From positions 21,394 to 85,393 of the forward strand of contig CANKWR010000003.1 of NCBI GenBank assembly GCA_947487525.1: a stretch of 64,000 nucleotides of DNA, in the 5' to 3' direction. Shown one piece after another: positions 1 through 64,000 of the stretch (positions are counted from its first letter, which is position 1; every line of letters begins with the position of its first letter). The stretch is from Bacteroidota bacterium (GTDB lineage Bacteria > Bacteroidota > Bacteroidia > Chitinophagales > Chitinophagaceae). A program made the position numbers and the translations under genes. The notes below the pieces were generated by a model that saw only the letters and a list, made by a program, of their open reading frames with translations, had not been told where the DNA came from and made no database searches.

Positions 1-80
1 TGACGCTAAAAGGCTTGCTTAGAATCCATTTGCAATTTCGCACCAAGGGGTGGGGATAAGGCTTTTATGACGCTAAGAAC

Positions 81-569
81 TTAAAATGTAAAGGAAGTTT
101 TATTTTTCGGGCTAGCCAATTCAAAGCTTTTTCTTTGGCCATTTGTTTTGGCATGTATAATATTGATTTGCGAGGGGTCAATGCCGAATAATATTTCGCA
201 ATAAACATCCAGTTGCTTTAGTTGTTTAATATTGTTAATTTCAAAATAGCTCCAAGTACTTTCTTTTTGAATTTCAAAACCAATAAAATCCATTTTACTT
301 TTTATCCCATTCGGCGTAAGGGCCAATTTTTTTTGAAGGTATAATTGAATATATTGTTCGGCTTTTTGCTTTTGCTTCGGGTCGGCCAAATCAAGTTTAA
401 TATTGTATTCTTTTTCTATTCTGGTTTCCAAGTCAGCTGTAAATGTGCGCACACTTATTTCAAGGCTGGCTTCTTTTTCATTGTGGTTGATATCAATCAC
501 AGACACGTAAAAAGGGTGTAGTAAGGTAATGAGTAAGGATGCAATTGGTTTTATTCCTATCCAAGCCAT
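81..569 (-). CDS. DUF6702-like hypothetical protein
   Basis: ORF; N-terminal hydrophobic segment; resembles conserved small Bacteroidota proteins. Confidence 0.6.
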   Translation of the reverse strand: MAWIGIKPIASLLITLLHPFYVSVIDINHNEKEASLEISVRTFTADLETRIEKEYNIKLDLADPKQKQKAEQYIQLYLQKKLALTPNGIKSKMDFIGFEIQKESTWSYFEINNIKQLKQLDVYCEILFGIDPSQINIIHAKTNGQRKSFELASPKNKTSFTF

Positions 570-629
570 ATTGTTTATATTTGTAAGTGTAAAGTTCCTA
601 ATTAATTACGGAGTCTAAAAATTTCATTT

Positions 630-1220
630 ATGGACGAATTGGGTATATACCTTCATTTAGGGTTTAAGCATATCTTAGATTGGGCTGCATGGGATCATAT
701 CCTTTTTGTATTGGTTTTGACCCTGCGCTACCAATGGACGGACTGGAAAAAGCTATTGATTTTGGTCACCGCCTTTACCATTGGTCATTCAGTTACTTTG
801 GCATTAAGCACCTTAAATTGGATTGACCTGCCATCGGATTGGATTGAAATACTAATTCCCGTAACCATCCTAATCACTGGAATTTCCAACTTTTGGGTGA
901 AATCCTTCCATTTTAAGTCAAAATACCCCCTAATTTACTTTTTAGCCCTGTTTTTTGGGTTGATTCATGGGTTAGGTTTCAGCAACTATCTTAAAAGTCT
1001 GCTAGGCCAAGCGGAATCGATACTTGGACCGCTCTTCACATTTAATATAGGTTTAGAGCTTGGACAGCTGCTGATAGTAGGTGGAATTTTAATTATTTCA
1101 TTTATATTCGTATCCCTATTGAAAGTAAAAAGAGAGCGGTATTTACAGATCGGATCTGTACTTTCCATTGCTTTTGCTTTAAATATGGTTTTGGAAAGAA
1201 TCTTACCGATTATTAAATAG
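630..1220 (+). CDS. HupE/UreJ-family membrane protein
   Basis: multi-TM ORF with HxxD..HxxFVLVLTLR and FGLIHGLGFSN motifs. Confidence 0.75.
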   Translation: MDELGIYLHLGFKHILDWAAWDHILFVLVLTLRYQWTDWKKLLILVTAFTIGHSVTLALSTLNWIDLPSDWIEILIPVTILITGISNFWVKSFHFKSKYPLIYFLALFFGLIHGLGFSNYLKSLLGQAESILGPLFTFNIGLELGQLLIVGGILIISFIFVSLLKVKRERYLQIGSVLSIAFALNMVLERILPIIK

Positions 1221-1233
1221 AAAAAAATCACCA

Positions 1234-3609
1234 ATGAAGAAACTATTGTCTCTCAGTTTTCTTTTATTGAGCACTAGCTCAGTAATTGTTGCGCAAGACA
1301 TTCGCAACAACCCTACCTCAAACCATGGAAACAAGTTTGAACAATTGGGTACTATTTTGCCTACACCGAACGAATACCGAACGGCGAGTGGAGCACCTGG
1401 ACCAAAGTATTGGCAACAACGTGCTGACTATGATATTAAGGCAACCCTTGATGAAAAGAACTTATTATTAACGGGTGCTGAAACGGTTACTTATTTCAAT
1501 AACTCACCTGATGTATTGACTTATTTGTGGTTACAATTGGATGAGAATGAACATAGTTCAACCAAGAATGCCGGTTATCCTGAGGGTAGTTCATTGGGTA
1601 GAGGAATGAGCCCTGCAACCATTGATAAATTGGCAGAAGAAAAAACAGAGAATGGCTTAGGCGTGAATATCAAAAAAGTAACCGATGCCTTGGGCGCCAA
1701 TTTAAAATACACCGTGAATAAAACCATGATGCGTATTGAATTGCCGACTGCATTAAAGCCAGGTCAAAAATTTGCCTTCAAAATAAAATGGGATTATAAA
1801 ATTACCGACCGTATGACAATTGGTGGTCGTGGTGGTTATGAGTATTTCCCAGAAGACGGCAACTATTTATTTACCATGGCACAATGGTTCCCACGTTTAT
1901 GTGTGTACTCTGACTTTCAAGGATGGCAACACCATCAGTTCACAGGAAGAGGAGAGTTTGCCTTAGCTTTTGGAAATTACAAAGTGGCAATCACCGTTCC
2001 TGCTGACCACGTAGTTATGTCTACAGGAGAGTGTAAAAATTATCCAGCGGTATTGAGCCCTGCGCAGTTGGCAAGATGGAATAAAGCACAAACTTCTTAT
2101 ACTGAACCTATTGAAGTAGTTACTTTAGAGGAAGCTAAAAATGCAGAAAAAAATCCGGTAAAAACAACTAAAACTTGGATATTCGATGCTAAAAATGTCC
2201 GTGACTTTGCTTTTGGTAGTAGCCGTAAATTTATATGGGATGCCTTAGCAACCGATGTAGAAGGAAAGAAAGTAATGAGCATGAGTGCTTATGGTAAAGA
2301 AGCTTATGGCTTATACCGTAAGTTTTCTACAAAAGCAGTAGCGCATACTATAAAATCTTATTCTAAGTTTTCTATTCCTTATCCATACCCTGTAGCACAA
2401 AGTATTGAAGCAGCCAATGGGATGGAATATCCAATGATTTGCTTCAACTATGGCCGTACCGAAAAAGACGGTACTTATACAGAAGCAACTAAGAATGGCA
2501 TGTTGGGTGTGGTGATTCACGAAGTGGGTCACAATTTCTTCCCCATGATTGTAAACTCTGATGAGCGTCAATGGTCTTGGATGGACGAGGGATTAAATTC
2601 TTACGTACAATATTTAACACAAGAATTATACGATAATAAATTCCCATCAAGAGGGGGTCCAGCTTGGTCAATCGTAGATTACATGAAGTTACCAAAGGAT
2701 CAATTAGAGCCAATCATGACCAACAGTGAAAACATTATTGGTTTTGGACCTAATGCCTACACAAAGCCAGCAACTGGATTAAATATTTTACGTGAAACCA
2801 TTATGGGTCGTGAATTATTTGATTATTCATTTAAAGAATATGCAAGACGTTGGGCATTTAAACATCCAACACCAGCCGATTTGTTCAGAACAATTGAAGA
2901 TGCAAGTGCGGAGGATTTAGACTGGTTCTGGAGAGGATGGTTTTACAGCATTGATCCTTGTGACATTGCTATTGATACAGTTAAACATGCAGTGTACGAT
3001 GCAACTGCAGCTGCCCCAACGCCTAGAGGTGGTGGAATGCAAAGAAATTTGGACAAGCCTGCGGTGAATGCTTTTGAGGATATCTCCAAAATCAGAAATA
3101 GAGAGGACAAGTCTATCGTGTTCTTAACAGATGTAGATACTACTTTACGTGATTTTTATTGGAGATATGACAGAGGTATTGAGCCTTACGATTCAGAAAC
3201 AAAGCAACCAATGCCAAGCTTTGGCACACCTACTGTTTTAGGAGATGACGAAAAAGCAAAATATGCGAATGCTAATTTGTATGAAATCACTTTCTTAAAC
3301 AAAGGCGGATTGGTAATGCCAATTATTGTTGAATTTACTTTTGCAGATGGCACTAAGGAAACTAAGCGTATCCCTGCTCAAATTTGGAGAAAAAATGAAA
3401 ATAAAGTAACCAAAGTATTTTACACCAATAAAAAAGCAGTGTCTATTAAGTTAGATCCAATGCGTGAAACTGCTGACATTGATGAGACCAATAATAGCTG
3501 GCCTAATTTCACGGAGCCTAGTAAATTCACTTTGTTCAAAACGAAATCAGTTGGTCGTGGTCAATCTTTTGGATTGTCCCCAATGCAAGCTGCAGCAAAC
3601 AAGAAGTAA
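1234..3609 (+). CDS. M1 family metallopeptidase, exported
   Basis: signal peptide; HEVGH...WMDEGLNSYVQ zinc-peptidase motif. Confidence 0.9.
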   Translation: MKKLLSLSFLLLSTSSVIVAQDIRNNPTSNHGNKFEQLGTILPTPNEYRTASGAPGPKYWQQRADYDIKATLDEKNLLLTGAETVTYFNNSPDVLTYLWLQLDENEHSSTKNAGYPEGSSLGRGMSPATIDKLAEEKTENGLGVNIKKVTDALGANLKYTVNKTMMRIELPTALKPGQKFAFKIKWDYKITDRMTIGGRGGYEYFPEDGNYLFTMAQWFPRLCVYSDFQGWQHHQFTGRGEFALAFGNYKVAITVPADHVVMSTGECKNYPAVLSPAQLARWNKAQTSYTEPIEVVTLEEAKNAEKNPVKTTKTWIFDAKNVRDFAFGSSRKFIWDALATDVEGKKVMSMSAYGKEAYGLYRKFSTKAVAHTIKSYSKFSIPYPYPVAQSIEAANGMEYPMICFNYGRTEKDGTYTEATKNGMLGVVIHEVGHNFFPMIVNSDERQWSWMDEGLNSYVQYLTQELYDNKFPSRGGPAWSIVDYMKLPKDQLEPIMTNSENIIGFGPNAYTKPATGLNILRETIMGRELFDYSFKEYARRWAFKHPTPADLFRTIEDASAEDLDWFWRGWFYSIDPCDIAIDTVKHAVYDATAAAPTPRGGGMQRNLDKPAVNAFEDISKIRNREDKSIVFLTDVDTTLRDFYWRYDRGIEPYDSETKQPMPSFGTPTVLGDDEKAKYANANLYEITFLNKGGLVMPIIVEFTFADGTKETKRIPAQIWRKNENKVTKVFYTNKKAVSIKLDPMRETADIDETNNSWPNFTEPSKFTLFKTKSVGRGQSFGLSPMQAAANKK

Positions 3610-3629
3610 TAGTAAGTACTGGATATAAT

Positions 3630-3661
3630 AAAAAAGCCCCTGAATTTTCAGGGGCTTTTTT
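3630..3661. terminator. bidirectional intrinsic terminator between convergent genes
   Basis: AAAAAAGCCCCTGAA-tt-TTCAGGGGCTTTTTT inverted repeat. Confidence 0.85.
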
Positions 3662-3701
3662 ATTGCGCTTATGTATGCATGCTAAATTCTTTTCACATCC
3701 G

Positions 3702-4790
3702 TTATTTCTTTTTCTTCTCCTCAGCTACTTTTGCATCTTCTTCCAATTTATGTGCAGCCGATTTATAGTTTTTCCATTTCGTAATGGCCGCTTGAATATC
3801 GCTTGGTAATTCACTTTCAAAACGCATTAGCTTTTCGGTGGTTGGATGCACAAAACCAAGGGTGGCTGCATGTAAGGCACATCTTGGACAGGCTTCAAAA
3901 CAATTGTCTACGAATTGTTTGTACTTCGTATAGATAGTGCCTTTTAAAATGCGATCGCCTCCATATTCATTGTCATTAAATAAAGTGTGTCCAATATGTT
4001 TCATGTGCACACGTATTTGATGCGTACGTCCCGTTTCTAAGATACAAGATACCAGGGTCGTGTAATTGTATCTTTCAATTACTTTATAATGGGTAATGGC
4101 ATGTTTGCCTACTTCACCCTCAGGATAAGCGTCAAACATTTTTCTAAATGTTTTGTGTCGTGCAATATGCGCATTTACTGTGCCTTCGTCTTGTTCCATA
4201 TCTCCCCAAACGAGTGCTACATATTTTCTTTCTACCGTATGGTTGAAAAATTGTTTCGCTAAATGACTTGCCGCTTCGGCTGTTTTTGCCAATACAATTA
4301 ATCCAGTTGTGTTTTTATCAATTCGATGTACCAATCCAAAACGCGGTAAAACCTCTTCATTTAAATTGGGATTTTGAGAAAGTAAATGATGCGCAACCCC
4401 ATTTAACAAAGTGCCGGTATAATTTCCAATACCAGGATGCACTACCATATTAGCGGGTTTATTAATAACCATTACCGCCTCATCCTCATACACGATATCC
4501 AAATTCATTTGCTCTGGCTTCAATTCCGTATATTCTGGATTCACATAACTCATATAAGTAACCTCGTCTCCTGGGCGCGTTCGATAATTGCTTTTTACTA
4601 CTTTTCCATTCACGGTTAAAAAGCCGCCTTCGATGCCGTTTTGTAATTTACTTCGCGTCATGCCTTCAATACGCATTTGTACCCATTTGTCAATACGCAT
4701 CGGCTCCTGCCCTTTATCTACCATAAAAGTCAGTTTCTCGTAAACTTCCTCGTTATTTTCATCTTGTATTAAATCCTGTTCAGTTGACAT
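3702..4790 (-). CDS. RluA/RluD family pseudouridine synthase
   Basis: S4-like N-terminus, GLVHRIDKNTTGLIVLAKT motif, GRTHQIRVH. Confidence 0.9.
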   Translation of the reverse strand: MSTEQDLIQDENNEEVYEKLTFMVDKGQEPMRIDKWVQMRIEGMTRSKLQNGIEGGFLTVNGKVVKSNYRTRPGDEVTYMSYVNPEYTELKPEQMNLDIVYEDEAVMVINKPANMVVHPGIGNYTGTLLNGVAHHLLSQNPNLNEEVLPRFGLVHRIDKNTTGLIVLAKTAEAASHLAKQFFNHTVERKYVALVWGDMEQDEGTVNAHIARHKTFRKMFDAYPEGEVGKHAITHYKVIERYNYTTLVSCILETGRTHQIRVHMKHIGHTLFNDNEYGGDRILKGTIYTKYKQFVDNCFEACPRCALHAATLGFVHPTTEKLMRFESELPSDIQAAITKWKNYKSAAHKLEEDAKVAEEKKKK

Positions 4791-4794
4791 GTTG

Positions 4795-4802
4795 CAAAAG
4801 TA
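4795..4802 (-). promoter_or_regulatory. Bacteroidota -7 element (TACTTTTG) upstream of the pseudouridine synthase
   Basis: TAnnTTTG match 4 nt upstream of the ATG; no clear -33 TTG seen. Confidence 0.4.
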
Positions 4803-4822
4803 GGATATTGCAGCTTAGTTTG

Positions 4823-4830
4823 TAACTTTG
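4823..4830 (+). promoter_or_regulatory. Bacteroidota -7 element (TAACTTTG) upstream of lipB
   Basis: TAnnTTTG match 4 nt upstream of the ATG; no clear -33 TTG at standard spacing. Confidence 0.4.
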
Positions 4831-4834
4831 TTCC

Positions 4835-5542
4835 ATGCGTCAACAAGTATATTTTGAAGATTTAGGGGTTAAATCCTATCAACCTACATGGGATTACCAG
4901 GAGGCGCTATTGGCTGCGAATACGCAAATCAAATCCAAAGCAAGGGAAAAGGAGGAAGATGTGCGCCAAACAGCCACTGAACATCGATTGTTGTTTGTGG
5001 AGCATCCAGCCGTATTTACTTTGGGAAAAAATGGCAAAAGGGAGCATGTTTTGGTTTCGGAGGAACATTTAAATAAGCTGGGGATTGAGTTTTTTCATAT
5101 CAATAGAGGAGGCGATATTACCTATCATGGACCTCAACAAATTGTGGGCTATCCCATTTTAGACTTGGACAAATTTAAAACCGATTTAGGCTGGTATTTA
5201 AGAAGTTTGGAGCAAGTCATTATTGACACGATTGCAGAATATGGGTTGGTTGGACAAAGAAGTGCTGGAGAAACGGGCGTTTGGTTACAACCCGATGATC
5301 CATTTATGGCGCGTAAAATTTGTGCCATGGGCATTAAATGCAGTAGATGGGTTACCATGCATGGCTTTGCATTAAATGTAAATCCAGACCTCTCTCATTT
5401 TGAATACATTGTTCCCTGTGGAATACAAGGGAAAACGGTTACGTCCTTAGAAAAAGAATTAGGGTACAAAGTGAATTATGCGGAAGTGAAAGAGAAAATC
5501 AAAAAACATTTTCAGCGCATTTTTGAAGTCGATTTTATCTAA
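4835..5542 (+). CDS. lipB: lipoyl(octanoyl) transferase LipB
   Basis: HPAVFTLGKNG, RGGDITYHGPQQIVGYPILDL motifs. Confidence 0.93.
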   Translation: MRQQVYFEDLGVKSYQPTWDYQEALLAANTQIKSKAREKEEDVRQTATEHRLLFVEHPAVFTLGKNGKREHVLVSEEHLNKLGIEFFHINRGGDITYHGPQQIVGYPILDLDKFKTDLGWYLRSLEQVIIDTIAEYGLVGQRSAGETGVWLQPDDPFMARKICAMGIKCSRWVTMHGFALNVNPDLSHFEYIVPCGIQGKTVTSLEKELGYKVNYAEVKEKIKKHFQRIFEVDFI

Positions 5543-5586
5543 GGATACAATCGGGTACGCAAATGATTTTTCAAAAATGAATCTTT

Positions 5587-6492
5587 TTAATCAAATGCGA
5601 GTACTCCTTTTTCAAGGGATCTATTTCCTTGTAAACCTCCGCTATGAATAATTAATACTTTACTATTCGGATTAAAATAATTAGCATGCATTAATTGTTC
5701 CACAGCGTAAAATACTTTTCCAGTGTAAACAATGTCAGTAGGGATGGAAGCATGCTCCCACAAGCGGTTCATAAATTCAATTTGCTCGGGCGTTGTTTTT
5801 GCATATCCCCCTTGATGAAATTGATGCAACAAAATAAAGTTTGCATTTTTATCGTCCAACAATTCAGTAATTTCTGTGTGGATCGTGCCTTCGTTTTTTA
5901 AAACAGGGATACCAATTATTTTCTGGTGCTTAGCTACTGCATTGATGATTCCTGCAATCATAGTACCTGTGCCCACTGCACAAATAATATAATCGTATTG
6001 ATGTAATTTGTTTTTTTGATTTATTTCCCAATCGGTAATCATAGTAGAAGCGCCATTAGCACCTAATGGTGAATAGGCGCCCTCGTTAATATAGTATGTT
6101 TTATGATAGACATTTCCGATCATAGGCATAAGTGCATCTTTCTTTTCGTGAAAATGGGTTCTCCCTAAATAAATAATTTCCATACCATAGGCTTTGGCTT
6201 CTTGAATAGTTGGCGTGACAGGTTCGCTTTCATTGCTTCTTACATAACCAATACTTTTAAAACCGTTGAGTTGTGCAGTATATGCAAGGGCAACGAGGTG
6301 ATTAGAATAAGGACCACCAAAACTTGCTATGGTAGTTGCCTGGCTTTTTATCGCTCCTTGTATATAATAGCGCAACTTATACCACTTATTGCCACTTACA
6401 ATTGGATGAATTTGGTCCAGCCTTAAAGTATCAAAGGAAACTTGATTATCGCTTAAATAGGGGATAGGCTCAATGCTTGGACTTGGGTTCAA
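5587..6492 (-). CDS. 1-aminocyclopropane-1-carboxylate deaminase/D-cysteine desulfhydrase-like PLP enzyme
   Basis: GNKWYKLRYY, FGGPYSNHLVALA motifs. Confidence 0.85.
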   Translation of the reverse strand: MNPSPSIEPIPYLSDNQVSFDTLRLDQIHPIVSGNKWYKLRYYIQGAIKSQATTIASFGGPYSNHLVALAYTAQLNGFKSIGYVRSNESEPVTPTIQEAKAYGMEIIYLGRTHFHEKKDALMPMIGNVYHKTYYINEGAYSPLGANGASTMITDWEINQKNKLHQYDYIICAVGTGTMIAGIINAVAKHQKIIGIPVLKNEGTIHTEITELLDDKNANFILLHQFHQGGYAKTTPEQIEFMNRLWEHASIPTDIVYTGKVFYAVEQLMHANYFNPNSKVLIIHSGGLQGNRSLEKGVLAFD

Positions 6493-6555
6493 TCTGTTTA
6501 TTTTTAATGAAAATCAGCTATTTTTGTAACCAGTATTTTACAATAAGTAAAAGTA

Positions 6556-7458
6556 ATGAGTGCACCTACATTAGTGATTTTAGCAGCGGGCATGGCAAGT
6601 AGATATGGTAGTCAAAAGCAAACGGAAGGGTTTGGTCCCAATGGGGAAACCATTATGGACTATTCAATTTATGATGCGATAAGAGCTGGATTTGGCAAAG
6701 TGGTTTTCATTATTAGAGAAGACTTTAGCGAAGCTTTTAAGGCAAGTTTTGAGCCAAAACTAAAAGGCAAAGTAGCCACCAAATATGTTTTTCAAGCCTT
6801 GGATAAGTTTACGGAGGGGAAACAAATCAACCCCGATCGAATAAAGCCTTGGGGGACTGCCCATGCTGTATTGTGCACAAAAGGTATCGTGAATGAACCC
6901 TTTGCCGTAATTAATGCGGACGATTACTATGGAGCTGAGGCATTTGTGCAGGCGTATCAATTTTTAACGAAGGAATGCAATGACCAAACCTATTGTATTT
7001 TAGGGTATGAGCTATCAAATACCTTAAGTGAAAATGGAACCGTGAGTAGAGGTGTGTGTAGTGTAGATGAAAACAATACTTTGACAAAAATTGTTGAGCG
7101 CACAAAAATTTATAGAAAAGAAGGGGGTATCGTATTTGAAGAAGAGGGTATTGAAAGCCCATTGAAGGAAGACACTAGAGTGAGTATGAATTTCATGTGC
7201 TTTGCGCCTAATTTTATTGATTTTTGTGAGCAAGAGTTTGATCTTTTTTTAGAAAAACAAGGGCAAGCATTAAAATCAGAATTTTACATTCCTTATGTTG
7301 CCGGTCAATTTTCTAATTTAGGATTAGGGGTTGTTAAAGTAATTGCTACCAATGCAAAATGGTTTGGGGTTACGTATAAAGAGGACGCTCCAATGGTAAA
7401 GGCCAATATTAATGCACTTGTTGCTGGCCATATTTATCCTGCCAACTTATGGAGTTAA
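6556..7458 (+). CDS. sugar-phosphate nucleotidyltransferase-like protein
   Basis: LAAGMASRYGSQKQTEGFGPNGE and NADDYYG motifs. Confidence 0.85.
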   Translation: MSAPTLVILAAGMASRYGSQKQTEGFGPNGETIMDYSIYDAIRAGFGKVVFIIREDFSEAFKASFEPKLKGKVATKYVFQALDKFTEGKQINPDRIKPWGTAHAVLCTKGIVNEPFAVINADDYYGAEAFVQAYQFLTKECNDQTYCILGYELSNTLSENGTVSRGVCSVDENNTLTKIVERTKIYRKEGGIVFEEEGIESPLKEDTRVSMNFMCFAPNFIDFCEQEFDLFLEKQGQALKSEFYIPYVAGQFSNLGLGVVKVIATNAKWFGVTYKEDAPMVKANINALVAGHIYPANLWS

Positions 7459-7495
7459 CGCGATTGAGTTTACAATAAACATAAAAAATAAACAT

Positions 7496-7531
7496 AAAAA
7501 AAAGAGTCAACGATTGTTGACTCTTTTTTTT
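7496..7531. terminator. bidirectional intrinsic terminator
   Basis: AAAAAAAAGAGTCAAC-gatt-GTTGACTCTTTTTTTT. Confidence 0.85.
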
Positions 7532-7546
7532 ATGTGGGGGTTCTTA

Positions 7547-8650
7547 TTAATTAAAAGAACGAATATTGTAAATATAATTTTTCAAATTGCTTATCTGCTT
7601 CTTTCTGTCACCAGATCCAGTTGATTTCTTTGTAAATTTTATGGAATTCTCTTTGGAAGCAGCTTCAATGACATCAAATATTTTTGATGATTTAATTGCG
7701 AAAGCAACACCCTCTGCTTGTTTTTGACGTGTATTGATAATGCCAATAAGTTCCGCATTGTCATTGAAAACAGGCGCTCCAGAATAGCCAGGATTAGCAC
7801 TAATTTGAATTTGGAATGCATTGCTATCTCCTTCAAAACCAGATTGCGCACTTAGGTATCCTTTACCATATACAATATCATTGTCGCTTCTTGGATAGCC
7901 TAGTGTGTATATTTCTTCTCCTAATTCAGTTTTCTTATTTCTAATTGAATATGGAATTGATTTTGGTTGTATAAAATCGGAGTCTTCTATTTTTAACAAT
8001 GCCAAGTCACTTGCTTTATCGGTATAAATGATGGTAGCATTCAATTCCTGACCAGTACTACTTATTACGATAGCGTCATCCCCTTTTAAAACGTGTGCAT
8101 TGGTGATGATATAGCCTTTTATATCAATTAAAAATCCGGATCCTCCACTAATTAATTTCGCATTTTCTGGAAGCTTGGTTTTCACTTCATTTAATAAGTG
8201 TCCTTGTACTTTTTGATTATTCTTGATAATCTCAATTGCTTTACTAAGCTGTAATACTTGAGAGCCATTTAAACTTGGTGAAAAATACATCATCATCACC
8301 GTGGTCATCCCAGCGATAAATCCACCAACCGAAGCAGCAATGGCGGTTACTTTTTTGTATTTGCTCCAAAGCTGAATAACCTTGTATTTTGTAGAAGATT
8401 CGTTGATTGGTGCCCAGGTTCCAGCTTCAAATAAAGTATTGAAAGTGATTTCAGATAATTTGGAGAAGTTTTTACGCTTTGCAAAGTTTTCCATTTCATG
8501 TAAAAACATGCTATGCTCAACCACCATTTGGTCGATATCTGGGGTACTCTTACGAATGGACTCAAATTGAGCAGCCTCTGTAGCGGACATTTTGCCTGCT
8601 AAGTACTTTTCAATCGCTTCTAATAATTGTATATCGTCCATTGTTGTCAT
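7547..8650 (-). CDS. anti-sigma-like N-terminus + TM + trypsin-like (HtrA-type) serine protease
   Basis: cytoplasmic alpha-helical N-terminus, single TM, ITNAHVLKG...DLALLKIE...GYSGAPVFN catalytic motifs; directly downstream of an ECF sigma gene. Confidence 0.8.
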   Translation of the reverse strand: MTTMDDIQLLEAIEKYLAGKMSATEAAQFESIRKSTPDIDQMVVEHSMFLHEMENFAKRKNFSKLSEITFNTLFEAGTWAPINESSTKYKVIQLWSKYKKVTAIAASVGGFIAGMTTVMMMYFSPSLNGSQVLQLSKAIEIIKNNQKVQGHLLNEVKTKLPENAKLISGGSGFLIDIKGYIITNAHVLKGDDAIVISSTGQELNATIIYTDKASDLALLKIEDSDFIQPKSIPYSIRNKKTELGEEIYTLGYPRSDNDIVYGKGYLSAQSGFEGDSNAFQIQISANPGYSGAPVFNDNAELIGIINTRQKQAEGVAFAIKSSKIFDVIEAASKENSIKFTKKSTGSGDRKKQISNLKNYIYNIRSFN

Positions 8651-8659
8651 TCTATTATT

Positions 8660-9250
8660 TTAATCTCCAATGTTGTATTGTGCAAAAAACAGCTTTTTCA
8701 ACCGCAACAAACATTTATATTTTTGGTTTTTGGCATTGTCTGAATTGGTGTATCCAAATTCTGCCGCTAAAGCTTGCATGTCCTTTTTATTCAAATAATA
8801 CCCCTCTAACAAACTTTTGCAGGGTTCCCCAAGGCTGTTAAGTGCCCTGTCCATAATTGCAAAAGCAGCATCTTTTTTTGCAAAGTCGTCCATATCTATC
8901 TCCACCGATACGGATTCTTCCTCGGTACTTAAGGGAGCGCTGTACTTCCCCATTTGTTGTAACCTTTTGAGCCAGAGGTGTTTACAAATAGAAAATAGGT
9001 AGGTTTTTATTTGACAGGTAAGTGAAAATGAGTCGGTTTGTACTTTTTCATACAAAGTAATCATCGCTTCCTGAAAAACATCCCTTGCATCATCCAAAGA
9101 GCCGTTATTGTTGGTAACGAAATGCTGAATCATACCAAAATGGCTCTTATATAGCGCTTCTACCGCTCTAGAGTCATTGTTTGCGAGCCCTTTTAAAAGG
9201 GCTTGTTCGTTGTATTCGGCTTTCAATAGATTAATACTTTGTGAGGTCAA
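8660..9250 (-). CDS. ECF-type RNA polymerase sigma factor (start uncertain, TTG used)
   Basis: sigma-70 region 2 (DARDVFQEAMITLYEKVQ) and region 4-like C-terminus. Confidence 0.85.
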   Translation of the reverse strand: MTSQSINLLKAEYNEQALLKGLANNDSRAVEALYKSHFGMIQHFVTNNNGSLDDARDVFQEAMITLYEKVQTDSFSLTCQIKTYLFSICKHLWLKRLQQMGKYSAPLSTEEESVSVEIDMDDFAKKDAAFAIMDRALNSLGEPCKSLLEGYYLNKKDMQALAAEFGYTNSDNAKNQKYKCLLRLKKLFFAQYNIGD

Positions 9251-9362
9251 AAGTAACCCAAATTGCTTATTTAATTTATTTTTTGCTTTTTTGAGGTACT
9301 GGGGGTTACCTTTTAGCAGTTTCTGTATTAAAAGTATAAATTAATAATTAAAACCTTTCCAA

Positions 9363-9545
9363 ATGAAAAAAGTATTCGCAATTTTCGCTATCGCTGCATT
9401 AACTGCTTGTGGTGGTGCTTCAACTGAAGCAAAAACTGACACTGCTGCTACACCGGTAGACACTGCTTCTACATCTGTAGACACTGCTGCTAAAGCTTTA
9501 GATACTGCTGCTAAAGCGGTTGATACTGCTGCTAAGAAGAAGTAA
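9363..9545 (+). CDS. small lipoprotein with DTAAKAx heptapeptide repeats
   Basis: lipobox LTACGG; five repeated DTAxxxx units. Confidence 0.7.
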   Translation: MKKVFAIFAIAALTACGGASTEAKTDTAATPVDTASTSVDTAAKALDTAAKAVDTAAKKK

Positions 9546-9643
9546 TTAAACTTATTGGACTATTGGTCCTGAGTGGGGAAACCCATTCTAAAAGCTTGCC
9601 AACCAGTAGTTATCGAACAATTTTCATATGGCAAGCAATCGTT

Positions 9644-9677
9644 AAGCCGCCCTGTTTCAACAGGGGGGCTTTTTTTA
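9644..9677 (+). terminator. intrinsic terminator 1 downstream of small lipoprotein
   Basis: AAGCC-G-CCCTGT / ACAGGG-G-GGCTT hairpin followed by T-run. Confidence 0.8.
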
Positions 9678-9723
9678 TTTTGGGCCTTTTAAAGAATTTA
9701 AAGGCAATGAAGATCTACACATC

Positions 9724-9743
9724 AGATGCATGCGCATCTTTTT
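9724..9743 (+). terminator. terminator-like hairpin 2
   Basis: AGATGC-atgc-GCATCT followed by TTTT. Confidence 0.5.
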
Positions 9744-9748
9744 AAATT

Positions 9749-9773
9749 CAAAGTCCCTGGGGGACTTTGTTTT
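9749..9773 (+). terminator. terminator-like hairpin 3
   Basis: CAAAGTCCC-tgg-GGGACTTTG followed by TTTT. Confidence 0.6.
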
Positions 9774-9904
9774 CCTTATGCTAGGTCTTTCTTCTTCAAA
9801 TTTAAATGAGCATAATAAAAACCTCTTTGCATCATATATACGAATAATTGTTAGTAAAATGTAAAAAACTTTGCTGTTTTAGCCTAAAATAGGGGTTTTT
9901 AGCC

Positions 9905-9912
9905 TATATTTG
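9905..9912 (+). promoter_or_regulatory. -7 element (TATATTTG) for the aromatic leader
   Basis: TAnnTTTG match 7 nt upstream of leader ATG. Confidence 0.5.
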
Positions 9913-9919
9913 TGCTACG

Positions 9920-10003
9920 ATGAAAGCAAATAGCAACTGGTTTTACTTTTTCTTTTATTTCTACTTTAATCAAAGTAGCCGGGTAGTATTTGTAACAGCA
10001 TAA
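9920..10003 (+). CDS. Phe/Tyr leader peptide MKANSNWFYFFFYFYFNQSSRVVFVTA
   Basis: 27-codon ORF with ten consecutive aromatic codons (W-F-Y-F-F-F-Y-F-Y-F), followed by a terminator and then pheA. Confidence 0.88.
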   Translation: MKANSNWFYFFFYFYFNQSSRVVFVTA

Positions 10004-10053
10004 ACGAAATAACTAAATATACCATCCCGGCCTAAACAGCCGGGATTTTTTTT
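9961..10053 (+). promoter_or_regulatory. transcription attenuator: alternative antiterminator/terminator structures
   Basis: GCCGGG (9978-9983) can pair CCCGGC (10026-10031); GGTA-g-TATTT (9982-9991) can pair AAATATACC (10015-10023); these exclude the terminator stem ATCCCGGC/GCCGGGAT (10024-10031/10039-10046). Confidence 0.85.
10024..10053 (+). terminator. attenuator terminator upstream of pheA
   Basis: ATCCCGGC-ctaaaca-GCCGGGAT then T8; U-tract ends 3 nt before the pheA ATG. Confidence 0.9.
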
Positions 10054-10056
10054 GAC

Positions 10057-10896
10057 ATGATGAACAAAAAAGTGACGATACAAGGATATGAGGGTAGTTT
10101 CCACCAAGTGGCAGCAAGGCAGTTTTTTGGCAAAACGGTCAAAGTGATTACTTGTGATACGTTTAGGGAAGTGGTGAAAATAGGGGCAGATCCTACACAA
10201 TCGGATGGGGCAGTGATGGCGATAGAAAACTCTATTGCCGGAAGTATTTTGCCTAATTACAATTTATTGCAAAAAAGCAATTTAAAAGTGATAGGGGAAG
10301 TGTACTTATCAATTAGTCAAAACTTAATGGCGAATCCTGGCGTAAAACTTTCGGACATCAAGGAAGTGCATAGCCACCCAATGGCAATTTTACAATGTTT
10401 GGATTATTTGGAAGAACATCATTTCAAATTAGTAGAGTCAGAAGATACCGCATTAAGTGCAAAATTGGTACATCAACATAAAATCAAACATACTGCAGCT
10501 ATTGCTAGTAAGTTGGCAGCACAGTTGTATAATTTGGAAATTATTGCTCCTGATATTCATACGTTGAAAAATAATATCACCCGCTTTTTAATATTAGTGC
10601 CAGCGAAAGCAAACGTAAATGTGGAAGACGCAAATAAAGCATCTATCTACTTTCAAACAGATCACTCTAAAGGGATTCTTTCCAAGGTATTGGCAACCAT
10701 TGCAAAGGGTGGAGTGAACTTAAGCAAACTTCAAAGTATGCCTATTCCAGGGAGTACTTTTAAGTATGGATTTTATTTGGATTTAGAATTTGAAAATAAT
10801 AAACAAATTAAAAAAGTATTGGAGGCTGTCAATGACATGACCAATAGTTTCAAAGTTTTTGGATTGTATAAAAAAGGTAAAGTGGTAAAAGGCTAA
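10057..10896 (+). CDS. pheA: prephenate dehydratase
   Basis: GYEGSFHQVAARQFF, ENSIAGSI, ACT-domain C-terminus (SKGILSKVLATIAKGGVNLSKLQSMPI). Confidence 0.92.
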   Translation: MMNKKVTIQGYEGSFHQVAARQFFGKTVKVITCDTFREVVKIGADPTQSDGAVMAIENSIAGSILPNYNLLQKSNLKVIGEVYLSISQNLMANPGVKLSDIKEVHSHPMAILQCLDYLEEHHFKLVESEDTALSAKLVHQHKIKHTAAIASKLAAQLYNLEIIAPDIHTLKNNITRFLILVPAKANVNVEDANKASIYFQTDHSKGILSKVLATIAKGGVNLSKLQSMPIPGSTFKYGFYLDLEFENNKQIKKVLEAVNDMTNSFKVFGLYKKGKVVKG

Positions 10897-10898
10897 TT

Positions 10899-12062
10899 AT
10901 GAACCTAACATTATCAAATAGATTAGATGGGATTGGTGAATATTATTTCGCTACCAAATTGCGTGAAATTGATGAACTCAATAAAGCAGGAAAGCAAATA
11001 ATTAATTTGGGCATTGGAAGTCCCGATTTGCCTCCGCATCCATCTGTGCTAGCTACTTTAAATGAAGAAGCTGCAAAAGAAAATGTACACGGTTATCAAT
11101 CCTATAAGGGCTCTCCAGTTTTGAGAGAAGCTATTGCCGAGTGGTATAAAAAGTATTATCATGTTGATAATATTAATCCAGCAACAGAAGTGCTTCCATT
11201 ACTCGGGAGCAAGGAAGGGATCATGCATATTTGTATGACCTATTTAAATGAAGGTGATCAGGTGTTAATTCCAAACCCGGGTTATCCTACCTACACAAGC
11301 GCAGTTAAATTAGCAGGGGGCACTCCGCTATACTATGAGTTGACTGCCGAAAACAATTGGGCGCCTGACTTTGAAAATCTAGAAAAATCAGATTTATCAA
11401 AAGTGAAATTGATGTGGGTGAACTATCCACACATGCCTACAGGTCAAATGCCAACTAAAGCACTCTTTGAAAAATTAGTAGCATTTGGTAAGCAGCATCA
11501 AATATTAATTTGTCACGACAATCCTTATGCATTCATCTTGAATGATCAACCTGAAAGTTTATTAGCAGTAGAAGGAGCAAAGGAAGTGGTGATTGAATTA
11601 AACTCTTTAAGCAAAAGCCAAAACATGGCAGGTTGGAGAGTAGGTATGTTGATTGCTGCCGAAGAAAGAGTCAACGAAGTATTAAGATTTAAATCCAATA
11701 TGGATAGTGGGATGTTTTTACCTGTGCAATTAGCAGCGGCAAAAGCATTAAGCTTAACTAAATCTTGGTATGATTCAGTAAATCAAGTTTATACCGAACG
11801 TCGTGAAAAAGTGTATGAATTATTAGACACATTAGGTTGTGCTTATTCAACACAACAAGTAGGGATGTTTGTTTGGGCTAAAATTCCAGCCACATATAAA
11901 GATGGATATGCATTAAGCGATAAGGTATTGTATGATGCGAATGTCTTTATTACACCAGGTGGTATTTTTGGTTCTGCAGGTAATAATTACATCCGTGTGA
12001 GCTTATGCAGTTCAATGGAGAAATTTAATGAAGCAATTAAAAGAGTGAAAGCATGCGTTTAG
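10899..12062 (+). CDS. pyridoxal-phosphate aminotransferase class I/II
   Basis: NLGIGSPDLPPHPSV, NPGYPTY, SLSKSQNMAGWRVG motifs; in aromatic cluster. Confidence 0.9.
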   Translation: MNLTLSNRLDGIGEYYFATKLREIDELNKAGKQIINLGIGSPDLPPHPSVLATLNEEAAKENVHGYQSYKGSPVLREAIAEWYKKYYHVDNINPATEVLPLLGSKEGIMHICMTYLNEGDQVLIPNPGYPTYTSAVKLAGGTPLYYELTAENNWAPDFENLEKSDLSKVKLMWVNYPHMPTGQMPTKALFEKLVAFGKQHQILICHDNPYAFILNDQPESLLAVEGAKEVVIELNSLSKSQNMAGWRVGMLIAAEERVNEVLRFKSNMDSGMFLPVQLAAAKALSLTKSWYDSVNQVYTERREKVYELLDTLGCAYSTQQVGMFVWAKIPATYKDGYALSDKVLYDANVFITPGGIFGSAGNNYIRVSLCSSMEKFNEAIKRVKACV

Positions 12063-12892
12063 CAGTCATTGGTATTGGTTTAATGGGAGGTTCATTGGCA
12101 TTGTCATTGAAAAAAAAAGGATTTATATCCCATGTAATTGGCGTGGACAATAATCCCGACCACCAAGCCGAGGCATTGCGATTGGGTATTGTAGATGAAA
12201 TTAGGACGCTTACAGAAGCCGTAAAATTATCTGACATCATTGCCATTGCAACGCCAGTAAATATTGCTGAAAAACTATTGCCTTCGGTTTTAGATTTAGT
12301 TGACCAACAAATCGTTTTTGATTTAGGATCCACCAAAGAAGCAGTTGCGCAGATAGCCAGTGCGCATGCTAAAAAAGGAAGATTTGTTCCTACACATCCA
12401 ATGTGGGGAACTGAGTTTAGTGGTCCTAGTGCTGCACAAAGCGATGCTTTTGAAAACAAAGCAACGGTAATATGCAATATGGAACAAGTGGATGCAGATG
12501 CGCTATCAACAGTAGTGCGATTGTATGAAACCTTGGGAATGCATATTGTTTCCATGAATGCTACTAAGCATGACATTCATGTGGCTTATGTGAGTCATAT
12601 CTCACATATCACTTCTTTTGCATTGGCGAATACCGTGTTGGAGAAGGAAAGAGAATCGGATAATATATTTGAGTTGGCGAGTGGTGGTTTTGACAGTACG
12701 GTGCGTTTGGCAAAGTCCAATGCAGCAACCTGGGTGCCCATCTTTATGCAAAACAAAGAAAATGTATTAGACGTTTTAAATGAGCATATCACGCAGCTTA
12801 AAAAATTCAAGTCTTGTTTGGAAAAAGAAAACTTTGAATATTTAGCTGAATTGATTGAAAATGCAAATGGGATCACAAGAATCTTAAAATAA
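12053..12892 (+). CDS. tyrA: prephenate dehydrogenase
   Basis: GIGLMGGSLALSLKK, HPMWGTEFSGP; overlaps the aminotransferase by 10 nt. Confidence 0.9.
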   Translation: MRLAVIGIGLMGGSLALSLKKKGFISHVIGVDNNPDHQAEALRLGIVDEIRTLTEAVKLSDIIAIATPVNIAEKLLPSVLDLVDQQIVFDLGSTKEAVAQIASAHAKKGRFVPTHPMWGTEFSGPSAAQSDAFENKATVICNMEQVDADALSTVVRLYETLGMHIVSMNATKHDIHVAYVSHISHITSFALANTVLEKERESDNIFELASGGFDSTVRLAKSNAATWVPIFMQNKENVLDVLNEHITQLKKFKSCLEKENFEYLAELIENANGITRILK

Positions 12893-12926
12893 GAGATTCT
12901 TATTAAAGAAAAGTAAAAACAACAAA

Positions 12927-14759
12927 ATGAAGAAAACAGAAGAGATGGATACAAAAAATGATTTAATAGAAGCCGTAAAGACAAAAAAGACTTTTGCGGA
13001 ATTAGGGGTGAACGAACAATTGGTAAAATCAGTTACCGAATTAGGCTATACCCATGCAACTGAAATTCAAGAGCGTTCTATTCCGGTATTAATTAGCGGA
13101 ACAAAGGATTTTATTGGACTAGCGCAAACAGGTACTGGTAAAACAGCCGCTTTTGGTTTGCCATTAATTCAATTAATTAAAACAGCCGATAAGCATCCTC
13201 AAGCATTAGTGGTTTGTCCAACACGTGAATTGTGTATGCAAATTGTAAACGAAATTAACTTGTTTAAAAAACATGTTGCTGGCGTACAAGTATTAGCAGT
13301 ATACGGTGGCACCTCTATTGGAATGCAAATTAGAGATTTGAAAAGAGGCGTACAAATTATTGTAGCTACACCAGGTCGTTTAATTGACTTAATTGAGCGT
13401 AAGGCAATTAACCTCGAGCAAATTGAATATGTAGTATTGGATGAGGCAGATGAAATGTTGAACATGGGATTCCAAGAAGACATTGAATTTATCTTAAAGA
13501 ATACGCCTAATCGTGAAAGTATTTGGTTATTTAGTGCAACGATGCCAACTGAAATTAGAAAAGTAAGCAAGCGTTACATGAAAGAGCCAGTGGAAGTAAC
13601 CATTGGGAAAGTAAATGCAACCAATAAAAGTATTGATCACCAATATTATGTTACCTCGGCGCAATATCGTTATGAAACTTTAAAGAGAATCATTGACTTT
13701 AACCCAGGTATTTATGGTATTATTTTTACACGTACCAAAGCCGATGCACAAGATGTTTCAGCCCGTTTAACACGTGAGGGTTATGATATTGATGCCATCC
13801 ATGGTGACTTGACACAACAACAACGTGATAGAGTCATGGGACAATTTAGAGATAAGACTTTACAATTGTTAATTGCAACGGACGTTGCTGCAAGAGGTAT
13901 TGACGTAAAAGGAATTACACACGTCATTAACTACGAATTACCAGACGACGTGGAAGTGTATACGCACCGAAGTGGTCGTACTGGTCGTGCAGGTAGCCAA
14001 GGTATTTGTATTTCTATTGTCCATGCAAGAGAATCTTACCGTTTACGCCAAATTGAGAATATCAATAAAAGTACTTTCCATAAATTAGATATCCCAAGTG
14101 GTAAGGATGTTTGTAGAAAACAATTCTTCCATGTAATGGATAAATTAATGTCAACTGACGTAAGCCACGGTGATTATGAAACTTATGTACCTATGCTTGC
14201 AGAGAAATTTGCAGACATGACGAAAGAGGAAATTTTAAAGCGCGTAGCTGCTTTGGAGTTTAACCGTTTCTTGGCGTATTATGAAAATGCAGCGGACTTA
14301 AATATCCGTGCTGCTGAAAAAGGCCGTCGTGATGTAGGTGGTATGCAAGATCGCAACAGAGAAAGAGGACGCAACGAATATTCAGATCGCAGAAGCGGTG
14401 GAGATAGATCTAATGAAAGATCCAATGATCGTGGTGACCGTGGCGATAGAGGGGATGGTCGTGGCCGCACAGCGAATCGTGCTAGCGCTGGAGCTACCCG
14501 TTTATTTGTAAACCTGGGCACGAAAGATGGTTTTTATAAAGCTAGTTTCTTACAATTTGTTTTAGACATGAGCGACTTGAAAAAAGAAGTGTTGGGTAAA
14601 ATTGATATGAGAGACATGAATAGCTGGATTGAAATTGAATCAGGATCTGCTAAAAAAATGATTAATGCCTTAGATGGCAAAAGTTATAAAGGACGTCGTA
14701 TTCGTATGAACGATGCAGACAGCGGTGGTCCGAGAGGGTTTAATAATAACGAAGGATAA
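12927..14759 (+). CDS. DEAD-box RNA helicase (DbpA/CsdA-like, C-terminal RNA-binding domain)
   Basis: AQTGTGKTAA, DEAD, SAT, HRSGRTGRAG; RG-rich linker; C-terminal DbpA-like domain. Confidence 0.93.
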   Translation: MKKTEEMDTKNDLIEAVKTKKTFAELGVNEQLVKSVTELGYTHATEIQERSIPVLISGTKDFIGLAQTGTGKTAAFGLPLIQLIKTADKHPQALVVCPTRELCMQIVNEINLFKKHVAGVQVLAVYGGTSIGMQIRDLKRGVQIIVATPGRLIDLIERKAINLEQIEYVVLDEADEMLNMGFQEDIEFILKNTPNRESIWLFSATMPTEIRKVSKRYMKEPVEVTIGKVNATNKSIDHQYYVTSAQYRYETLKRIIDFNPGIYGIIFTRTKADAQDVSARLTREGYDIDAIHGDLTQQQRDRVMGQFRDKTLQLLIATDVAARGIDVKGITHVINYELPDDVEVYTHRSGRTGRAGSQGICISIVHARESYRLRQIENINKSTFHKLDIPSGKDVCRKQFFHVMDKLMSTDVSHGDYETYVPMLAEKFADMTKEEILKRVAALEFNRFLAYYENAADLNIRAAEKGRRDVGGMQDRNRERGRNEYSDRRSGGDRSNERSNDRGDRGDRGDGRGRTANRASAGATRLFVNLGTKDGFYKASFLQFVLDMSDLKKEVLGKIDMRDMNSWIEIESGSAKKMINALDGKSYKGRRIRMNDADSGGPRGFNNNEG

Positions 14760-14772
14760 TTTAAATTGATTA

Positions 14773-14811
14773 ACGAGTCCTTGATATAATGAATTGAGGA
14801 CTCGTTTTTAC
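14773..14811 (+). terminator. intrinsic terminator after DEAD-box helicase
   Basis: AACGAGTCCT-(15 nt)-AGGACTCGTT followed by TTT. Confidence 0.75.
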
Positions 14812-14870
14812 ATTTTTTGGAAACGAAAAGAGTGCAAGCTATTAAATACTAAATACTAAAATTAGTTAAA

Positions 14871-15956
14871 ATGGGAACCTTAACTGAACAACAACAAAAA
14901 GTAAGCGCATTATTAAAAAAAGCGCCATTTATTATATCTGGTCCTTGTAGTGCAGAAACCGAAGAACAAGTAATGGCAACTGCTAGAGGCTTAGCGGCTA
15001 CTGGTAAAGTAGACATTATGCGTGCAGGTATTTGGAAGCCAAGAACCCGTCCTGGAAGTTTTGAAGGGATCGGTACCAAAGGGTTGCCTTGGTTGCAACA
15101 AGCAAAAAAGGAAACTGGTATCCCTGTTGCGGTGGAAGTGGCTACAGGTAAACAAGTGGAAGATGCCTTGCATTTTGATGTGGATGTTTTATGGGTAGGT
15201 GCCCGTACCACTGTAAACCCTTTTAGTGTGCAAGAAATTGCAGATGCTTTAAAGGGGGTAAAAGTCCCAGTGTTAATTAAGAATCCATTAAACCCCGACT
15301 TAGAATTATGGGTAGGTGGAATGGAGCGTATTGCAAAAGCGGGTATTGAAGATTTAGGATTAATCCACAGAGGATTTAGTTCTTATGGCAATACGGAGTT
15401 CCGCAATGCACCTATGTGGCATTTAGCCATTGAAATGAAACGTCGTTTTCCGAATGTTCCCATGATTAATGATCCTTCCCATATTTGTGGAAGAAGAGAT
15501 ATTTTACAATCTGTGGCACAACAAGCCATTGACCTTGATTTTGATGGTTTAATTATTGAGTCACATGTTGATCCAGATAATGCCTGGAGTGATGCGAAGC
15601 AACAAATCACACCAGAAGTTTTAAAGTCGATGTTGGATAGTATGCATTGGAGAAAAGAAACAGTTCAAAATGCAGATTTCCAAAGTGCATTGGAAGCAAT
15701 GCGTCAGCAAATTAATCAATTAGACGACGAATTGTTGCAAGTATTGTCTACGCGTATGAAAGTGGCACAAAAAATTGGGGAGTATAAAAAGAACAATGAT
15801 ATTACCATTTTACAAACCAATCGTTGGAATGAAATTTTAGATAGAGCGGTTTCAAAAGGAAATAAATTAGGCTTAAGCGATGATTTCGTTACTAAATATA
15901 TGGACGCAGTGCATATGGAAAGTATCAATCAACAAAATAAAGTAATGAATAGCTAG
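14871..15956 (+). CDS. bifunctional 3-deoxy-7-phosphoheptulonate synthase/chorismate mutase type II
   Basis: SGPCSAETEEQ, RAGIWKPRTRPGSFEG, C-terminal chorismate mutase helices. Confidence 0.92.
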   Translation: MGTLTEQQQKVSALLKKAPFIISGPCSAETEEQVMATARGLAATGKVDIMRAGIWKPRTRPGSFEGIGTKGLPWLQQAKKETGIPVAVEVATGKQVEDALHFDVDVLWVGARTTVNPFSVQEIADALKGVKVPVLIKNPLNPDLELWVGGMERIAKAGIEDLGLIHRGFSSYGNTEFRNAPMWHLAIEMKRRFPNVPMINDPSHICGRRDILQSVAQQAIDLDFDGLIIESHVDPDNAWSDAKQQITPEVLKSMLDSMHWRKETVQNADFQSALEAMRQQINQLDDELLQVLSTRMKVAQKIGEYKKNNDITILQTNRWNEILDRAVSKGNKLGLSDDFVTKYMDAVHMESINQQNKVMNS

Positions 15957-16033
15957 TGGATGCGGGCGCTACATCATTGAGTAAAATCAAAAAGTAGATT
16001 CAGTCAAATTAGCGTTGAAAAATAAAGAGAATA

Positions 16034-17056
16034 ATGAAAAATTGGAAGGTTAAATTTTCAAGTGCGACAGTAACATTTGTATTAGATGGAAAATTCGCCG
16101 CTATTGATAAAATGGTGGACAAATCACAGGCCATTTATATTACAGATGAAAATGTATATGCTTTACATCAAAAGCAATTCAAGGGTAAAAAAACCATTGT
16201 AATTCCTGCAGGGGAGGAGCATAAGCATCAAGCTACTGTGGACTTTATTATTGAAGCCTTACTCAATTTTGGTGCTAATAGACAAGCAGTATTAATTGGT
16301 GTAGGTGGTGGCGTAGTGACCGATATGGTGGGCTATGTTGCAGGAGTATACATGCGCGGGGTAGCAGTGGGTTTTGTGCCTACCACTATTTTAGCGATGG
16401 TAGATGCTGCGATTGGCGGTAAAAATGGCATTGATGTTGGATGGTATAAAAATATGGTAGGACTTATTCGTCAACCACAGTTTTTAGTATACGATTTAGA
16501 TTTTCTACAAAGTTTGCCAAAGCACCAATGGGAAAATGGTTTTGCTGAAATCATCAAGCATGCTGCCATTAAGGATGCGTCCATGATGAAGGAATTAGCT
16601 TTACATGACATTGCCTATTATCAAAAAAATAAAAAAGCCTTGGCTGCATTGATTGAAAAAAATGTACAGCTTAAAGTAAAAGTGGTACAAAAAGATGAAT
16701 TTGAAAAAGGAGATCGTAAGCTGCTTAATTTTGGACACACCCTAGGACATGCTATTGAAAATGAACATGCTTTATTACATGGTCATGCCATTAGTATTGG
16801 AATGGTGTATGCTGCTAAAATTTCGCAAGTATTACAGGGTTTTAACAGTGTTGGTTTATTGGTAGATACATTAAATAAATATGGCTTACCAACAGCCATG
16901 CATTTTGATATTGATGCTGCTATGGAATTAATGCAACAAGATAAAAAAAATGCAAAAGCAGGTATGCAATATGTTTTGTTGAATAAAATAGGGAAAGCGG
17001 TATATGAAACGGTTCCTATGAAAACATTGTACAAATTAATAAAATTGTATTCCTAA
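16034..17056 (+). CDS. aroB: 3-dehydroquinate synthase
   Basis: GGGVVTDMVGYVAG, TTILAMVDAAIGGKNGID motifs. Confidence 0.94.
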   Translation: MKNWKVKFSSATVTFVLDGKFAAIDKMVDKSQAIYITDENVYALHQKQFKGKKTIVIPAGEEHKHQATVDFIIEALLNFGANRQAVLIGVGGGVVTDMVGYVAGVYMRGVAVGFVPTTILAMVDAAIGGKNGIDVGWYKNMVGLIRQPQFLVYDLDFLQSLPKHQWENGFAEIIKHAAIKDASMMKELALHDIAYYQKNKKALAALIEKNVQLKVKVVQKDEFEKGDRKLLNFGHTLGHAIENEHALLHGHAISIGMVYAAKISQVLQGFNSVGLLVDTLNKYGLPTAMHFDIDAAMELMQQDKKNAKAGMQYVLLNKIGKAVYETVPMKTLYKLIKLYS

Positions 17057-17057
17057 G

Positions 17058-18365
17058 ATGATTGCAACAGTCTATCCTGGAAAGTTAACTGGAGCTCAAG
17101 TAGCCCCTGCAAGTAAAAGTAGCATGCAAAGAGCATGTGCAGCTGCTTTACTACATGTGGGTCAAACTACCATTTTGAATCCAGGACATTCCAATGATGA
17201 TTTAGCAGCACTAGATGTGATACAGAAATTAGGTGCAGAGGTTGAAATTAATAATGCCTTAAATGAAAGGGGGTCAATCATTGTTGAATCCATTAAAGTA
17301 AATTCTAAAGGAGTGCATCCTATTGGACCTGAAATGAATTGTGGTGAAAGTGGTTTAGGAATTAGAATGTTTACGCCCATTGCTGCTTTAAGTAGTCAAC
17401 CCATAACCATCAATGGGAAGGGTAGTTTACTAAAACGCCCCATGCATTTTTTTGACGAAATTTTTCCTGCTTTAGGGGTTAAAATACAATCTCAAAATGG
17501 ATTTTTACCTATTCAGATACAAGGACCTTTACAAGCACCCAATAGTATAACAGTAGATGGGTCATTAAGTTCTCAATTTTTAACAGGGTTGTTGATGGCT
17601 TATGCTGCAAGTGATGCAAAGGAAGCAGTGATTAATGTAATGAATTTGAAAAGTAAACCCTATATCGATTTAACATTGTCAGTGTTAAACTCTTTTGGTT
17701 GGAAAGTGACCCATACCAATTACGAACAATTTTCTTTTTTACCACATGAGCCATTAAATGAAATTATTGAATATACTGTTGAAGGAGACTGGAGCGGTGC
17801 TGCTTTTTTATTGGTAGCCGGTGCCATTGCAGGACCGATCAAAGTAAAAGGATTACAAATGAATTCTACACAAGCGGATAAGGCGATAATGCATGCATTG
17901 CAAAGTGCGAATGTATCCATAGCCTTAGAAGCCGATGGTATTGAAATCGGATCAAATGATGGAACTGTATTGAGGGCTTTTGAATTTGATGCAACGGATT
18001 GTCCCGATTTATTTCCGCCACTCGTTGCCTTTGCTTCGGTTTGTGTTGGGGTTTCTGAACTTAAAGGAGTGACTAGGTTAGCCCATAAAGAAAGTGATAG
18101 GGGATTAACTTTGCAAACCGAGTTTGCAAAGTTGGGTATTCAAATTGATTTAGAAGGAGATATCATGAAAGTACATGGTGGCGGAGCAATTCAAAGTGCG
18201 GAAGTTTTTTCACAACATGACCATAGAATTGCCATGGCTTGTGGGGTGGCTGCTTTAAAGGCAAATGGGCCAGTCGTAATCACAGAAGCAGAGGCAATTC
18301 ATAAATCTTACACTGATTTTTTCGAACATTTAAGACAATTGGGGGTAAAAGTGGATATTGTATAA
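17058..18365 (+). CDS. aroA: 3-phosphoshikimate 1-carboxyvinyltransferase
   Basis: PASKSSMQRACAAALL, DGSLSSQFLTGLL, HDHRIAMACGVAAL. Confidence 0.93.
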   Translation: MIATVYPGKLTGAQVAPASKSSMQRACAAALLHVGQTTILNPGHSNDDLAALDVIQKLGAEVEINNALNERGSIIVESIKVNSKGVHPIGPEMNCGESGLGIRMFTPIAALSSQPITINGKGSLLKRPMHFFDEIFPALGVKIQSQNGFLPIQIQGPLQAPNSITVDGSLSSQFLTGLLMAYAASDAKEAVINVMNLKSKPYIDLTLSVLNSFGWKVTHTNYEQFSFLPHEPLNEIIEYTVEGDWSGAAFLLVAGAIAGPIKVKGLQMNSTQADKAIMHALQSANVSIALEADGIEIGSNDGTVLRAFEFDATDCPDLFPPLVAFASVCVGVSELKGVTRLAHKESDRGLTLQTEFAKLGIQIDLEGDIMKVHGGGAIQSAEVFSQHDHRIAMACGVAALKANGPVVITEAEAIHKSYTDFFEHLRQLGVKVDIV

Positions 18366-18431
18366 AGGAAAAATTCAACTGGGTTTAAACTAGTTGGTAT
18401 AAAATTCTTAACTTGTAATATTAAGATTAAC

Positions 18432-19427
18432 ATGAATAGTTTTGGAAATTTATTTAAAGTTCAAATTTTAGGCGAGTCACATGGTGCCTGTGTGGGTATT
18501 GTGATTGATGGCTGTCCTGCAGGATTGAACTTAGTTCAAGCCGATTTTATAACGGATATGGAACGTCGTAAGGGCGGTAAGCAAAAGGGGACCACACCAA
18601 GACAGGAAGATGATATGCCCATTTTTAAATCGGGTTTATTCAATGATACAACTACAGGGGCGCCCATCACCATGTTATTTGAGAATAATAATACGCGAAG
18701 TGGGGATTATGAAAAACAAAGAGCGGTCCCAAGACCAGGGCATTCAGATTTTACAGCACACCATAAATTTGGGGGCTTTGAGGATTACAGAGGGGGCGGA
18801 CATTTTAGTGGGCGTTTAACGGCAGCTTTAGTAGGTGCAGGTGTGATTGCAAAAAAGATATTAAAGGATATTCAGGTTGATGCCCACATTGTAAGTATTG
18901 GTGGAGAAACGGATGTAGAAAAAGGAATACAAAAAGCAATAGATCAAAAAGACAGTGTCGGTGGTATTGTGGAATGTGTAGTAAAAGGGTTGCCAATTGG
19001 GCTTGGAGAACATTTCTTTGACTCAATAGAATCCCTAATCAGTCATGCGGTATTTGCCATTCCTGCCATTAGAGGAATTGAATTCGGAACAGGTTTTGCC
19101 GCCGCTGCGATGTTTGGGGTTGAGCACAATGATCCAATTGTAGATGCTTCAGGTAAAACAAAAACAAACCATGCAGGTGGTGTGGTAGGTGGCTATACCA
19201 ATGGCAATGACTTGGTTTTTAGGATTGCGGTAAAACCCACTTCTTCAACGCCAAAGGATCAAACAACCTGGAATTGGGAAACCAATGAACAGGAACTGTT
19301 TTCAGTAAAAGGAAGACACGATTTATGCATTGCATTAAGGGTACCCGTTGTTTTAGAAGCGGTGACTGCAATAGTGCTTGCTGATTTAATGATATTAGCA
19401 CAAAAAATACCAAGGGTTCTACGATAG
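18432..19427 (+). CDS. aroC: chorismate synthase
   Basis: GESHGACVGIVIDGCPAGL, RPGHSDFTAHHKFG, GGHFSGRLTAA, GRHDLCIALRVPVVLEA. Confidence 0.95.
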   Translation: MNSFGNLFKVQILGESHGACVGIVIDGCPAGLNLVQADFITDMERRKGGKQKGTTPRQEDDMPIFKSGLFNDTTTGAPITMLFENNNTRSGDYEKQRAVPRPGHSDFTAHHKFGGFEDYRGGGHFSGRLTAALVGAGVIAKKILKDIQVDAHIVSIGGETDVEKGIQKAIDQKDSVGGIVECVVKGLPIGLGEHFFDSIESLISHAVFAIPAIRGIEFGTGFAAAAMFGVEHNDPIVDASGKTKTNHAGGVVGGYTNGNDLVFRIAVKPTSSTPKDQTTWNWETNEQELFSVKGRHDLCIALRVPVVLEAVTAIVLADLMILAQKIPRVLR

Positions 19428-19476
19428 AATTCTAAGAAATAATTCTTAAACGAAATAATTTAAAAAAAAGAAAAAA

Positions 19477-19782
19477 ATGGAAAGCGAATACATATATCAC
19501 GTTACTACTCAAACAGAGTGGGAGCAAGCAAAAATAGCAGGCGATTATACGCCCGTTGGATTCGATAAGGAGGGCTTTATTCATTGCTCAAATGAAGGTC
19601 AAGTTCCTGGCGTATTGGACCGTTTTTACAAAGGTAAAACCGGATTGGTGAAGTTGAAAATTGAAAAAGCAAAATTGGCAAGGCCATTATTATTCGAATT
19701 GGCAGCCGATTTAGATGAGTTATTTCCCCATATTTATGGTGCTTTAAATATAGATAGTGTTGTTGAAGTGTCTGTTATTTAA
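19477..19782 (+). CDS. DUF952 family protein
   Basis: IYHVTTQTEWEQA...FIHCSNEGQV...LFPHIYG. Confidence 0.85.
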   Translation: MESEYIYHVTTQTEWEQAKIAGDYTPVGFDKEGFIHCSNEGQVPGVLDRFYKGKTGLVKLKIEKAKLARPLLFELAADLDELFPHIYGALNIDSVVEVSVI

Positions 19783-19874
19783 GCGTCATAAGCAGTTGGA
19801 AGGGTTGAATAAGCCTTTGAATTGTTAATATTTTTAATATTTTATTCTTAATTTTACCACAAATATCAAGTATT

Positions 19875-21161
19875 ATGAAAAAGTTATTATTTTTTTCAAT
19901 GTTATTGACCATCACGATGCAAGGGATGGCACAAGATTCAGCATTGATAAAGCAACCATCCATTGCCTTAAGATTGGGTTTGATGGATTTTAAAAAAACA
20001 GTTTATACTGAAGGAACTACAAAATCAGCATTAGAATTTGGTATCCAATACATAGATGGTTGGACAAAGAAAATTGATTTTGTTTCTAATTTGAGCTTCT
20101 CTGCAATGAAATATCCGTATTATCATTCTTTGCAAGTGCCCACTTCAAGTATTCATGAGCCATATGCTTCTATTGATTTTAATATCAATTACAAGTTATT
20201 GACCGACGATCATACGATCGTACCTTATTTAACTGCTGGTATTGGTTTGGCAACAGACCATTTAAGCACTTTTACTTCCTATGCACCCTTTGGAGGCGGA
20301 CTTCAAATTAAAGCAGCACAAAATTCTTTTGTATACGTTCAAGCAACTTACCGTGCTGAGACTTCTTATTTAACTAAAACACACAATAATTATAGTGTTA
20401 GTTATGCATTCCCATTAAAATTAAAGAATAAAAAAGCAGTTTTGCCTCCACCACCAGCACCTGTTGATACAGACAATGACGGGGTGGTAGATGCAAGTGA
20501 TAAATGTCCAACACAAGCAGGAACTGCTAAATATGAAGGCTGTCCTGTACCAGATACGGACAAGGATGGTATTGATGATGATCATGACAAATGTCCAACA
20601 CAAGCAGGAACTGCGAAGTATGATGGATGTCCAATTCCAGATACAGATAAGGATGGTGTGAATGATGAAGAGGATAAGTGTCCAACAGTGGCTGGATTAA
20701 CACGTTATAATGGATGTCCAATTCCAGATACGGATAAGGATGGCGTAAATGATGAAGAAGATAAGTGTCCAACTGAGCCTGGTATTGTAGCGAATCATGG
20801 TTGCATAGATATTCAACCATTGTTAAATGAAATTGCAAGCAATTTTAAATTCAAAACAGGTAAGTCAATCATCGCTAGCAAAAAATTAAATAAATTAGAT
20901 GCTGCTATTGCTGAATTGAACAAATACAAAAACATTAGTGTTAACATTATCGGTAATACGGATAACGTTGGTGCTAAGAAGTTAAATAAAAAATTATCTG
21001 AACGCAGAGCTGCAATAGTACATGCTTATTTAGTGAAAAAAGGAATTGAAGCAAACAGATTGGTTAAACAAGGTGACGCTGATAACAACCCTGTTTCAAC
21101 AAACAAAACTGCAAAGGGCAGGGCTGAAAATAGAAGAACAGACATGAAAGCGAAGTACTAA
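19875..21161 (+). CDS. outer membrane beta-barrel + thrombospondin type 3 repeats + OmpA C-terminal domain
   Basis: signal peptide, four DTDxDGVxDxxDKCPT repeats, NTDNVGAKKLNKKLSERRA. Confidence 0.9.
   Translation: MKKLLFFSMLLTITMQGMAQDSALIKQPSIALRLGLMDFKKTVYTEGTTKSALEFGIQYIDGWTKKIDFVSNLSFSAMKYPYYHSLQVPTSSIHEPYASIDFNINYKLLTDDHTIVPYLTAGIGLATDHLSTFTSYAPFGGGLQIKAAQNSFVYVQATYRAETSYLTKTHNNYSVSYAFPLKLKNKKAVLPPPPAPVDTDNDGVVDASDKCPTQAGTAKYEGCPVPDTDKDGIDDDHDKCPTQAGTAKYDGCPIPDTDKDGVNDEEDKCPTVAGLTRYNGCPIPDTDKDGVNDEEDKCPTEPGIVANHGCIDIQPLLNEIASNFKFKTGKSIIASKKLNKLDAAIAELNKYKNISVNIIGNTDNVGAKKLNKKLSERRAAIVHAYLVKKGIEANRLVKQGDADNNPVSTNKTAKGRAENRRTDMKAKY
20464..20790 (+). repeat. four tandem TSP3 repeat units in coding DNA
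   Basis: repeated gatac(a/g)gataaggatgg...gataa(a/g)tgtccaac segments. Confidence 0.85.
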
Positions 21162-21182
21162 TATAAATTCGCTTACAACAAT

Positions 21183-21212
21183 AAAAAAGGCCTCTTTAAA
21201 GAGGCCTTTTTT
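21183..21212. terminator. bidirectional intrinsic terminator
   Basis: 30-nt perfect palindrome AAAAAAGGCCTCTTTAAAGAGGCCTTTTTT. Confidence 0.9.
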
Positions 21213-21288
21213 ATTGTTCATTGGGATAAGTTACTAGGATGTATTAAATGGAATGTGGTAATAAGGTTGTGGTTAATCGAGTGCGTGG

Positions 21289-22302
21289 TTAATAGATATT
21301 TACTTCCCTTTCTAATGCTACCTTAAATTTATTTGCCACTGAATGGATGATTTCTTCTGAGAAGTCAAATACTTCTTTGCCTGAGCGGATCCCATAACTT
21401 ACAATCACTAATGCTTGCTTTTCGTAGCATCCAACATTGCCTTTTTTTATTCCTTTCCAACCACAGGATTCAAGGAGCCATCCAGCTGCTATTTTATAGG
21501 AATCATCCGAAATGGGGTAAGCAATAATAGTAGGAAATTGTTCTTGAAGATGTTCATACTGGCTTTTTGATACAGCGGGGTTTTTAAAAAAGCTGCCTGC
21601 ATTGCCAAGTATTTTAGGGTCGGGTAATTTTTGAGTTCTAATTTGCACAATGGCATTCGATACACTTTCTAAATTAGGGTGCTTAATTCCTTTTTCGTGC
21701 AACATATCTCTTATAGCGCCGTAATCAGTTTTTAGTTGGGGTTGTTTTTGTAAAACAAATTGCACTTGAGTGATGATATATCGGTGGGTATATTCTTTGA
21801 ATAGGCTGGTCCTATAACCAAATTTACATGCTTGCTTGGATAGCTGCACCCATTCCTTGGAAACGGTATCAAAAGCAGTTATTTGCTGAATGCATTCATG
21901 CACTTCAACACCATAGGCGCCAATATTTTGGATGGGACTTGCCCCTACGGTACCTGGAATCAAACTTAAGTTTTCTAAGCCTCCCCATCCTTTATGCACG
22001 CAATAACTTACAAAATGATGCCAATTTTCACCAGCACCCACTTCTAACACCACTTCGGTTGCGGATTCGTTTATTTTTTTGATACCGTTTATTTCCATTT
22101 TGGCGACCAATCCTGGGTAGTTTTGGGTAAACAACACATTGGACCCGCTCCCTAATATCAATAAGGGTAAATTTTGTTCATGACACCATTCAATTGCATC
22201 CGTTACGTCCTCCTTATTTTTGATGACCGTAAAATATTTTGCTTGTTCTTCACTGGCAAAAAAATGAAAAGGCTGTAGGGAAATATTAGTATCTGTGTGC
22301 AT
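21289..22302 (-). CDS. murB: UDP-N-acetylmuramate dehydrogenase
   Basis: LILGSGSNVLF, IPGTVGASPIQNIGAYG, GNAGSFFKNP. Confidence 0.94.
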   Translation of the reverse strand: MHTDTNISLQPFHFFASEEQAKYFTVIKNKEDVTDAIEWCHEQNLPLLILGSGSNVLFTQNYPGLVAKMEINGIKKINESATEVVLEVGAGENWHHFVSYCVHKGWGGLENLSLIPGTVGASPIQNIGAYGVEVHECIQQITAFDTVSKEWVQLSKQACKFGYRTSLFKEYTHRYIITQVQFVLQKQPQLKTDYGAIRDMLHEKGIKHPNLESVSNAIVQIRTQKLPDPKILGNAGSFFKNPAVSKSQYEHLQEQFPTIIAYPISDDSYKIAAGWLLESCGWKGIKKGNVGCYEKQALVIVSYGIRSGKEVFDFSEEIIHSVANKFKVALEREVNIY

Positions 22303-22338
22303 GCTTTTGTATCGTAATTAAGGATAATGGATATTGTA

Positions 22339-24774
22339 TTAATTAGGGTCTACATCAATTATAATTTGAACCGTTTTATACCTTGGATGTGCTTGTATTA
22401 ATTGTACATAATTATACAATTGTTTTTTTGCAATTTGTAATTGTACTGCTTGTGTAGCAATTTTTACACAAAGCTCCCAAATATATTTATTGCGCACCCT
22501 ATTCACAAGGGGTTGTGCTGGCCCTAGAACGGTTCTTTGTATTTCGGGCGTGAGTGAGTGAAGATAATGATTGGCTGCTTCTTCAGCGATGGTATTGTCC
22601 TTATGTTTAAACAATATGCTCATTAATCTACTAAAAGGAGGGTAAGCAAATTGTTTTCGATTTTGAATTTCAAATTTATAAAATCCAAGGTAATCATGTT
22701 GTTGTACCAATTGAACTATGGGGTGTTGCACTTGACTTACTTGAATAAGCACTTTACCATTGCTGTTTTTGCGTCCTGCTCTGCCACTTACTTGTTCCAT
22801 CATTTGAAATGCACGTTCATTTACACGATACTGGTTAAAATTCAATAAACTATCTGCATCTACGATACCCACTAAATCAACATTTTCAAAATCCAACCCT
22901 TTAACCACCATTTGGGTTCCCACCAATACATCTATTTGACCTTGTTCAAATTGTTGAATTAACTGGTCATGTTCATTTTTTCCTTTTACATTGTCAAAGT
23001 CCATTCGCGCAACCATGACACCAGGCAATGCTTGGTTTAATTTTTCCTCAATTTGCTCTGTGCCAAAGCTTTTTTGTTTAAAATGATTTTTACCACAAGC
23101 CTGACATGCGGTTAAAATTGGGTAAGATGATCCGCAGTAATGACAGGAGAGTATATTTTTTTGTTTATGGTAGGTAAGTGTGACGTCACAGTGGGTACAA
23201 TGGGGAATCCATCCGCAGGTTTCACAAATCATATAGGCGGCATAGCCACGTCTATTTTGAAAAAGGATCACCTGTTTTTGTTGCTCGATTGTTTTTTTAA
23301 TTTCAGCCAACAATAGGGGCGTTAAAATGGCGGTCCCAGAAGGCTGCTTTTTAGTATCAATAATTTGAATGCTAGGCAATACTCCTTTGCTGAATCGTTC
23401 AGTTAAATGGGTATATCCGTATTTTTTATTTTCTGCATTGTAGAATGATTCAACGGAAGGGGTTGCTGACCCTAAAATTACTTTTGCGTTTATTTGATTT
23501 GCATAATAAATGGCGGTATCCCTTGCTTGGTATCTTGGAGCAGGGTCCTGTTGTTTATAAGATCCATCATGTTCTTCATCAACAATAATAAGTGATAAAT
23601 ATTTGTAGGGAAGAAATAATGCAGAACGCGCGCCAAGTACAATTTTGATTTCCCCTGTTTTAACTTTATTCCATATTTCAACTCTTTCATTGGGGTTGAA
23701 TTTGGAATGGTAAATAGCAATTTTGTTTCCGAAATATTGTTTTAAACGACGAATCATTTGGGCTGTCAAGGCAATTTCAGGCAGCATATACAATGCTTGT
23801 TGCCCCTGTTCAATTAATTCATTAATGAGTGCAACATAAATTTGTGTTTTTCCGCTACCGGTAATTCCGTGTAATAAATGTACAGAATGGGTTTTTAATT
23901 GTGCTTTTACATCCTCCAATGCAATTTGTTGTTGGGCAGATAATTGATGCAACTGATCATTGCCAGTAAGTCCGTCATTTTTTAAACGGTCTATTTTTCG
24001 CTTTTCTGCTACTAAAACGCCTTTGTCAATGAGCGCTTTTAGTTGTGCATGGGAGGCCCCTGATTTTTCTAATATTGATTTTTGACTCACCTCCCCTTCG
24101 GTTTTTTCAAAATGCAAAAACGACAATAAAAGTGACAATTGCTTAGGAGCTCTAGTCCATTCATTAAGTAGTTGTTCTATTTTTTCTTCAGATCGATAGG
24201 CTTCGGCAAATTGAATAAAGGTTTCTTCTTTTACTTTGTATTTGTCAGTCATGTTTTCCTGAATGAAACAAACCCCTTTTTGTATGAGCTTATTGACAAT
24301 GGGATAAACCGATTTTCTGTCTAATAATTTCTGCACTTCTGTATGGCTCAGTTCTTTTTTTATTTGAAGTGCTTCGCAAAGTATATACTCCAAGTCATTT
24401 AATTGATGGGAATCCATTTCATAATAGGCATTGTAAATGAATACGGACTCACTTGATATTTTTAAATGACTTGGTACTGCTGCTTGCATTACTTCCCCTT
24501 CGGTACACATATAATACTGCGCCATCCACTCCCAAAGTGCTAATTGTGCTGGATAAACGATGGGTGCTTCGTCTAATATGGAAAGGATGGGCTTAGGGTT
24601 AAATGCGGATGGTTTATCGGTCAATAATTTCTTTACAATACCTGCGTACCTTTTATTGCTTCCTAACATGACTTCAACACGCATCCCAATCATTACCTGA
24701 TCCAGCATGCTTGATGGTATTTCCCAGGTATAATTTTTAGGCAGGGCTAAGGGTATAATGATTTCGGCGTACAT
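22339..24774 (-). CDS. priA: primosomal protein N' (PriA helicase)
   Basis: HGITGSGKTQIYV, DEEHDGSYKQ, CHYCG zinc sites. Confidence 0.94.
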   Translation of the reverse strand: MYAEIIIPLALPKNYTWEIPSSMLDQVMIGMRVEVMLGSNKRYAGIVKKLLTDKPSAFNPKPILSILDEAPIVYPAQLALWEWMAQYYMCTEGEVMQAAVPSHLKISSESVFIYNAYYEMDSHQLNDLEYILCEALQIKKELSHTEVQKLLDRKSVYPIVNKLIQKGVCFIQENMTDKYKVKEETFIQFAEAYRSEEKIEQLLNEWTRAPKQLSLLLSFLHFEKTEGEVSQKSILEKSGASHAQLKALIDKGVLVAEKRKIDRLKNDGLTGNDQLHQLSAQQQIALEDVKAQLKTHSVHLLHGITGSGKTQIYVALINELIEQGQQALYMLPEIALTAQMIRRLKQYFGNKIAIYHSKFNPNERVEIWNKVKTGEIKIVLGARSALFLPYKYLSLIIVDEEHDGSYKQQDPAPRYQARDTAIYYANQINAKVILGSATPSVESFYNAENKKYGYTHLTERFSKGVLPSIQIIDTKKQPSGTAILTPLLLAEIKKTIEQQKQVILFQNRRGYAAYMICETCGWIPHCTHCDVTLTYHKQKNILSCHYCGSSYPILTACQACGKNHFKQKSFGTEQIEEKLNQALPGVMVARMDFDNVKGKNEHDQLIQQFEQGQIDVLVGTQMVVKGLDFENVDLVGIVDADSLLNFNQYRVNERAFQMMEQVSGRAGRKNSNGKVLIQVSQVQHPIVQLVQQHDYLGFYKFEIQNRKQFAYPPFSRLMSILFKHKDNTIAEEAANHYLHSLTPEIQRTVLGPAQPLVNRVRNKYIWELCVKIATQAVQLQIAKKQLYNYVQLIQAHPRYKTVQIIIDVDPN

Positions 24775-24822
24775 AGGAGCGTTTGCAAAAATAAGCTATG
24801 CAATTGAGACTATTTTGATAAG

Positions 24823-25584
24823 TTATGCCGAAGGGTATGTTCTGTATCTCCTTAATCCTTCATCCATCATTTGATACACTTCATTTTTCAATTTTTCAAT
24901 ATCTTCTAGGCTATATTTTGATACATCAATAGCAGGTAAATACACCACTCTATTGGGACCGGGGGTTAGGCTAAAAACACTTTCATAATGCATTCGGTCA
25001 ACTGCATCAATCATTAATATGGGCTGAATAGGCACTTGCATTTCAATGGCTAATTTAAAGGCGCCATTATAAAATGATTTAAGGGGTTGTTCACTGGTCA
25101 TGCTAAATGTGCCTTCGGGAAAAATGAAAATTGAGCTGCGTTTATGCAATGCTGCTTTTAAATTTCTTAAACTTTTCGCTCTTTTTTCTGGGCTACTTCT
25201 GTCAACCAATATTACGGCTGCACGGTATACCCAACCAAAAATGGGAATTTTAGAAGATTCAAATTTCCCCAATGGTCGAATAGGTTGGTGTTTTAATTGG
25301 ACAATGGGTGGGATGTCCATATAGGAATTATGGTTGGCTACAAAAATATGCGGCGTTTTGAAATCATGCGTTGATTCAAATATCTCCTTATGCCAAACAC
25401 CTATAAATAGATACCAAGTTTTTGCCCAATACCTGCATACTTTGTATATCCTTTTACTCAATTTAGCTTTGCCAAAAGGGAGTAAGAGTAGGAGCGCGAT
25501 CGCTGACAATATGGTTAGGATGGCAAATACGATGAGTGCGTAGATACAATAAATAGTTTGCAGAATTTTATAAATGGCTTTCAT
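24823..25584 (-). CDS. plsC: 1-acyl-sn-glycerol-3-phosphate acyltransferase
   Basis: NHNSYMDIP and FPEGTFS acyltransferase motifs. Confidence 0.85.
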   Translation of the reverse strand: MKAIYKILQTIYCIYALIVFAILTILSAIALLLLLPFGKAKLSKRIYKVCRYWAKTWYLFIGVWHKEIFESTHDFKTPHIFVANHNSYMDIPPIVQLKHQPIRPLGKFESSKIPIFGWVYRAAVILVDRSSPEKRAKSLRNLKAALHKRSSIFIFPEGTFSMTSEQPLKSFYNGAFKLAIEMQVPIQPILMIDAVDRMHYESVFSLTPGPNRVVYLPAIDVSKYSLEDIEKLKNEVYQMMDEGLRRYRTYPSA

Positions 25585-25674
25585 CTAGGCACTAATATAA
25601 TAAAAAAGGCCCGATTGCCATAAAACAAGCCATCATTGCCGGGTTCACTCCATTTGGGGTTGCGATGAAAATGA

Positions 25675-26496
25675 TTAAATAACGTCTATCCGTATCGTAG
25701 GATCAAAGGACAAATCAACTGCGCTGTTTCCTTTTCGAAAGATCCCAAATAAGGAACTTCCTGATCCGCTCATGCTAGCATAAATAGCACTTTGCTGGTA
25801 TAATTGAGCTTTTATTTCCGCCAAGGATGGATGCGCGATAAAAATAGGGGCTTCAAAATCATTGATCAATTCTTCCTTCCAAGTTTCAATAGGTTGAGCC
25901 ACTATTGTTGCAACAGATTTTTGTTTTGCACCTGGGGTTAATTGCCCAAATGCCCATGGAGTAGAAATGTGTATTCCTGGATGAACCAATACAATGGTAT
26001 AATCGGATAAATTGCAAGGAGTAGGGGTTAAAATTTCACCTCTTCCTGTTGCATGACAGGCATTGTCATGGATAAAAAAGGGACAATCGCTTCCTAGTTG
26101 TGCAGCATATGCAACTAATTGCGCTACAGACAATCCAATATTGAATTGTTGATTTAATAATTTTAAAACAGCTGAACCATCGCTAGAACCCCCACCTAAA
26201 CCAGCACCCATGGGGATATGCTTATGCAAGTGCATTTTTACAGCAGGAATGGAAGGAAAATCCTTTTTCAATAAATGATAGGCTTTAATGCAAAGGTTGT
26301 TGGATTCGTCCCCAGGAATGGCAAGCCCGGTATGTGAAAATTGAATATCAGTTGCAGTATGATGGCTGTGTACAATTTCAACCATGTCTTGCAAGGCAAC
26401 TGGGTAAAATACGGTTTCTATTTCATGGTAACCATCGGCTCTTTTAGCAACAATGGATAAGCCTAAATTAATTTTACAATGGGGAAATGCAATCAT
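25675..26496 (-). CDS. ispE: 4-diphosphocytidyl-2-C-methyl-D-erythritol kinase
   Basis: KINLGLSIVAKRADGYHEIETV, PMGAGLGGGSSDGSA. Confidence 0.93.
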   Translation of the reverse strand: MIAFPHCKINLGLSIVAKRADGYHEIETVFYPVALQDMVEIVHSHHTATDIQFSHTGLAIPGDESNNLCIKAYHLLKKDFPSIPAVKMHLHKHIPMGAGLGGGSSDGSAVLKLLNQQFNIGLSVAQLVAYAAQLGSDCPFFIHDNACHATGRGEILTPTPCNLSDYTIVLVHPGIHISTPWAFGQLTPGAKQKSVATIVAQPIETWKEELINDFEAPIFIAHPSLAEIKAQLYQQSAIYASMSGSGSSLFGIFRKGNSAVDLSFDPTIRIDVI

Positions 26497-26507
26497 AGTT
26501 GAATGAG

Positions 26508-27107
26508 TTAGGATTTCTTTTGCTCATTTCTTTTTGCAATTTCATCTCTGATATCAATAGCGCGCATATAGTCCTCTTGTTCCAAAACTTCATTTAACAA
26601 TTCATTCAATTCATTGATAGATAAGATTGACAAGTCACTTGCGTTGTTGCTGAGCGGTGTATCACTAAATGAAGTGGGGTTAGTGTCGGTTTCGTTCGTG
26701 TCAATTTCATTGCCTGCCTTGTCTAATACACTTGCATTAACATAAATGGGACATCCAAAGCGAACGGCTAGGGCAAGCGCATCACTGGTTCGACTATCAA
26801 TTTCGATGGTGTCATTGGCAGTGTAACAAACTAGTTTTGAATAAAAAATACCTTCTTGTAAATCTGAGATATATACTTCCTGCAATTGAATATCAAATGC
26901 ACTCATAAAGTTTTTCATTAAGTCGTGCGTGAGTGGGCGAGCGGGTTGCATGTTTTCCAAGGCAACTGCTATTGCTTGCGCCTCAAACCCTCCAATCACG
27001 ATTGGTAGTCGGCGTGTTCCACCAATTTCACCTAATATAACTGCATAGGAGTTAGATTGGGTAATGCTATGGGAAAGGGCAACAATTTCTAATTCTATCT
27101 TTTGCAT
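26508..27107 (-). CDS. bifunctional nuclease (BFN/DUF151) with C-terminal UVR-like motif
   Basis: LPIVIGGFEAQAIA, SRTSDALALAVRFGCPIYV. Confidence 0.9.
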   Translation of the reverse strand: MQKIELEIVALSHSITQSNSYAVILGEIGGTRRLPIVIGGFEAQAIAVALENMQPARPLTHDLMKNFMSAFDIQLQEVYISDLQEGIFYSKLVCYTANDTIEIDSRTSDALALAVRFGCPIYVNASVLDKAGNEIDTNETDTNPTSFSDTPLSNNASDLSILSINELNELLNEVLEQEDYMRAIDIRDEIAKRNEQKKS

Positions 27108-27141
27108 TGATATATTAATGACACAAATTTAAAGATAAAAT

Positions 27142-28104
27142 CTATGCGTTGCTCTTAGATTTTAAAATTGCGGCAGTTAAGGCCGGAACCACTTCAAATG
27201 CATCTCCCACTACTCCATAATCGGCAGCCTTAAAGAAAGGGGCTTCCCCATCCTTATTAATCACTACAATGGTTTTGCTTCGGTTGACCCCTGCTAAATG
27301 CTGGATAGCGCCTGAAATGCCAATGGCAATATATAAATTCGGTGCAATTTGAATCCCGGTTTGTCCCACATGTTCATGATGCGGCCTCCAATCAGCGTCA
27401 GATACTGGACGACTACATGCGGTAGAAGCACCCAATGCCTTGGCCAAATCCAATAAAACGCCCCAGTGCTCAGGACCTTTTAAACCACGGCCACCACTTA
27501 CTACTAAACTTGCTTCCGTTAAAGGAACTTCGCCTTGTATTTTATGGACGGATGTGATTTTTAAAGTACTAGATGGAACTGCAACTGCTAATTCATGCAC
27601 GGTAGCAATCGCATCAGATATTACTGTGCCAAAACTATTTTGATTAATAGAAATCACTTTAATGGGTGTACTAATTTCAATAGAGGCAAATGCTTTGCCT
27701 GAAAATACAGTTTTAGTCACTACAAAACCTGCATCTGTTTTTGGTAAGGCGCAAGCACCTGTAACAATACCAGCGCCCAGTTTTACAGCAACGGCAGGGG
27801 CGATGGCTCTTCCATTTAAATTGTGTGCAAAAATCAAAACTGTTGCGCCAAGTGATTTTGCTGTTTCAGCAACAACGGTTGCATTCACTCTTGCATCAAA
27901 ACTATTCAATACAATATTGTTCACATGATGCACTTTATTTGCTCCCCATTTTCCTAAATCAGCCAGGTTATTTTTCACCGTTCCTAACAACAAGGCTTCT
28001 GCCGTGGTGCCCAATTGTTTTGCTATTGTGGCCCCATAGGAAATAGCTTCAAAACTTGCTTTTTTTATTTCTTGTTCGTCTTGGTCAATATATATAAGTA
28101 CCAT
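27142..28104 (-). CDS. etfA: electron transfer flavoprotein subunit alpha
   Basis: VSGGRGLKG, GQTGIQIAPNLYIAIGISGAIQHLAG. Confidence 0.93.
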   Translation of the reverse strand: MVLIYIDQDEQEIKKASFEAISYGATIAKQLGTTAEALLLGTVKNNLADLGKWGANKVHHVNNIVLNSFDARVNATVVAETAKSLGATVLIFAHNLNGRAIAPAVAVKLGAGIVTGACALPKTDAGFVVTKTVFSGKAFASIEISTPIKVISINQNSFGTVISDAIATVHELAVAVPSSTLKITSVHKIQGEVPLTEASLVVSGGRGLKGPEHWGVLLDLAKALGASTACSRPVSDADWRPHHEHVGQTGIQIAPNLYIAIGISGAIQHLAGVNRSKTIVVINKDGEAPFFKAADYGVVGDAFEVVPALTAAILKSKSNA

Positions 28105-28141
28105 AAAATATAATTAAATGTTGAATGAAATTTTTGAAATA

Positions 28142-28894
28142 TTAAATCACTTTTGCTTCTTCTTTTAAAAGTCGAACCAACTCATCCATATTGTCAGGAT
28201 CAATTAATTTCACACCTGATTTAGCTGGTGGAAGTTCAAAGTTTTTAATATGGGTAGTTGCGTTGGTTACCGATGCTTCAACCACTTTTAACGGTTTGGT
28301 TCTTGCAGCCATAATCCCCCTCATATTCGGAATTCTTTGTTCTGCCATTCCTTTTTGACAACTGATAATGGCTGGAAAATTTAATTCACCTGTTTCTTCA
28401 CCACCATCAATTTCTCTCACTACTTGAAGTGTATTTCCGTTAAGGTCTAATTTTACTGCAGCAGAGATGAAATTTTGATCAAGTAGGGCACAAAGCATTG
28501 AACCGATACTCGCACTGTTATAGTCAATGGTTTCTTTTCCTGTTAATATTAAATCATACGATCCTTCTTTAGCAATGGCTGCAATTTCCTGCGCCACAAT
28601 GAATGAATCATTGCTATTATTATTCACGCGAATTGCTTCATCACCACCCAATGCAAGCGCTTTTCTAATGATGGGTTCCGTGTCTGCACCACCTACGGTA
28701 ATTAAATGAATCGTTACCGATGCATCTTTTTCTTTTAATTCAATTGCCTTTACTAATGAGTACCATTCATCATAAGGATTAATGATCCATTGCACTCCGT
28801 TTTCATCTAACTTTGTATTACCTTCGGTAAAAGCAATTTTAGTGGTAGTGTCAGGTGTTTTACTGATACAAACTAAGATCTTCATAATAGCCAA
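28142..28894 (-). CDS. etfB: electron transfer flavoprotein subunit beta
   Basis: NPYDEWYSLVKAIELKE; LILTGKETIDYNSASIG; adjacent to etfA. Confidence 0.92.
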   Translation of the reverse strand: MAIMKILVCISKTPDTTTKIAFTEGNTKLDENGVQWIINPYDEWYSLVKAIELKEKDASVTIHLITVGGADTEPIIRKALALGGDEAIRVNNNSNDSFIVAQEIAAIAKEGSYDLILTGKETIDYNSASIGSMLCALLDQNFISAAVKLDLNGNTLQVVREIDGGEETGELNFPAIISCQKGMAEQRIPNMRGIMAARTKPLKVVEASVTNATTHIKNFELPPAKSGVKLIDPDNMDELVRLLKEEAKVI

Positions 28895-28979
28895 TTTTGT
28901 TTTTTAATAAATAGTTGTTTATGCAACTAATGCAAATATAGGATAGTTTTTTGACCCAAAACATTGATTTTTAGATAGG

Positions 28980-29291
28980 ATGAATAGAATAGAAAAAATA
29001 TTGGAATTTTTAGCCCAACAGCCCCAGGATAACTTCTTAAGACATGCATTGGCATTGGAATACATTAAAATGGGGGAGGATCAGCAAGCCAAGGATTTAT
29101 TCATTGAAATTTTAACACAATCTCCTGATTATATTGGTTCTTATTACCATTTAGCAAAAACCTTGGAAAAACTAGCATTGCGCGCAGAAGCGATTGAATG
29201 GTATGAAAAGGGGATGGCTGCCGCAAAATTGGCGAAGGACGATCATTCCTATAGGGAGTTGCAAGGGGCCTATGAGGATCTAGTGTATTAG
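28980..29291 (+). CDS. small tetratricopeptide-repeat protein
   Basis: TPR-like helices (ALEYIKMGEDQQAKDLF...YYHLAKTLEKL). Confidence 0.75.
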   Translation: MNRIEKILEFLAQQPQDNFLRHALALEYIKMGEDQQAKDLFIEILTQSPDYIGSYYHLAKTLEKLALRAEAIEWYEKGMAAAKLAKDDHSYRELQGAYEDLVY

Positions 29292-29863
29292 TTAAAAGGC
29301 AATCGGTCGCCTAATTTTTTGTCAATCAATAAAAAGAAATCCTCCGGTTTGTAGGTTCTCCATTTTTCAAATTCCATCAATTCAATATACCGGTTCAATT
29401 TTTTTTGTAAAAAATCATGTTGCGCTGCTTGGTGCATGTTCACCATCACTGCCCATCCATTTTCGTCCGCTAATTCTTCATACAACTCTTCATAATAGTC
29501 TCTATCCCCATTGTGAAAATTAAATACATTTTCTCCTATGAGGATAAACTTATAAATGCCTTCATCCATTAGTTTTTCTAAAATTTCTCGCTTTAGGGTC
29601 ATGATGTCATTTTCAATGGCATCATTCCACTCTCCAATCATTTCAATAATGGCAAAACCCATTTCATAGTCAGCGTAAATAATTTTCAGGTACAATGTTT
29701 TACTCCCTATTTCATCCCATTGAGGATGAATGTAGTAATTGTATACCGCTTGGGAGAATTCAAACTCGCTATAGGTTTGACCAAAAAAGGGCGATTTTGC
29801 GTCTTCTTCCGCCATATATAAATGACGCCAATGATAATAAGGTTCAATTTCGTGCATGCCCAA
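29288..29863 (-). CDS. conserved hypothetical protein
   Basis: intact ORF adjacent to kinase gene on same strand. Confidence 0.65.
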   Translation of the reverse strand: MGMHEIEPYYHWRHLYMAEEDAKSPFFGQTYSEFEFSQAVYNYYIHPQWDEIGSKTLYLKIIYADYEMGFAIIEMIGEWNDAIENDIMTLKREILEKLMDEGIYKFILIGENVFNFHNGDRDYYEELYEELADENGWAVMVNMHQAAQHDFLQKKLNRYIELMEFEKWRTYKPEDFFLLIDKKLGDRLPFN

Positions 29864-30715
29864 TTACTTTTCTTGCTGATGGTAAACGAGTAAGCCCTCC
29901 ATGGTGGATTTAATTATTTTCCCGATTTCAAGTTCGTAAGCGGTTGCCAATTGTTTAATCACATCCCTGAATACAAAAGCCACGGAACCTGCAAAATGAA
30001 TAGGGTGCAACCAGGATTCATTTAATTTATTTAAATGGGCAAAAAAGAAATCGTTGATGCCGTCTTCAATTATATTTTCAATCATGTAATGGCCACGGTG
30101 CTCAGATAAAAATTGTGCGAAGGAAGCCATGTACCTATTGGGGAGCGGTTGCTTATAAATGGCATCTAAAATTTGGTCCTTACTTATTTGATATTTGCTT
30201 TCAAATGAATGCAATAATTCCTCATCAAAGGTTTGGTATAAATAATATTGCAATACTTTTTTCCCTAAATAGGCACCGCTTCCTTCATCTCCCAAAACAT
30301 AGCCAAGGCCTGGACTACTTTTAATAATTTTCTTTCCATTATAATATCCTGTATTGGAGCCAGTACCTAAAATACAGGCAACGCCTTTATGGTGTTGACA
30401 AGTCGCACGTGCAACGGCTACTAAATCGGTTTGAATATCTAATTTGGCTTTTGAAAAAACAGTTTTCAATGCTTTTTTTATGGATGCCACATTTAAGGGG
30501 TTACTTAACCCTGTCCCATAAAAGTAGACTGCATCAATGATTTTGGGGTCAATCTTTTTCTGGAAACCCTTTTGAATTGTTTCAATTATCTGGGTCGTTG
30601 TCAAAAAATAGGGGCTAATCCCAATAGTGGTAATTGTTTTTTTTTGCTTTCCTACAACAACAGTCCATTGGCATTTGGTAGCGCCACTATCGGCGATGAT
30701 ATAATTGTTTCGCAT
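29864..30715 (-). CDS. N-acetylglucosamine kinase-like (BadF/BadG/BcrA/D ATPase family)
   Basis: DSGATKCQWTVV, ILGTGSNTGYYNG, GLGYVLGDEGSGAYLG. Confidence 0.85.
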   Translation of the reverse strand: MRNNYIIADSGATKCQWTVVVGKQKKTITTIGISPYFLTTTQIIETIQKGFQKKIDPKIIDAVYFYGTGLSNPLNVASIKKALKTVFSKAKLDIQTDLVAVARATCQHHKGVACILGTGSNTGYYNGKKIIKSSPGLGYVLGDEGSGAYLGKKVLQYYLYQTFDEELLHSFESKYQISKDQILDAIYKQPLPNRYMASFAQFLSEHRGHYMIENIIEDGINDFFFAHLNKLNESWLHPIHFAGSVAFVFRDVIKQLATAYELEIGKIIKSTMEGLLVYHQQEK

Positions 30716-30777
30716 GGGTAAATTCTTGTGTGTGAAAATAACCTTTTTAGTGTAATTTTAGCCGATAGAATATAAAC

Positions 30778-32349
30778 ATGCAAGAAAATAACAAATCAAA
30801 TTGGTTTACGCCCTTCTCTTATGCGATTGTATTAATTATTGGGCTAGGCATTGGACTTTTTTTTAAGGGAAATTTTTCCCTACAAAGTTTAAAAATGAAT
30901 GGGGCGAGTCCAATACAAGAAATATTGGATTTGGTGAAAACAAAGTATGTTGAACAAACAAATGAGGATAGTTTAAATATGCAATTGGCCAATTATTATT
31001 TAGCACAATTAGATCCTCACTCAGTATATATAGCGCCTTCGGAGTTGACGGATGTAAATGAGCAATTAATGTCCAATTTTAAAGGCATAGGCATTGAGTT
31101 TCAGCAATACCGGGATAGTATATTTGTTTCCTATGTGATGAAAGGAGGACCTGCTGAAAAAGCGGGATTAAAACTTGGGGACATTTTATTAAAGGCGGAT
31201 GATTCAATTCAAATATCAGGTAAAAAATGGGAGGCCGATCAAATTAGAGCAAAAATCAAGGGTCCGGATAATACTAAGGTAAAACTCCAAATTTTATCGG
31301 GTAAAACTACCAGGGAGTTGGTGATTACGAGGGGCAATGTGGCTGTTTCATCTGTGGACGCTTCTTATCAAATACAACCAGGCGTGGGCTATATACGAAT
31401 TAATAAATTTGCAGACAGAACTTATGAAACATTTATGCAAGCTTTGGAGCCACTCATCAAGGACAGTGTTAAATCATTGGTGATTGACTTAAGGGGCAAT
31501 AGCGGTGGTTTGCTTTCAGAAGCGGTTGCCATTGCGGACGAACTCATTCCTGGAAATAAATTATTGGTGTATACCGAGGGAGCGCATTCTCCCAAAACAG
31601 TATACAATAGCAAAAGAGAAGGCTTGTTTGAACAAGGGGCTATCACCATTTGGATGGATGAGTCCTCGGCATCCGCTAGTGAGGTATTGGCAGGCGCTTT
31701 GCAGGATTGGGATAGGGCTACTATTATTGGAAGAATGTCCTATGGTAAGGGCTTGGTGCAACAGCAATTCAGATTATCTAATGGGGGTGCGGTAAGAATT
31801 ACGACCGCCAAGTATTTCACCCCTTTAGGCAGAAACATACAAAGACCTTATGAGCAGGGCAAAATAGCGTATGAGCATGATTTTATGAATCGAATTCAAG
31901 CCGATGCAATGGGCAAGCAAGATACCGCTGCTAAAGGAAAAGCATATAGAACGCCCAAGGGACATTTAGTGTATGGTGGGGGAGGTATTTATCCGGATAA
32001 GTGGATCAAACCCAATTCGATTATGTTGGATGCTGCCTATCGCAATATTTGGGAACAAAGTTTGCTGAATGATTTTGTTTTGCATTGGTATTTAGCCGAG
32101 CAACAAAATATTAAAAAGTTCAAGAATACAAAGGAGTTATTAAATGGGTATCAAAAAGTGGACTTGTGGAGTCCCTTGGTCAAGTTTGCCAATCCAGCGC
32201 AAAAAAACCAATTGAAGTTATTGGAAAAAAGCAAAGTGCAAATTCAGCATCAAATGCTTGCCTTAATTGCTAGAATGCAATGGTATAAGCAAGGATATTA
32301 TGAAGTGCAGAATACTTTGGATCCTCAATTAACGGAAATGTTGCCTTAA
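30778..32349 (+). CDS. S41 family C-terminal processing peptidase
   Basis: PDZ domain, LRGNSGGLL, ESSASASEVLAGALQD, GKGLVQ. Confidence 0.92.
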   Translation: MQENNKSNWFTPFSYAIVLIIGLGIGLFFKGNFSLQSLKMNGASPIQEILDLVKTKYVEQTNEDSLNMQLANYYLAQLDPHSVYIAPSELTDVNEQLMSNFKGIGIEFQQYRDSIFVSYVMKGGPAEKAGLKLGDILLKADDSIQISGKKWEADQIRAKIKGPDNTKVKLQILSGKTTRELVITRGNVAVSSVDASYQIQPGVGYIRINKFADRTYETFMQALEPLIKDSVKSLVIDLRGNSGGLLSEAVAIADELIPGNKLLVYTEGAHSPKTVYNSKREGLFEQGAITIWMDESSASASEVLAGALQDWDRATIIGRMSYGKGLVQQQFRLSNGGAVRITTAKYFTPLGRNIQRPYEQGKIAYEHDFMNRIQADAMGKQDTAAKGKAYRTPKGHLVYGGGGIYPDKWIKPNSIMLDAAYRNIWEQSLLNDFVLHWYLAEQQNIKKFKNTKELLNGYQKVDLWSPLVKFANPAQKNQLKLLEKSKVQIQHQMLALIARMQWYKQGYYEVQNTLDPQLTEMLP

Positions 32350-32373
32350 GCAAGGTAAAAACAGCGCGATATC

Positions 32374-32412
32374 TGAGGATAATCAGTTTTTATACTGATT
32401 ATCCTCATTTTG
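32374..32412 (+). terminator. intrinsic terminator after S41 peptidase
   Basis: 14-bp perfect stem TGAGGATAATCAGT/ACTGATTATCCTCA followed by T-rich tract. Confidence 0.8.
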
Positions 32413-32505
32413 TTTTTGCCCAAGAGCGCCGATTTTTGAATCCCTTATTCAAGTCTAGTGGTCGCAATTGGCAATGAGGAGGTTTGATGTCCTAACTAAA
32501 CTATT

Positions 32506-32877
32506 ATGAATAAGGAAATAATATTACAGGAAATTGATTCGATGATTCGAACCTTGGATTTTATTCAAGAGCAACAATCCTATATTAAGCTTAAGTTAAG
32601 TAGTTTATTAGATCATTTGGTTAAGTATAATTTGCTTGATTGGGCGGAGGAATTACAACAGGAAATTTTAAAAAGGGAAACAGCGGTACAACTTTTAAAA
32701 AGAGACCTGATTCAATATTCAAATCAAGTTAAAAATAATAAACCGGTTCAGGATATAATTGATGCAACTATGGCAACAAGCTATAGAAAATACAAACAAC
32801 AAGTAGGGTATATTGAATCGAAATTTTTTGGTTGGAAAAAAATGGTCAATGAGCAGTTCGATGATGCGCTTAATTAA
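32506..32877 (+). CDS. hypothetical alpha-helical protein
   Basis: intact ORF; predicted helical composition. Confidence 0.6.
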   Translation: MNKEIILQEIDSMIRTLDFIQEQQSYIKLKLSSLLDHLVKYNLLDWAEELQQEILKRETAVQLLKRDLIQYSNQVKNNKPVQDIIDATMATSYRKYKQQVGYIESKFFGWKKMVNEQFDDALN

Positions 32878-33928
32878 ACAAGTTTAATAGTTTCGATGCA
32901 TCTAGAATGGTGATTTTACCCTCTTTAATTTCAATTAGTTTTTCTGCTTTAAAGTCGCTAAGTGTTCGAATTAAGCTTTCGGTTGCGGTACCTGCAATAT
33001 TAGCTAAATCATCTCTGGAAATAGACATTGAAAAATGCAACTCATCTTCCTTGGCATATTTCTTTTTTAATGTTAGCAATGCATCGGCCACTCTTTTTCT
33101 AAGGCTATGGTAAGCAAGTGCAACCAATTGTTGTTCTTTCTCTGCAATATTATTGGCTAAAAGCTTAATTACTTTTAACGCTATTTCCTGGTTGGTTGTT
33201 AATAATAGTTCAAATTCTTTTCTTGGAATTACTCGAATCGAAGATTCTTCTAGGGTTTCAGCAAACTCTTCGTAATTTTTATTTTCAATAAGTGGGATAT
33301 GTCCAAAAAAATCACCTGCCGACAACAAACTGGTGATTAGTTCTTTTCCACCATCGCTGGTTTTAAATATTTTTACTTTCCCGGCTTGTATATAATAAAG
33401 TTTATTGGGATGTTGTCCTTCCGAATAAATGGTTTGTTTTTTCTTGTATTCAATTACATCGTGATTTTCCAAGGTCTTGTGCATAGCATCTTTATTGCCA
33501 AGGTCCGAGATAATTTGATTCCAGGTTTCAATCGCTTTTCCACCGTGATTTTGTTGCATCTTCACTTTCTCAAATCTTATTCTAATTGCATTAAGTAGTT
33601 CTGATTCGGAAAAAGGTTTTGTGATATAATCATCCGCACCCATTTCCATCCCTTTTCTAAGATCAGTTCTTTCGCTTTTGGCACTTAAAAAAATAAAGGG
33701 GATATGTTGCAAACTAGGGTTTTTATTGAAAATTTGAAACACACCATAACCGTCCAGTACGGGCATCATAATGTCGCATATAATTAAATCAGGAGGATTG
33801 GCAATGGCTATTTCAACACCAATTTTCCCATTTTCAGCTGTGACAATTTCGTAGTTGGCTAAAGCTAATATTTCAGCTGTATTATCTCTTAATGCTTCAT
33901 TGTCTTCAATTAGTAGTATTTTTTTCAT
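32870..33928 (-). CDS. response regulator: REC receiver + CRP/FNR cNMP-binding + HTH_Crp
   Basis: LLIEDNEALRD...DLIICDIMMPVLDG...; cNMP-binding YYIQAGKVKIFK; Crp HTH SRDDLANIAGTATESLIRTLSDFK. Confidence 0.9.
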   Translation of the reverse strand: MKKILLIEDNEALRDNTAEILALANYEIVTAENGKIGVEIAIANPPDLIICDIMMPVLDGYGVFQIFNKNPSLQHIPFIFLSAKSERTDLRKGMEMGADDYITKPFSESELLNAIRIRFEKVKMQQNHGGKAIETWNQIISDLGNKDAMHKTLENHDVIEYKKKQTIYSEGQHPNKLYYIQAGKVKIFKTSDGGKELITSLLSAGDFFGHIPLIENKNYEEFAETLEESSIRVIPRKEFELLLTTNQEIALKVIKLLANNIAEKEQQLVALAYHSLRKRVADALLTLKKKYAKEDELHFSMSISRDDLANIAGTATESLIRTLSDFKAEKLIEIKEGKITILDASKLLNLFN

Positions 33929-33940
33929 AACATTCGTATT

Positions 33941-35159
33941 TTATTCGAAGCGTGTTTTTATTTTGCTAGGGTAGTTGATTGTAAATGTGCTTCCGTTTTC
34001 CAATTCACTTGTATATTGAATCGTACCATTTAATAAGTCAATATATCTGCCAACGATATGTAATCCCAATCCGGTTCCCTGAATATTCGCAACATTGGTT
34101 GCTCTGAAAAATCGTTCAAATAAATGTACCTGATCAATGGTAGGGATGCCAATGCCTTTATCTGAAAATTTAAGTTGTGTATTGTCGTTTTTAATTTCAC
34201 TTTCAATGGTAATTGTTGAATTTTCAGGAGAAAATTTAATTGCATTGGATAAAAGGTTAATCACTACATGTTTAAGTAAATTACTATCAGAGTATGTAAT
34301 GGGTGATCCGACATGGGTATATTGTATATGTTGTCCAGGTTTTAACAATACATTCATTTCGTATATAATATTACTTATGAATTGGATTAGGTCAAATGAG
34401 TCAGGATTCACTTCTACTTTTCCTTCTTCAATTCTACCGAGGGATAAAAATTCATTTAAGATATCGGTAAGGGATTTTACAGAAGATTTTATTCTGTCAA
34501 TATGCTTATCCCTTTTTGGTTGATCTTCGGTAGTACTGTATTTCGACAATAAGGAGATAGAGGAGAGGATAGTGCTTAAAGGAGTTCTAAATTCATGAGA
34601 AGCCATTGAAACAAATCGTGATTTAAGGTCATTTACTTCCTTCTCTTTTTTTTAGTAAAACAGTGAGTACTTCTTTGGAGGCCTCTAATTCATTAAGTAA
34701 ATTTTTTAGTTCAGTGGTTCTATTTTCTACTTGTTCTTCTAAATTTGAGTTTAATTTTTTTATTTCCTCATTGGTAGTTGCTAAATCGGCCTGTTGCTTA
34801 AGAATTTTTTCTTCATTTTGTTTTCGCATTGTAATATCAGCAATATAGGCAATCACAAATTGTTCTTCATCTGTTTTGAAATGGCCGAGACTCACTTCGA
34901 CAGGGAATTCAGTACCGTCTTTTTTTAATGCAGACAATGTCATCCCCAATCCCATTCCTCTTGCTTTTGGATCATGTGCATATCCTTCACGGTAACCTAC
35001 ATGATGTTGGTGGTATCTTTGGGGGATTAATTTTTCGAGTACTTCACCTGTGACGGGTGCTGATGTATATCCAAATAAATTATTGGCAAAGTGATTGGAT
35101 AACACAATAATGCCATTTTTATCAACCAAAATAATGCCTAATGAAGCTGAATTAAACAA
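33941..35159 (-). pseudogene. PAS-domain sensor histidine kinase split by a 1-nt frameshift (fragments 34629-35159 and 33941-34606)
   Basis: PAS/coiled-coil fragment ends ...TVLLKKREGSK*; other frame reads EKEVNDLKSRFVSMASHEFRTPLS; removing one A from the A8 run (34646-34653) fuses them. Confidence 0.85.
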
Positions 35160-35654
35160 TGCCTCAAACCTGATATCCGTATTAATTTAAATAGGGGGTT
35201 CTTGCATATGAGTATTAAAAGTTTCAAAAATTAGGGCGCACCTTGAAGGTACCGAATATATAGTTAGGTATTGATTTTGAATAGGTTAAGCAAAAACCGT
35301 ACAATCGGAATGAATTTTATCTTTTTAATGACTAGGCTAAAGGCCATTAATACACTAATTTCCCACGTAATCAAATATAAAATAATTATATATAATTCAA
35401 AAGAGCTTATTTCAATCAAAAATTTGTATTTTAGCATTGCAATATAGATATATAAATAATACTAATATATATTGTTATTCCACGTAATAAAAAAAATAAT
35501 GCTTTCAAAATACGTTTTCTGTTTAGCTAAGTTTTATTAATTGCTCATTCAACGGGTAATTTTTTGGCTGCAGCAGTTTATACATTTTAAATCATTTAAT
35601 AAAATAGTTGAGCCTTTTGGCATATTGGTTTATTAAGCAAGCAATCAATAACCG

Positions 35655-35679
35655 GGCCCCATTTTTATGGGGCCTTTTT
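35655..35679 (+). terminator. orphan intrinsic terminator upstream of M28 peptidase gene
   Basis: GGCCCCAT-tttt-ATGGGGCC followed by TTTTT. Confidence 0.8.
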
Positions 35680-35744
35680 ATGTAGATTTCAAAAACACCA
35701 TAACATTTAGTTGTATATTTAGAACAATTAATTCTTTAATATTT

Positions 35745-37094
35745 ATGAAAAATATTTTATTAGCAATTTTGCTTTTTGGTTTGGTGGATACAACATTTGC
35801 GCAAGTGATTGTGAAGCGAGATCCTGAAATTGAATCCATGTTAAAGGAAGTGAGTGCGGACTCTTTAAAAGTGAATATGTATAAATTGGTTTCTTTTGGA
35901 ACAAGGAATACATTAAGTACACAATTAAGTGCCACCAGAGGTATTGGCGCTGCAAGAAATTGGATCCTAAGCAAGTTCAAGGAATATGCTAAAAATTCGA
36001 ACGGAAGACTCTCTGCATTCATTGATACAGTAAGGTATATGCCTGATGGTAAAAGAGTAGATAGACCCATTAATTTAGGCAATGTTGTTGCTACTTTAAA
36101 AGGGACAGATACAAATGATAAACGCATTTTTATCATAAGTGGACACATGGATAATATGAGAACAAAAGTGATGGATAGTGTTGGAGATGCACCGGGTGCA
36201 AATGATGATGGAAGTGGAACGGTTGCAGTGATGGAATGTGCAAGGGTAATGAGTAAACATCAATTTCCCGCAACAATCATTTTTGTAACAGTAGCAGGGG
36301 AAGAGCAAGGTTTGATAGGGGCCTACTTTATGGCCAAAAAAGCGAAAAAAGAAAATTGGGCAATTGAAGCTGTTTTAAACAACGACATTATGGGCAGTAA
36401 CAACAGTAACGAAACCAATATTATTGACAATACCAAGTTGCGTGTGTTTAGTGAGGGACTATCTGTTTCGGATACCGGTAAAGCAGCTATGCAGTTAAGG
36501 CAATTAGGTCTTGAAAATGACGGACGTTCAAGACAATTGGCAAGGTATATTAAGGAAGTTGCAGAACGCTATATTGATAATATGCAAATTGTAATGATTT
36601 ACCGCAATGACCGTTTTTTGAGAGGAGGTGATCATACTCCATTTGTAGAAAATGGCTATGCGGCAGTAAGATTTACAGAAATGAACGAAAACTATACGCG
36701 TCAACACCAGGATGTTAGAACTGAAAATGGAATTGCTTATGGAGATTTACCTGAGCATATCGACTTTGAATATTTGAGAAAAAATAGTGGAGTAAATTTG
36801 GCAAACCTTGCCAATTTAGCAAAAGCGCCTTCGATACCAGAACTCGTAAAAATTGATGCAAGTAAATTAAGTAATTCAACTTACTTGTCTTGGAAGTCGC
36901 CAAAAACAGGACGTGCAAAAGGGTATTATATTTTAATTAGAGAAACAACCAGTCCGGTTTGGCAAAAGAAAATATATACTGAACAACTGGACATAAAATT
37001 GCCTTATAGTAAAGACAATTACTTTTTTGGAGTGCAAAGTGTGAATGAATTTGGCAATGAAAGTTTACCTGTGATTCCATCCGTTGGTAGGTAA
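35745..37094 (+). CDS. M28 family metallopeptidase, exported
   Basis: signal peptide MKNILLAILLFGLVDTTFAQ; SGHMDNM, PGANDDGSGTVAVMECARVM, GEEQGL. Confidence 0.88.
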   Translation: MKNILLAILLFGLVDTTFAQVIVKRDPEIESMLKEVSADSLKVNMYKLVSFGTRNTLSTQLSATRGIGAARNWILSKFKEYAKNSNGRLSAFIDTVRYMPDGKRVDRPINLGNVVATLKGTDTNDKRIFIISGHMDNMRTKVMDSVGDAPGANDDGSGTVAVMECARVMSKHQFPATIIFVTVAGEEQGLIGAYFMAKKAKKENWAIEAVLNNDIMGSNNSNETNIIDNTKLRVFSEGLSVSDTGKAAMQLRQLGLENDGRSRQLARYIKEVAERYIDNMQIVMIYRNDRFLRGGDHTPFVENGYAAVRFTEMNENYTRQHQDVRTENGIAYGDLPEHIDFEYLRKNSGVNLANLANLAKAPSIPELVKIDASKLSNSTYLSWKSPKTGRAKGYYILIRETTSPVWQKKIYTEQLDIKLPYSKDNYFFGVQSVNEFGNESLPVIPSVGR

Positions 37095-37334
37095 GTGGGC
37101 TTTATATAAATAGCATATTTAGATATCTATTATGTGCTCAAGAATATACCAAAACTAGGATGGTTGCTTCTGATTTGATTGAATTTTTAGGAAAAACAGG
37201 GGTCTTGGACTAGTTATCCATCGTGGTGAATGTAAAACATTGAAAATCAGGCTATTTTAAATAGTGTCACTTTTAGAAAGTTTTTCCATAGTTTGATTTG
37301 TTTATTTGTAGGAATTACTATCTTTAATATCAAT

Positions 37335-37760
37335 ATGAAAACAATTAAGCTTTTATTAGTAGCCCTTCCTTTTATACTTTCTTCTTGTAGCAAAGGAGGT
37401 GGAACCCCAGCACCAAATCCACCAACGCCTCCAACTCCAACCGAAGCAAATATTACTTTTACGGTTGATAAGGATCCTGGAGCAGGAAGTATTTTAGGGG
37501 TCGTGGGTACTTCACAACCAATTGTTGTTAAAGTGACATCTGCTCTTCCGGCAGCAGGGGTAACTATAAATGTTCAAGTGACCAAGGATGCAGATAATTC
37601 TTCGGTATTTTCAAATTCAAATTCTAGTGTAACTGTGGATAATAACGTAAACATTGCTGGATTAACGCCAGGTGTATTATGCACAGCCACGATTGTGGTC
37701 ACTTCCAAGTCAACGATTACCAATACAAAATCTGCTTCTTTTAAGTTAGCGGCTAAGTAA
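37335..37760 (+). CDS. hypothetical lipoprotein
   Basis: lipobox ILSSCSKGG, Pro/Thr-rich linker. Confidence 0.7.
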   Translation: MKTIKLLLVALPFILSSCSKGGGTPAPNPPTPPTPTEANITFTVDKDPGAGSILGVVGTSQPIVVKVTSALPAAGVTINVQVTKDADNSSVFSNSNSSVTVDNNVNIAGLTPGVLCTATIVVTSKSTITNTKSASFKLAAK

Positions 37761-38570
37761 TTTATTTTTTGAGCCTGTCTGAATGGTATAACCCAAATTC
37801 AAAATGAATTCTAATGTTCCAAAGCTTTGGCTTGCTTTACCTTCATACACATCAAGGCCATAGTAATAAGCATAATCCAATTTGCCTGCAAATTCAAGGT
37901 ACAATCCTTTTTTATAGGTACTTCTTAGGGCATATTCAACACCTGTATTCCAGCCGCCAAGTTGAAATTTGGCATCATTTTTATCTCCAAACAAGGAATT
38001 CTCAACATGTGGAATAACAGGGCCAACTCCAATTTTTGCTAAACCATCGATCGCAAAGTATTTATTTGAAATTTTTGTAAATCTATTTCTCTTTACAATA
38101 TTGAATAATAAAAAGTTGGCGCCATTGTTTAAATAATAATAGTTTCTTGACTTGCCAGTACCCGTTTTTGAAAAAACAAAACTAGAGTCAATGGGGCGGC
38201 CACCATAAGTGCCCAGAATACGCACGGTTTGATTGTCTTTAAATAATGCTTTAGTATGATCAAAGTTGATTTCAAAAGCTAAATCCTCATCGAAAAAATA
38301 GCCAATACGATAATTATATTGAGGGATACTTAACTCCATTGTCAATAACGCCTGATCCCATCCCGGATTGTCCACCAATTTTGTGTTTTTAAATACAAAG
38401 TTGTTTCCTAAGTTTTGCTGACTAATACTTACGTCAGAATTGGTATACCATGCTTTGTTGTACCCCCAAGAAAAGTAAAATTCTCCTTTTCTTTTATCGT
38501 TTTGAGCAAATACATTTAGGGTGATTGTTAGCAATATGAATACATAGCTAATTTTGGCGATTTTTTTCAA
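37746..38570 (-). CDS. outer membrane beta-barrel-like hypothetical protein
   Basis: signal peptide, aromatic-rich beta pattern. Confidence 0.65.
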   Translation of the reverse strand: MKKIAKISYVFILLTITLNVFAQNDKRKGEFYFSWGYNKAWYTNSDVSISQQNLGNNFVFKNTKLVDNPGWDQALLTMELSIPQYNYRIGYFFDEDLAFEINFDHTKALFKDNQTVRILGTYGGRPIDSSFVFSKTGTGKSRNYYYLNNGANFLLFNIVKRNRFTKISNKYFAIDGLAKIGVGPVIPHVENSLFGDKNDAKFQLGGWNTGVEYALRSTYKKGLYLEFAGKLDYAYYYGLDVYEGKASQSFGTLEFILNLGYTIQTGSKNKLLSR

Positions 38571-38673
38571 TTTTGTTCCTTTTGGTAAAGGTACTATAAT
38601 TTTAAACTTTGACTTCCTAAAATCTCAATTTATACGTCTATTTTAGGTAATTTTGCCACTCGAATAATTCATC

Positions 38674-41598
38674 ATGAAACAGCATCTAAAACAACTATCA
38701 AAAATACTTGAAGGAGCGTTGTTTTACGATAAAATGATGCGCACATTGTATGCTACCGATGCATCTAGTTACAGAGAGCTTCCATTGGCGGTAGCGATAC
38801 CCAAAACAAAAAATGATATCGCGGTATTAATTGATTTTGCAGCAAAACACAATACCTCTTTAATTCCAAGAACAGCAGGTACTTCTTTGGCTGGGCAAGT
38901 AGTAGGTAGTGGTATTGTTGTAGATGTTTCAAAGCATTTTAATAAAATTGTAGATTTCAATAAGGAGGAGCAATGGGTGCGTGTGCAGCCAGGCGTTATT
39001 AGGGATGAGTTAAATTTATTTTTAAAGCAACATGGTTTATTTTTTGGACCTGAAACATCTACGGCAAACAGGGCTATGATTGGCGGGATGGTCGGCAATA
39101 ATTCCTGTGGATCAAATTCCGTTGTGTATCGAAGCACAAGAGAGCATTTATTAGAAGTAACTGCTTTTTTAAGTGATGGGTCAGAAGTGGTATTTAAAAG
39201 TTTGTCAACCGATGACTTTCATGCCAAATGTGCACTCCCCACATTAGAAGGAAATATTTATAAATCGGTTCGAAACATCCTTGGCAACTATGACAATCAA
39301 CTAGAAATTAGGAAAGAATTCCCCAAAAAGTCAGTTGAACGAAGAAATACCGGGTATGCAATTGATTTATTAATTGAAGCCGATCCATTTACCGCAGGTG
39401 GGGAACCTTTTAATTTTTGTAGTTTAATTGCAGGTTCTGAAGGGACCCTTGCTTTTATAACAGAAATTAAATTAAATCTGGTTCCTGCCCCTGCTAAGGA
39501 AACAGGATTGCTTTGTGTACATTTTAATACGATTGATGAAAGTTTGCATGCGAATTTAATTGGTTTAAAGTACAAGCCAAGTGCAAGTGAATTAATTGAT
39601 CATTATATTTTAGAATGTACCAAGGAAAATACAGCACAAAGTAAGAATCGATTTTTTGTACAAGGGGATCCGGGTGCGATATTGGTTATTGAATTTGTAA
39701 GAGAAACCAGGGAGGAGATTTTGGCATTGACCAATGCAGTGGAAGCGGATATGCGTGCTGCTGGCTTAGGCTATCATTTTCCTGTTTTATTTGGGGAGGA
39801 TACTAAAAAAATATGGACCCTGCGAAAGGCGGGTTTAGGTTTGCTGAGTAATTTGCCTGGCGACGAAAAAGCAGTGCCTGTGATAGAGGATACGGCGGTG
39901 GATGTAAATGATTTACCAAGTTATATTCGAGATTTTAATGAGATATTAAAAAAGCATGGTTTGTATTCAGTGCATTATGCCCATGCTGGTTCAGGAGAAA
40001 TTCATTTAAGGCCCATCATTAATTTAAAGACGAAAGAAGGGAATCAGTTGTTTAGGACCATTGCCGAAGAAGTAGCAACACTGGTTAAAAAATACAATGG
40101 ATCTTTGAGTGGAGAGCATGGAGATGGAAGATTAAGAGGAGAGTTTATCAAACAAATGGTAGGAGAGAAGAATTATGCTTTACTTAAGCAGGTTAAAACC
40201 ATTTGGGATCCCAATCATATATTCAATCCCAATAAAATTGTGGATACCCCTTCCATGAATAGTATGTTGCGTTATGAGCCAGGACAGTTTACACCTGAGT
40301 TCAAAACCATTTTTCGTTTTCACAAACAAGATATTTTACAACACGCTGAACAATGTAATGGATCGGGGGATTGCCGTAAAACACATTTGTCAGGAGGGAC
40401 CATGTGTCCTTCTTATATGGCAACAAGAAACGAACAAGATACCACTAGGGCGCGTGCCAATATTTTAAGGGAGTTTTTAACGCATTCTGATCAACAAAAC
40501 AGGTTTGATCATAAGGAAATTTATGACGTAATGAGTTTGTGTTTAAGCTGCAAGGCTTGCAAAAGTGAATGTCCTTCCAATGTGGATATGGCCAAATTAA
40601 AGGCTGAATTTTTGCAACATTATTATGATGCCAATGGCGTGCCGTTTAGGGCCAAGTTAATCGCCAATTTTACGGCAACTGCAAAACTTGGTTCATTGAT
40701 GCCTTCCGTTTATAATTTTATAATGCGTAACGCAATAACAGGAACATTCATCAAAATGATTTCAGGTTTTGCAGTGAAAAGATCCATGCCTGCTTTGTCC
40801 AAACAAACCCTTCATGCCTGGTATCGTAAAAATTATACAGCGCCATTCAATCCAATAAAAAAATTGTATTTATTCTGTGACGAGTTTACCAATTACAACG
40901 ATGCGGAAATTGGGATAAAAGGGGTACAATTATTAACGACCCTTGGGTATGAAGTAATTATTCCAAAGCATATTGAAAGTGGGAGAACTTGGCTGTCCAA
41001 AGGACTGGTAAGAAAAGCCAAAGAAATTGCCAATACCAATATACAGTTATTGGGTAAACTCATTTCTGAGGCGTCTCCGATCATAGGTTTTGAACCATCT
41101 GCGATATTGACATTCCGGGATGAGTATCCCGATTTAGCAACCGATGAAAATATGGCGGCAGCCAATTTATTGGCTAAAAATAGTTTTTTCATTGATGAAT
41201 TCATTGCCAAAGAAATGACTTTGGGCAATATCACCAAAGCGCAGTTTACACAAGAGTCCAAAACAATATTGCTCCATGGGCATTGCCAACAAAAAGCAGT
41301 AGGGTCTTTGGCGGACTCCGTAAGCATATTGTCCTTTCCTGCCAATTTCAAGGTAGAAACCATCGCTTCGGGTTGCTGTGGAATGGCAGGTTCCTTTGGC
41401 TACGAAAAAGAGCATTATGAGGTTTCTATGAATATTGGCGAGTTGGTTTTATTCCCTAAAGTGAGGGAGAATATGCACCAATCCATCATTGCGGCGCCCG
41501 GTACAAGTTGTCGACATCAAATCAAGGACGGCACAGGGGCAAAGGCAGTTCATCCCCTGGAAGTATTGTATAATGCCTTGGTTACAAATAAATTGTAA
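38674..41598 (+). CDS. FAD-binding/4Fe-4S oxidoreductase (D-lactate/glycolate dehydrogenase, YdiJ-like)
   Basis: FAD_binding_4 (RTAGTSLAGQVVG), CLSCKACKSECPSNVD, CCGMAGSFGYE. Confidence 0.9.
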   Translation: MKQHLKQLSKILEGALFYDKMMRTLYATDASSYRELPLAVAIPKTKNDIAVLIDFAAKHNTSLIPRTAGTSLAGQVVGSGIVVDVSKHFNKIVDFNKEEQWVRVQPGVIRDELNLFLKQHGLFFGPETSTANRAMIGGMVGNNSCGSNSVVYRSTREHLLEVTAFLSDGSEVVFKSLSTDDFHAKCALPTLEGNIYKSVRNILGNYDNQLEIRKEFPKKSVERRNTGYAIDLLIEADPFTAGGEPFNFCSLIAGSEGTLAFITEIKLNLVPAPAKETGLLCVHFNTIDESLHANLIGLKYKPSASELIDHYILECTKENTAQSKNRFFVQGDPGAILVIEFVRETREEILALTNAVEADMRAAGLGYHFPVLFGEDTKKIWTLRKAGLGLLSNLPGDEKAVPVIEDTAVDVNDLPSYIRDFNEILKKHGLYSVHYAHAGSGEIHLRPIINLKTKEGNQLFRTIAEEVATLVKKYNGSLSGEHGDGRLRGEFIKQMVGEKNYALLKQVKTIWDPNHIFNPNKIVDTPSMNSMLRYEPGQFTPEFKTIFRFHKQDILQHAEQCNGSGDCRKTHLSGGTMCPSYMATRNEQDTTRARANILREFLTHSDQQNRFDHKEIYDVMSLCLSCKACKSECPSNVDMAKLKAEFLQHYYDANGVPFRAKLIANFTATAKLGSLMPSVYNFIMRNAITGTFIKMISGFAVKRSMPALSKQTLHAWYRKNYTAPFNPIKKLYLFCDEFTNYNDAEIGIKGVQLLTTLGYEVIIPKHIESGRTWLSKGLVRKAKEIANTNIQLLGKLISEASPIIGFEPSAILTFRDEYPDLATDENMAAANLLAKNSFFIDEFIAKEMTLGNITKAQFTQESKTILLHGHCQQKAVGSLADSVSILSFPANFKVETIASGCCGMAGSFGYEKEHYEVSMNIGELVLFPKVRENMHQSIIAAPGTSCRHQIKDGTGAKAVHPLEVLYNALVTNKL

Positions 41599-41771
41599 AG
41601 TTATATTTTTTATATTAAATATATTTATATCTATAAATAATTTATATATAATATCTTATGATTATTATTTTGCTCCTTTTCATTTTTTTGATTAGTATTT
41701 TTTTGCATTAAGGATTTGTTAACAGTTTTTTACTATTTTAGATATCTAATTAACAATAAAAACTAACAAAA

Positions 41772-42059
41772 ATGGAACAAAAACAAACATTGCCAAATGC
41801 AACCGCTGTATTAGTATTGGGAATCTGCTCAATCGTATTCTGTTGTGTATTTATAGGTCTAATCCTAGGAATTATTGGACTTTCTATGGGTTCTAAAGCA
41901 AAGAAACTATATGCAACAAATCCAGATATCTATGATGGTTACGGTTCTTTAAATGCTGGTTACATTATGTCAATTATTGGTACAATTTTAGGAGGATTAT
42001 ACATCCTTTATTATATTGTAATTGGAGGAACTGTATTGGCGGTTTTAGGTAATATGTAA
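41772..42059 (+). CDS. CCC-motif small membrane protein (DUF4190-like)
   Basis: hydrophobic; LGICSIVFCCVFIGLILGIIGLSMGSKA. Confidence 0.75.
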   Translation: MEQKQTLPNATAVLVLGICSIVFCCVFIGLILGIIGLSMGSKAKKLYATNPDIYDGYGSLNAGYIMSIIGTILGGLYILYYIVIGGTVLAVLGNM

Positions 42060-42119
42060 TTTATTACTAATGTAATACAAGTGTTGATTCCTAATAACCT
42101 TTTGTCCATTCAATTTAAA

Positions 42120-42386
42120 ATGTTGCCTTGTGCATCAAAATCCTTGTTCAATATTGATTGCCCTATTTGTGGTTTTCAGCGATCATTGATTTTTTTTATA
42201 AATGGAGAATTTAAAAACAGTTTCTTTCAGTATCCACCTTTAATTCCAGTTTGTATACTGATAGGCTTATTTATGATACATCTATTTTCAAAGCAATTGG
42301 TAACTAGGAAATTAATAGATTATAGTTCGGTAATAGTGTTATTGATCATATCTGTAAGCTATGTAACCAAATTGATCATTGCCTAG
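42120..42386 (+). CDS. DUF2752 membrane protein
   Basis: CPICGFQRSLIFFINGEF; start chosen at internal ATG. Confidence 0.75.
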   Translation: MLPCASKSLFNIDCPICGFQRSLIFFINGEFKNSFFQYPPLIPVCILIGLFMIHLFSKQLVTRKLIDYSSVIVLLIISVSYVTKLIIA

Positions 42387-42411
42387 AAAACAGCTTGAAC
42401 ATATAAAATTG

Positions 42412-42442
42412 AAAGAGCCACCTTTTAGGTGGCTCTTTTTTT
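42412..42442. terminator. bidirectional intrinsic terminator
   Basis: AAAGAGCCACC-tttta-GGTGGCTCTTTTTTT. Confidence 0.85.
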
Positions 42443-42452
42443 GGTATGATTT

Positions 42453-43187
42453 TTATTTCTTGTTAAATACGCGTTTCAGTAAATCGGTGGTTCTAGCAAT
42501 CGGATTGGCGCGAATGTCTTTTTCTTGAGCTGCTATTTCACTGTAAATGCCTTTCATTGATTTTTCGGTAACATAAGCTACTAAGTCAGGGTTCACTTTT
42601 TTATTCACAAATGGAATCGCGTTATAAGTAGTTACGATTTTCTCCCAATATTTAGTGGCATCCACCTTATCCAATGAATTTTTAATGATGGGCTTGAACT
42701 TTGCGTTTAAGCTGTCCTGGGTTTTGCTTCTTAAGTAAACCGTAGCTGCACTATCTTGGCCTTTTAGAATAGTGATCCCGTCGGTAATTGACATTTCTTT
42801 AATGGCTTTTACAAAAATGGGGGAGGCGGTTTTGCAAGCATCTTCAGCAGCCCGATTCATACTTAAAATAAAGTCATCAGCCAATTGATTAAGTCCAATG
42901 CTTCGTAAAGTATTTTCTACTTTTTGGGCTTCCGGTGGCATGACAATTTTTAAGGCTGCATTCTTAAAAAACGCATCGGTTTGGGAAAGTTTAGTACAGC
43001 CTTTTTCTGCGCCTATCGTAAGGGCTTCTTTAAGTCCTTTGGCTATATCCTCCTGGCTTAAACTAAAGGATTGTTTTTTAGAGGTATCCGTGACTAATTT
43101 ACTTGCTTTATTAAGTAGGTCCTTTATGGATTGCGCATTGCCAAAGGAACTTAATAGTAAAAGGCTAATGATGAGTATGTTTTTCAA
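42453..43187 (-). CDS. DUF4197 family protein
   Basis: signal peptide; GLKEALTIGAEKG...TDAFFKNAALKIVMPPEA. Confidence 0.88.
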   Translation of the reverse strand: MKNILIISLLLLSSFGNAQSIKDLLNKASKLVTDTSKKQSFSLSQEDIAKGLKEALTIGAEKGCTKLSQTDAFFKNAALKIVMPPEAQKVENTLRSIGLNQLADDFILSMNRAAEDACKTASPIFVKAIKEMSITDGITILKGQDSAATVYLRSKTQDSLNAKFKPIIKNSLDKVDATKYWEKIVTTYNAIPFVNKKVNPDLVAYVTEKSMKGIYSEIAAQEKDIRANPIARTTDLLKRVFNKK

Positions 43188-43307
43188 TGTATTGTTTGCT
43201 GATTTGGTTAAAATTAGGGTATTATATATTTATAAAATGTTAAATAGATTTTAAGTAATGATGTTATTAATATTAAAATTTTATTATATTTATATAAAAT
43301 ACATAAA

Positions 43308-43826
43308 ATGCGAACGTTATTTCTTTTACTTATCATACTCAACGTACAATATTCGAAACTTTATGCACAACAAAATATTGATATTGGTAAACTGAGGTTT
43401 TGTATTGGAAAAATTAATGCGATTAACGTGCTTTTCAGAGATGCAGAAATTCGAAAACCTGTAATTACGAATAATATATTAGAAGATGATGAATTCAATT
43501 CAATATGGCAGGGTATTATAAATGAAACAAAAAACTTTACTCAGGTATCGTTTGGAAAGGAATATGAAATTGAAGAAGATTATTTAAGTTGGAAAATTCA
43601 GTTCATTTCACCAACTAAGTTTAAAATGAATATGCATAATGATTGTTGTGGTAGAGCTGCTTCCTATGATTATTATTTATTATTTGATTTATTAAATAGT
43701 CAATATACTTTAAAATTTGAAAATACAACATGTGGGAATGGTGGCGGAGAATATGGTTATCGTTGTTCTACCGAAAACATAATTATTAAAAATGATAAAA
43801 TAATTCAAAGGTATAGGACCAACTAA
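43308..43826 (+). CDS. exported hypothetical protein
   Basis: signal peptide, intact ORF. Confidence 0.6.
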   Translation: MRTLFLLLIILNVQYSKLYAQQNIDIGKLRFCIGKINAINVLFRDAEIRKPVITNNILEDDEFNSIWQGIINETKNFTQVSFGKEYEIEEDYLSWKIQFISPTKFKMNMHNDCCGRAASYDYYLLFDLLNSQYTLKFENTTCGNGGGEYGYRCSTENIIIKNDKIIQRYRTN

Positions 43827-43890
43827 AATGATAAATTATTGGGAAATATAGAATTTATTCTTAATTTACTATTTCATCAAAACACATCAA

Positions 43891-44301
43891 ATGAAAAGGA
43901 TCTTTTTATTCACTGTTGCGGCTTTTTTGACATTCAATGCATTTAGCCAGACCTTGCCAAAGGGAAGTTTAGTAGGGGTGCATCATTTTACTGTAAATTT
44001 AAATGGGTCCACTACACTTCAAGAATTTCTTGATTTTCAAAAAAACAAATGGGCTCCAGCTGCTGCTAAAGTGTATGGCTGTGAAATTCATTATATGAAG
44101 CATGCTAGAGGAGAAAATGAAAACAAAATAGGACTTATCATGATTTTTAAGTCAGAGGCTCAAAGAAATAAGTTTTATGATCAAGAAGGAAAGCTAAATG
44201 ATGCTGGAAAAGCTGCCAATGCAAAATTAAAAGCGATTAATGATGAAGCAAATAAGCTTGGAACTACTACAGGGGCTTATACTGACTGGATTGTAGAATA
44301 G
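43891..44301 (+). CDS. exported hypothetical protein
   Basis: signal peptide MKRIFLFTVAAFLTFNAFSQ. Confidence 0.65.
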   Translation: MKRIFLFTVAAFLTFNAFSQTLPKGSLVGVHHFTVNLNGSTTLQEFLDFQKNKWAPAAAKVYGCEIHYMKHARGENENKIGLIMIFKSEAQRNKFYDQEGKLNDAGKAANAKLKAINDEANKLGTTTGAYTDWIVE

Positions 44302-44320
44302 TATAAACCTTTCAAATACT

Positions 44321-44357
44321 AAAAACCTCCATGATCAATTGATGATGGAGGTTTTTT
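44321..44357. terminator. intrinsic terminator
   Basis: AAAAACCTCCAT...ATGGAGGTTTTTT. Confidence 0.8.
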
Positions 44358-44384
44358 ATTGATGATTAAATCCGGGGGTTATTT

Positions 44385-44843
44385 TTAGGAGCCACACATT
44401 TTTTTAATATTCACCGTTGTAGATCCGTCTTTAGATTTTGATCTTAATTTCATTGTCCCAGTAAGCGATCCATCCGTGTTTTCAATCACATCACCATAAA
44501 TTATCCACCTTTCATTTTCGTAAATATCTCTTGTGTAGTTTTCATTGCTTGACTTATAATTGAGTATCTCAAAAATTCCATTAATTTTCACAAGGCCATT
44601 GGTCATAATGATATCTTCTGTATTTACATTTGAATAATAGGTACAGCCTGCTCCAGATACCTGGTCTTGGATATTTTGGGGAATGGATTCCCATCTAAAT
44701 GTTTCAAGTTTAAAGGCTTCCTCCTCTTCAATTTGTTTTTTGATATCGCCAAAACAGCCGGTTGTTGATAATAACAATACACTTAAAAGTAGGTAGCTGA
44801 AATATTTTGTAAATAGTTGCATGTTGGAATTATTTACTAGCAA
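44385..44843 (-). CDS. hypothetical lipoprotein
   Basis: lipobox LSTTGCFGD. Confidence 0.65.
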   Translation of the reverse strand: MLVNNSNMQLFTKYFSYLLLSVLLLSTTGCFGDIKKQIEEEEAFKLETFRWESIPQNIQDQVSGAGCTYYSNVNTEDIIMTNGLVKINGIFEILNYKSSNENYTRDIYENERWIIYGDVIENTDGSLTGTMKLRSKSKDGSTTVNIKKMCGS

Positions 44844-44937
44844 TTTACAAATTTCTGTAATTTATATATAATTTAATCTAAATTTAATTTTTAATACACA
44901 TTTCTTCAAAAGGAATACTTGATTCAAGTTGATATTT

Positions 44938-46149
44938 ATGTTCAGATTTACATCTTTTTTACCACTAATTTGCATCATCCTTATTTCATTAGTAGTGCTT
45001 AGCTGTAATCAACAAAAATCAGCCGATTTCCCCAGTATCAAGCTTTTTGTTAGCGGGGGGGTAATCCAAGACGAGAAAAAAGTGGATTGTTCAATTGAGT
45101 TAAGGGATCGCATTCAGCAACAAACAATAAAAGGGGGTATCGAGTATAGGGGTTCTAGTTCAAAATTATATCCCAAAAAATCTTACACGATTCGGTTTAA
45201 GAATGAAAAAGCGATTCAATGGCAGGGGCTAATTTTAATTGGTGATTGGGTCTTGTATGCCCCTTATGCCGACAGGTCCTGCATTCGAAATACTTTGGCA
45301 CAATTTTTTTTTGGTGCCATGGGGCATTATAGTACTTCGAGTGTTTTTACGGAATTGTATATTAACAATGAATACATGGGTTTATATGAATTAAGAGAGA
45401 AAATTGATTTAGATAAACCAGGATTGAAGGAAGCAAAATGTATTTTAAAAATTGATAAAACCACCGGGAAGAAAAAACAAAAATTCTCCTCGGTCATAAA
45501 TCCGGATATTGCTATTTTAGAACATGATGTTGCCAATGGGTTTGAATTTAATGCTGCCATTCAAAGGGTGCATAATTTTGAAAAAGCGTTATTGGATACC
45601 ACAAAAGATTTGTCCAACTATGCGGATATGGATTCCTTTGTGGATTACTTCTTATTTTCAGAATTTGCTAATAGTCCAGACGCTTATCGCAGTAGTTGTT
45701 ACTTTACTTTGTTAAAGGATCAACGAATAGCTATGGGGCCTATTTGGGATTATGATTTAGCTTTTGGCAATAGTACATTGTACAAAGGCTTGTCCACTCA
45801 AGGTTGGCGATATGCTATTAGTGAAACCCAAAGTCCATATTATACCGCTGCACCTAAATGGTGGAGTAATTTGTATAGGAATAAAAGTTTTAAGACTGCT
45901 ATAAGTAAAAGGTGGGTTCAATTAAGACAATCTCTTTTTTCAGCACAAAATATGCAAAGGATGGTTGATCGTTTTGCGGATCCAATTCAACCAGCATTAG
46001 CTAACAACTTTAAAAAGTGGCCCATAATTGGCAAGCAGGTACAGTGGGCTGCTCCACCCCAAAAGTCCTATAAAGGTGAACTTCATTATTTAAAGCAATG
46101 GATGGTACAAAGAGCAAATTGGATGGACAGGGCAATCGGTTCATTTTGA
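44938..46149 (+). CDS. CotH kinase family protein (lipoprotein)
   Basis: lipobox VVLSCNQ; YRGSSSKLYPKKSYTIRF...GPIWDYDLAFGN. Confidence 0.85.
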   Translation: MFRFTSFLPLICIILISLVVLSCNQQKSADFPSIKLFVSGGVIQDEKKVDCSIELRDRIQQQTIKGGIEYRGSSSKLYPKKSYTIRFKNEKAIQWQGLILIGDWVLYAPYADRSCIRNTLAQFFFGAMGHYSTSSVFTELYINNEYMGLYELREKIDLDKPGLKEAKCILKIDKTTGKKKQKFSSVINPDIAILEHDVANGFEFNAAIQRVHNFEKALLDTTKDLSNYADMDSFVDYFLFSEFANSPDAYRSSCYFTLLKDQRIAMGPIWDYDLAFGNSTLYKGLSTQGWRYAISETQSPYYTAAPKWWSNLYRNKSFKTAISKRWVQLRQSLFSAQNMQRMVDRFADPIQPALANNFKKWPIIGKQVQWAAPPQKSYKGELHYLKQWMVQRANWMDRAIGSF

Positions 46150-46281
46150 ATTTAAATCGAAAGTTGCATTCGACTTATTTTTAAATTTTATTGTGGCAAA
46201 TCTGCATTAATATATAAAAAAAATGTAATTTCATAAAGATATTCCCTCTTGATGGTTGATTATCTTAAAAATTACTTTCAC

Positions 46282-46848
46282 ATGAAATTCAAATTGCTTA
46301 ACCTTCTTTTTATTGCTTCCTTCATTTTTTCGGCATGTTCAAAATCGGGGAGTGATGGTGTTGTAAAGCCATCTGGTCCAAGTTGGACTTTAACGGTGGA
46401 CGGTAAAAACTACAGTTGGTCAGGTCCAATAGTGGCAACAGCAAGTAACAATGGGCAAGCTAGTTATGTTGGTACTTTAGATGTTTCACCTAGGGCTGAT
46501 ATGGTGATGAATAGTATTTCCGTAGCAGGGTTTGCACCACAAATGATTGCTGTTCAGTTGTCAAGTGTTGGTACTGGCACATTTATGATGACACCTAGTA
46601 TAAATTTAATTGGACCTTCGCCAAGCAATACATTTTCACTTGTTTTGGACAATTTAAATCTTTATTCTTCTATAGCACCGGGTTCTAATATTACTTTTAA
46701 AGTAAATAGTTTAAGTAATAAAACAATGGTTACTGATGGTGTAAGTGGGGCAGGATATGTAACAGGTACTTTTAATGGAACGATTGGTGATTTACTTGGT
46801 GGAGTGCATACTATCAGTGGATCATTTAATTGTGTGAGGTTGCAGTAG
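46282..46848 (+). CDS. hypothetical lipoprotein
   Basis: lipobox FIFSACSKSG. Confidence 0.65.
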   Translation: MKFKLLNLLFIASFIFSACSKSGSDGVVKPSGPSWTLTVDGKNYSWSGPIVATASNNGQASYVGTLDVSPRADMVMNSISVAGFAPQMIAVQLSSVGTGTFMMTPSINLIGPSPSNTFSLVLDNLNLYSSIAPGSNITFKVNSLSNKTMVTDGVSGAGYVTGTFNGTIGDLLGGVHTISGSFNCVRLQ

Positions 46849-46887
46849 GGGGGTATTCCTAGAATTTTAAATTTCAAAATTTGAAAC

Positions 46888-47298
46888 ATGACAAAAACAC
46901 TTAGTATATTAATTGGATTGATGCTTTGTTATGGCCCTAATTTAAATGCCCAAAGTAAAATAAATACAAGCAGTAGCAATTTTAAAATATACAATATTGG
47001 TAATTATCAAATCAAGTACGCAAAAGGTGCAAAATTAGATTGGGGGCAAGCGTATGATTTAATAGAAAAATCAGAGAAATCAAATGTGAATGACTGGAGA
47101 TTGCCGACAGTGGAAGAATTGAAAGAAATATATTTTGATAGGCAAAGTATTGGAATTAGTAGTGGAACGTTTTGGAGTGCAACTTTAAGTGGACCATTGA
47201 GAATGGGTTTTATTAACTGTATAGATTTTGCAAAAGGGGAAGAGTTTATACTAAATGAAGGTAAATGTTTTTATCTTCTTGTAAAACACGGCAAATAG
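46888..47298 (+). CDS. DUF1566/Lcl-like exported protein
   Basis: WRLPTVEELKEIY...FWSATL motif. Confidence 0.65.
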   Translation: MTKTLSILIGLMLCYGPNLNAQSKINTSSSNFKIYNIGNYQIKYAKGAKLDWGQAYDLIEKSEKSNVNDWRLPTVEELKEIYFDRQSIGISSGTFWSATLSGPLRMGFINCIDFAKGEEFILNEGKCFYLLVKHGK

Positions 47299-47322
47299 TA
47301 TAAAATCCTTAAAAGTTTTTTT

Positions 47323-47712
47323 ATGAAATGCTTGATAATAATATTATTTATATTAATAAGTAATCTTCTTTATTCACAGAATAAGAAGAATATAGGAAAT
47401 GTTAATGCAGATGAAATTAAGGTAGGCGACTTAATAGTTAAAAGACATGATGCTGGGAAAATGAGTTGGGATGACGCCATAATTACTTGTGAAAAAATTG
47501 GAGAAGGCTGGCGTTTGCCAACCAAACAAGAAATGGCAGTTCTTTATAAGAAAAAGGAAGTAATTGGAGGTTTCGAAAAAGATGGATATTGGAGTGGTTT
47601 TTCAATTGATGGACATTTGGCATTCGTTCAATCCTTTTATAAAAATATTAATGGCCCAAATGCAAAACATGATTTATTATTTGTAAGACCGGTAAAGAGT
47701 TTAAGTAAATAA
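47323..47712 (+). CDS. DUF1566/Lcl-like exported protein
   Basis: WRLPTKQEMAVLY...YWSGF...FVRPVK motif. Confidence 0.7.
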   Translation: MKCLIIILFILISNLLYSQNKKNIGNVNADEIKVGDLIVKRHDAGKMSWDDAIITCEKIGEGWRLPTKQEMAVLYKKKEVIGGFEKDGYWSGFSIDGHLAFVQSFYKNINGPNAKHDLLFVRPVKSLSK

Positions 47713-47728
47713 TTGATTTCAATTGGGA

Positions 47729-48190
47729 TTAGATACTTGCCCAAAAGTTGTATTTTTTAATTAATTTATTGTTATAATAGATGTAAAATATTCCGCCGTT
47801 CCCATTTCCGCTATTTGCACCTTTATTCCCATTGTAGTCTAGAATTACCTTTGTTTTTCCATCTGTATAAGTTTGAATATAATGTCTCCCATTTTTTTTG
47901 ATACCTATAAACTTAAGGAATACATCATTGTTATCTATAGTTAAAAATAAAAATTGATTAAAGGGCGGCGTAATCCCCATTGATCTATCTCCCCATGAAT
48001 GAAAAGCTAATATTTGTTCTTTAGGATTGTCTTGTATTAAATAATCTCCGTATTTGCCCACATTAATGGTCGTAAGATTTTTTGCCCAATCTGGTATATT
48101 ATCGACTATTTGAATTTCATGATTACCTTGCGCAAATATCTTACCACCAAAATGGATTATGAGCATTAATGTAATTAGGGTTTTTTTCAT
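47729..48190 (-). CDS. exported hypothetical protein
   Basis: signal peptide, intact ORF. Confidence 0.55.
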   Translation of the reverse strand: MKKTLITLMLIIHFGGKIFAQGNHEIQIVDNIPDWAKNLTTINVGKYGDYLIQDNPKEQILAFHSWGDRSMGITPPFNQFLFLTIDNNDVFLKFIGIKKNGRHYIQTYTDGKTKVILDYNGNKGANSGNGNGGIFYIYYNNKLIKKYNFWASI

Positions 48191-48278
48191 TTGGCTTTAA
48201 TTTCTAGCCGTTAAATTAGGATGAATGGCCCAAAATGACTCTTTTTTTATAAAAATGGATTATTTTTGGCTAGCCCCT

Positions 48279-48941
48279 ATGAAAAACGTCATTTTACTCA
48301 TTTTCACGCTTTTTTTAATTTCAAGTACAAGTGCACAAACTGGTATAGGGACGACTGCACCCAATGCTTCCGCTAAATTGGAAGTTGCTTCCACAGACAA
48401 AGGGTTTTTATTGCCAAGAATGACTGCTACCCAAAGGGGGAATATTCCAAGTCCTGCAAATGGTTTATTGGTTTATCAGACCGATGGTGTTGCGGGTTTT
48501 TATGTGAATACAGGAACAGCAGCTGCGCCTGCTTGGACTCGGGTGAATATGGATTGGACCAGGACTGGAAATGACATTGCCTATACGGCTGGTAATATTT
48601 CAACCACGGGCACATTAACAGGGGGTAATTCAAGTACTTCCTCCTTGTCGGGATTTGCTGCAAATGTGGCGTCTATAGCTGCCAATTATTCAATTACCGC
48701 AGCAGACAATGGTAAAGTAATTCAATCCACTAGTGCTGCTGCTATTACCGTTACAATACCAACAGGTTTGCCTACTGGATTTAATTGTACCGTCGTACAA
48801 ATGGGAGCGGGGCAAATTAGTTTTTCAGGCACTTATTTAAATAGAGGGGGTTTTACCAAATCAGCAAGTCAGTATTCGGTGATCAGTATACTTCATTTAG
48901 GGAGTAACAGTATTATTGTTACAGGTGAAATGAGTAATTAA
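48279..48941 (+). CDS. exported GIGTTxPxASAKLEV-type surface protein
   Basis: signal peptide; [32 protein letters not shown]. Confidence 0.7.
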
Positions 48942-48943
48942 TT

Positions 48944-51448
48944 ATGAAACAGTGTATTACTTTTTGTTCATTCTTTTTTTTATCCTTATTTAGTTTTGCA
49001 CAAATAGGCTTGCCTGTTCAGTCCTCTTTTTTGCCCAAGAATAATTTAGTGGTGAATTATGATTTTTCAAAGTCAACCAGTTTTACGCGTGGCGCTACGA
49101 CCGTTACCAATATTGCGGGCACGGCTTCGGGGAATGCAACATTGGTTGGTAGCCCGATATTCATGAATTCATTGGGGTATGTTTCTTTTAATGGATCAAC
49201 CCAATATTTGGTAACACCCGATTTGAGGTCTTATTTTAAACCTTTAAATGCAAGTGTGCAAAAAAGTTTTACCATGAGTATGTGGGTTTGTCCTGCACAA
49301 TTAAATGGTGTTATAGTAAGTGAATTAAATTCACAAACGCCAGGGGGTGGTTGGCATGCTTCCAATATAGAAATTATAAATGGTTCAATCTATTATCGTA
49401 TTTGGAATGGAACATCCATAGTTTCTTCAAGTACTGTTAAAATAAATCAATGGTATCATTTAGCGATGGTTTATGATGGGGTAAAATTAAAGGCCTATTT
49501 AAATGGAATTTTACAGGGAACGCAAACCAATGACAGAGAAATTCCAACTACCTATCAGCATTATGCTATAGCTGCCCCTGAGCCAACGCAGATGGGTTCT
49601 GGAGGTGGTTACGGTGTTTTTAATCTTGCGCAATATAAATTGTATCAATTACCATTAAGTGATGCTGATATTTTACAAGAGTATGAATTAAGAAAAAGTG
49701 AATTTGATTATACTGTTCATAGTCCTTCTTCGAATACAAATCCAACCTATTGGAATGTTTCTTCTAATTGGGCCGGCGAGACAACTTTCAGTCAGGATCA
49801 TTATACTCCCTGGCTTAATAATACTAGATTAGGCTGGGCGGCACTTTATAATGACGCAAATCAATGGATTACCTTAAACTATGATGAACCCGCTTATATA
49901 AAAGGAGTGGTGATTCAGCCAAGAGCAAATTCTGGAAATCAATTTGTTACCAAAGTGCATGTGGAAACAAGTTTGACTGGTGCTGCTCCTTGGACAAGAG
50001 TTGTTAGTGATATTCCTGTTAGTACTAACATTACTGATGATGCCCGTTTACTTTTTCCTACTAGTGTTTTTGCTAAATCTGTAAAAGTAATACCTGTTAC
50101 TTGGACGAATCATATCACCATGCGTATGGGGATGTTGGTGAAACCTAATAATGCTACTTCAGATAATTTGGTATTACATTATAACCCAAGCATGACAGAA
50201 AGTTATGCTGGCACAGGGACTAATTTGCTTGATTTGTCTGGGAATGGATTAAATGGGACGATGAGTAATCTTACTTATGGCAATTCGGCTTTTACCTATA
50301 ACGGAACAAACGCGCAAGTAAATATTCCGGACAATGCTTTATTAGAACCTGGAACAGGCAGTTGGACTATAGAGGCATGGTTTAGGCCTACTCAATTTAC
50401 AGTAAATTCGAAAACAGTTTTAGGAAAATTTGGAAACGGTGGAACTTCTTCCATTATCTCTTATGCATTGCGTCAAGGAGATGGTTTCATAAGGGCGGAT
50501 TTTAGCAATGGGACAACTGCATTTTCAAGTGACAATTTCACTCTTTCTTTAAATAATTGGGTGCAATTGGTCTATGTATGGGATAAAACCAATAACATAT
50601 TATATACCTATTCCAATGGAGTTTTAAAACAATCAAAAGCGATTTCCATTTCGGGCGGAATACTAAATACTTCAACAAATTTATATTTAGGGTCCTATAA
50701 TGGTGGAGAATATGCACAATATTTTACCGGACAAATTGGGACTGTGAGACTTTATAAAAAAGCATTGAACGCGACTGAGATTTTAAAAAACTATGATGCT
50801 AACAAAGGCTTATATGGAGTTATCCAAAATGGACTCGTGATGAATTTAAGCTCTGCGCCAAGTTCCGGCACAACCTGGACGGATGTATCCGGTAGCGGGA
50901 ATAACGCAACTTTAGTTGGATCTCCAACATATACTTCTGCCAATGGTGGAGGGTATACCACTTCAACAAGTTCTTATTTTTCTACAAACTATAATTTACC
51001 GAATACATTTACGGTTAGTGTTGCTGCCTCATTTAATCCTACTGCTTATTGGGCAACTCTTTGGGGAAATGAATCTTGGACAGCAGGTAAAGGGTACATA
51101 GCTTATTTACTTTCAAGCAGTACATTGAATTTAGGTAGTTCTACTGGGCTAGCAAGCATCGATGTATCTGGTATTAATACTATTCATATCTGGGATTTTG
51201 TTGTGAGTGGAACAAATTATACTTTGTATATGGATGGAGTAAGTGTGAGTACAGGAACATTTACAGCGCCTTCTGGAGGGCTTAGTACTACAGGGCTTTA
51301 TTTTGGTGCTAGACATACGAATGCGGGGACTTCTTTTTCAGATGCTTGTCCTGGCACGTATTATAGTATGCGGGTTTACAATAGAGCATTAAATGCAGAC
51401 GAAATACGAACAAATTTTTCTTTTTTGAGGGGTAGTTTTGGATTATAG
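48944..51448 (+). CDS. exported multi-LamG/concanavalin A-like domain protein
   Basis: repeated LamG-like segments (GSWTIEAWFRPTQF..., LGSYNGGEYAQYFTGQIGTVRLYKKALNATEIL). Confidence 0.8.
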   Translation: MKQCITFCSFFFLSLFSFAQIGLPVQSSFLPKNNLVVNYDFSKSTSFTRGATTVTNIAGTASGNATLVGSPIFMNSLGYVSFNGSTQYLVTPDLRSYFKPLNASVQKSFTMSMWVCPAQLNGVIVSELNSQTPGGGWHASNIEIINGSIYYRIWNGTSIVSSSTVKINQWYHLAMVYDGVKLKAYLNGILQGTQTNDREIPTTYQHYAIAAPEPTQMGSGGGYGVFNLAQYKLYQLPLSDADILQEYELRKSEFDYTVHSPSSNTNPTYWNVSSNWAGETTFSQDHYTPWLNNTRLGWAALYNDANQWITLNYDEPAYIKGVVIQPRANSGNQFVTKVHVETSLTGAAPWTRVVSDIPVSTNITDDARLLFPTSVFAKSVKVIPVTWTNHITMRMGMLVKPNNATSDNLVLHYNPSMTESYAGTGTNLLDLSGNGLNGTMSNLTYGNSAFTYNGTNAQVNIPDNALLEPGTGSWTIEAWFRPTQFTVNSKTVLGKFGNGGTSSIISYALRQGDGFIRADFSNGTTAFSSDNFTLSLNNWVQLVYVWDKTNNILYTYSNGVLKQSKAISISGGILNTSTNLYLGSYNGGEYAQYFTGQIGTVRLYKKALNATEILKNYDANKGLYGVIQNGLVMNLSSAPSSGTTWTDVSGSGNNATLVGSPTYTSANGGGYTTSTSSYFSTNYNLPNTFTVSVAASFNPTAYWATLWGNESWTAGKGYIAYLLSSSTLNLGSSTGLASIDVSGINTIHIWDFVVSGTNYTLYMDGVSVSTGTFTAPSGGLSTTGLYFGARHTNAGTSFSDACPGTYYSMRVYNRALNADEIRTNFSFLRGSFGL

Positions 51449-51520
51449 GTGATGGGACTTATTGAGATGAATTTTTAGATTTTTTTTACAATAAAAAGGT
51501 TGGTTATAAATAATTTTTTT

Positions 51521-53296
51521 ATGAAACGATTCAGTTGGATGAAAGTAGTTGCACTTAATTTTGTTTTTGCACTTTTATGTTTAGCGTATACCGCATCTGC
51601 ACAGCAAGGCAAGAGTAGCTTGTATCAACAAACAAGTGAAATGGCCGATATTATGATACAATATGATGCAGATAAAGGAAGTATTATGCGTTTTTACTCG
51701 GTGGCAAGTAGGCAAGAGGAAAGAGACTACGGCTACAATTCACCTGAACGTCGTCAAAGGTTATTAAGTTTAGTTGAAGACTACCAAAAGCAACTGCAAA
51801 AGCTTGATTTTACATCTATGGATATCAATGGAAAAGTCGATTATATTTTATTTAAGCGAAATTTAGAGGATCAAACTTATCGATTAAAGGAGGAACAAAC
51901 TAAGTATGATCGCATTGCAAAATATATACCCTTTTCGGACCGTATTTATACATTAGAGATTCCGCGTCGTCGAGGAATTGCAGTGGTTGGTCAAGATGTT
52001 GCGAAGGAATTAAATTCAATTAACAAAGAAATTTATAAGTCAATAGTTAGTTTCAGGACAGCGGATAGCATTGAGTCAACAATGGCTGAATATACGGCTA
52101 CTGCTATTAAGGGGTTACAGAGTAGTTTAAAAAATTATTATAATTTTTACAATGGGTATGATCCATTATTTACCTGGTGGGTCCCTAAAACCTACGCCGT
52201 TACGGATAGTTTGTTAAACATGTATGCGGTTGCCATTCGAAAAAAAAGCAAATTGGTTTCATCCCAAAATGATGACGGTAGTGGTATTGTTGGCAAACCC
52301 ATTGGAAGAGAGGAGTTAATCAGACAATTAAAATTGGAATTTATTCCCTACACGCCGGAAGAATTATTTGAAATTGCAAATAAAGAGTTTGCTTGGTGTG
52401 ATGCAGCACTATTAAAGGCTTCACGTGAAATGGGTTTTGGAGATAACTGGAAAGCAGCTCAAGAAAAAGTAAAAAACACTTATGTAGCTCCAGGTAAACA
52501 ACCTGAAGCTATGTTTGATTTATACAATCAGTCTGTTGACTTTTTAAAACAACATGATTTATTAACCATCCCGCCCATTGCAGAAGAAACCTGGAATATG
52601 TATATGATGTCTCCAGAGCGCCAGTTGGTAAGCCCCTTCTTTTTAGGCGGCGAAACATTACTTATTGCTTATCCTACCAACACCATGGATTATGACGATA
52701 AAATGATGAGCATGAGAGGCAATAACCCTAATTTTTCAAAATCAACCGTACACCATGAATTAATTGCTGGACACCATTTGCAAGGTTTTATGTCAGACAG
52801 ATACAAGCCCTATCGAAATTTCAATACCCCTTTCTGGAATGAGGGGAACTCCTTGTATTGGGAATTGTTATTATGGGATATGAAATTTCCAGCAACCCCG
52901 GAACAAAGAGTAGGGATGTTGTTTTGGAGAATGCATCGTTGTGCAAGAATCATGTTTTCTTTAAATTATCATTTAGGTAAATGGACCCCACAACAATGTA
53001 TCGATTATTTAGTGGACCGTGTTGGACATGAGCGTGCCAATGCCGAAGGGGAAGTGCGTCGTTCCTTTACAGGGAATTATGGGCCATTGTATCAAATGGC
53101 GTATATGGTGGGTGGTTTACAATTTAATGCTTTAAAAAAGGAATTGGTAGACACGAAAAAAATGACGCTTAAGGAATACCATAATGCTATTTTACGTGAA
53201 AATGCAATGCCACTCGAAATGCTAAGAGCTTTAATGACAAAACAAGCTGTTACAAGAGATTTTAAAACCAGTTGGAGGTTTTACGATAAGGACTAG
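51521..53296 (+). CDS. DUF885 family exported protein
   Basis: STVHHELIAGHHLQGFMSDRY, FWNEGNSLYWELLLWDM. Confidence 0.85.
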   Translation: MKRFSWMKVVALNFVFALLCLAYTASAQQGKSSLYQQTSEMADIMIQYDADKGSIMRFYSVASRQEERDYGYNSPERRQRLLSLVEDYQKQLQKLDFTSMDINGKVDYILFKRNLEDQTYRLKEEQTKYDRIAKYIPFSDRIYTLEIPRRRGIAVVGQDVAKELNSINKEIYKSIVSFRTADSIESTMAEYTATAIKGLQSSLKNYYNFYNGYDPLFTWWVPKTYAVTDSLLNMYAVAIRKKSKLVSSQNDDGSGIVGKPIGREELIRQLKLEFIPYTPEELFEIANKEFAWCDAALLKASREMGFGDNWKAAQEKVKNTYVAPGKQPEAMFDLYNQSVDFLKQHDLLTIPPIAEETWNMYMMSPERQLVSPFFLGGETLLIAYPTNTMDYDDKMMSMRGNNPNFSKSTVHHELIAGHHLQGFMSDRYKPYRNFNTPFWNEGNSLYWELLLWDMKFPATPEQRVGMLFWRMHRCARIMFSLNYHLGKWTPQQCIDYLVDRVGHERANAEGEVRRSFTGNYGPLYQMAYMVGGLQFNALKKELVDTKKMTLKEYHNAILRENAMPLEMLRALMTKQAVTRDFKTSWRFYDKD

Positions 53297-53318
53297 CTTT
53301 GATTATGTAGCAAATGCT

Positions 53319-53834
53319 TTAATACTCAATTACTTTAGCCTCTGTGCGACGACCATTTGTTTCTACTAGCCAGTATTGATTGTAAACAGCATCGTCCAGG
53401 TCCTTATATACCTCCTTGCCAAGGAGTAGGTTGACTAATTTGGGGCTTGTATTTGAATGACCCACAATTAAAATTGTTTTTGAATGATTTGCTGGTGCTT
53501 TTAGTGCTTCGGCAAAAGCTTTTAACTGCTTCGGATCATATTCATTAATCGATAACCCATTGGCATCTGCGAATGGCAGCACAGTTGATTTAGTTCTATT
53601 GTAATTTGTTGAATAGATTGTATTGATTTTATATTTCTGAAATAGTTCAATTAATGATTCTGCTCTTGCTTGCCCTTTGGCGCTTAATGGAGGGTCTGCT
53701 TGCATCATTTGTGAACCTTTCACTGTTGTGTCTTTTTCCGCATGCCTAATGATGATGAATTTTTGTTTTTGGGCATGTAAAGATGGGGTTAACAACAGTA
53801 GGGTACAGATGGTTAATAGGAGCGATCTTGACAT
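53319..53834 (-). CDS. histidine phosphatase family protein (exported)
   Basis: FIIIRHAEKD...LSAKGQARAESL...VGHSNT. Confidence 0.85.
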   Translation of the reverse strand: MSRSLLLTICTLLLLTPSLHAQKQKFIIIRHAEKDTTVKGSQMMQADPPLSAKGQARAESLIELFQKYKINTIYSTNYNRTKSTVLPFADANGLSINEYDPKQLKAFAEALKAPANHSKTILIVGHSNTSPKLVNLLLGKEVYKDLDDAVYNQYWLVETNGRRTEAKVIEY

Positions 53835-53984
53835 AAACGTTTAATTTGACTTAAAAATAGGGATAATCTGTCTATTTGAAGTTGTTGGATAGCATGGGTA
53901 TAAAAAAAGGGGCTAGGAAGTGAAAGCAAATAATTAAAAATATCTATATTCATATTATTAAAAATTTAAATAAAATAACGATAT

Positions 53985-54542
53985 ATGAAAACTAAGTTAA
54001 TCGTATTCACTTTAATATTTTTTTCGATAGAATCATTTTCGCAACAAACAGTATCTGAAAAGGTAAAATATCACTTTCGCACTTCAAAATGTAGGTTTTG
54101 CGGAAAGATCAAAAAAGACAATAGTGTTGACTGGGTTAGTATTTCTAATGAAGATGTAAGTGATAAAATTTACTTGGAAGGATTGTCAAAAGCAACCCTT
54201 AGTATTGCTTTTGGTGAGAAAGAAACAAATTGCAGTGGTAGTCGGTTTGGTGAACATGAATTTAATGAAATATCACATAAAACTGAGTTGAAATTAGTTA
54301 CTGCAGTTAAAGGTAGCGCTGCAAAAAGAAATAAGAGTTATAATAATGACAAATCAAATGAAAATACAGTAGAGTTTGATATGGATGCTTACAGAAAAGC
54401 TTCTGGTGAATTAAATGATAATGAAAAAAAATCATCTAGTAAAGATGGCGAGTTTGATATGGATGCATTCAATAGGGTGGCAAAAAAATTAAAAGAGGAG
54501 GAGAAATTGAAAAAGAAGATTTTAAAGAAAAAGAAAAATTAA
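53985..54542 (+). CDS. exported hypothetical protein with duplicated EFDMDA(Y/F) motif
   Basis: signal peptide; CRFCG motif; C-terminal Lys/Glu-rich repeats. Confidence 0.55.
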   Translation: MKTKLIVFTLIFFSIESFSQQTVSEKVKYHFRTSKCRFCGKIKKDNSVDWVSISNEDVSDKIYLEGLSKATLSIAFGEKETNCSGSRFGEHEFNEISHKTELKLVTAVKGSAAKRNKSYNNDKSNENTVEFDMDAYRKASGELNDNEKKSSSKDGEFDMDAFNRVAKKLKEEEKLKKKILKKKKN

Positions 54543-54611
54543 AATTTTGTTCAGTAAATTATTTTTAATTTCTTATCTTAATTTATTATTTAAATTATTA
54601 AAGCCTAATTT

Positions 54612-54866
54612 ATGAAGAGCATTTTAATATTTATTGATAGAGTGGTATTTGCCGTATTAGCAACTTTAGGATTCATTCAAGTCAATGCAGGCATTATAAT
54701 TTTATATCGTTTATTTGGTGATAATGGTCCTGATGCAAGTTGGTTAACAGATTATGGGTTTAAAAGAATCACACTTTGTTTTCTATCTGAAATTTCTGGA
54801 CTTCTAATGTTAATTTTATGTTTTCATTACAGTCGAACGATGGATGTCTTTGACATTAAAAAATAA
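54612..54866 (+). CDS. small membrane hypothetical protein
   Basis: two hydrophobic segments. Confidence 0.5.
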   Translation: MKSILIFIDRVVFAVLATLGFIQVNAGIIILYRLFGDNGPDASWLTDYGFKRITLCFLSEISGLLMLILCFHYSRTMDVFDIKK

Positions 54867-54969
54867 AATTTGTAGTTTCTCCCTACTTATAATCTTCTTA
54901 TACAGGTTTGAAGCCATTCCTTCCCTCTTGCATGATTTTGGGTTTAGGAAGGTACATTATTTACATTTC

Positions 54970-55356
54970 TTATTGATTTAGTTTATCAAGGCTGGTAAAA
55001 CTTTTTCTGGTAAAGACCAACGTAAAATCCTTCGTTTTGTTTATGCAATCAAAGGTATTTAATTTAAGTGTGTTTTTTGAGAGGTCAAAATCATAACTAC
55101 AAACCTCAGTTGAGAATTCGTACCATATTTTACCTGGAGTATCACTATATCTTGGAGCTATTCTCATTGCTGCAATGCCAGTTTGCTTTTTTGATCCTTG
55201 TTTGTTGATGAGTGTAACTTCAATTGTTTCCTCGGTTTTATTGATAATTAAACTGTGGGTTTTATTTTCATATTCATACTTGCCATCTGATAATTCTTGT
55301 GAAAACGAAGCAAAAGCTACATTGAGAAAGAAAAGTGTAATTAAGAATTTTTTCAT
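54970..55356 (-). CDS. exported hypothetical protein
   Basis: signal peptide MKKFLITLFFLNVAFASFSQ. Confidence 0.55.
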   Translation of the reverse strand: MKKFLITLFFLNVAFASFSQELSDGKYEYENKTHSLIINKTEETIEVTLINKQGSKKQTGIAAMRIAPRYSDTPGKIWYEFSTEVCSYDFDLSKNTLKLNTFDCINKTKDFTLVFTRKSFTSLDKLNQ

Positions 55357-55605
55357 ATTATTTTAAATTATAATCTAAATTAATTAAAAATTCTATATCT
55401 CCTGAGATATTTTTCAATGAAGTAGGGTTGTTTCGACTGGGCTAGTCGGCTTGGTATCACTTCTCCAAATTCCTCTTTGATATCAATCAATTTGCCCCTT
55501 TTTTAAATGCTTGAATCTAATAACTTGACACCTAATGTTCAATGAAAAGGGGGGTGGAGACAGTTGTTTATATATTTTAATCTAAATTTGTATGGAATAC
55601 ATGTA

Positions 55606-57171
55606 ATGGGAATGATTAGAAAAGTTTTATTGATTGTTGGGTTGATTTCTTCAGTGCCAATTTTTGCCCAAACGGGTATTGGGACTACTACGCCACATGC
55701 ATCTGCTAAATTGGACGTAAGTGCTACGAATAAAGGATTTTTGCCTCCAAGAATAGCCTTATTAAGTATCACTGATGTGGCAACTATTGCCTCTCCAGCA
55801 ACCGGATTAATCATTTATAATACGGCCACTGCGGGAACCACTCCTAACAATGTTTTACCAGGGTATTATTATTGGGATGGTTCAAAATGGAACCAATTGG
55901 TGGACCAAGGTTCATTGAATTCATTTAGTGGGTTCGTTCCTAATTATGCTCAATCTAATGCTTCGAGTGTGAGTACTGGAACGGCCGGTGCCGTTATTGT
56001 GAGTCAATCAATAACAACATCAGGAAGACCCATTCAAATTATTGCATCTGGTGATGCTAATCCACCTAATGCTGCTTGGTGTCAATTACAATTGTATAGA
56101 GATGGAGTAGCAATTGGAAAAAAACTGCAGGCGGAATCTTCAAATGGGAATGAAAATGTTCCCTATTGTTTAAATTTTATTGACAATCCTACTGCGGGTA
56201 CTTATACCTATTCTGTTAGATTTGTAACCGGAAGTGGCAGTTTTCAATTTGGAGAGGCAGATGGCAATCAAATCACATTATTAGAACTAGGCGCTTGGAG
56301 CGCAGGTACTATGCCCGTGAGTAAAGGAGGTACCGGAAATTCAAGTTATACTGCAGGATCAGTTTTATTTAGTGATGGCACTAATTTAGCACAGAATAAT
56401 TCAAGTTTATTTTGGGATAATACAAATGGAAGATTAGGCATTGGAACCAATATTCCTACAGCAAAACTAAATGTTGCGGGTGGTGGAGTGAAAATTGCAT
56501 CAGGTATGGGGAATACCTCTACTAGGCCTTCCATTACCGGAAGTGCAATTGGAAATTATGAAATAAGAGGAGTTGGAGGTGGTACACCTCAAACTGATTT
56601 ACAAGATGACGGTTTTTTAAGGCTTTCGGCAGGTGGTGGAACAAATACTGCACAACAATCTTCCATAGATCTATCTGGATATTCTGCTACAGTTCCAGAC
56701 ATGAATAATACGATTGTCATGCGAACTGCAGGGACGGAAAGATTAAGAATAGACAATAGCGGATCTGTGAATGTGACTGGCAAGTTAAATATTACAGATC
56801 CAACAGGAAATGTGTCCACTAAGCTAGTGGGTCGTGTTACCGCAGGTACTTTTTTAAGTTTTGAAAATTTGAGGTTTTCAGTCACTACCTATGAGCCAAG
56901 AGGGCTTTCTTTAGCTACAGGGTCGGGAACTGTTAATTTTTATGTTGAAGGAAGATATAATAATGGAGGAGTTTATGGATCGAGAACGGCTAGTGCGGTT
57001 ACTTATTCAACATCGCCCAGTGGATCACTTTTTGGTTGGGGATTTAATTCAGCAGGAGATACCATCGTTTATCATTTAACAGATGCGGATAATGGTAGGT
57101 TGTACAGAGTTACCTTAATTATTATGCCTTCCTATATTAATAACTTTATTAGTATTGAAAGGTTGTTGTAG
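55606..57171 (+). CDS. exported GIGTTxPxASAKLDV-type surface/adhesin-like protein
   Basis: GIGTTTPHASAKLDVSATNKGFLPPRIAL; repeated RLGIGTNIPTAKLNVAGG segments. Confidence 0.75.
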   Translation: MGMIRKVLLIVGLISSVPIFAQTGIGTTTPHASAKLDVSATNKGFLPPRIALLSITDVATIASPATGLIIYNTATAGTTPNNVLPGYYYWDGSKWNQLVDQGSLNSFSGFVPNYAQSNASSVSTGTAGAVIVSQSITTSGRPIQIIASGDANPPNAAWCQLQLYRDGVAIGKKLQAESSNGNENVPYCLNFIDNPTAGTYTYSVRFVTGSGSFQFGEADGNQITLLELGAWSAGTMPVSKGGTGNSSYTAGSVLFSDGTNLAQNNSSLFWDNTNGRLGIGTNIPTAKLNVAGGGVKIASGMGNTSTRPSITGSAIGNYEIRGVGGGTPQTDLQDDGFLRLSAGGGTNTAQQSSIDLSGYSATVPDMNNTIVMRTAGTERLRIDNSGSVNVTGKLNITDPTGNVSTKLVGRVTAGTFLSFENLRFSVTTYEPRGLSLATGSGTVNFYVEGRYNNGGVYGSRTASAVTYSTSPSGSLFGWGFNSAGDTIVYHLTDADNGRLYRVTLIIMPSYINNFISIERLL

Positions 57172-57351
57172 ATAAGTTGAATTGCTTAGATCATTGTATA
57201 ATAATGCTGCGGTAAATTCTATTTAAAATGAAGTGGTTTTAAGTCTTACTATTTCTTTATAATTTTCAAGATTTTTAGAATTCTTAATGAGTATTAAAAA
57301 TAATGGATATATTTACATATATCAATTTCTTTTAATTTTTAATCACTAATT

Positions 57352-58086
57352 ATGCGTAGAATTATTATTCGACAAAAAATGATTTTATCATTCTTTTTTA
57401 TTGTCTTAATTTCTTGTAAAAAATCTCCCACAATATTTCCTAATAATTTTATTCCTGATCCCATACCAGAAAATGTTTTTACCCCTGCCAATAATACAAA
57501 AGCTTATGGTAGATATTCAGGGGCTTATATAGCCAATGGGATTAAAAACACGTATACCTTAGAAATAAGACGTCAAGGTTCTAAAGCTTATTTTAATCGT
57601 TCCACAAGTTCTTGGGAGGCAACTTCTACTTTCACTATAAATGATGGTCAAGATATCATTAATATCCCATTTGATTCACCTTTAACTGGCCAAGTTTTAA
57701 AATTTTCAGTTAAATCTGATGGCAAGGAGCCTTCTGTTGATGTTGTTCCAACTAATCATTCATATAGAATTTTAGCTGCTACTATTTGCAAAGATTATAC
57801 TACAGGGTTGCCTACACATTTTTTGGGAGATCTTATGCGAAATGTGCCAGGTGGTGTTTCTAAAACACCAATGATTTTTAGTATAGATGTAAACCAAAAC
57901 GCTACAGGGTGGAATTATAGTGCTGATCAATTATTTCCTATGAACCCAGTGCGAAATGGAAGTGGTTATGAATGGTGTATGGTGAATATAAATCGACCCA
58001 TTTGTTCAATGCTATCAATTAATGGAAATATAGCGTCAGGAATTTTTGTTGGATATGATTATTACTACCAACTAGAAAAACAATAA
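57352..58086 (+). CDS. hypothetical lipoprotein
   Basis: lipobox VLISCKK. Confidence 0.6.
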   Translation: MRRIIIRQKMILSFFFIVLISCKKSPTIFPNNFIPDPIPENVFTPANNTKAYGRYSGAYIANGIKNTYTLEIRRQGSKAYFNRSTSSWEATSTFTINDGQDIINIPFDSPLTGQVLKFSVKSDGKEPSVDVVPTNHSYRILAATICKDYTTGLPTHFLGDLMRNVPGGVSKTPMIFSIDVNQNATGWNYSADQLFPMNPVRNGSGYEWCMVNINRPICSMLSINGNIASGIFVGYDYYYQLEKQ

Positions 58087-58248
58087 ATGATTTTCTTTCT
58101 CATATCCCACAATAGAAAATAACACGTAATCGAAAATCTTCTTTGTAAATATGATTTCCCCAAATTTACAAATTATAGGGAAAAGCATAATTTATTACCT
58201 ATTTGATTAGTAAAAAAAAAGAATAATGCTTAACTTAAATTTTTAACT

Positions 58249-58896
58249 ATGAAGTACAATATCATATTATTTTTGTTTTTAAGTTCTCATTCATTTAGCC
58301 AGAATTCCATAAATGCAAATTATCAAGACAAGGAATTTAATTTAAATTATCGGTGTAAAAACTGTAATGGCGGTAAGATTTTCATAAGTAGAAGTAGGCC
58401 ATGTCAAAATTGTAATTATTGGACAAAAGATCAGAGACGTTTTAATTACTGCAATGTCTGTAGAAACAATGGAGTAATTTATGGGAAAAATTCAATTATA
58501 GCTTGTAAATTCTGCAAACAAACTGGTGTTTTATCAAGTAAAATAAATATTAAATTTAAGTCCCTATTTGAAAAATATTTTGACCTGGACGATACTCGGC
58601 ATTTAGGACAAGATGCAATGATTTACTCTCTCAATACTGAAGGTGGGAATCTCACTTTTACAGGATTAATTGATTTTAACACATTGCAATTCCTTTGTTT
58701 TTCTTCGGGATCTAGATATGTATTCCAATTTAAGTCAAACGGAGATATTATCCCTATTGAATTTGAGAATCATTTGGAAAAATCAGCAAATGTTGGAAAT
58801 TGGGAAGTCTATGATAACACTTTTAAAATGACAGTCCCATTTAAATTAAAATCATACATTGATGATAGAACTTTAAAGTTGGTAAAAAAAATATAG
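58249..58896 (+). CDS. exported Cys-rich (DnaJ-type CxxC) hypothetical protein
   Basis: signal peptide and four CxxC pairs. Confidence 0.6.
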   Translation: MKYNIILFLFLSSHSFSQNSINANYQDKEFNLNYRCKNCNGGKIFISRSRPCQNCNYWTKDQRRFNYCNVCRNNGVIYGKNSIIACKFCKQTGVLSSKINIKFKSLFEKYFDLDDTRHLGQDAMIYSLNTEGGNLTFTGLIDFNTLQFLCFSSGSRYVFQFKSNGDIIPIEFENHLEKSANVGNWEVYDNTFKMTVPFKLKSYIDDRTLKLVKKI

Positions 58897-59158
58897 TAGC
58901 CTATAAAATCTTCTTATGTTTATTGTTTTAAATTATATACAATTCTAAGCCCCAGAAGGACATTGCTCCAACTATAGTAGTCTATTGTGCCAACTTCTTT
59001 TTTAATTTTTTCATATTCGGTTGTCTTAAGAAACGATGACATTTGGCCATAATTATTGGAAAAAGAAAGCACAAGAAATGTTAAATATAAATATTTCATT
59101 TATGACATTTTAATTTAAAATACAATATATTTATTATATAATTAAATACTATTAAATT

Positions 59159-59563
59159 ATGAAAAAAATATTTTTTCTTTTAGTGTTATCATTTAGCATT
59201 ACAACACTATTCGCTCAATCTCAATCTGAGATGAATATGGAGGCTTCTAATAGCTATAAAAAAGTGGATGATCAACTTGGTGCAGTTTATCAAGTTATTT
59301 TAAAAAAATATGCTAAAAACGTTAAGTTTATTAATGCACTAAGGGCGTCTGAAAGATTATGGATTCAATTCAGAGATGCCGAACTTAAAATGTTGTATCC
59401 TTCCGATAATCCAAGAATGAGTTATGGTAGCATGTATACAATGTTATACTATGGGCGTCTTGAGGAGTTGACTAAGGCGAGAATTAAGCAGCTACAAATT
59501 TGGGCATATCCAAAAGAGGAGGATAGGGATGGAAGTATTGGAGATTTTGATGGGGAGTATTAA
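59159..59563 (+). CDS. LprI/DUF1311 family exported protein
   Basis: LGAVYQVILKKYAKN...LRASERLWIQFRDAE. Confidence 0.8.
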   Translation: MKKIFFLLVLSFSITTLFAQSQSEMNMEASNSYKKVDDQLGAVYQVILKKYAKNVKFINALRASERLWIQFRDAELKMLYPSDNPRMSYGSMYTMLYYGRLEELTKARIKQLQIWAYPKEEDRDGSIGDFDGEY

Positions 59564-59954
59564 TGAGGGATTTTAGATCCGTTTGCGCATTGAGCTTACT
59601 CAAAGCTCCTTAAAGATATTTCCATTAATTTAAAATAATATTAATAAGAATTTATATATTTGAATTACTATTAATTAAATGAATTTAAACTTACAATTAT
59701 GAAAAGTCTCAAATTTTTGTTTTTTGCATTTATTATATTAAAATAAAATAGCTTTATTTTGATATTAAATTTTTACAAAACTAATTAGTAGATAAAACAA
59801 TCAATTAATCAATAACAAATTACATGAATAATAAGCAAGTTGAAGAAATTAGAAATGCATTTTTTGAACACGTAAATGTCATATAGATAAAAAATTACAT
59901 TAATTTTAACCTCAGTATAAGATCATTAATTAGTTTAGTTATAATTAAAAAAAT

Positions 59955-60422
59955 ATGAAAAAGTTATTAATTATTCCAATGTTATTTGCCTGTTTATTAG
60001 GTATTGGGCAAGCAGCAGTTTCGCCATCTAAATCAGCAGGAGGGGCTACGCATACAATTAGCGAAACATTTGGAGGAGGAATTGTGTTTTATGTTACAAC
60101 CGATGGCTTACATGGTTTAATTGCAGAAACAGTAGATCAATCTACCAGTAGCACATGGTATAATGCACAAGATGTTATTAGTAATCCAGCTAATCATTCT
60201 GCTCGAGGTAAATTATTTACTGATTGGAGATTGCCTACCAAATATGAGTTAAATTTGATGTACATTGCTAGATCAACTATTGGGGGTTTTGCGACTAACA
60301 CCTATTGGAGTTCTACGGAGAACGTCAACTCCTACGCGTGGTTCCAGGTTTTCTACGATGGCTATCAGACCAGCGACGATAAGGGCATCCACATCTCTGT
60401 TCGCGCCATTAGGGCTTTTTAA
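59955..60422 (+). CDS. DGR target protein: exported DUF1566/C-type-lectin-like protein with hypervariable C-terminus
   Basis: signal peptide; GGGIVFYVTTDGLHGLIAETVDQS; WRLPTKYELNLMY; C-terminal YWSSTEN...SVRAIRAF. Confidence 0.85.
   Translation: MKKLLIIPMLFACLLGIGQAAVSPSKSAGGATHTISETFGGGIVFYVTTDGLHGLIAETVDQSTSSTWYNAQDVISNPANHSARGKLFTDWRLPTKYELNLMYIARSTIGGFATNTYWSSTENVNSYAWFQVFYDGYQTSDDKGIHISVRAIRAF
60312..60419 (+). other. DGR variable region (VR)
   Basis: about 51% GC by hand count in AT-rich surroundings; about 16 codons of NNY type at positions typical of AAY in a template repeat; constant codons (GCG TGG, CAG, GGC, CAG, AAG) and constant end TCTGTTCGCGCCATTAGGGCTTTT. Confidence 0.85.
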
Positions 60423-60481
60423 CTATTTAACATTTTATAGAGTCCTTATTTCGAAAGTATTTTTAAACTGAGATTATTTTG

Positions 60482-60511
60482 AACCATCCTCCTAAACGAG
60501 GGTGGTTTTTT
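60482..60511 (+). terminator. terminator / hairpin downstream of VR gene
   Basis: AACCATCCTC-ctaaac-GAGGGTGGTT then T-run. Confidence 0.75.
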
Positions 60512-60574
60512 AATACCTCAAGTCAATAAGTAACTAGTATAAAAGGCAGTAATCACAAATAAGTAATTCTCTGT

Positions 60575-60674
60575 CCACAACCGAGCCACAAAATTTAATA
60601 CAAAAGTCTACAAAAGCGTGCCACAAGGGTTTATTTGAAGTTATTATAAGATTGTTTACCCTATGTTTACCCCG
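60575..60674. repeat. short imperfect direct repeats next to tRNA-Lys (GTCyACAA..GCCACAA x2; GTTTACCC x2)
   Basis: GTCCACAACCGAGCCACAA vs GTCTACAAAAGCGTGCCACAA; GTTTACCC at 60654 and 60665. Confidence 0.5.
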
Positions 60675-60687
60675 TGAATTAAAAAAG

Positions 60688-60721
60688 CCCTACAAGTGTT
60701 GACTTGTAAGGCTTTTTAGTT
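60688..60721 (-). terminator. tRNA-Lys terminator
   Basis: near-perfect inverted repeat AAAAAGCCCTACAAGT-gttg-ACTTGTAAGGCTTTTT. Confidence 0.8.
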
Positions 60722-60726
60722 AAATT

Positions 60727-60802
60727 TGGTGATCCCGCTGGGACTCGAACCCAGGACCCATACATTAAAAGTGTATTGCTCTACCAACTGAGCTACAGAA
60801 TC
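60727..60802 (-). tRNA. tRNA-Lys (anticodon TTT), encoded CCA
   Basis: reverse complement GATTCTGTAGCTCAGTTGGTAGAGCAATACACTTTTAATGTATGGGTCCTGGGTTCGAGTCCCAGCGGGATCACCA folds as a cloverleaf. Confidence 0.97.
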
Positions 60803-60946
60803 TGACCGTTTTCCCTTTTGAGGAGTGCAAAAATAAGCATAAAATAAAACTATCCAAATAAATGGGTACTTTTATTTTCAACATCTTAAAATGCTTCTAA
60901 GTGATTCATCTTCAATTTAGAAGTACATTTGTGTAAATTCAATCAC

Positions 60947-61753
60947 ATGGCCAATTTCAGCAACAAAGTAGTCGTTATTACAGGTGGTTCTGATGGTATC
61001 GGAAAAGCCTTGGTGCAACAGTTTTTAACATTGGGAGCCAAAGTGGCTACCTGTGGGCGAAATGCCGATAAATTGGCTCAATTGGCACAGGAATTGAATC
61101 ACCCCTGCTTGTTTACCATGCAGGTGGATGTGGTGAATCAACAACAGGATGAAGCATTTATTCAGGCCGTGGTGGACAAGTGGGGAGGGGTGGATATTTT
61201 AATCAATAATGCTGGGATCTCTATGCGTGCCTTGGTGAGTGAAGTGTCCATTGAAACGCTTAAAAATGTTATGGATATTAACTTTTGGGGAACAGTATAT
61301 ACCACCAAAGCGGCCCTGCCTTTTGTGCTTAAAGCCAATGGGGTGATTGTGGGGGTTTCCAGTATCGCGGGGTATCGTGGGCTTCCGGGACGTAGTGGTT
61401 ATTCTGCTTCTAAATATGCTTTAAATGGTTGGTTGGAAGCGCTAAGGACTGAATTGTTTGGTTCAGGAACCCATGTAATGTGGGTTTGTCCAGGGTTTAC
61501 CAGTTCCAATATCCGCAATGCGGCTTTAAATAAGGATGCCCAAGCACAGGGTGAATCCCCCATGAACGAAGGGGCCATGATGAGTTCCGAAGAATGTGCC
61601 CAGCATATTATCCATGCCATTGGAAAGCGCAAGAGAAGCCTGGTATTGACTTTTACGGGGAAGCGTACCGTATTTATGAATAAATTTTTCCCAGCTTGGG
61701 CCGATAAGCTTGCCTATCATTTCTTTTTTAAGAATGGTAAATTGGTAAAATAA
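60947..61753 (+). CDS. SDR family NAD(P)-dependent oxidoreductase
   Basis: ITGGSDGIGKAL, INNAGIS, YSASKYAL. Confidence 0.92.
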   Translation: MANFSNKVVVITGGSDGIGKALVQQFLTLGAKVATCGRNADKLAQLAQELNHPCLFTMQVDVVNQQQDEAFIQAVVDKWGGVDILINNAGISMRALVSEVSIETLKNVMDINFWGTVYTTKAALPFVLKANGVIVGVSSIAGYRGLPGRSGYSASKYALNGWLEALRTELFGSGTHVMWVCPGFTSSNIRNAALNKDAQAQGESPMNEGAMMSSEECAQHIIHAIGKRKRSLVLTFTGKRTVFMNKFFPAWADKLAYHFFFKNGKLVK

Positions 61754-61782
61754 ATAGCTAATTTATTCGTTACTAATAAGAT

Positions 61783-62604
61783 ATGCCCGTTATAACATTA
61801 ACATCAGATATTGGCCAAGAGGATTTTATTATTGGCGCTGTAAAGGGCCAAATTTTGTCAATTATTCCAGGTTGCCAAATAGCGGATATCACCCATCAAC
61901 TTTCTAGCAAAAACTATTTACAAGGGGCGTATATTTTCAACAATGCAGCCAAGCATTATCCCTCGGGGACCGTGCACATTGTAATGGTTAATTTTTTCCA
62001 GCACCCTTCGGATCATGTGCTGTTTGCGCATTACAACGGACACTTTTTTATTACCCCTGACAATGGCTTTTTGACCATGATGCTGGGGATTAAACCCAGT
62101 GAAATTGTAGCCATCGATATAAAAGGGGCCAATACTTTCGTTCAAATTACGGAGCGTATTATTGAATCCGTGGCCTACTTTTTTGCCTCTAACAACCTGT
62201 TGGAAGCAGGAAATCCTATTGATAAAATTGTGGAGATATTCCCTACCCAGCCTAAGTTTGACCCCAATTGGATGGAGGGGCAAATCATATTTATTGATCA
62301 ATTTGAGAATGTGGTGGTCAATATTAGACAGGCCGAATTTGAGCAACATGCCAAGGGAAGGCCTTTTAAAATTGTGTTTACCCGCAATGAAACCATCGAA
62401 AATCTAGGACGCAACTATGGGGCGGTGCCGGTGGCCGATAAATTGGCTTGGTTTAATTCGGCGGGTTATTTAGAAATTTCGGTGAGGGGAGGCAATATGG
62501 CAGGGCTTTTTGGCTTAAGTAAGTACGATGAAAATCAAATGAGTAAGCAGCGACCGAACGACAATAAGTGGTTTTTCCAAATGGTCCGCGTTTTCTTTGA
62601 ATAG
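61783..62604 (+). CDS. SAM hydroxide adenosyltransferase/SAM hydrolase (DUF62)
   Basis: TLTSDIGQEDFIIGAVKGQI...PDNGFLTMML. Confidence 0.9.
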   Translation: MPVITLTSDIGQEDFIIGAVKGQILSIIPGCQIADITHQLSSKNYLQGAYIFNNAAKHYPSGTVHIVMVNFFQHPSDHVLFAHYNGHFFITPDNGFLTMMLGIKPSEIVAIDIKGANTFVQITERIIESVAYFFASNNLLEAGNPIDKIVEIFPTQPKFDPNWMEGQIIFIDQFENVVVNIRQAEFEQHAKGRPFKIVFTRNETIENLGRNYGAVPVADKLAWFNSAGYLEISVRGGNMAGLFGLSKYDENQMSKQRPNDNKWFFQMVRVFFE

Positions 62605-62627
62605 TCCCTTTTTTTGGGTTATTTTTG
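62597..62627 (+). promoter_or_regulatory. Bacteroidota-type promoter for lpd (TTG-N20-TATTTTTG)
   Basis: TTG at 62597-62599, 20-nt spacer, TATTTTTG at 62620-62627, ~35 nt upstream of ATG. Confidence 0.75.
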
Positions 62628-62661
62628 CACCCTCATTCAATTACTCAAAAACACAAACAAA

Positions 62662-64000
62662 ATGGCATACGACGTTATCGTAATAGGTAGTGGTCCTGGG
62701 GGTTATCCTGCGGCGATCCGTGCTTCTCAATTAGGATTGAAAGTGGCAATTGTAGAAAAGGAAAGTTTAGGTGGAGTTTGTTTAAACTGGGGTTGTATTC
62801 CAACCAAAGCATTAATCAAGAGTGCGCAGGTGTATGATTATGTGAAGCATAGTGCCGATTACGGTATCACTACCACAGGCGTAAATCACGATTTTGGAAA
62901 AGTAATTGCTCGTAGTCGTGGCGTTGCCGATAAAATGAGCAAGGGCGTTCAATTTTTGATGAAGAAAAATAAGATTGACGTGGTAATGGGTTATGGTAAA
63001 GTGTTATCAAGAGGTAAAGTAGAAGTGAAAGCGGCTGATGGTTCAACACAAGTGTTGGATACAAAATATATTGCCATTGCAACAGGGGGTCGTTCAAGAG
63101 AATTACCCAACTTAAAACAGGATGGCAAAAAAGTAATGGGTTACCGTGAAGCCATGGTAATGCCAAGCCAACCTAAAAGCATGATCATTGTGGGTAGTGG
63201 TGCCATTGGGGTAGAGTTTGCGTATGTATACAATGCGATGGGTACCAAAGTAACCATTGTTGAGTTTGCACCAAGAATTGTTCCAGTGGAAGATGAAGAT
63301 ATTTCTAAGGAATTAGAAAAGCAATATAAGAAACAAGGCATTGAAATCATGACCAATGCATCCGTTGAATCAGTGGACACAACAGGTGCGGGTGTGAAAG
63401 CAAAAGTGAAATTACAAGATGGATCTTTCATTACCTTAGAAGCAGACGTTGTTTTGAGTGCTGCTGGTGTGGTGGCAAATATTGAAAATGTAGGATTAGA
63501 ATCTAACGGTATTAAAACCGATAAAGGCAGAATCGTTGTAGACAAATACCAACAATCAAGTATTGCGGGTATATATGCATTGGGGGACTGTTCACCTGGT
63601 CAAGCTTTAGCACACGTGGCTGCTAAAGAAGGGATTAATGCAGCAGAGCACATGGCATACATGGAAAAGAAACATGCCCATTTACCAGAAGGGATTGAAT
63701 ACAATAATGTTCCAGGATGTACTTACTGTATTCCTGAAATTTCAAGTGTAGGTTATACCGAGAAAGCAGCGAAGGAAGCAGGGTATGAAATTAAAGTAGG
63801 TAAGTTTCCATTTATGGCAAGTGGTAAAGCATCTGCCGCTGGCGCAACCGAAGGTTTTGTAAAAGTGATCTTTGATGCGAAGTATGGTGAATTCTTAGGT
63901 TGTCATATGATTGGTATGAATGTAACCGAAATGATTGCCGAAGCAGTGGTGGCGCGTAAATTAGAAACGACTGCGCATGAAATTTTAAATGCAATTCATC
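62662..64000 (+). CDS. lpdA: dihydrolipoyl dehydrogenase (3'-truncated by window end; absent from ORF track)
   Basis: open frame to window end: MAYDVIVIGSGPGGYPAAIRASQLG...GGVCLNWGCIPTKAL... Confidence 0.94.
   Translation, partial: MAYDVIVIGSGPGGYPAAIRASQLGLKVAIVEKESLGGVCLNWGCIPTKALIKSAQVYDYVKHSADYGITTTGVNHDFGKVIARSRGVADKMSKGVQFLMKKNKIDVVMGYGKVLSRGKVEVKAADGSTQVLDTKYIAIATGGRSRELPNLKQDGKKVMGYREAMVMPSQPKSMIIVGSGAIGVEFAYVYNAMGTKVTIVEFAPRIVPVEDEDISKELEKQYKKQGIEIMTNASVESVDTTGAGVKAKVKLQDGSFITLEADVVLSAAGVVANIENVGLESNGIKTDKGRIVVDKYQQSSIAGIYALGDCSPGQALAHVAAKEGINAAEHMAYMEKKHAHLPEGIEYNNVPGCTYCIPEISSVGYTEKAAKEAGYEIKVGKFPFMASGKASAAGATEGFVKVIFDAKYGEFLGCHMIGMNVTEMIAEAVVARKLETTAHEILNAIH

Follow-up and report, generated by a model that had tools for sequence, protein, structure and literature searches.

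A probable orphan variable region of a diversity-generating retroelement at the 3' end of an exported lectin-like gene in a freshwater bacterium

Cyanobacterial diversity-generating retroelements (DGRs) have remote variable proteins, in which a variable region (VR) ends a C-type-lectin-like (CLec) gene far from the reverse transcriptase (RT) (PMC7517822), and a large DGR survey reported that a search centred on the RT misses remote targets (PMC8144416). The gene described here lies in a 64-kb stretch of DNA (the window) and shares with the cyanobacterial cases a 3'-terminal CLec VR distant from any RT. The cyanobacterial VRs, however, were assigned to a DGR present in the same genome, whereas none was found in the genome of the window or in its VR-carrying congeners.

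Closer at hand are complete cassettes with the order VR-hairpin-avd-template repeat (TR)-RT, which we found at L266 (G293:C14, from another genus of the same family) and at L142. As in the window, the variable protein has an Lcl_C domain; the cassette protein ends in VRAVRAF and is followed by a TAAC.ATTTAACTATTT stretch, a hairpin, bAvd, an adenine-rich TR and an RT with CGLPIGNLTSQ/SSQ. The variable protein and hairpin of L266 lie on the minus strand, as do its remaining parts:

L266, 1771-2112, minus strand: avd
L266, about 1448-1600, minus strand: TR
L266, 163-1353, minus strand: RT

In contrast, the window holds the VR gene alone, and its constant 3' end reads ATTAGGGC where the cassettes have GTTCGGGC. 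No RT, TR or avd was seen in the 64 kb, as the first-pass annotation of this DNA had reported. The fold family is also that of the C-terminal domain of the Legionella collagen-like protein (8Q4E, chain label HbP1 in the PDB file), a DUF1566 domain that its authors call C-type-lectin-like (PMC11162425). The Legionella protein is a trimeric adhesin with collagen repeats, whereas the protein from the window lacks a collagen region and finishes in a variable part of the DGR type. The features of the locus are as follows:

59955..60422, plus strand: Lcl_C/DUF1566 (C-type-lectin-like) probable DGR variable protein, 155 aa, exported (ORF, Pfam, phmmer)
59955..60014, plus strand: probable signal peptide MKKLLIIPMLFACLLGIGQA, as read from the translation
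60287..60302, plus strand: probable 5' border of the VR (GGTTTTGCG and variable codons), found also in the VRs of relatives and in genuine TRs (L266, L142 and L130)
60303..60419, plus strand: probable DGR variable region, 39 codons (117 bp), with 23/47 inferred TR adenines and 1/70 other sites changed
60321..60398, plus strand: core with 18 adenine-diversified codons (residues 123-147)
60399..60419, plus strand: constant 3' end GTTCGCGCCATTAGGGCTTTT, at the putative initiation-of-mutagenic-homing (IMH) position
60420..60431, plus strand: TAACTATTTAAC, remnant of the conserved stretch that leads to the post-VR hairpin in intact DGRs
60482..60511, plus strand: terminator-like inverted repeat with a T-run, seen directly

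Pfam Lcl_C (DUF1566) covers residues 48-153 of the 155-aa protein (E 9.5e-12), and phmmer aligns the protein with the Lcl-CTD structure 8q4e over 126 residues (E 5e-29); its AlphaFold model was poor (mean pLDDT 50.6). The host is a freshwater bacterium with many DUF1566 paralogs in its genome. Two adjacent small exported DUF1566-like genes at 46888-47712 of the window lack a VR signature. An exported LprI-family (lysozyme inhibitor-like) protein is encoded at 59159-59563, in an AT-rich stretch 5' of the VR gene, and tRNA-Lys at 60727-60802 is near it.

We read the 3' end of the Lcl_C gene as a DGR variable region of the orphan or remote-target kind, with a probability of roughly 0.8. Much of what the first-pass annotation had said of this gene could be confirmed. 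The bases that it quoted occupy 60312-60419 in frame, the last part of the ORF 59955-60422, and the Lcl_C match together with the adenine-confined changes described below bears out its assignment of a DGR VR to the end of an exported DUF1566/C-type-lectin-like gene. The AT-rich 5' part and GC-balanced end that it described were also found (GC 0.364 in 59955-60300 and 0.504 in 60303-60419); just 0.6% of 117-nt stretches within the window are as GC-rich as the latter. The VR runs to the stop codon of the gene; its start is probably somewhat upstream of the proposed 60312, at ~60287. Most relatives have GGTTTTGCG and three variable codons 5' of TATTGG, and ~60287 is the equivalent place in the window. 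Downstream, the window retains only the first 12 bases of the post-VR AT stretch, and no stable fold was found in the 60 nt 3' of its VR. A post-VR hairpin or cruciform is present in the intact cassettes and in two congeners (G144 and G134); lacking it, the window VR may no longer be a good target.

The VR family was examined in 147 genomes of the genus, comprising that of the window and 146 sister species. When up to two mismatches are allowed, 13 of the 147, the window's genome included, have the constant end GTTCGCGCCATTAGGGCTTTT, and VR-like sequence stands upstream of it in 12; the VR family was found in 12/147 congeneric genomes and in one phage. The constant VRAIRAF end proposed by the first-pass annotation corresponds to a 21-mer common to congeners and phage. 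At L086 (G011:C163), the constant 21-mer and the downstream stretch are intact and the upstream VR core is unlike the family. In a codon alignment of the VRs, TATTGGAGTTCTACGGAG, GCGTGG, CAG, TTC, GGC, CAG, AAG and the 3' end are constant, and variation falls at positions 1 and 2 of codons ending in C or T, a pattern explained by a template of AAC/AAT codons. From these VRs and the TRs of other bacteria we infer a template that would read GCGTGGAACCAGAATTTCAACAATGGCAATCAGAACAACAACAATAAGAACAACAMNAACTATGTTCGCGCCATTAGG, and the TR core predicted earlier is close both to it and to genuine TRs. The AAY-derived codon pattern in the window VR is beyond chance.

Against the inferred TR, the window VR is changed at almost half of the adenines and at a single other site (23/47 and 1/70). 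Because this template was derived partly from the VRs themselves, which introduces circularity, the window was also compared with 19 TRs from other genomes, for 16 of which a DGR-type RT lies in the fetched stretch and for one (L115) elsewhere on the contig. It differs from them at 19/36 sites where A is conserved and at 3/53 conserved non-A sites (Fisher p=5e-7), in agreement with the earlier expectation that mismatches would be confined to template adenines. The distribution over codon positions is equally distinctive. The window VR and that of G144 differ at 27 bases in codon positions 1-2 and at 1 base in position 3, whereas for LpdA, which is encoded ~2 kb downstream in the window and served as the gauge of species divergence, the corresponding counts are 62 and 185 (p=6e-14 versus the VR pattern). 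At four-fold sites of LpdA, the window species differs from the VR carriers by 0.43-0.72, and fresh-VR species differ among themselves by ~0.53.

Other VRs of the family are similarly fresh. The two VRs of G144, that of G060 and that of the phage contig L105 depart from the inferred TR at 21-26/47 adenines and at 0/70 other sites; the VR at G134:C128 is changed at 23 adenines and at 2 other sites, both inside the constant end. The identity of the non-A bases across diverged species and phage shows recent copying from one template, and since the A-site pattern differs from one fresh VR to the next, these are separate copying products of that template, not one transferred VR. Judged from these patterns, the last rewriting of the window VR is recent on an evolutionary scale, and the copying very recent relative to species divergence. 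More drifted members of the family carry non-adenine changes at 4/70 (G160), 4/70 (G123), 7/70 (G093), 11/70 (G110) and 18/70 (G134b) sites. A second VR in the window's own genome (L037:8951-9100; G000:C14, minus strand) has non-adenine drift in its constant end and sits in an ORF frameshifted just 5' of the VR.

Variation between relatives was seen at a locus other than that of the window, in the congeneric syntenic pair G144:C7 and G160:C118/C14. Here the downstream sequence is 98.7% identical (1493 bp) and the upstream sequence 91% (800 bp), and the VRs differ at 26/117 bases (78% identical), 21 of the 26 at codon positions 1-2. The ~55 bp directly 5' of the VR are diverged as well, so the exchanged tract may exceed the VR; either recombination or a long conversion tract would fit. 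The two G160 contigs, C14 and C118 (L074/L075), end and start inside one VR and overlap there by 129 identical bp, the assembly being broken at the VR.

The family extends to phages. On the viral contigs L105 (117.6 kb) and L106 (65.6 kb), which are almost the same in sequence, a VR that belongs exactly to the window's family, with GTTCGCGCCATTAGGGCTTTT exact, forms the end of a protein that combines an Lcl_C domain with a low-complexity, ST-rich stretch. Related VR families occur on ~18 further viral contigs, and L158 and L163 have one identical VR in common on flanks that are ~90% identical. No RVT_1 match was found in 22 VR-bearing phage records, many of them fragments. One viral record, L157 (IMGVR_UViG_3300020185_004330), holds at 5074-6778 five tandem 107-108-aa Lcl_C genes with a 344-347 bp period, each with a DGR-like VR; its 88 kb contain no RVT_1.

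From the pattern of changes we infer retrohoming at the window VR. A DGR RT would copy an adenine-rich template RNA with misincorporation at adenines, and the mutated cDNA would replace the end of the lectin gene. The product would be a secreted protein whose constant scaffold bears as many as 18 randomised residues, with the variable surface as a putative ligand-binding site.

A TR beside a DGR RT elsewhere in the genome had been predicted for this gene. Neither was found: the window's assembly has no RVT_1 match (E<=1), and the search of this genome for TR and RT returned only the window VR and the decayed VR on C14. The assembly is 88.5% complete in 83 contigs, so this absence is not final. 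In the available assemblies the VR-carrying sister species likewise lack the TR/RT machinery, with no RVT_1 in any other VR-carrying genome of the genus, and none of the 16 genus genomes with a real RVT_1 match has a VR of the window's family. Against the DGR RT profile, none of the RT loci fetched from the genus exceeds 151 bits, compared with 760-790 for real DGR RTs. Two congeneric candidates, L048 and L051, were rejected as DGR RTs; they are of the GNYLSQ type, and their low scores (151 and 143 bits) place them in another RT group.

The search for the template gave a similar result. No matching TR was detected in the window's genome or the 146 congeners by pattern (<=2 mismatches) or BLAST, the best BLAST matches to the predicted TR in the 147 genomes being VRs, at most 81% identical. 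Among 85,462 named genomes scanned for the TR core, which yielded many complete DGRs from other phyla and genera, there was no TR with the ATTAGGGC end; the sole congeneric match (L119 = G144) proved to be a VR. TR-like sequence was seen at L118 (CAJXLK010000021.1), from a Bacteroidetes MAG; no RVT_1 was found in that genome. The phage and plasmid records and viral contigs scanned held no TR of the matching type, although the viral scans do recover RT-linked TRs of other phages and the approach is thus able to find TRs. With TR and RT sought and not found, the window gene can be filed as a DGR-type VR but not as a member of a DGR system. The earlier proposal of a remote (trans) target stands as to the DGR-type VR; a working target of a DGR in the window's genome is at most a possibility.

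We tentatively favor, at slightly below even odds, a supply of the machinery in trans from an accessory element (a phage, a plasmid or a minority strain), because several species and a phage have fresh VRs and all of them lack the machinery. Apparent relic loci show that the machinery is also lost. Downstream of the VR, both G144 and G134 retain the AT stretch and hairpin of the intact cassettes and, after these, only the first half of avd; the truncated bAvd of G144 matches Pfam bAvd at 1.7e-8 (profile 7-55 of 107), and in G134 the avd is decayed or truncated and the sequence runs on beyond it. These loci look like a VR-hairpin-avd-TR-RT cassette after deletion. They bring up a possible though rather unlikely explanation, in which a cis DGR once existed in the lineage, TR and RT were deleted, and the VR is its last product. 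The non-adenine drift in several VRs (notably those of G110 and G134b), the frameshifted second VR of the window's genome and the hairpin lost at the window VR are all consistent with such a recent fossil. However, the freshest VRs have changes at only 0-1/70 non-adenine sites, which would require recent and separate losses in several species and a phage, and the machinery was caught before its loss in 0/147 genomes.

We consider it somewhat more doubtful still that a TR/RT cassette is present and was missed, unbinned, when contigs broke at VR-like repeats. The incompleteness of the window's assembly and the G160 contigs that break exactly at a VR could be explained in this way, but comparably fragmented Bacteroidota assemblies do contain RT contigs (L142, L130 and L266). 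Moreover, all VR carriers lack an RT, including those with assemblies 94-100% complete (G144, G134 and G110), and the G134 sequence runs past the broken avd.

The spread of VR diversity by horizontal transfer or gene conversion among bacterial and phage genes, with no active RT in the lineage, is improbable. It would account for a VR family common to phages, for the identical VR of L158 and L163 and for a diverged tract longer than the VR in G144/G160; fresh VRs nevertheless differ in their adenine-site patterns and agree at non-adenine bases, which calls for new mutagenesis from a template and not only shuffling. Finally, an ordinary fast-evolving lectin gene under positive selection without any retroelement, which the numerous DUF1566 paralogs of the genome might suggest, is ruled out for practical purposes by the adenine and codon-position tests, since the differences cluster at positions 1-2 of template-adenine codons and hardly ever fall at position 3, opposite to what a normal gene shows.

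Returning to supply in trans, a broader version of it, which we regard as unlikely, is that a third, mobile element carries a DGR which rewrites, in trans and across genomes, families of RT-less DGR targets maintained by the genus and its phages. In the literature searched we found no description of RT-less target families common to a bacterial genus and phages. If this version were true, targets and machinery would be separable, and phage adhesins and host lectins would use the same template. Here a target gene can be recognised from its own signature, even where the genome or phage has no detectable RT. If such genes are still rewritten, hypermutation would extend to organisms thought to lack it, and phage adhesins and bacterial lectins may share a template. 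The system is testable, since nearly every base of the missing TR is predicted.
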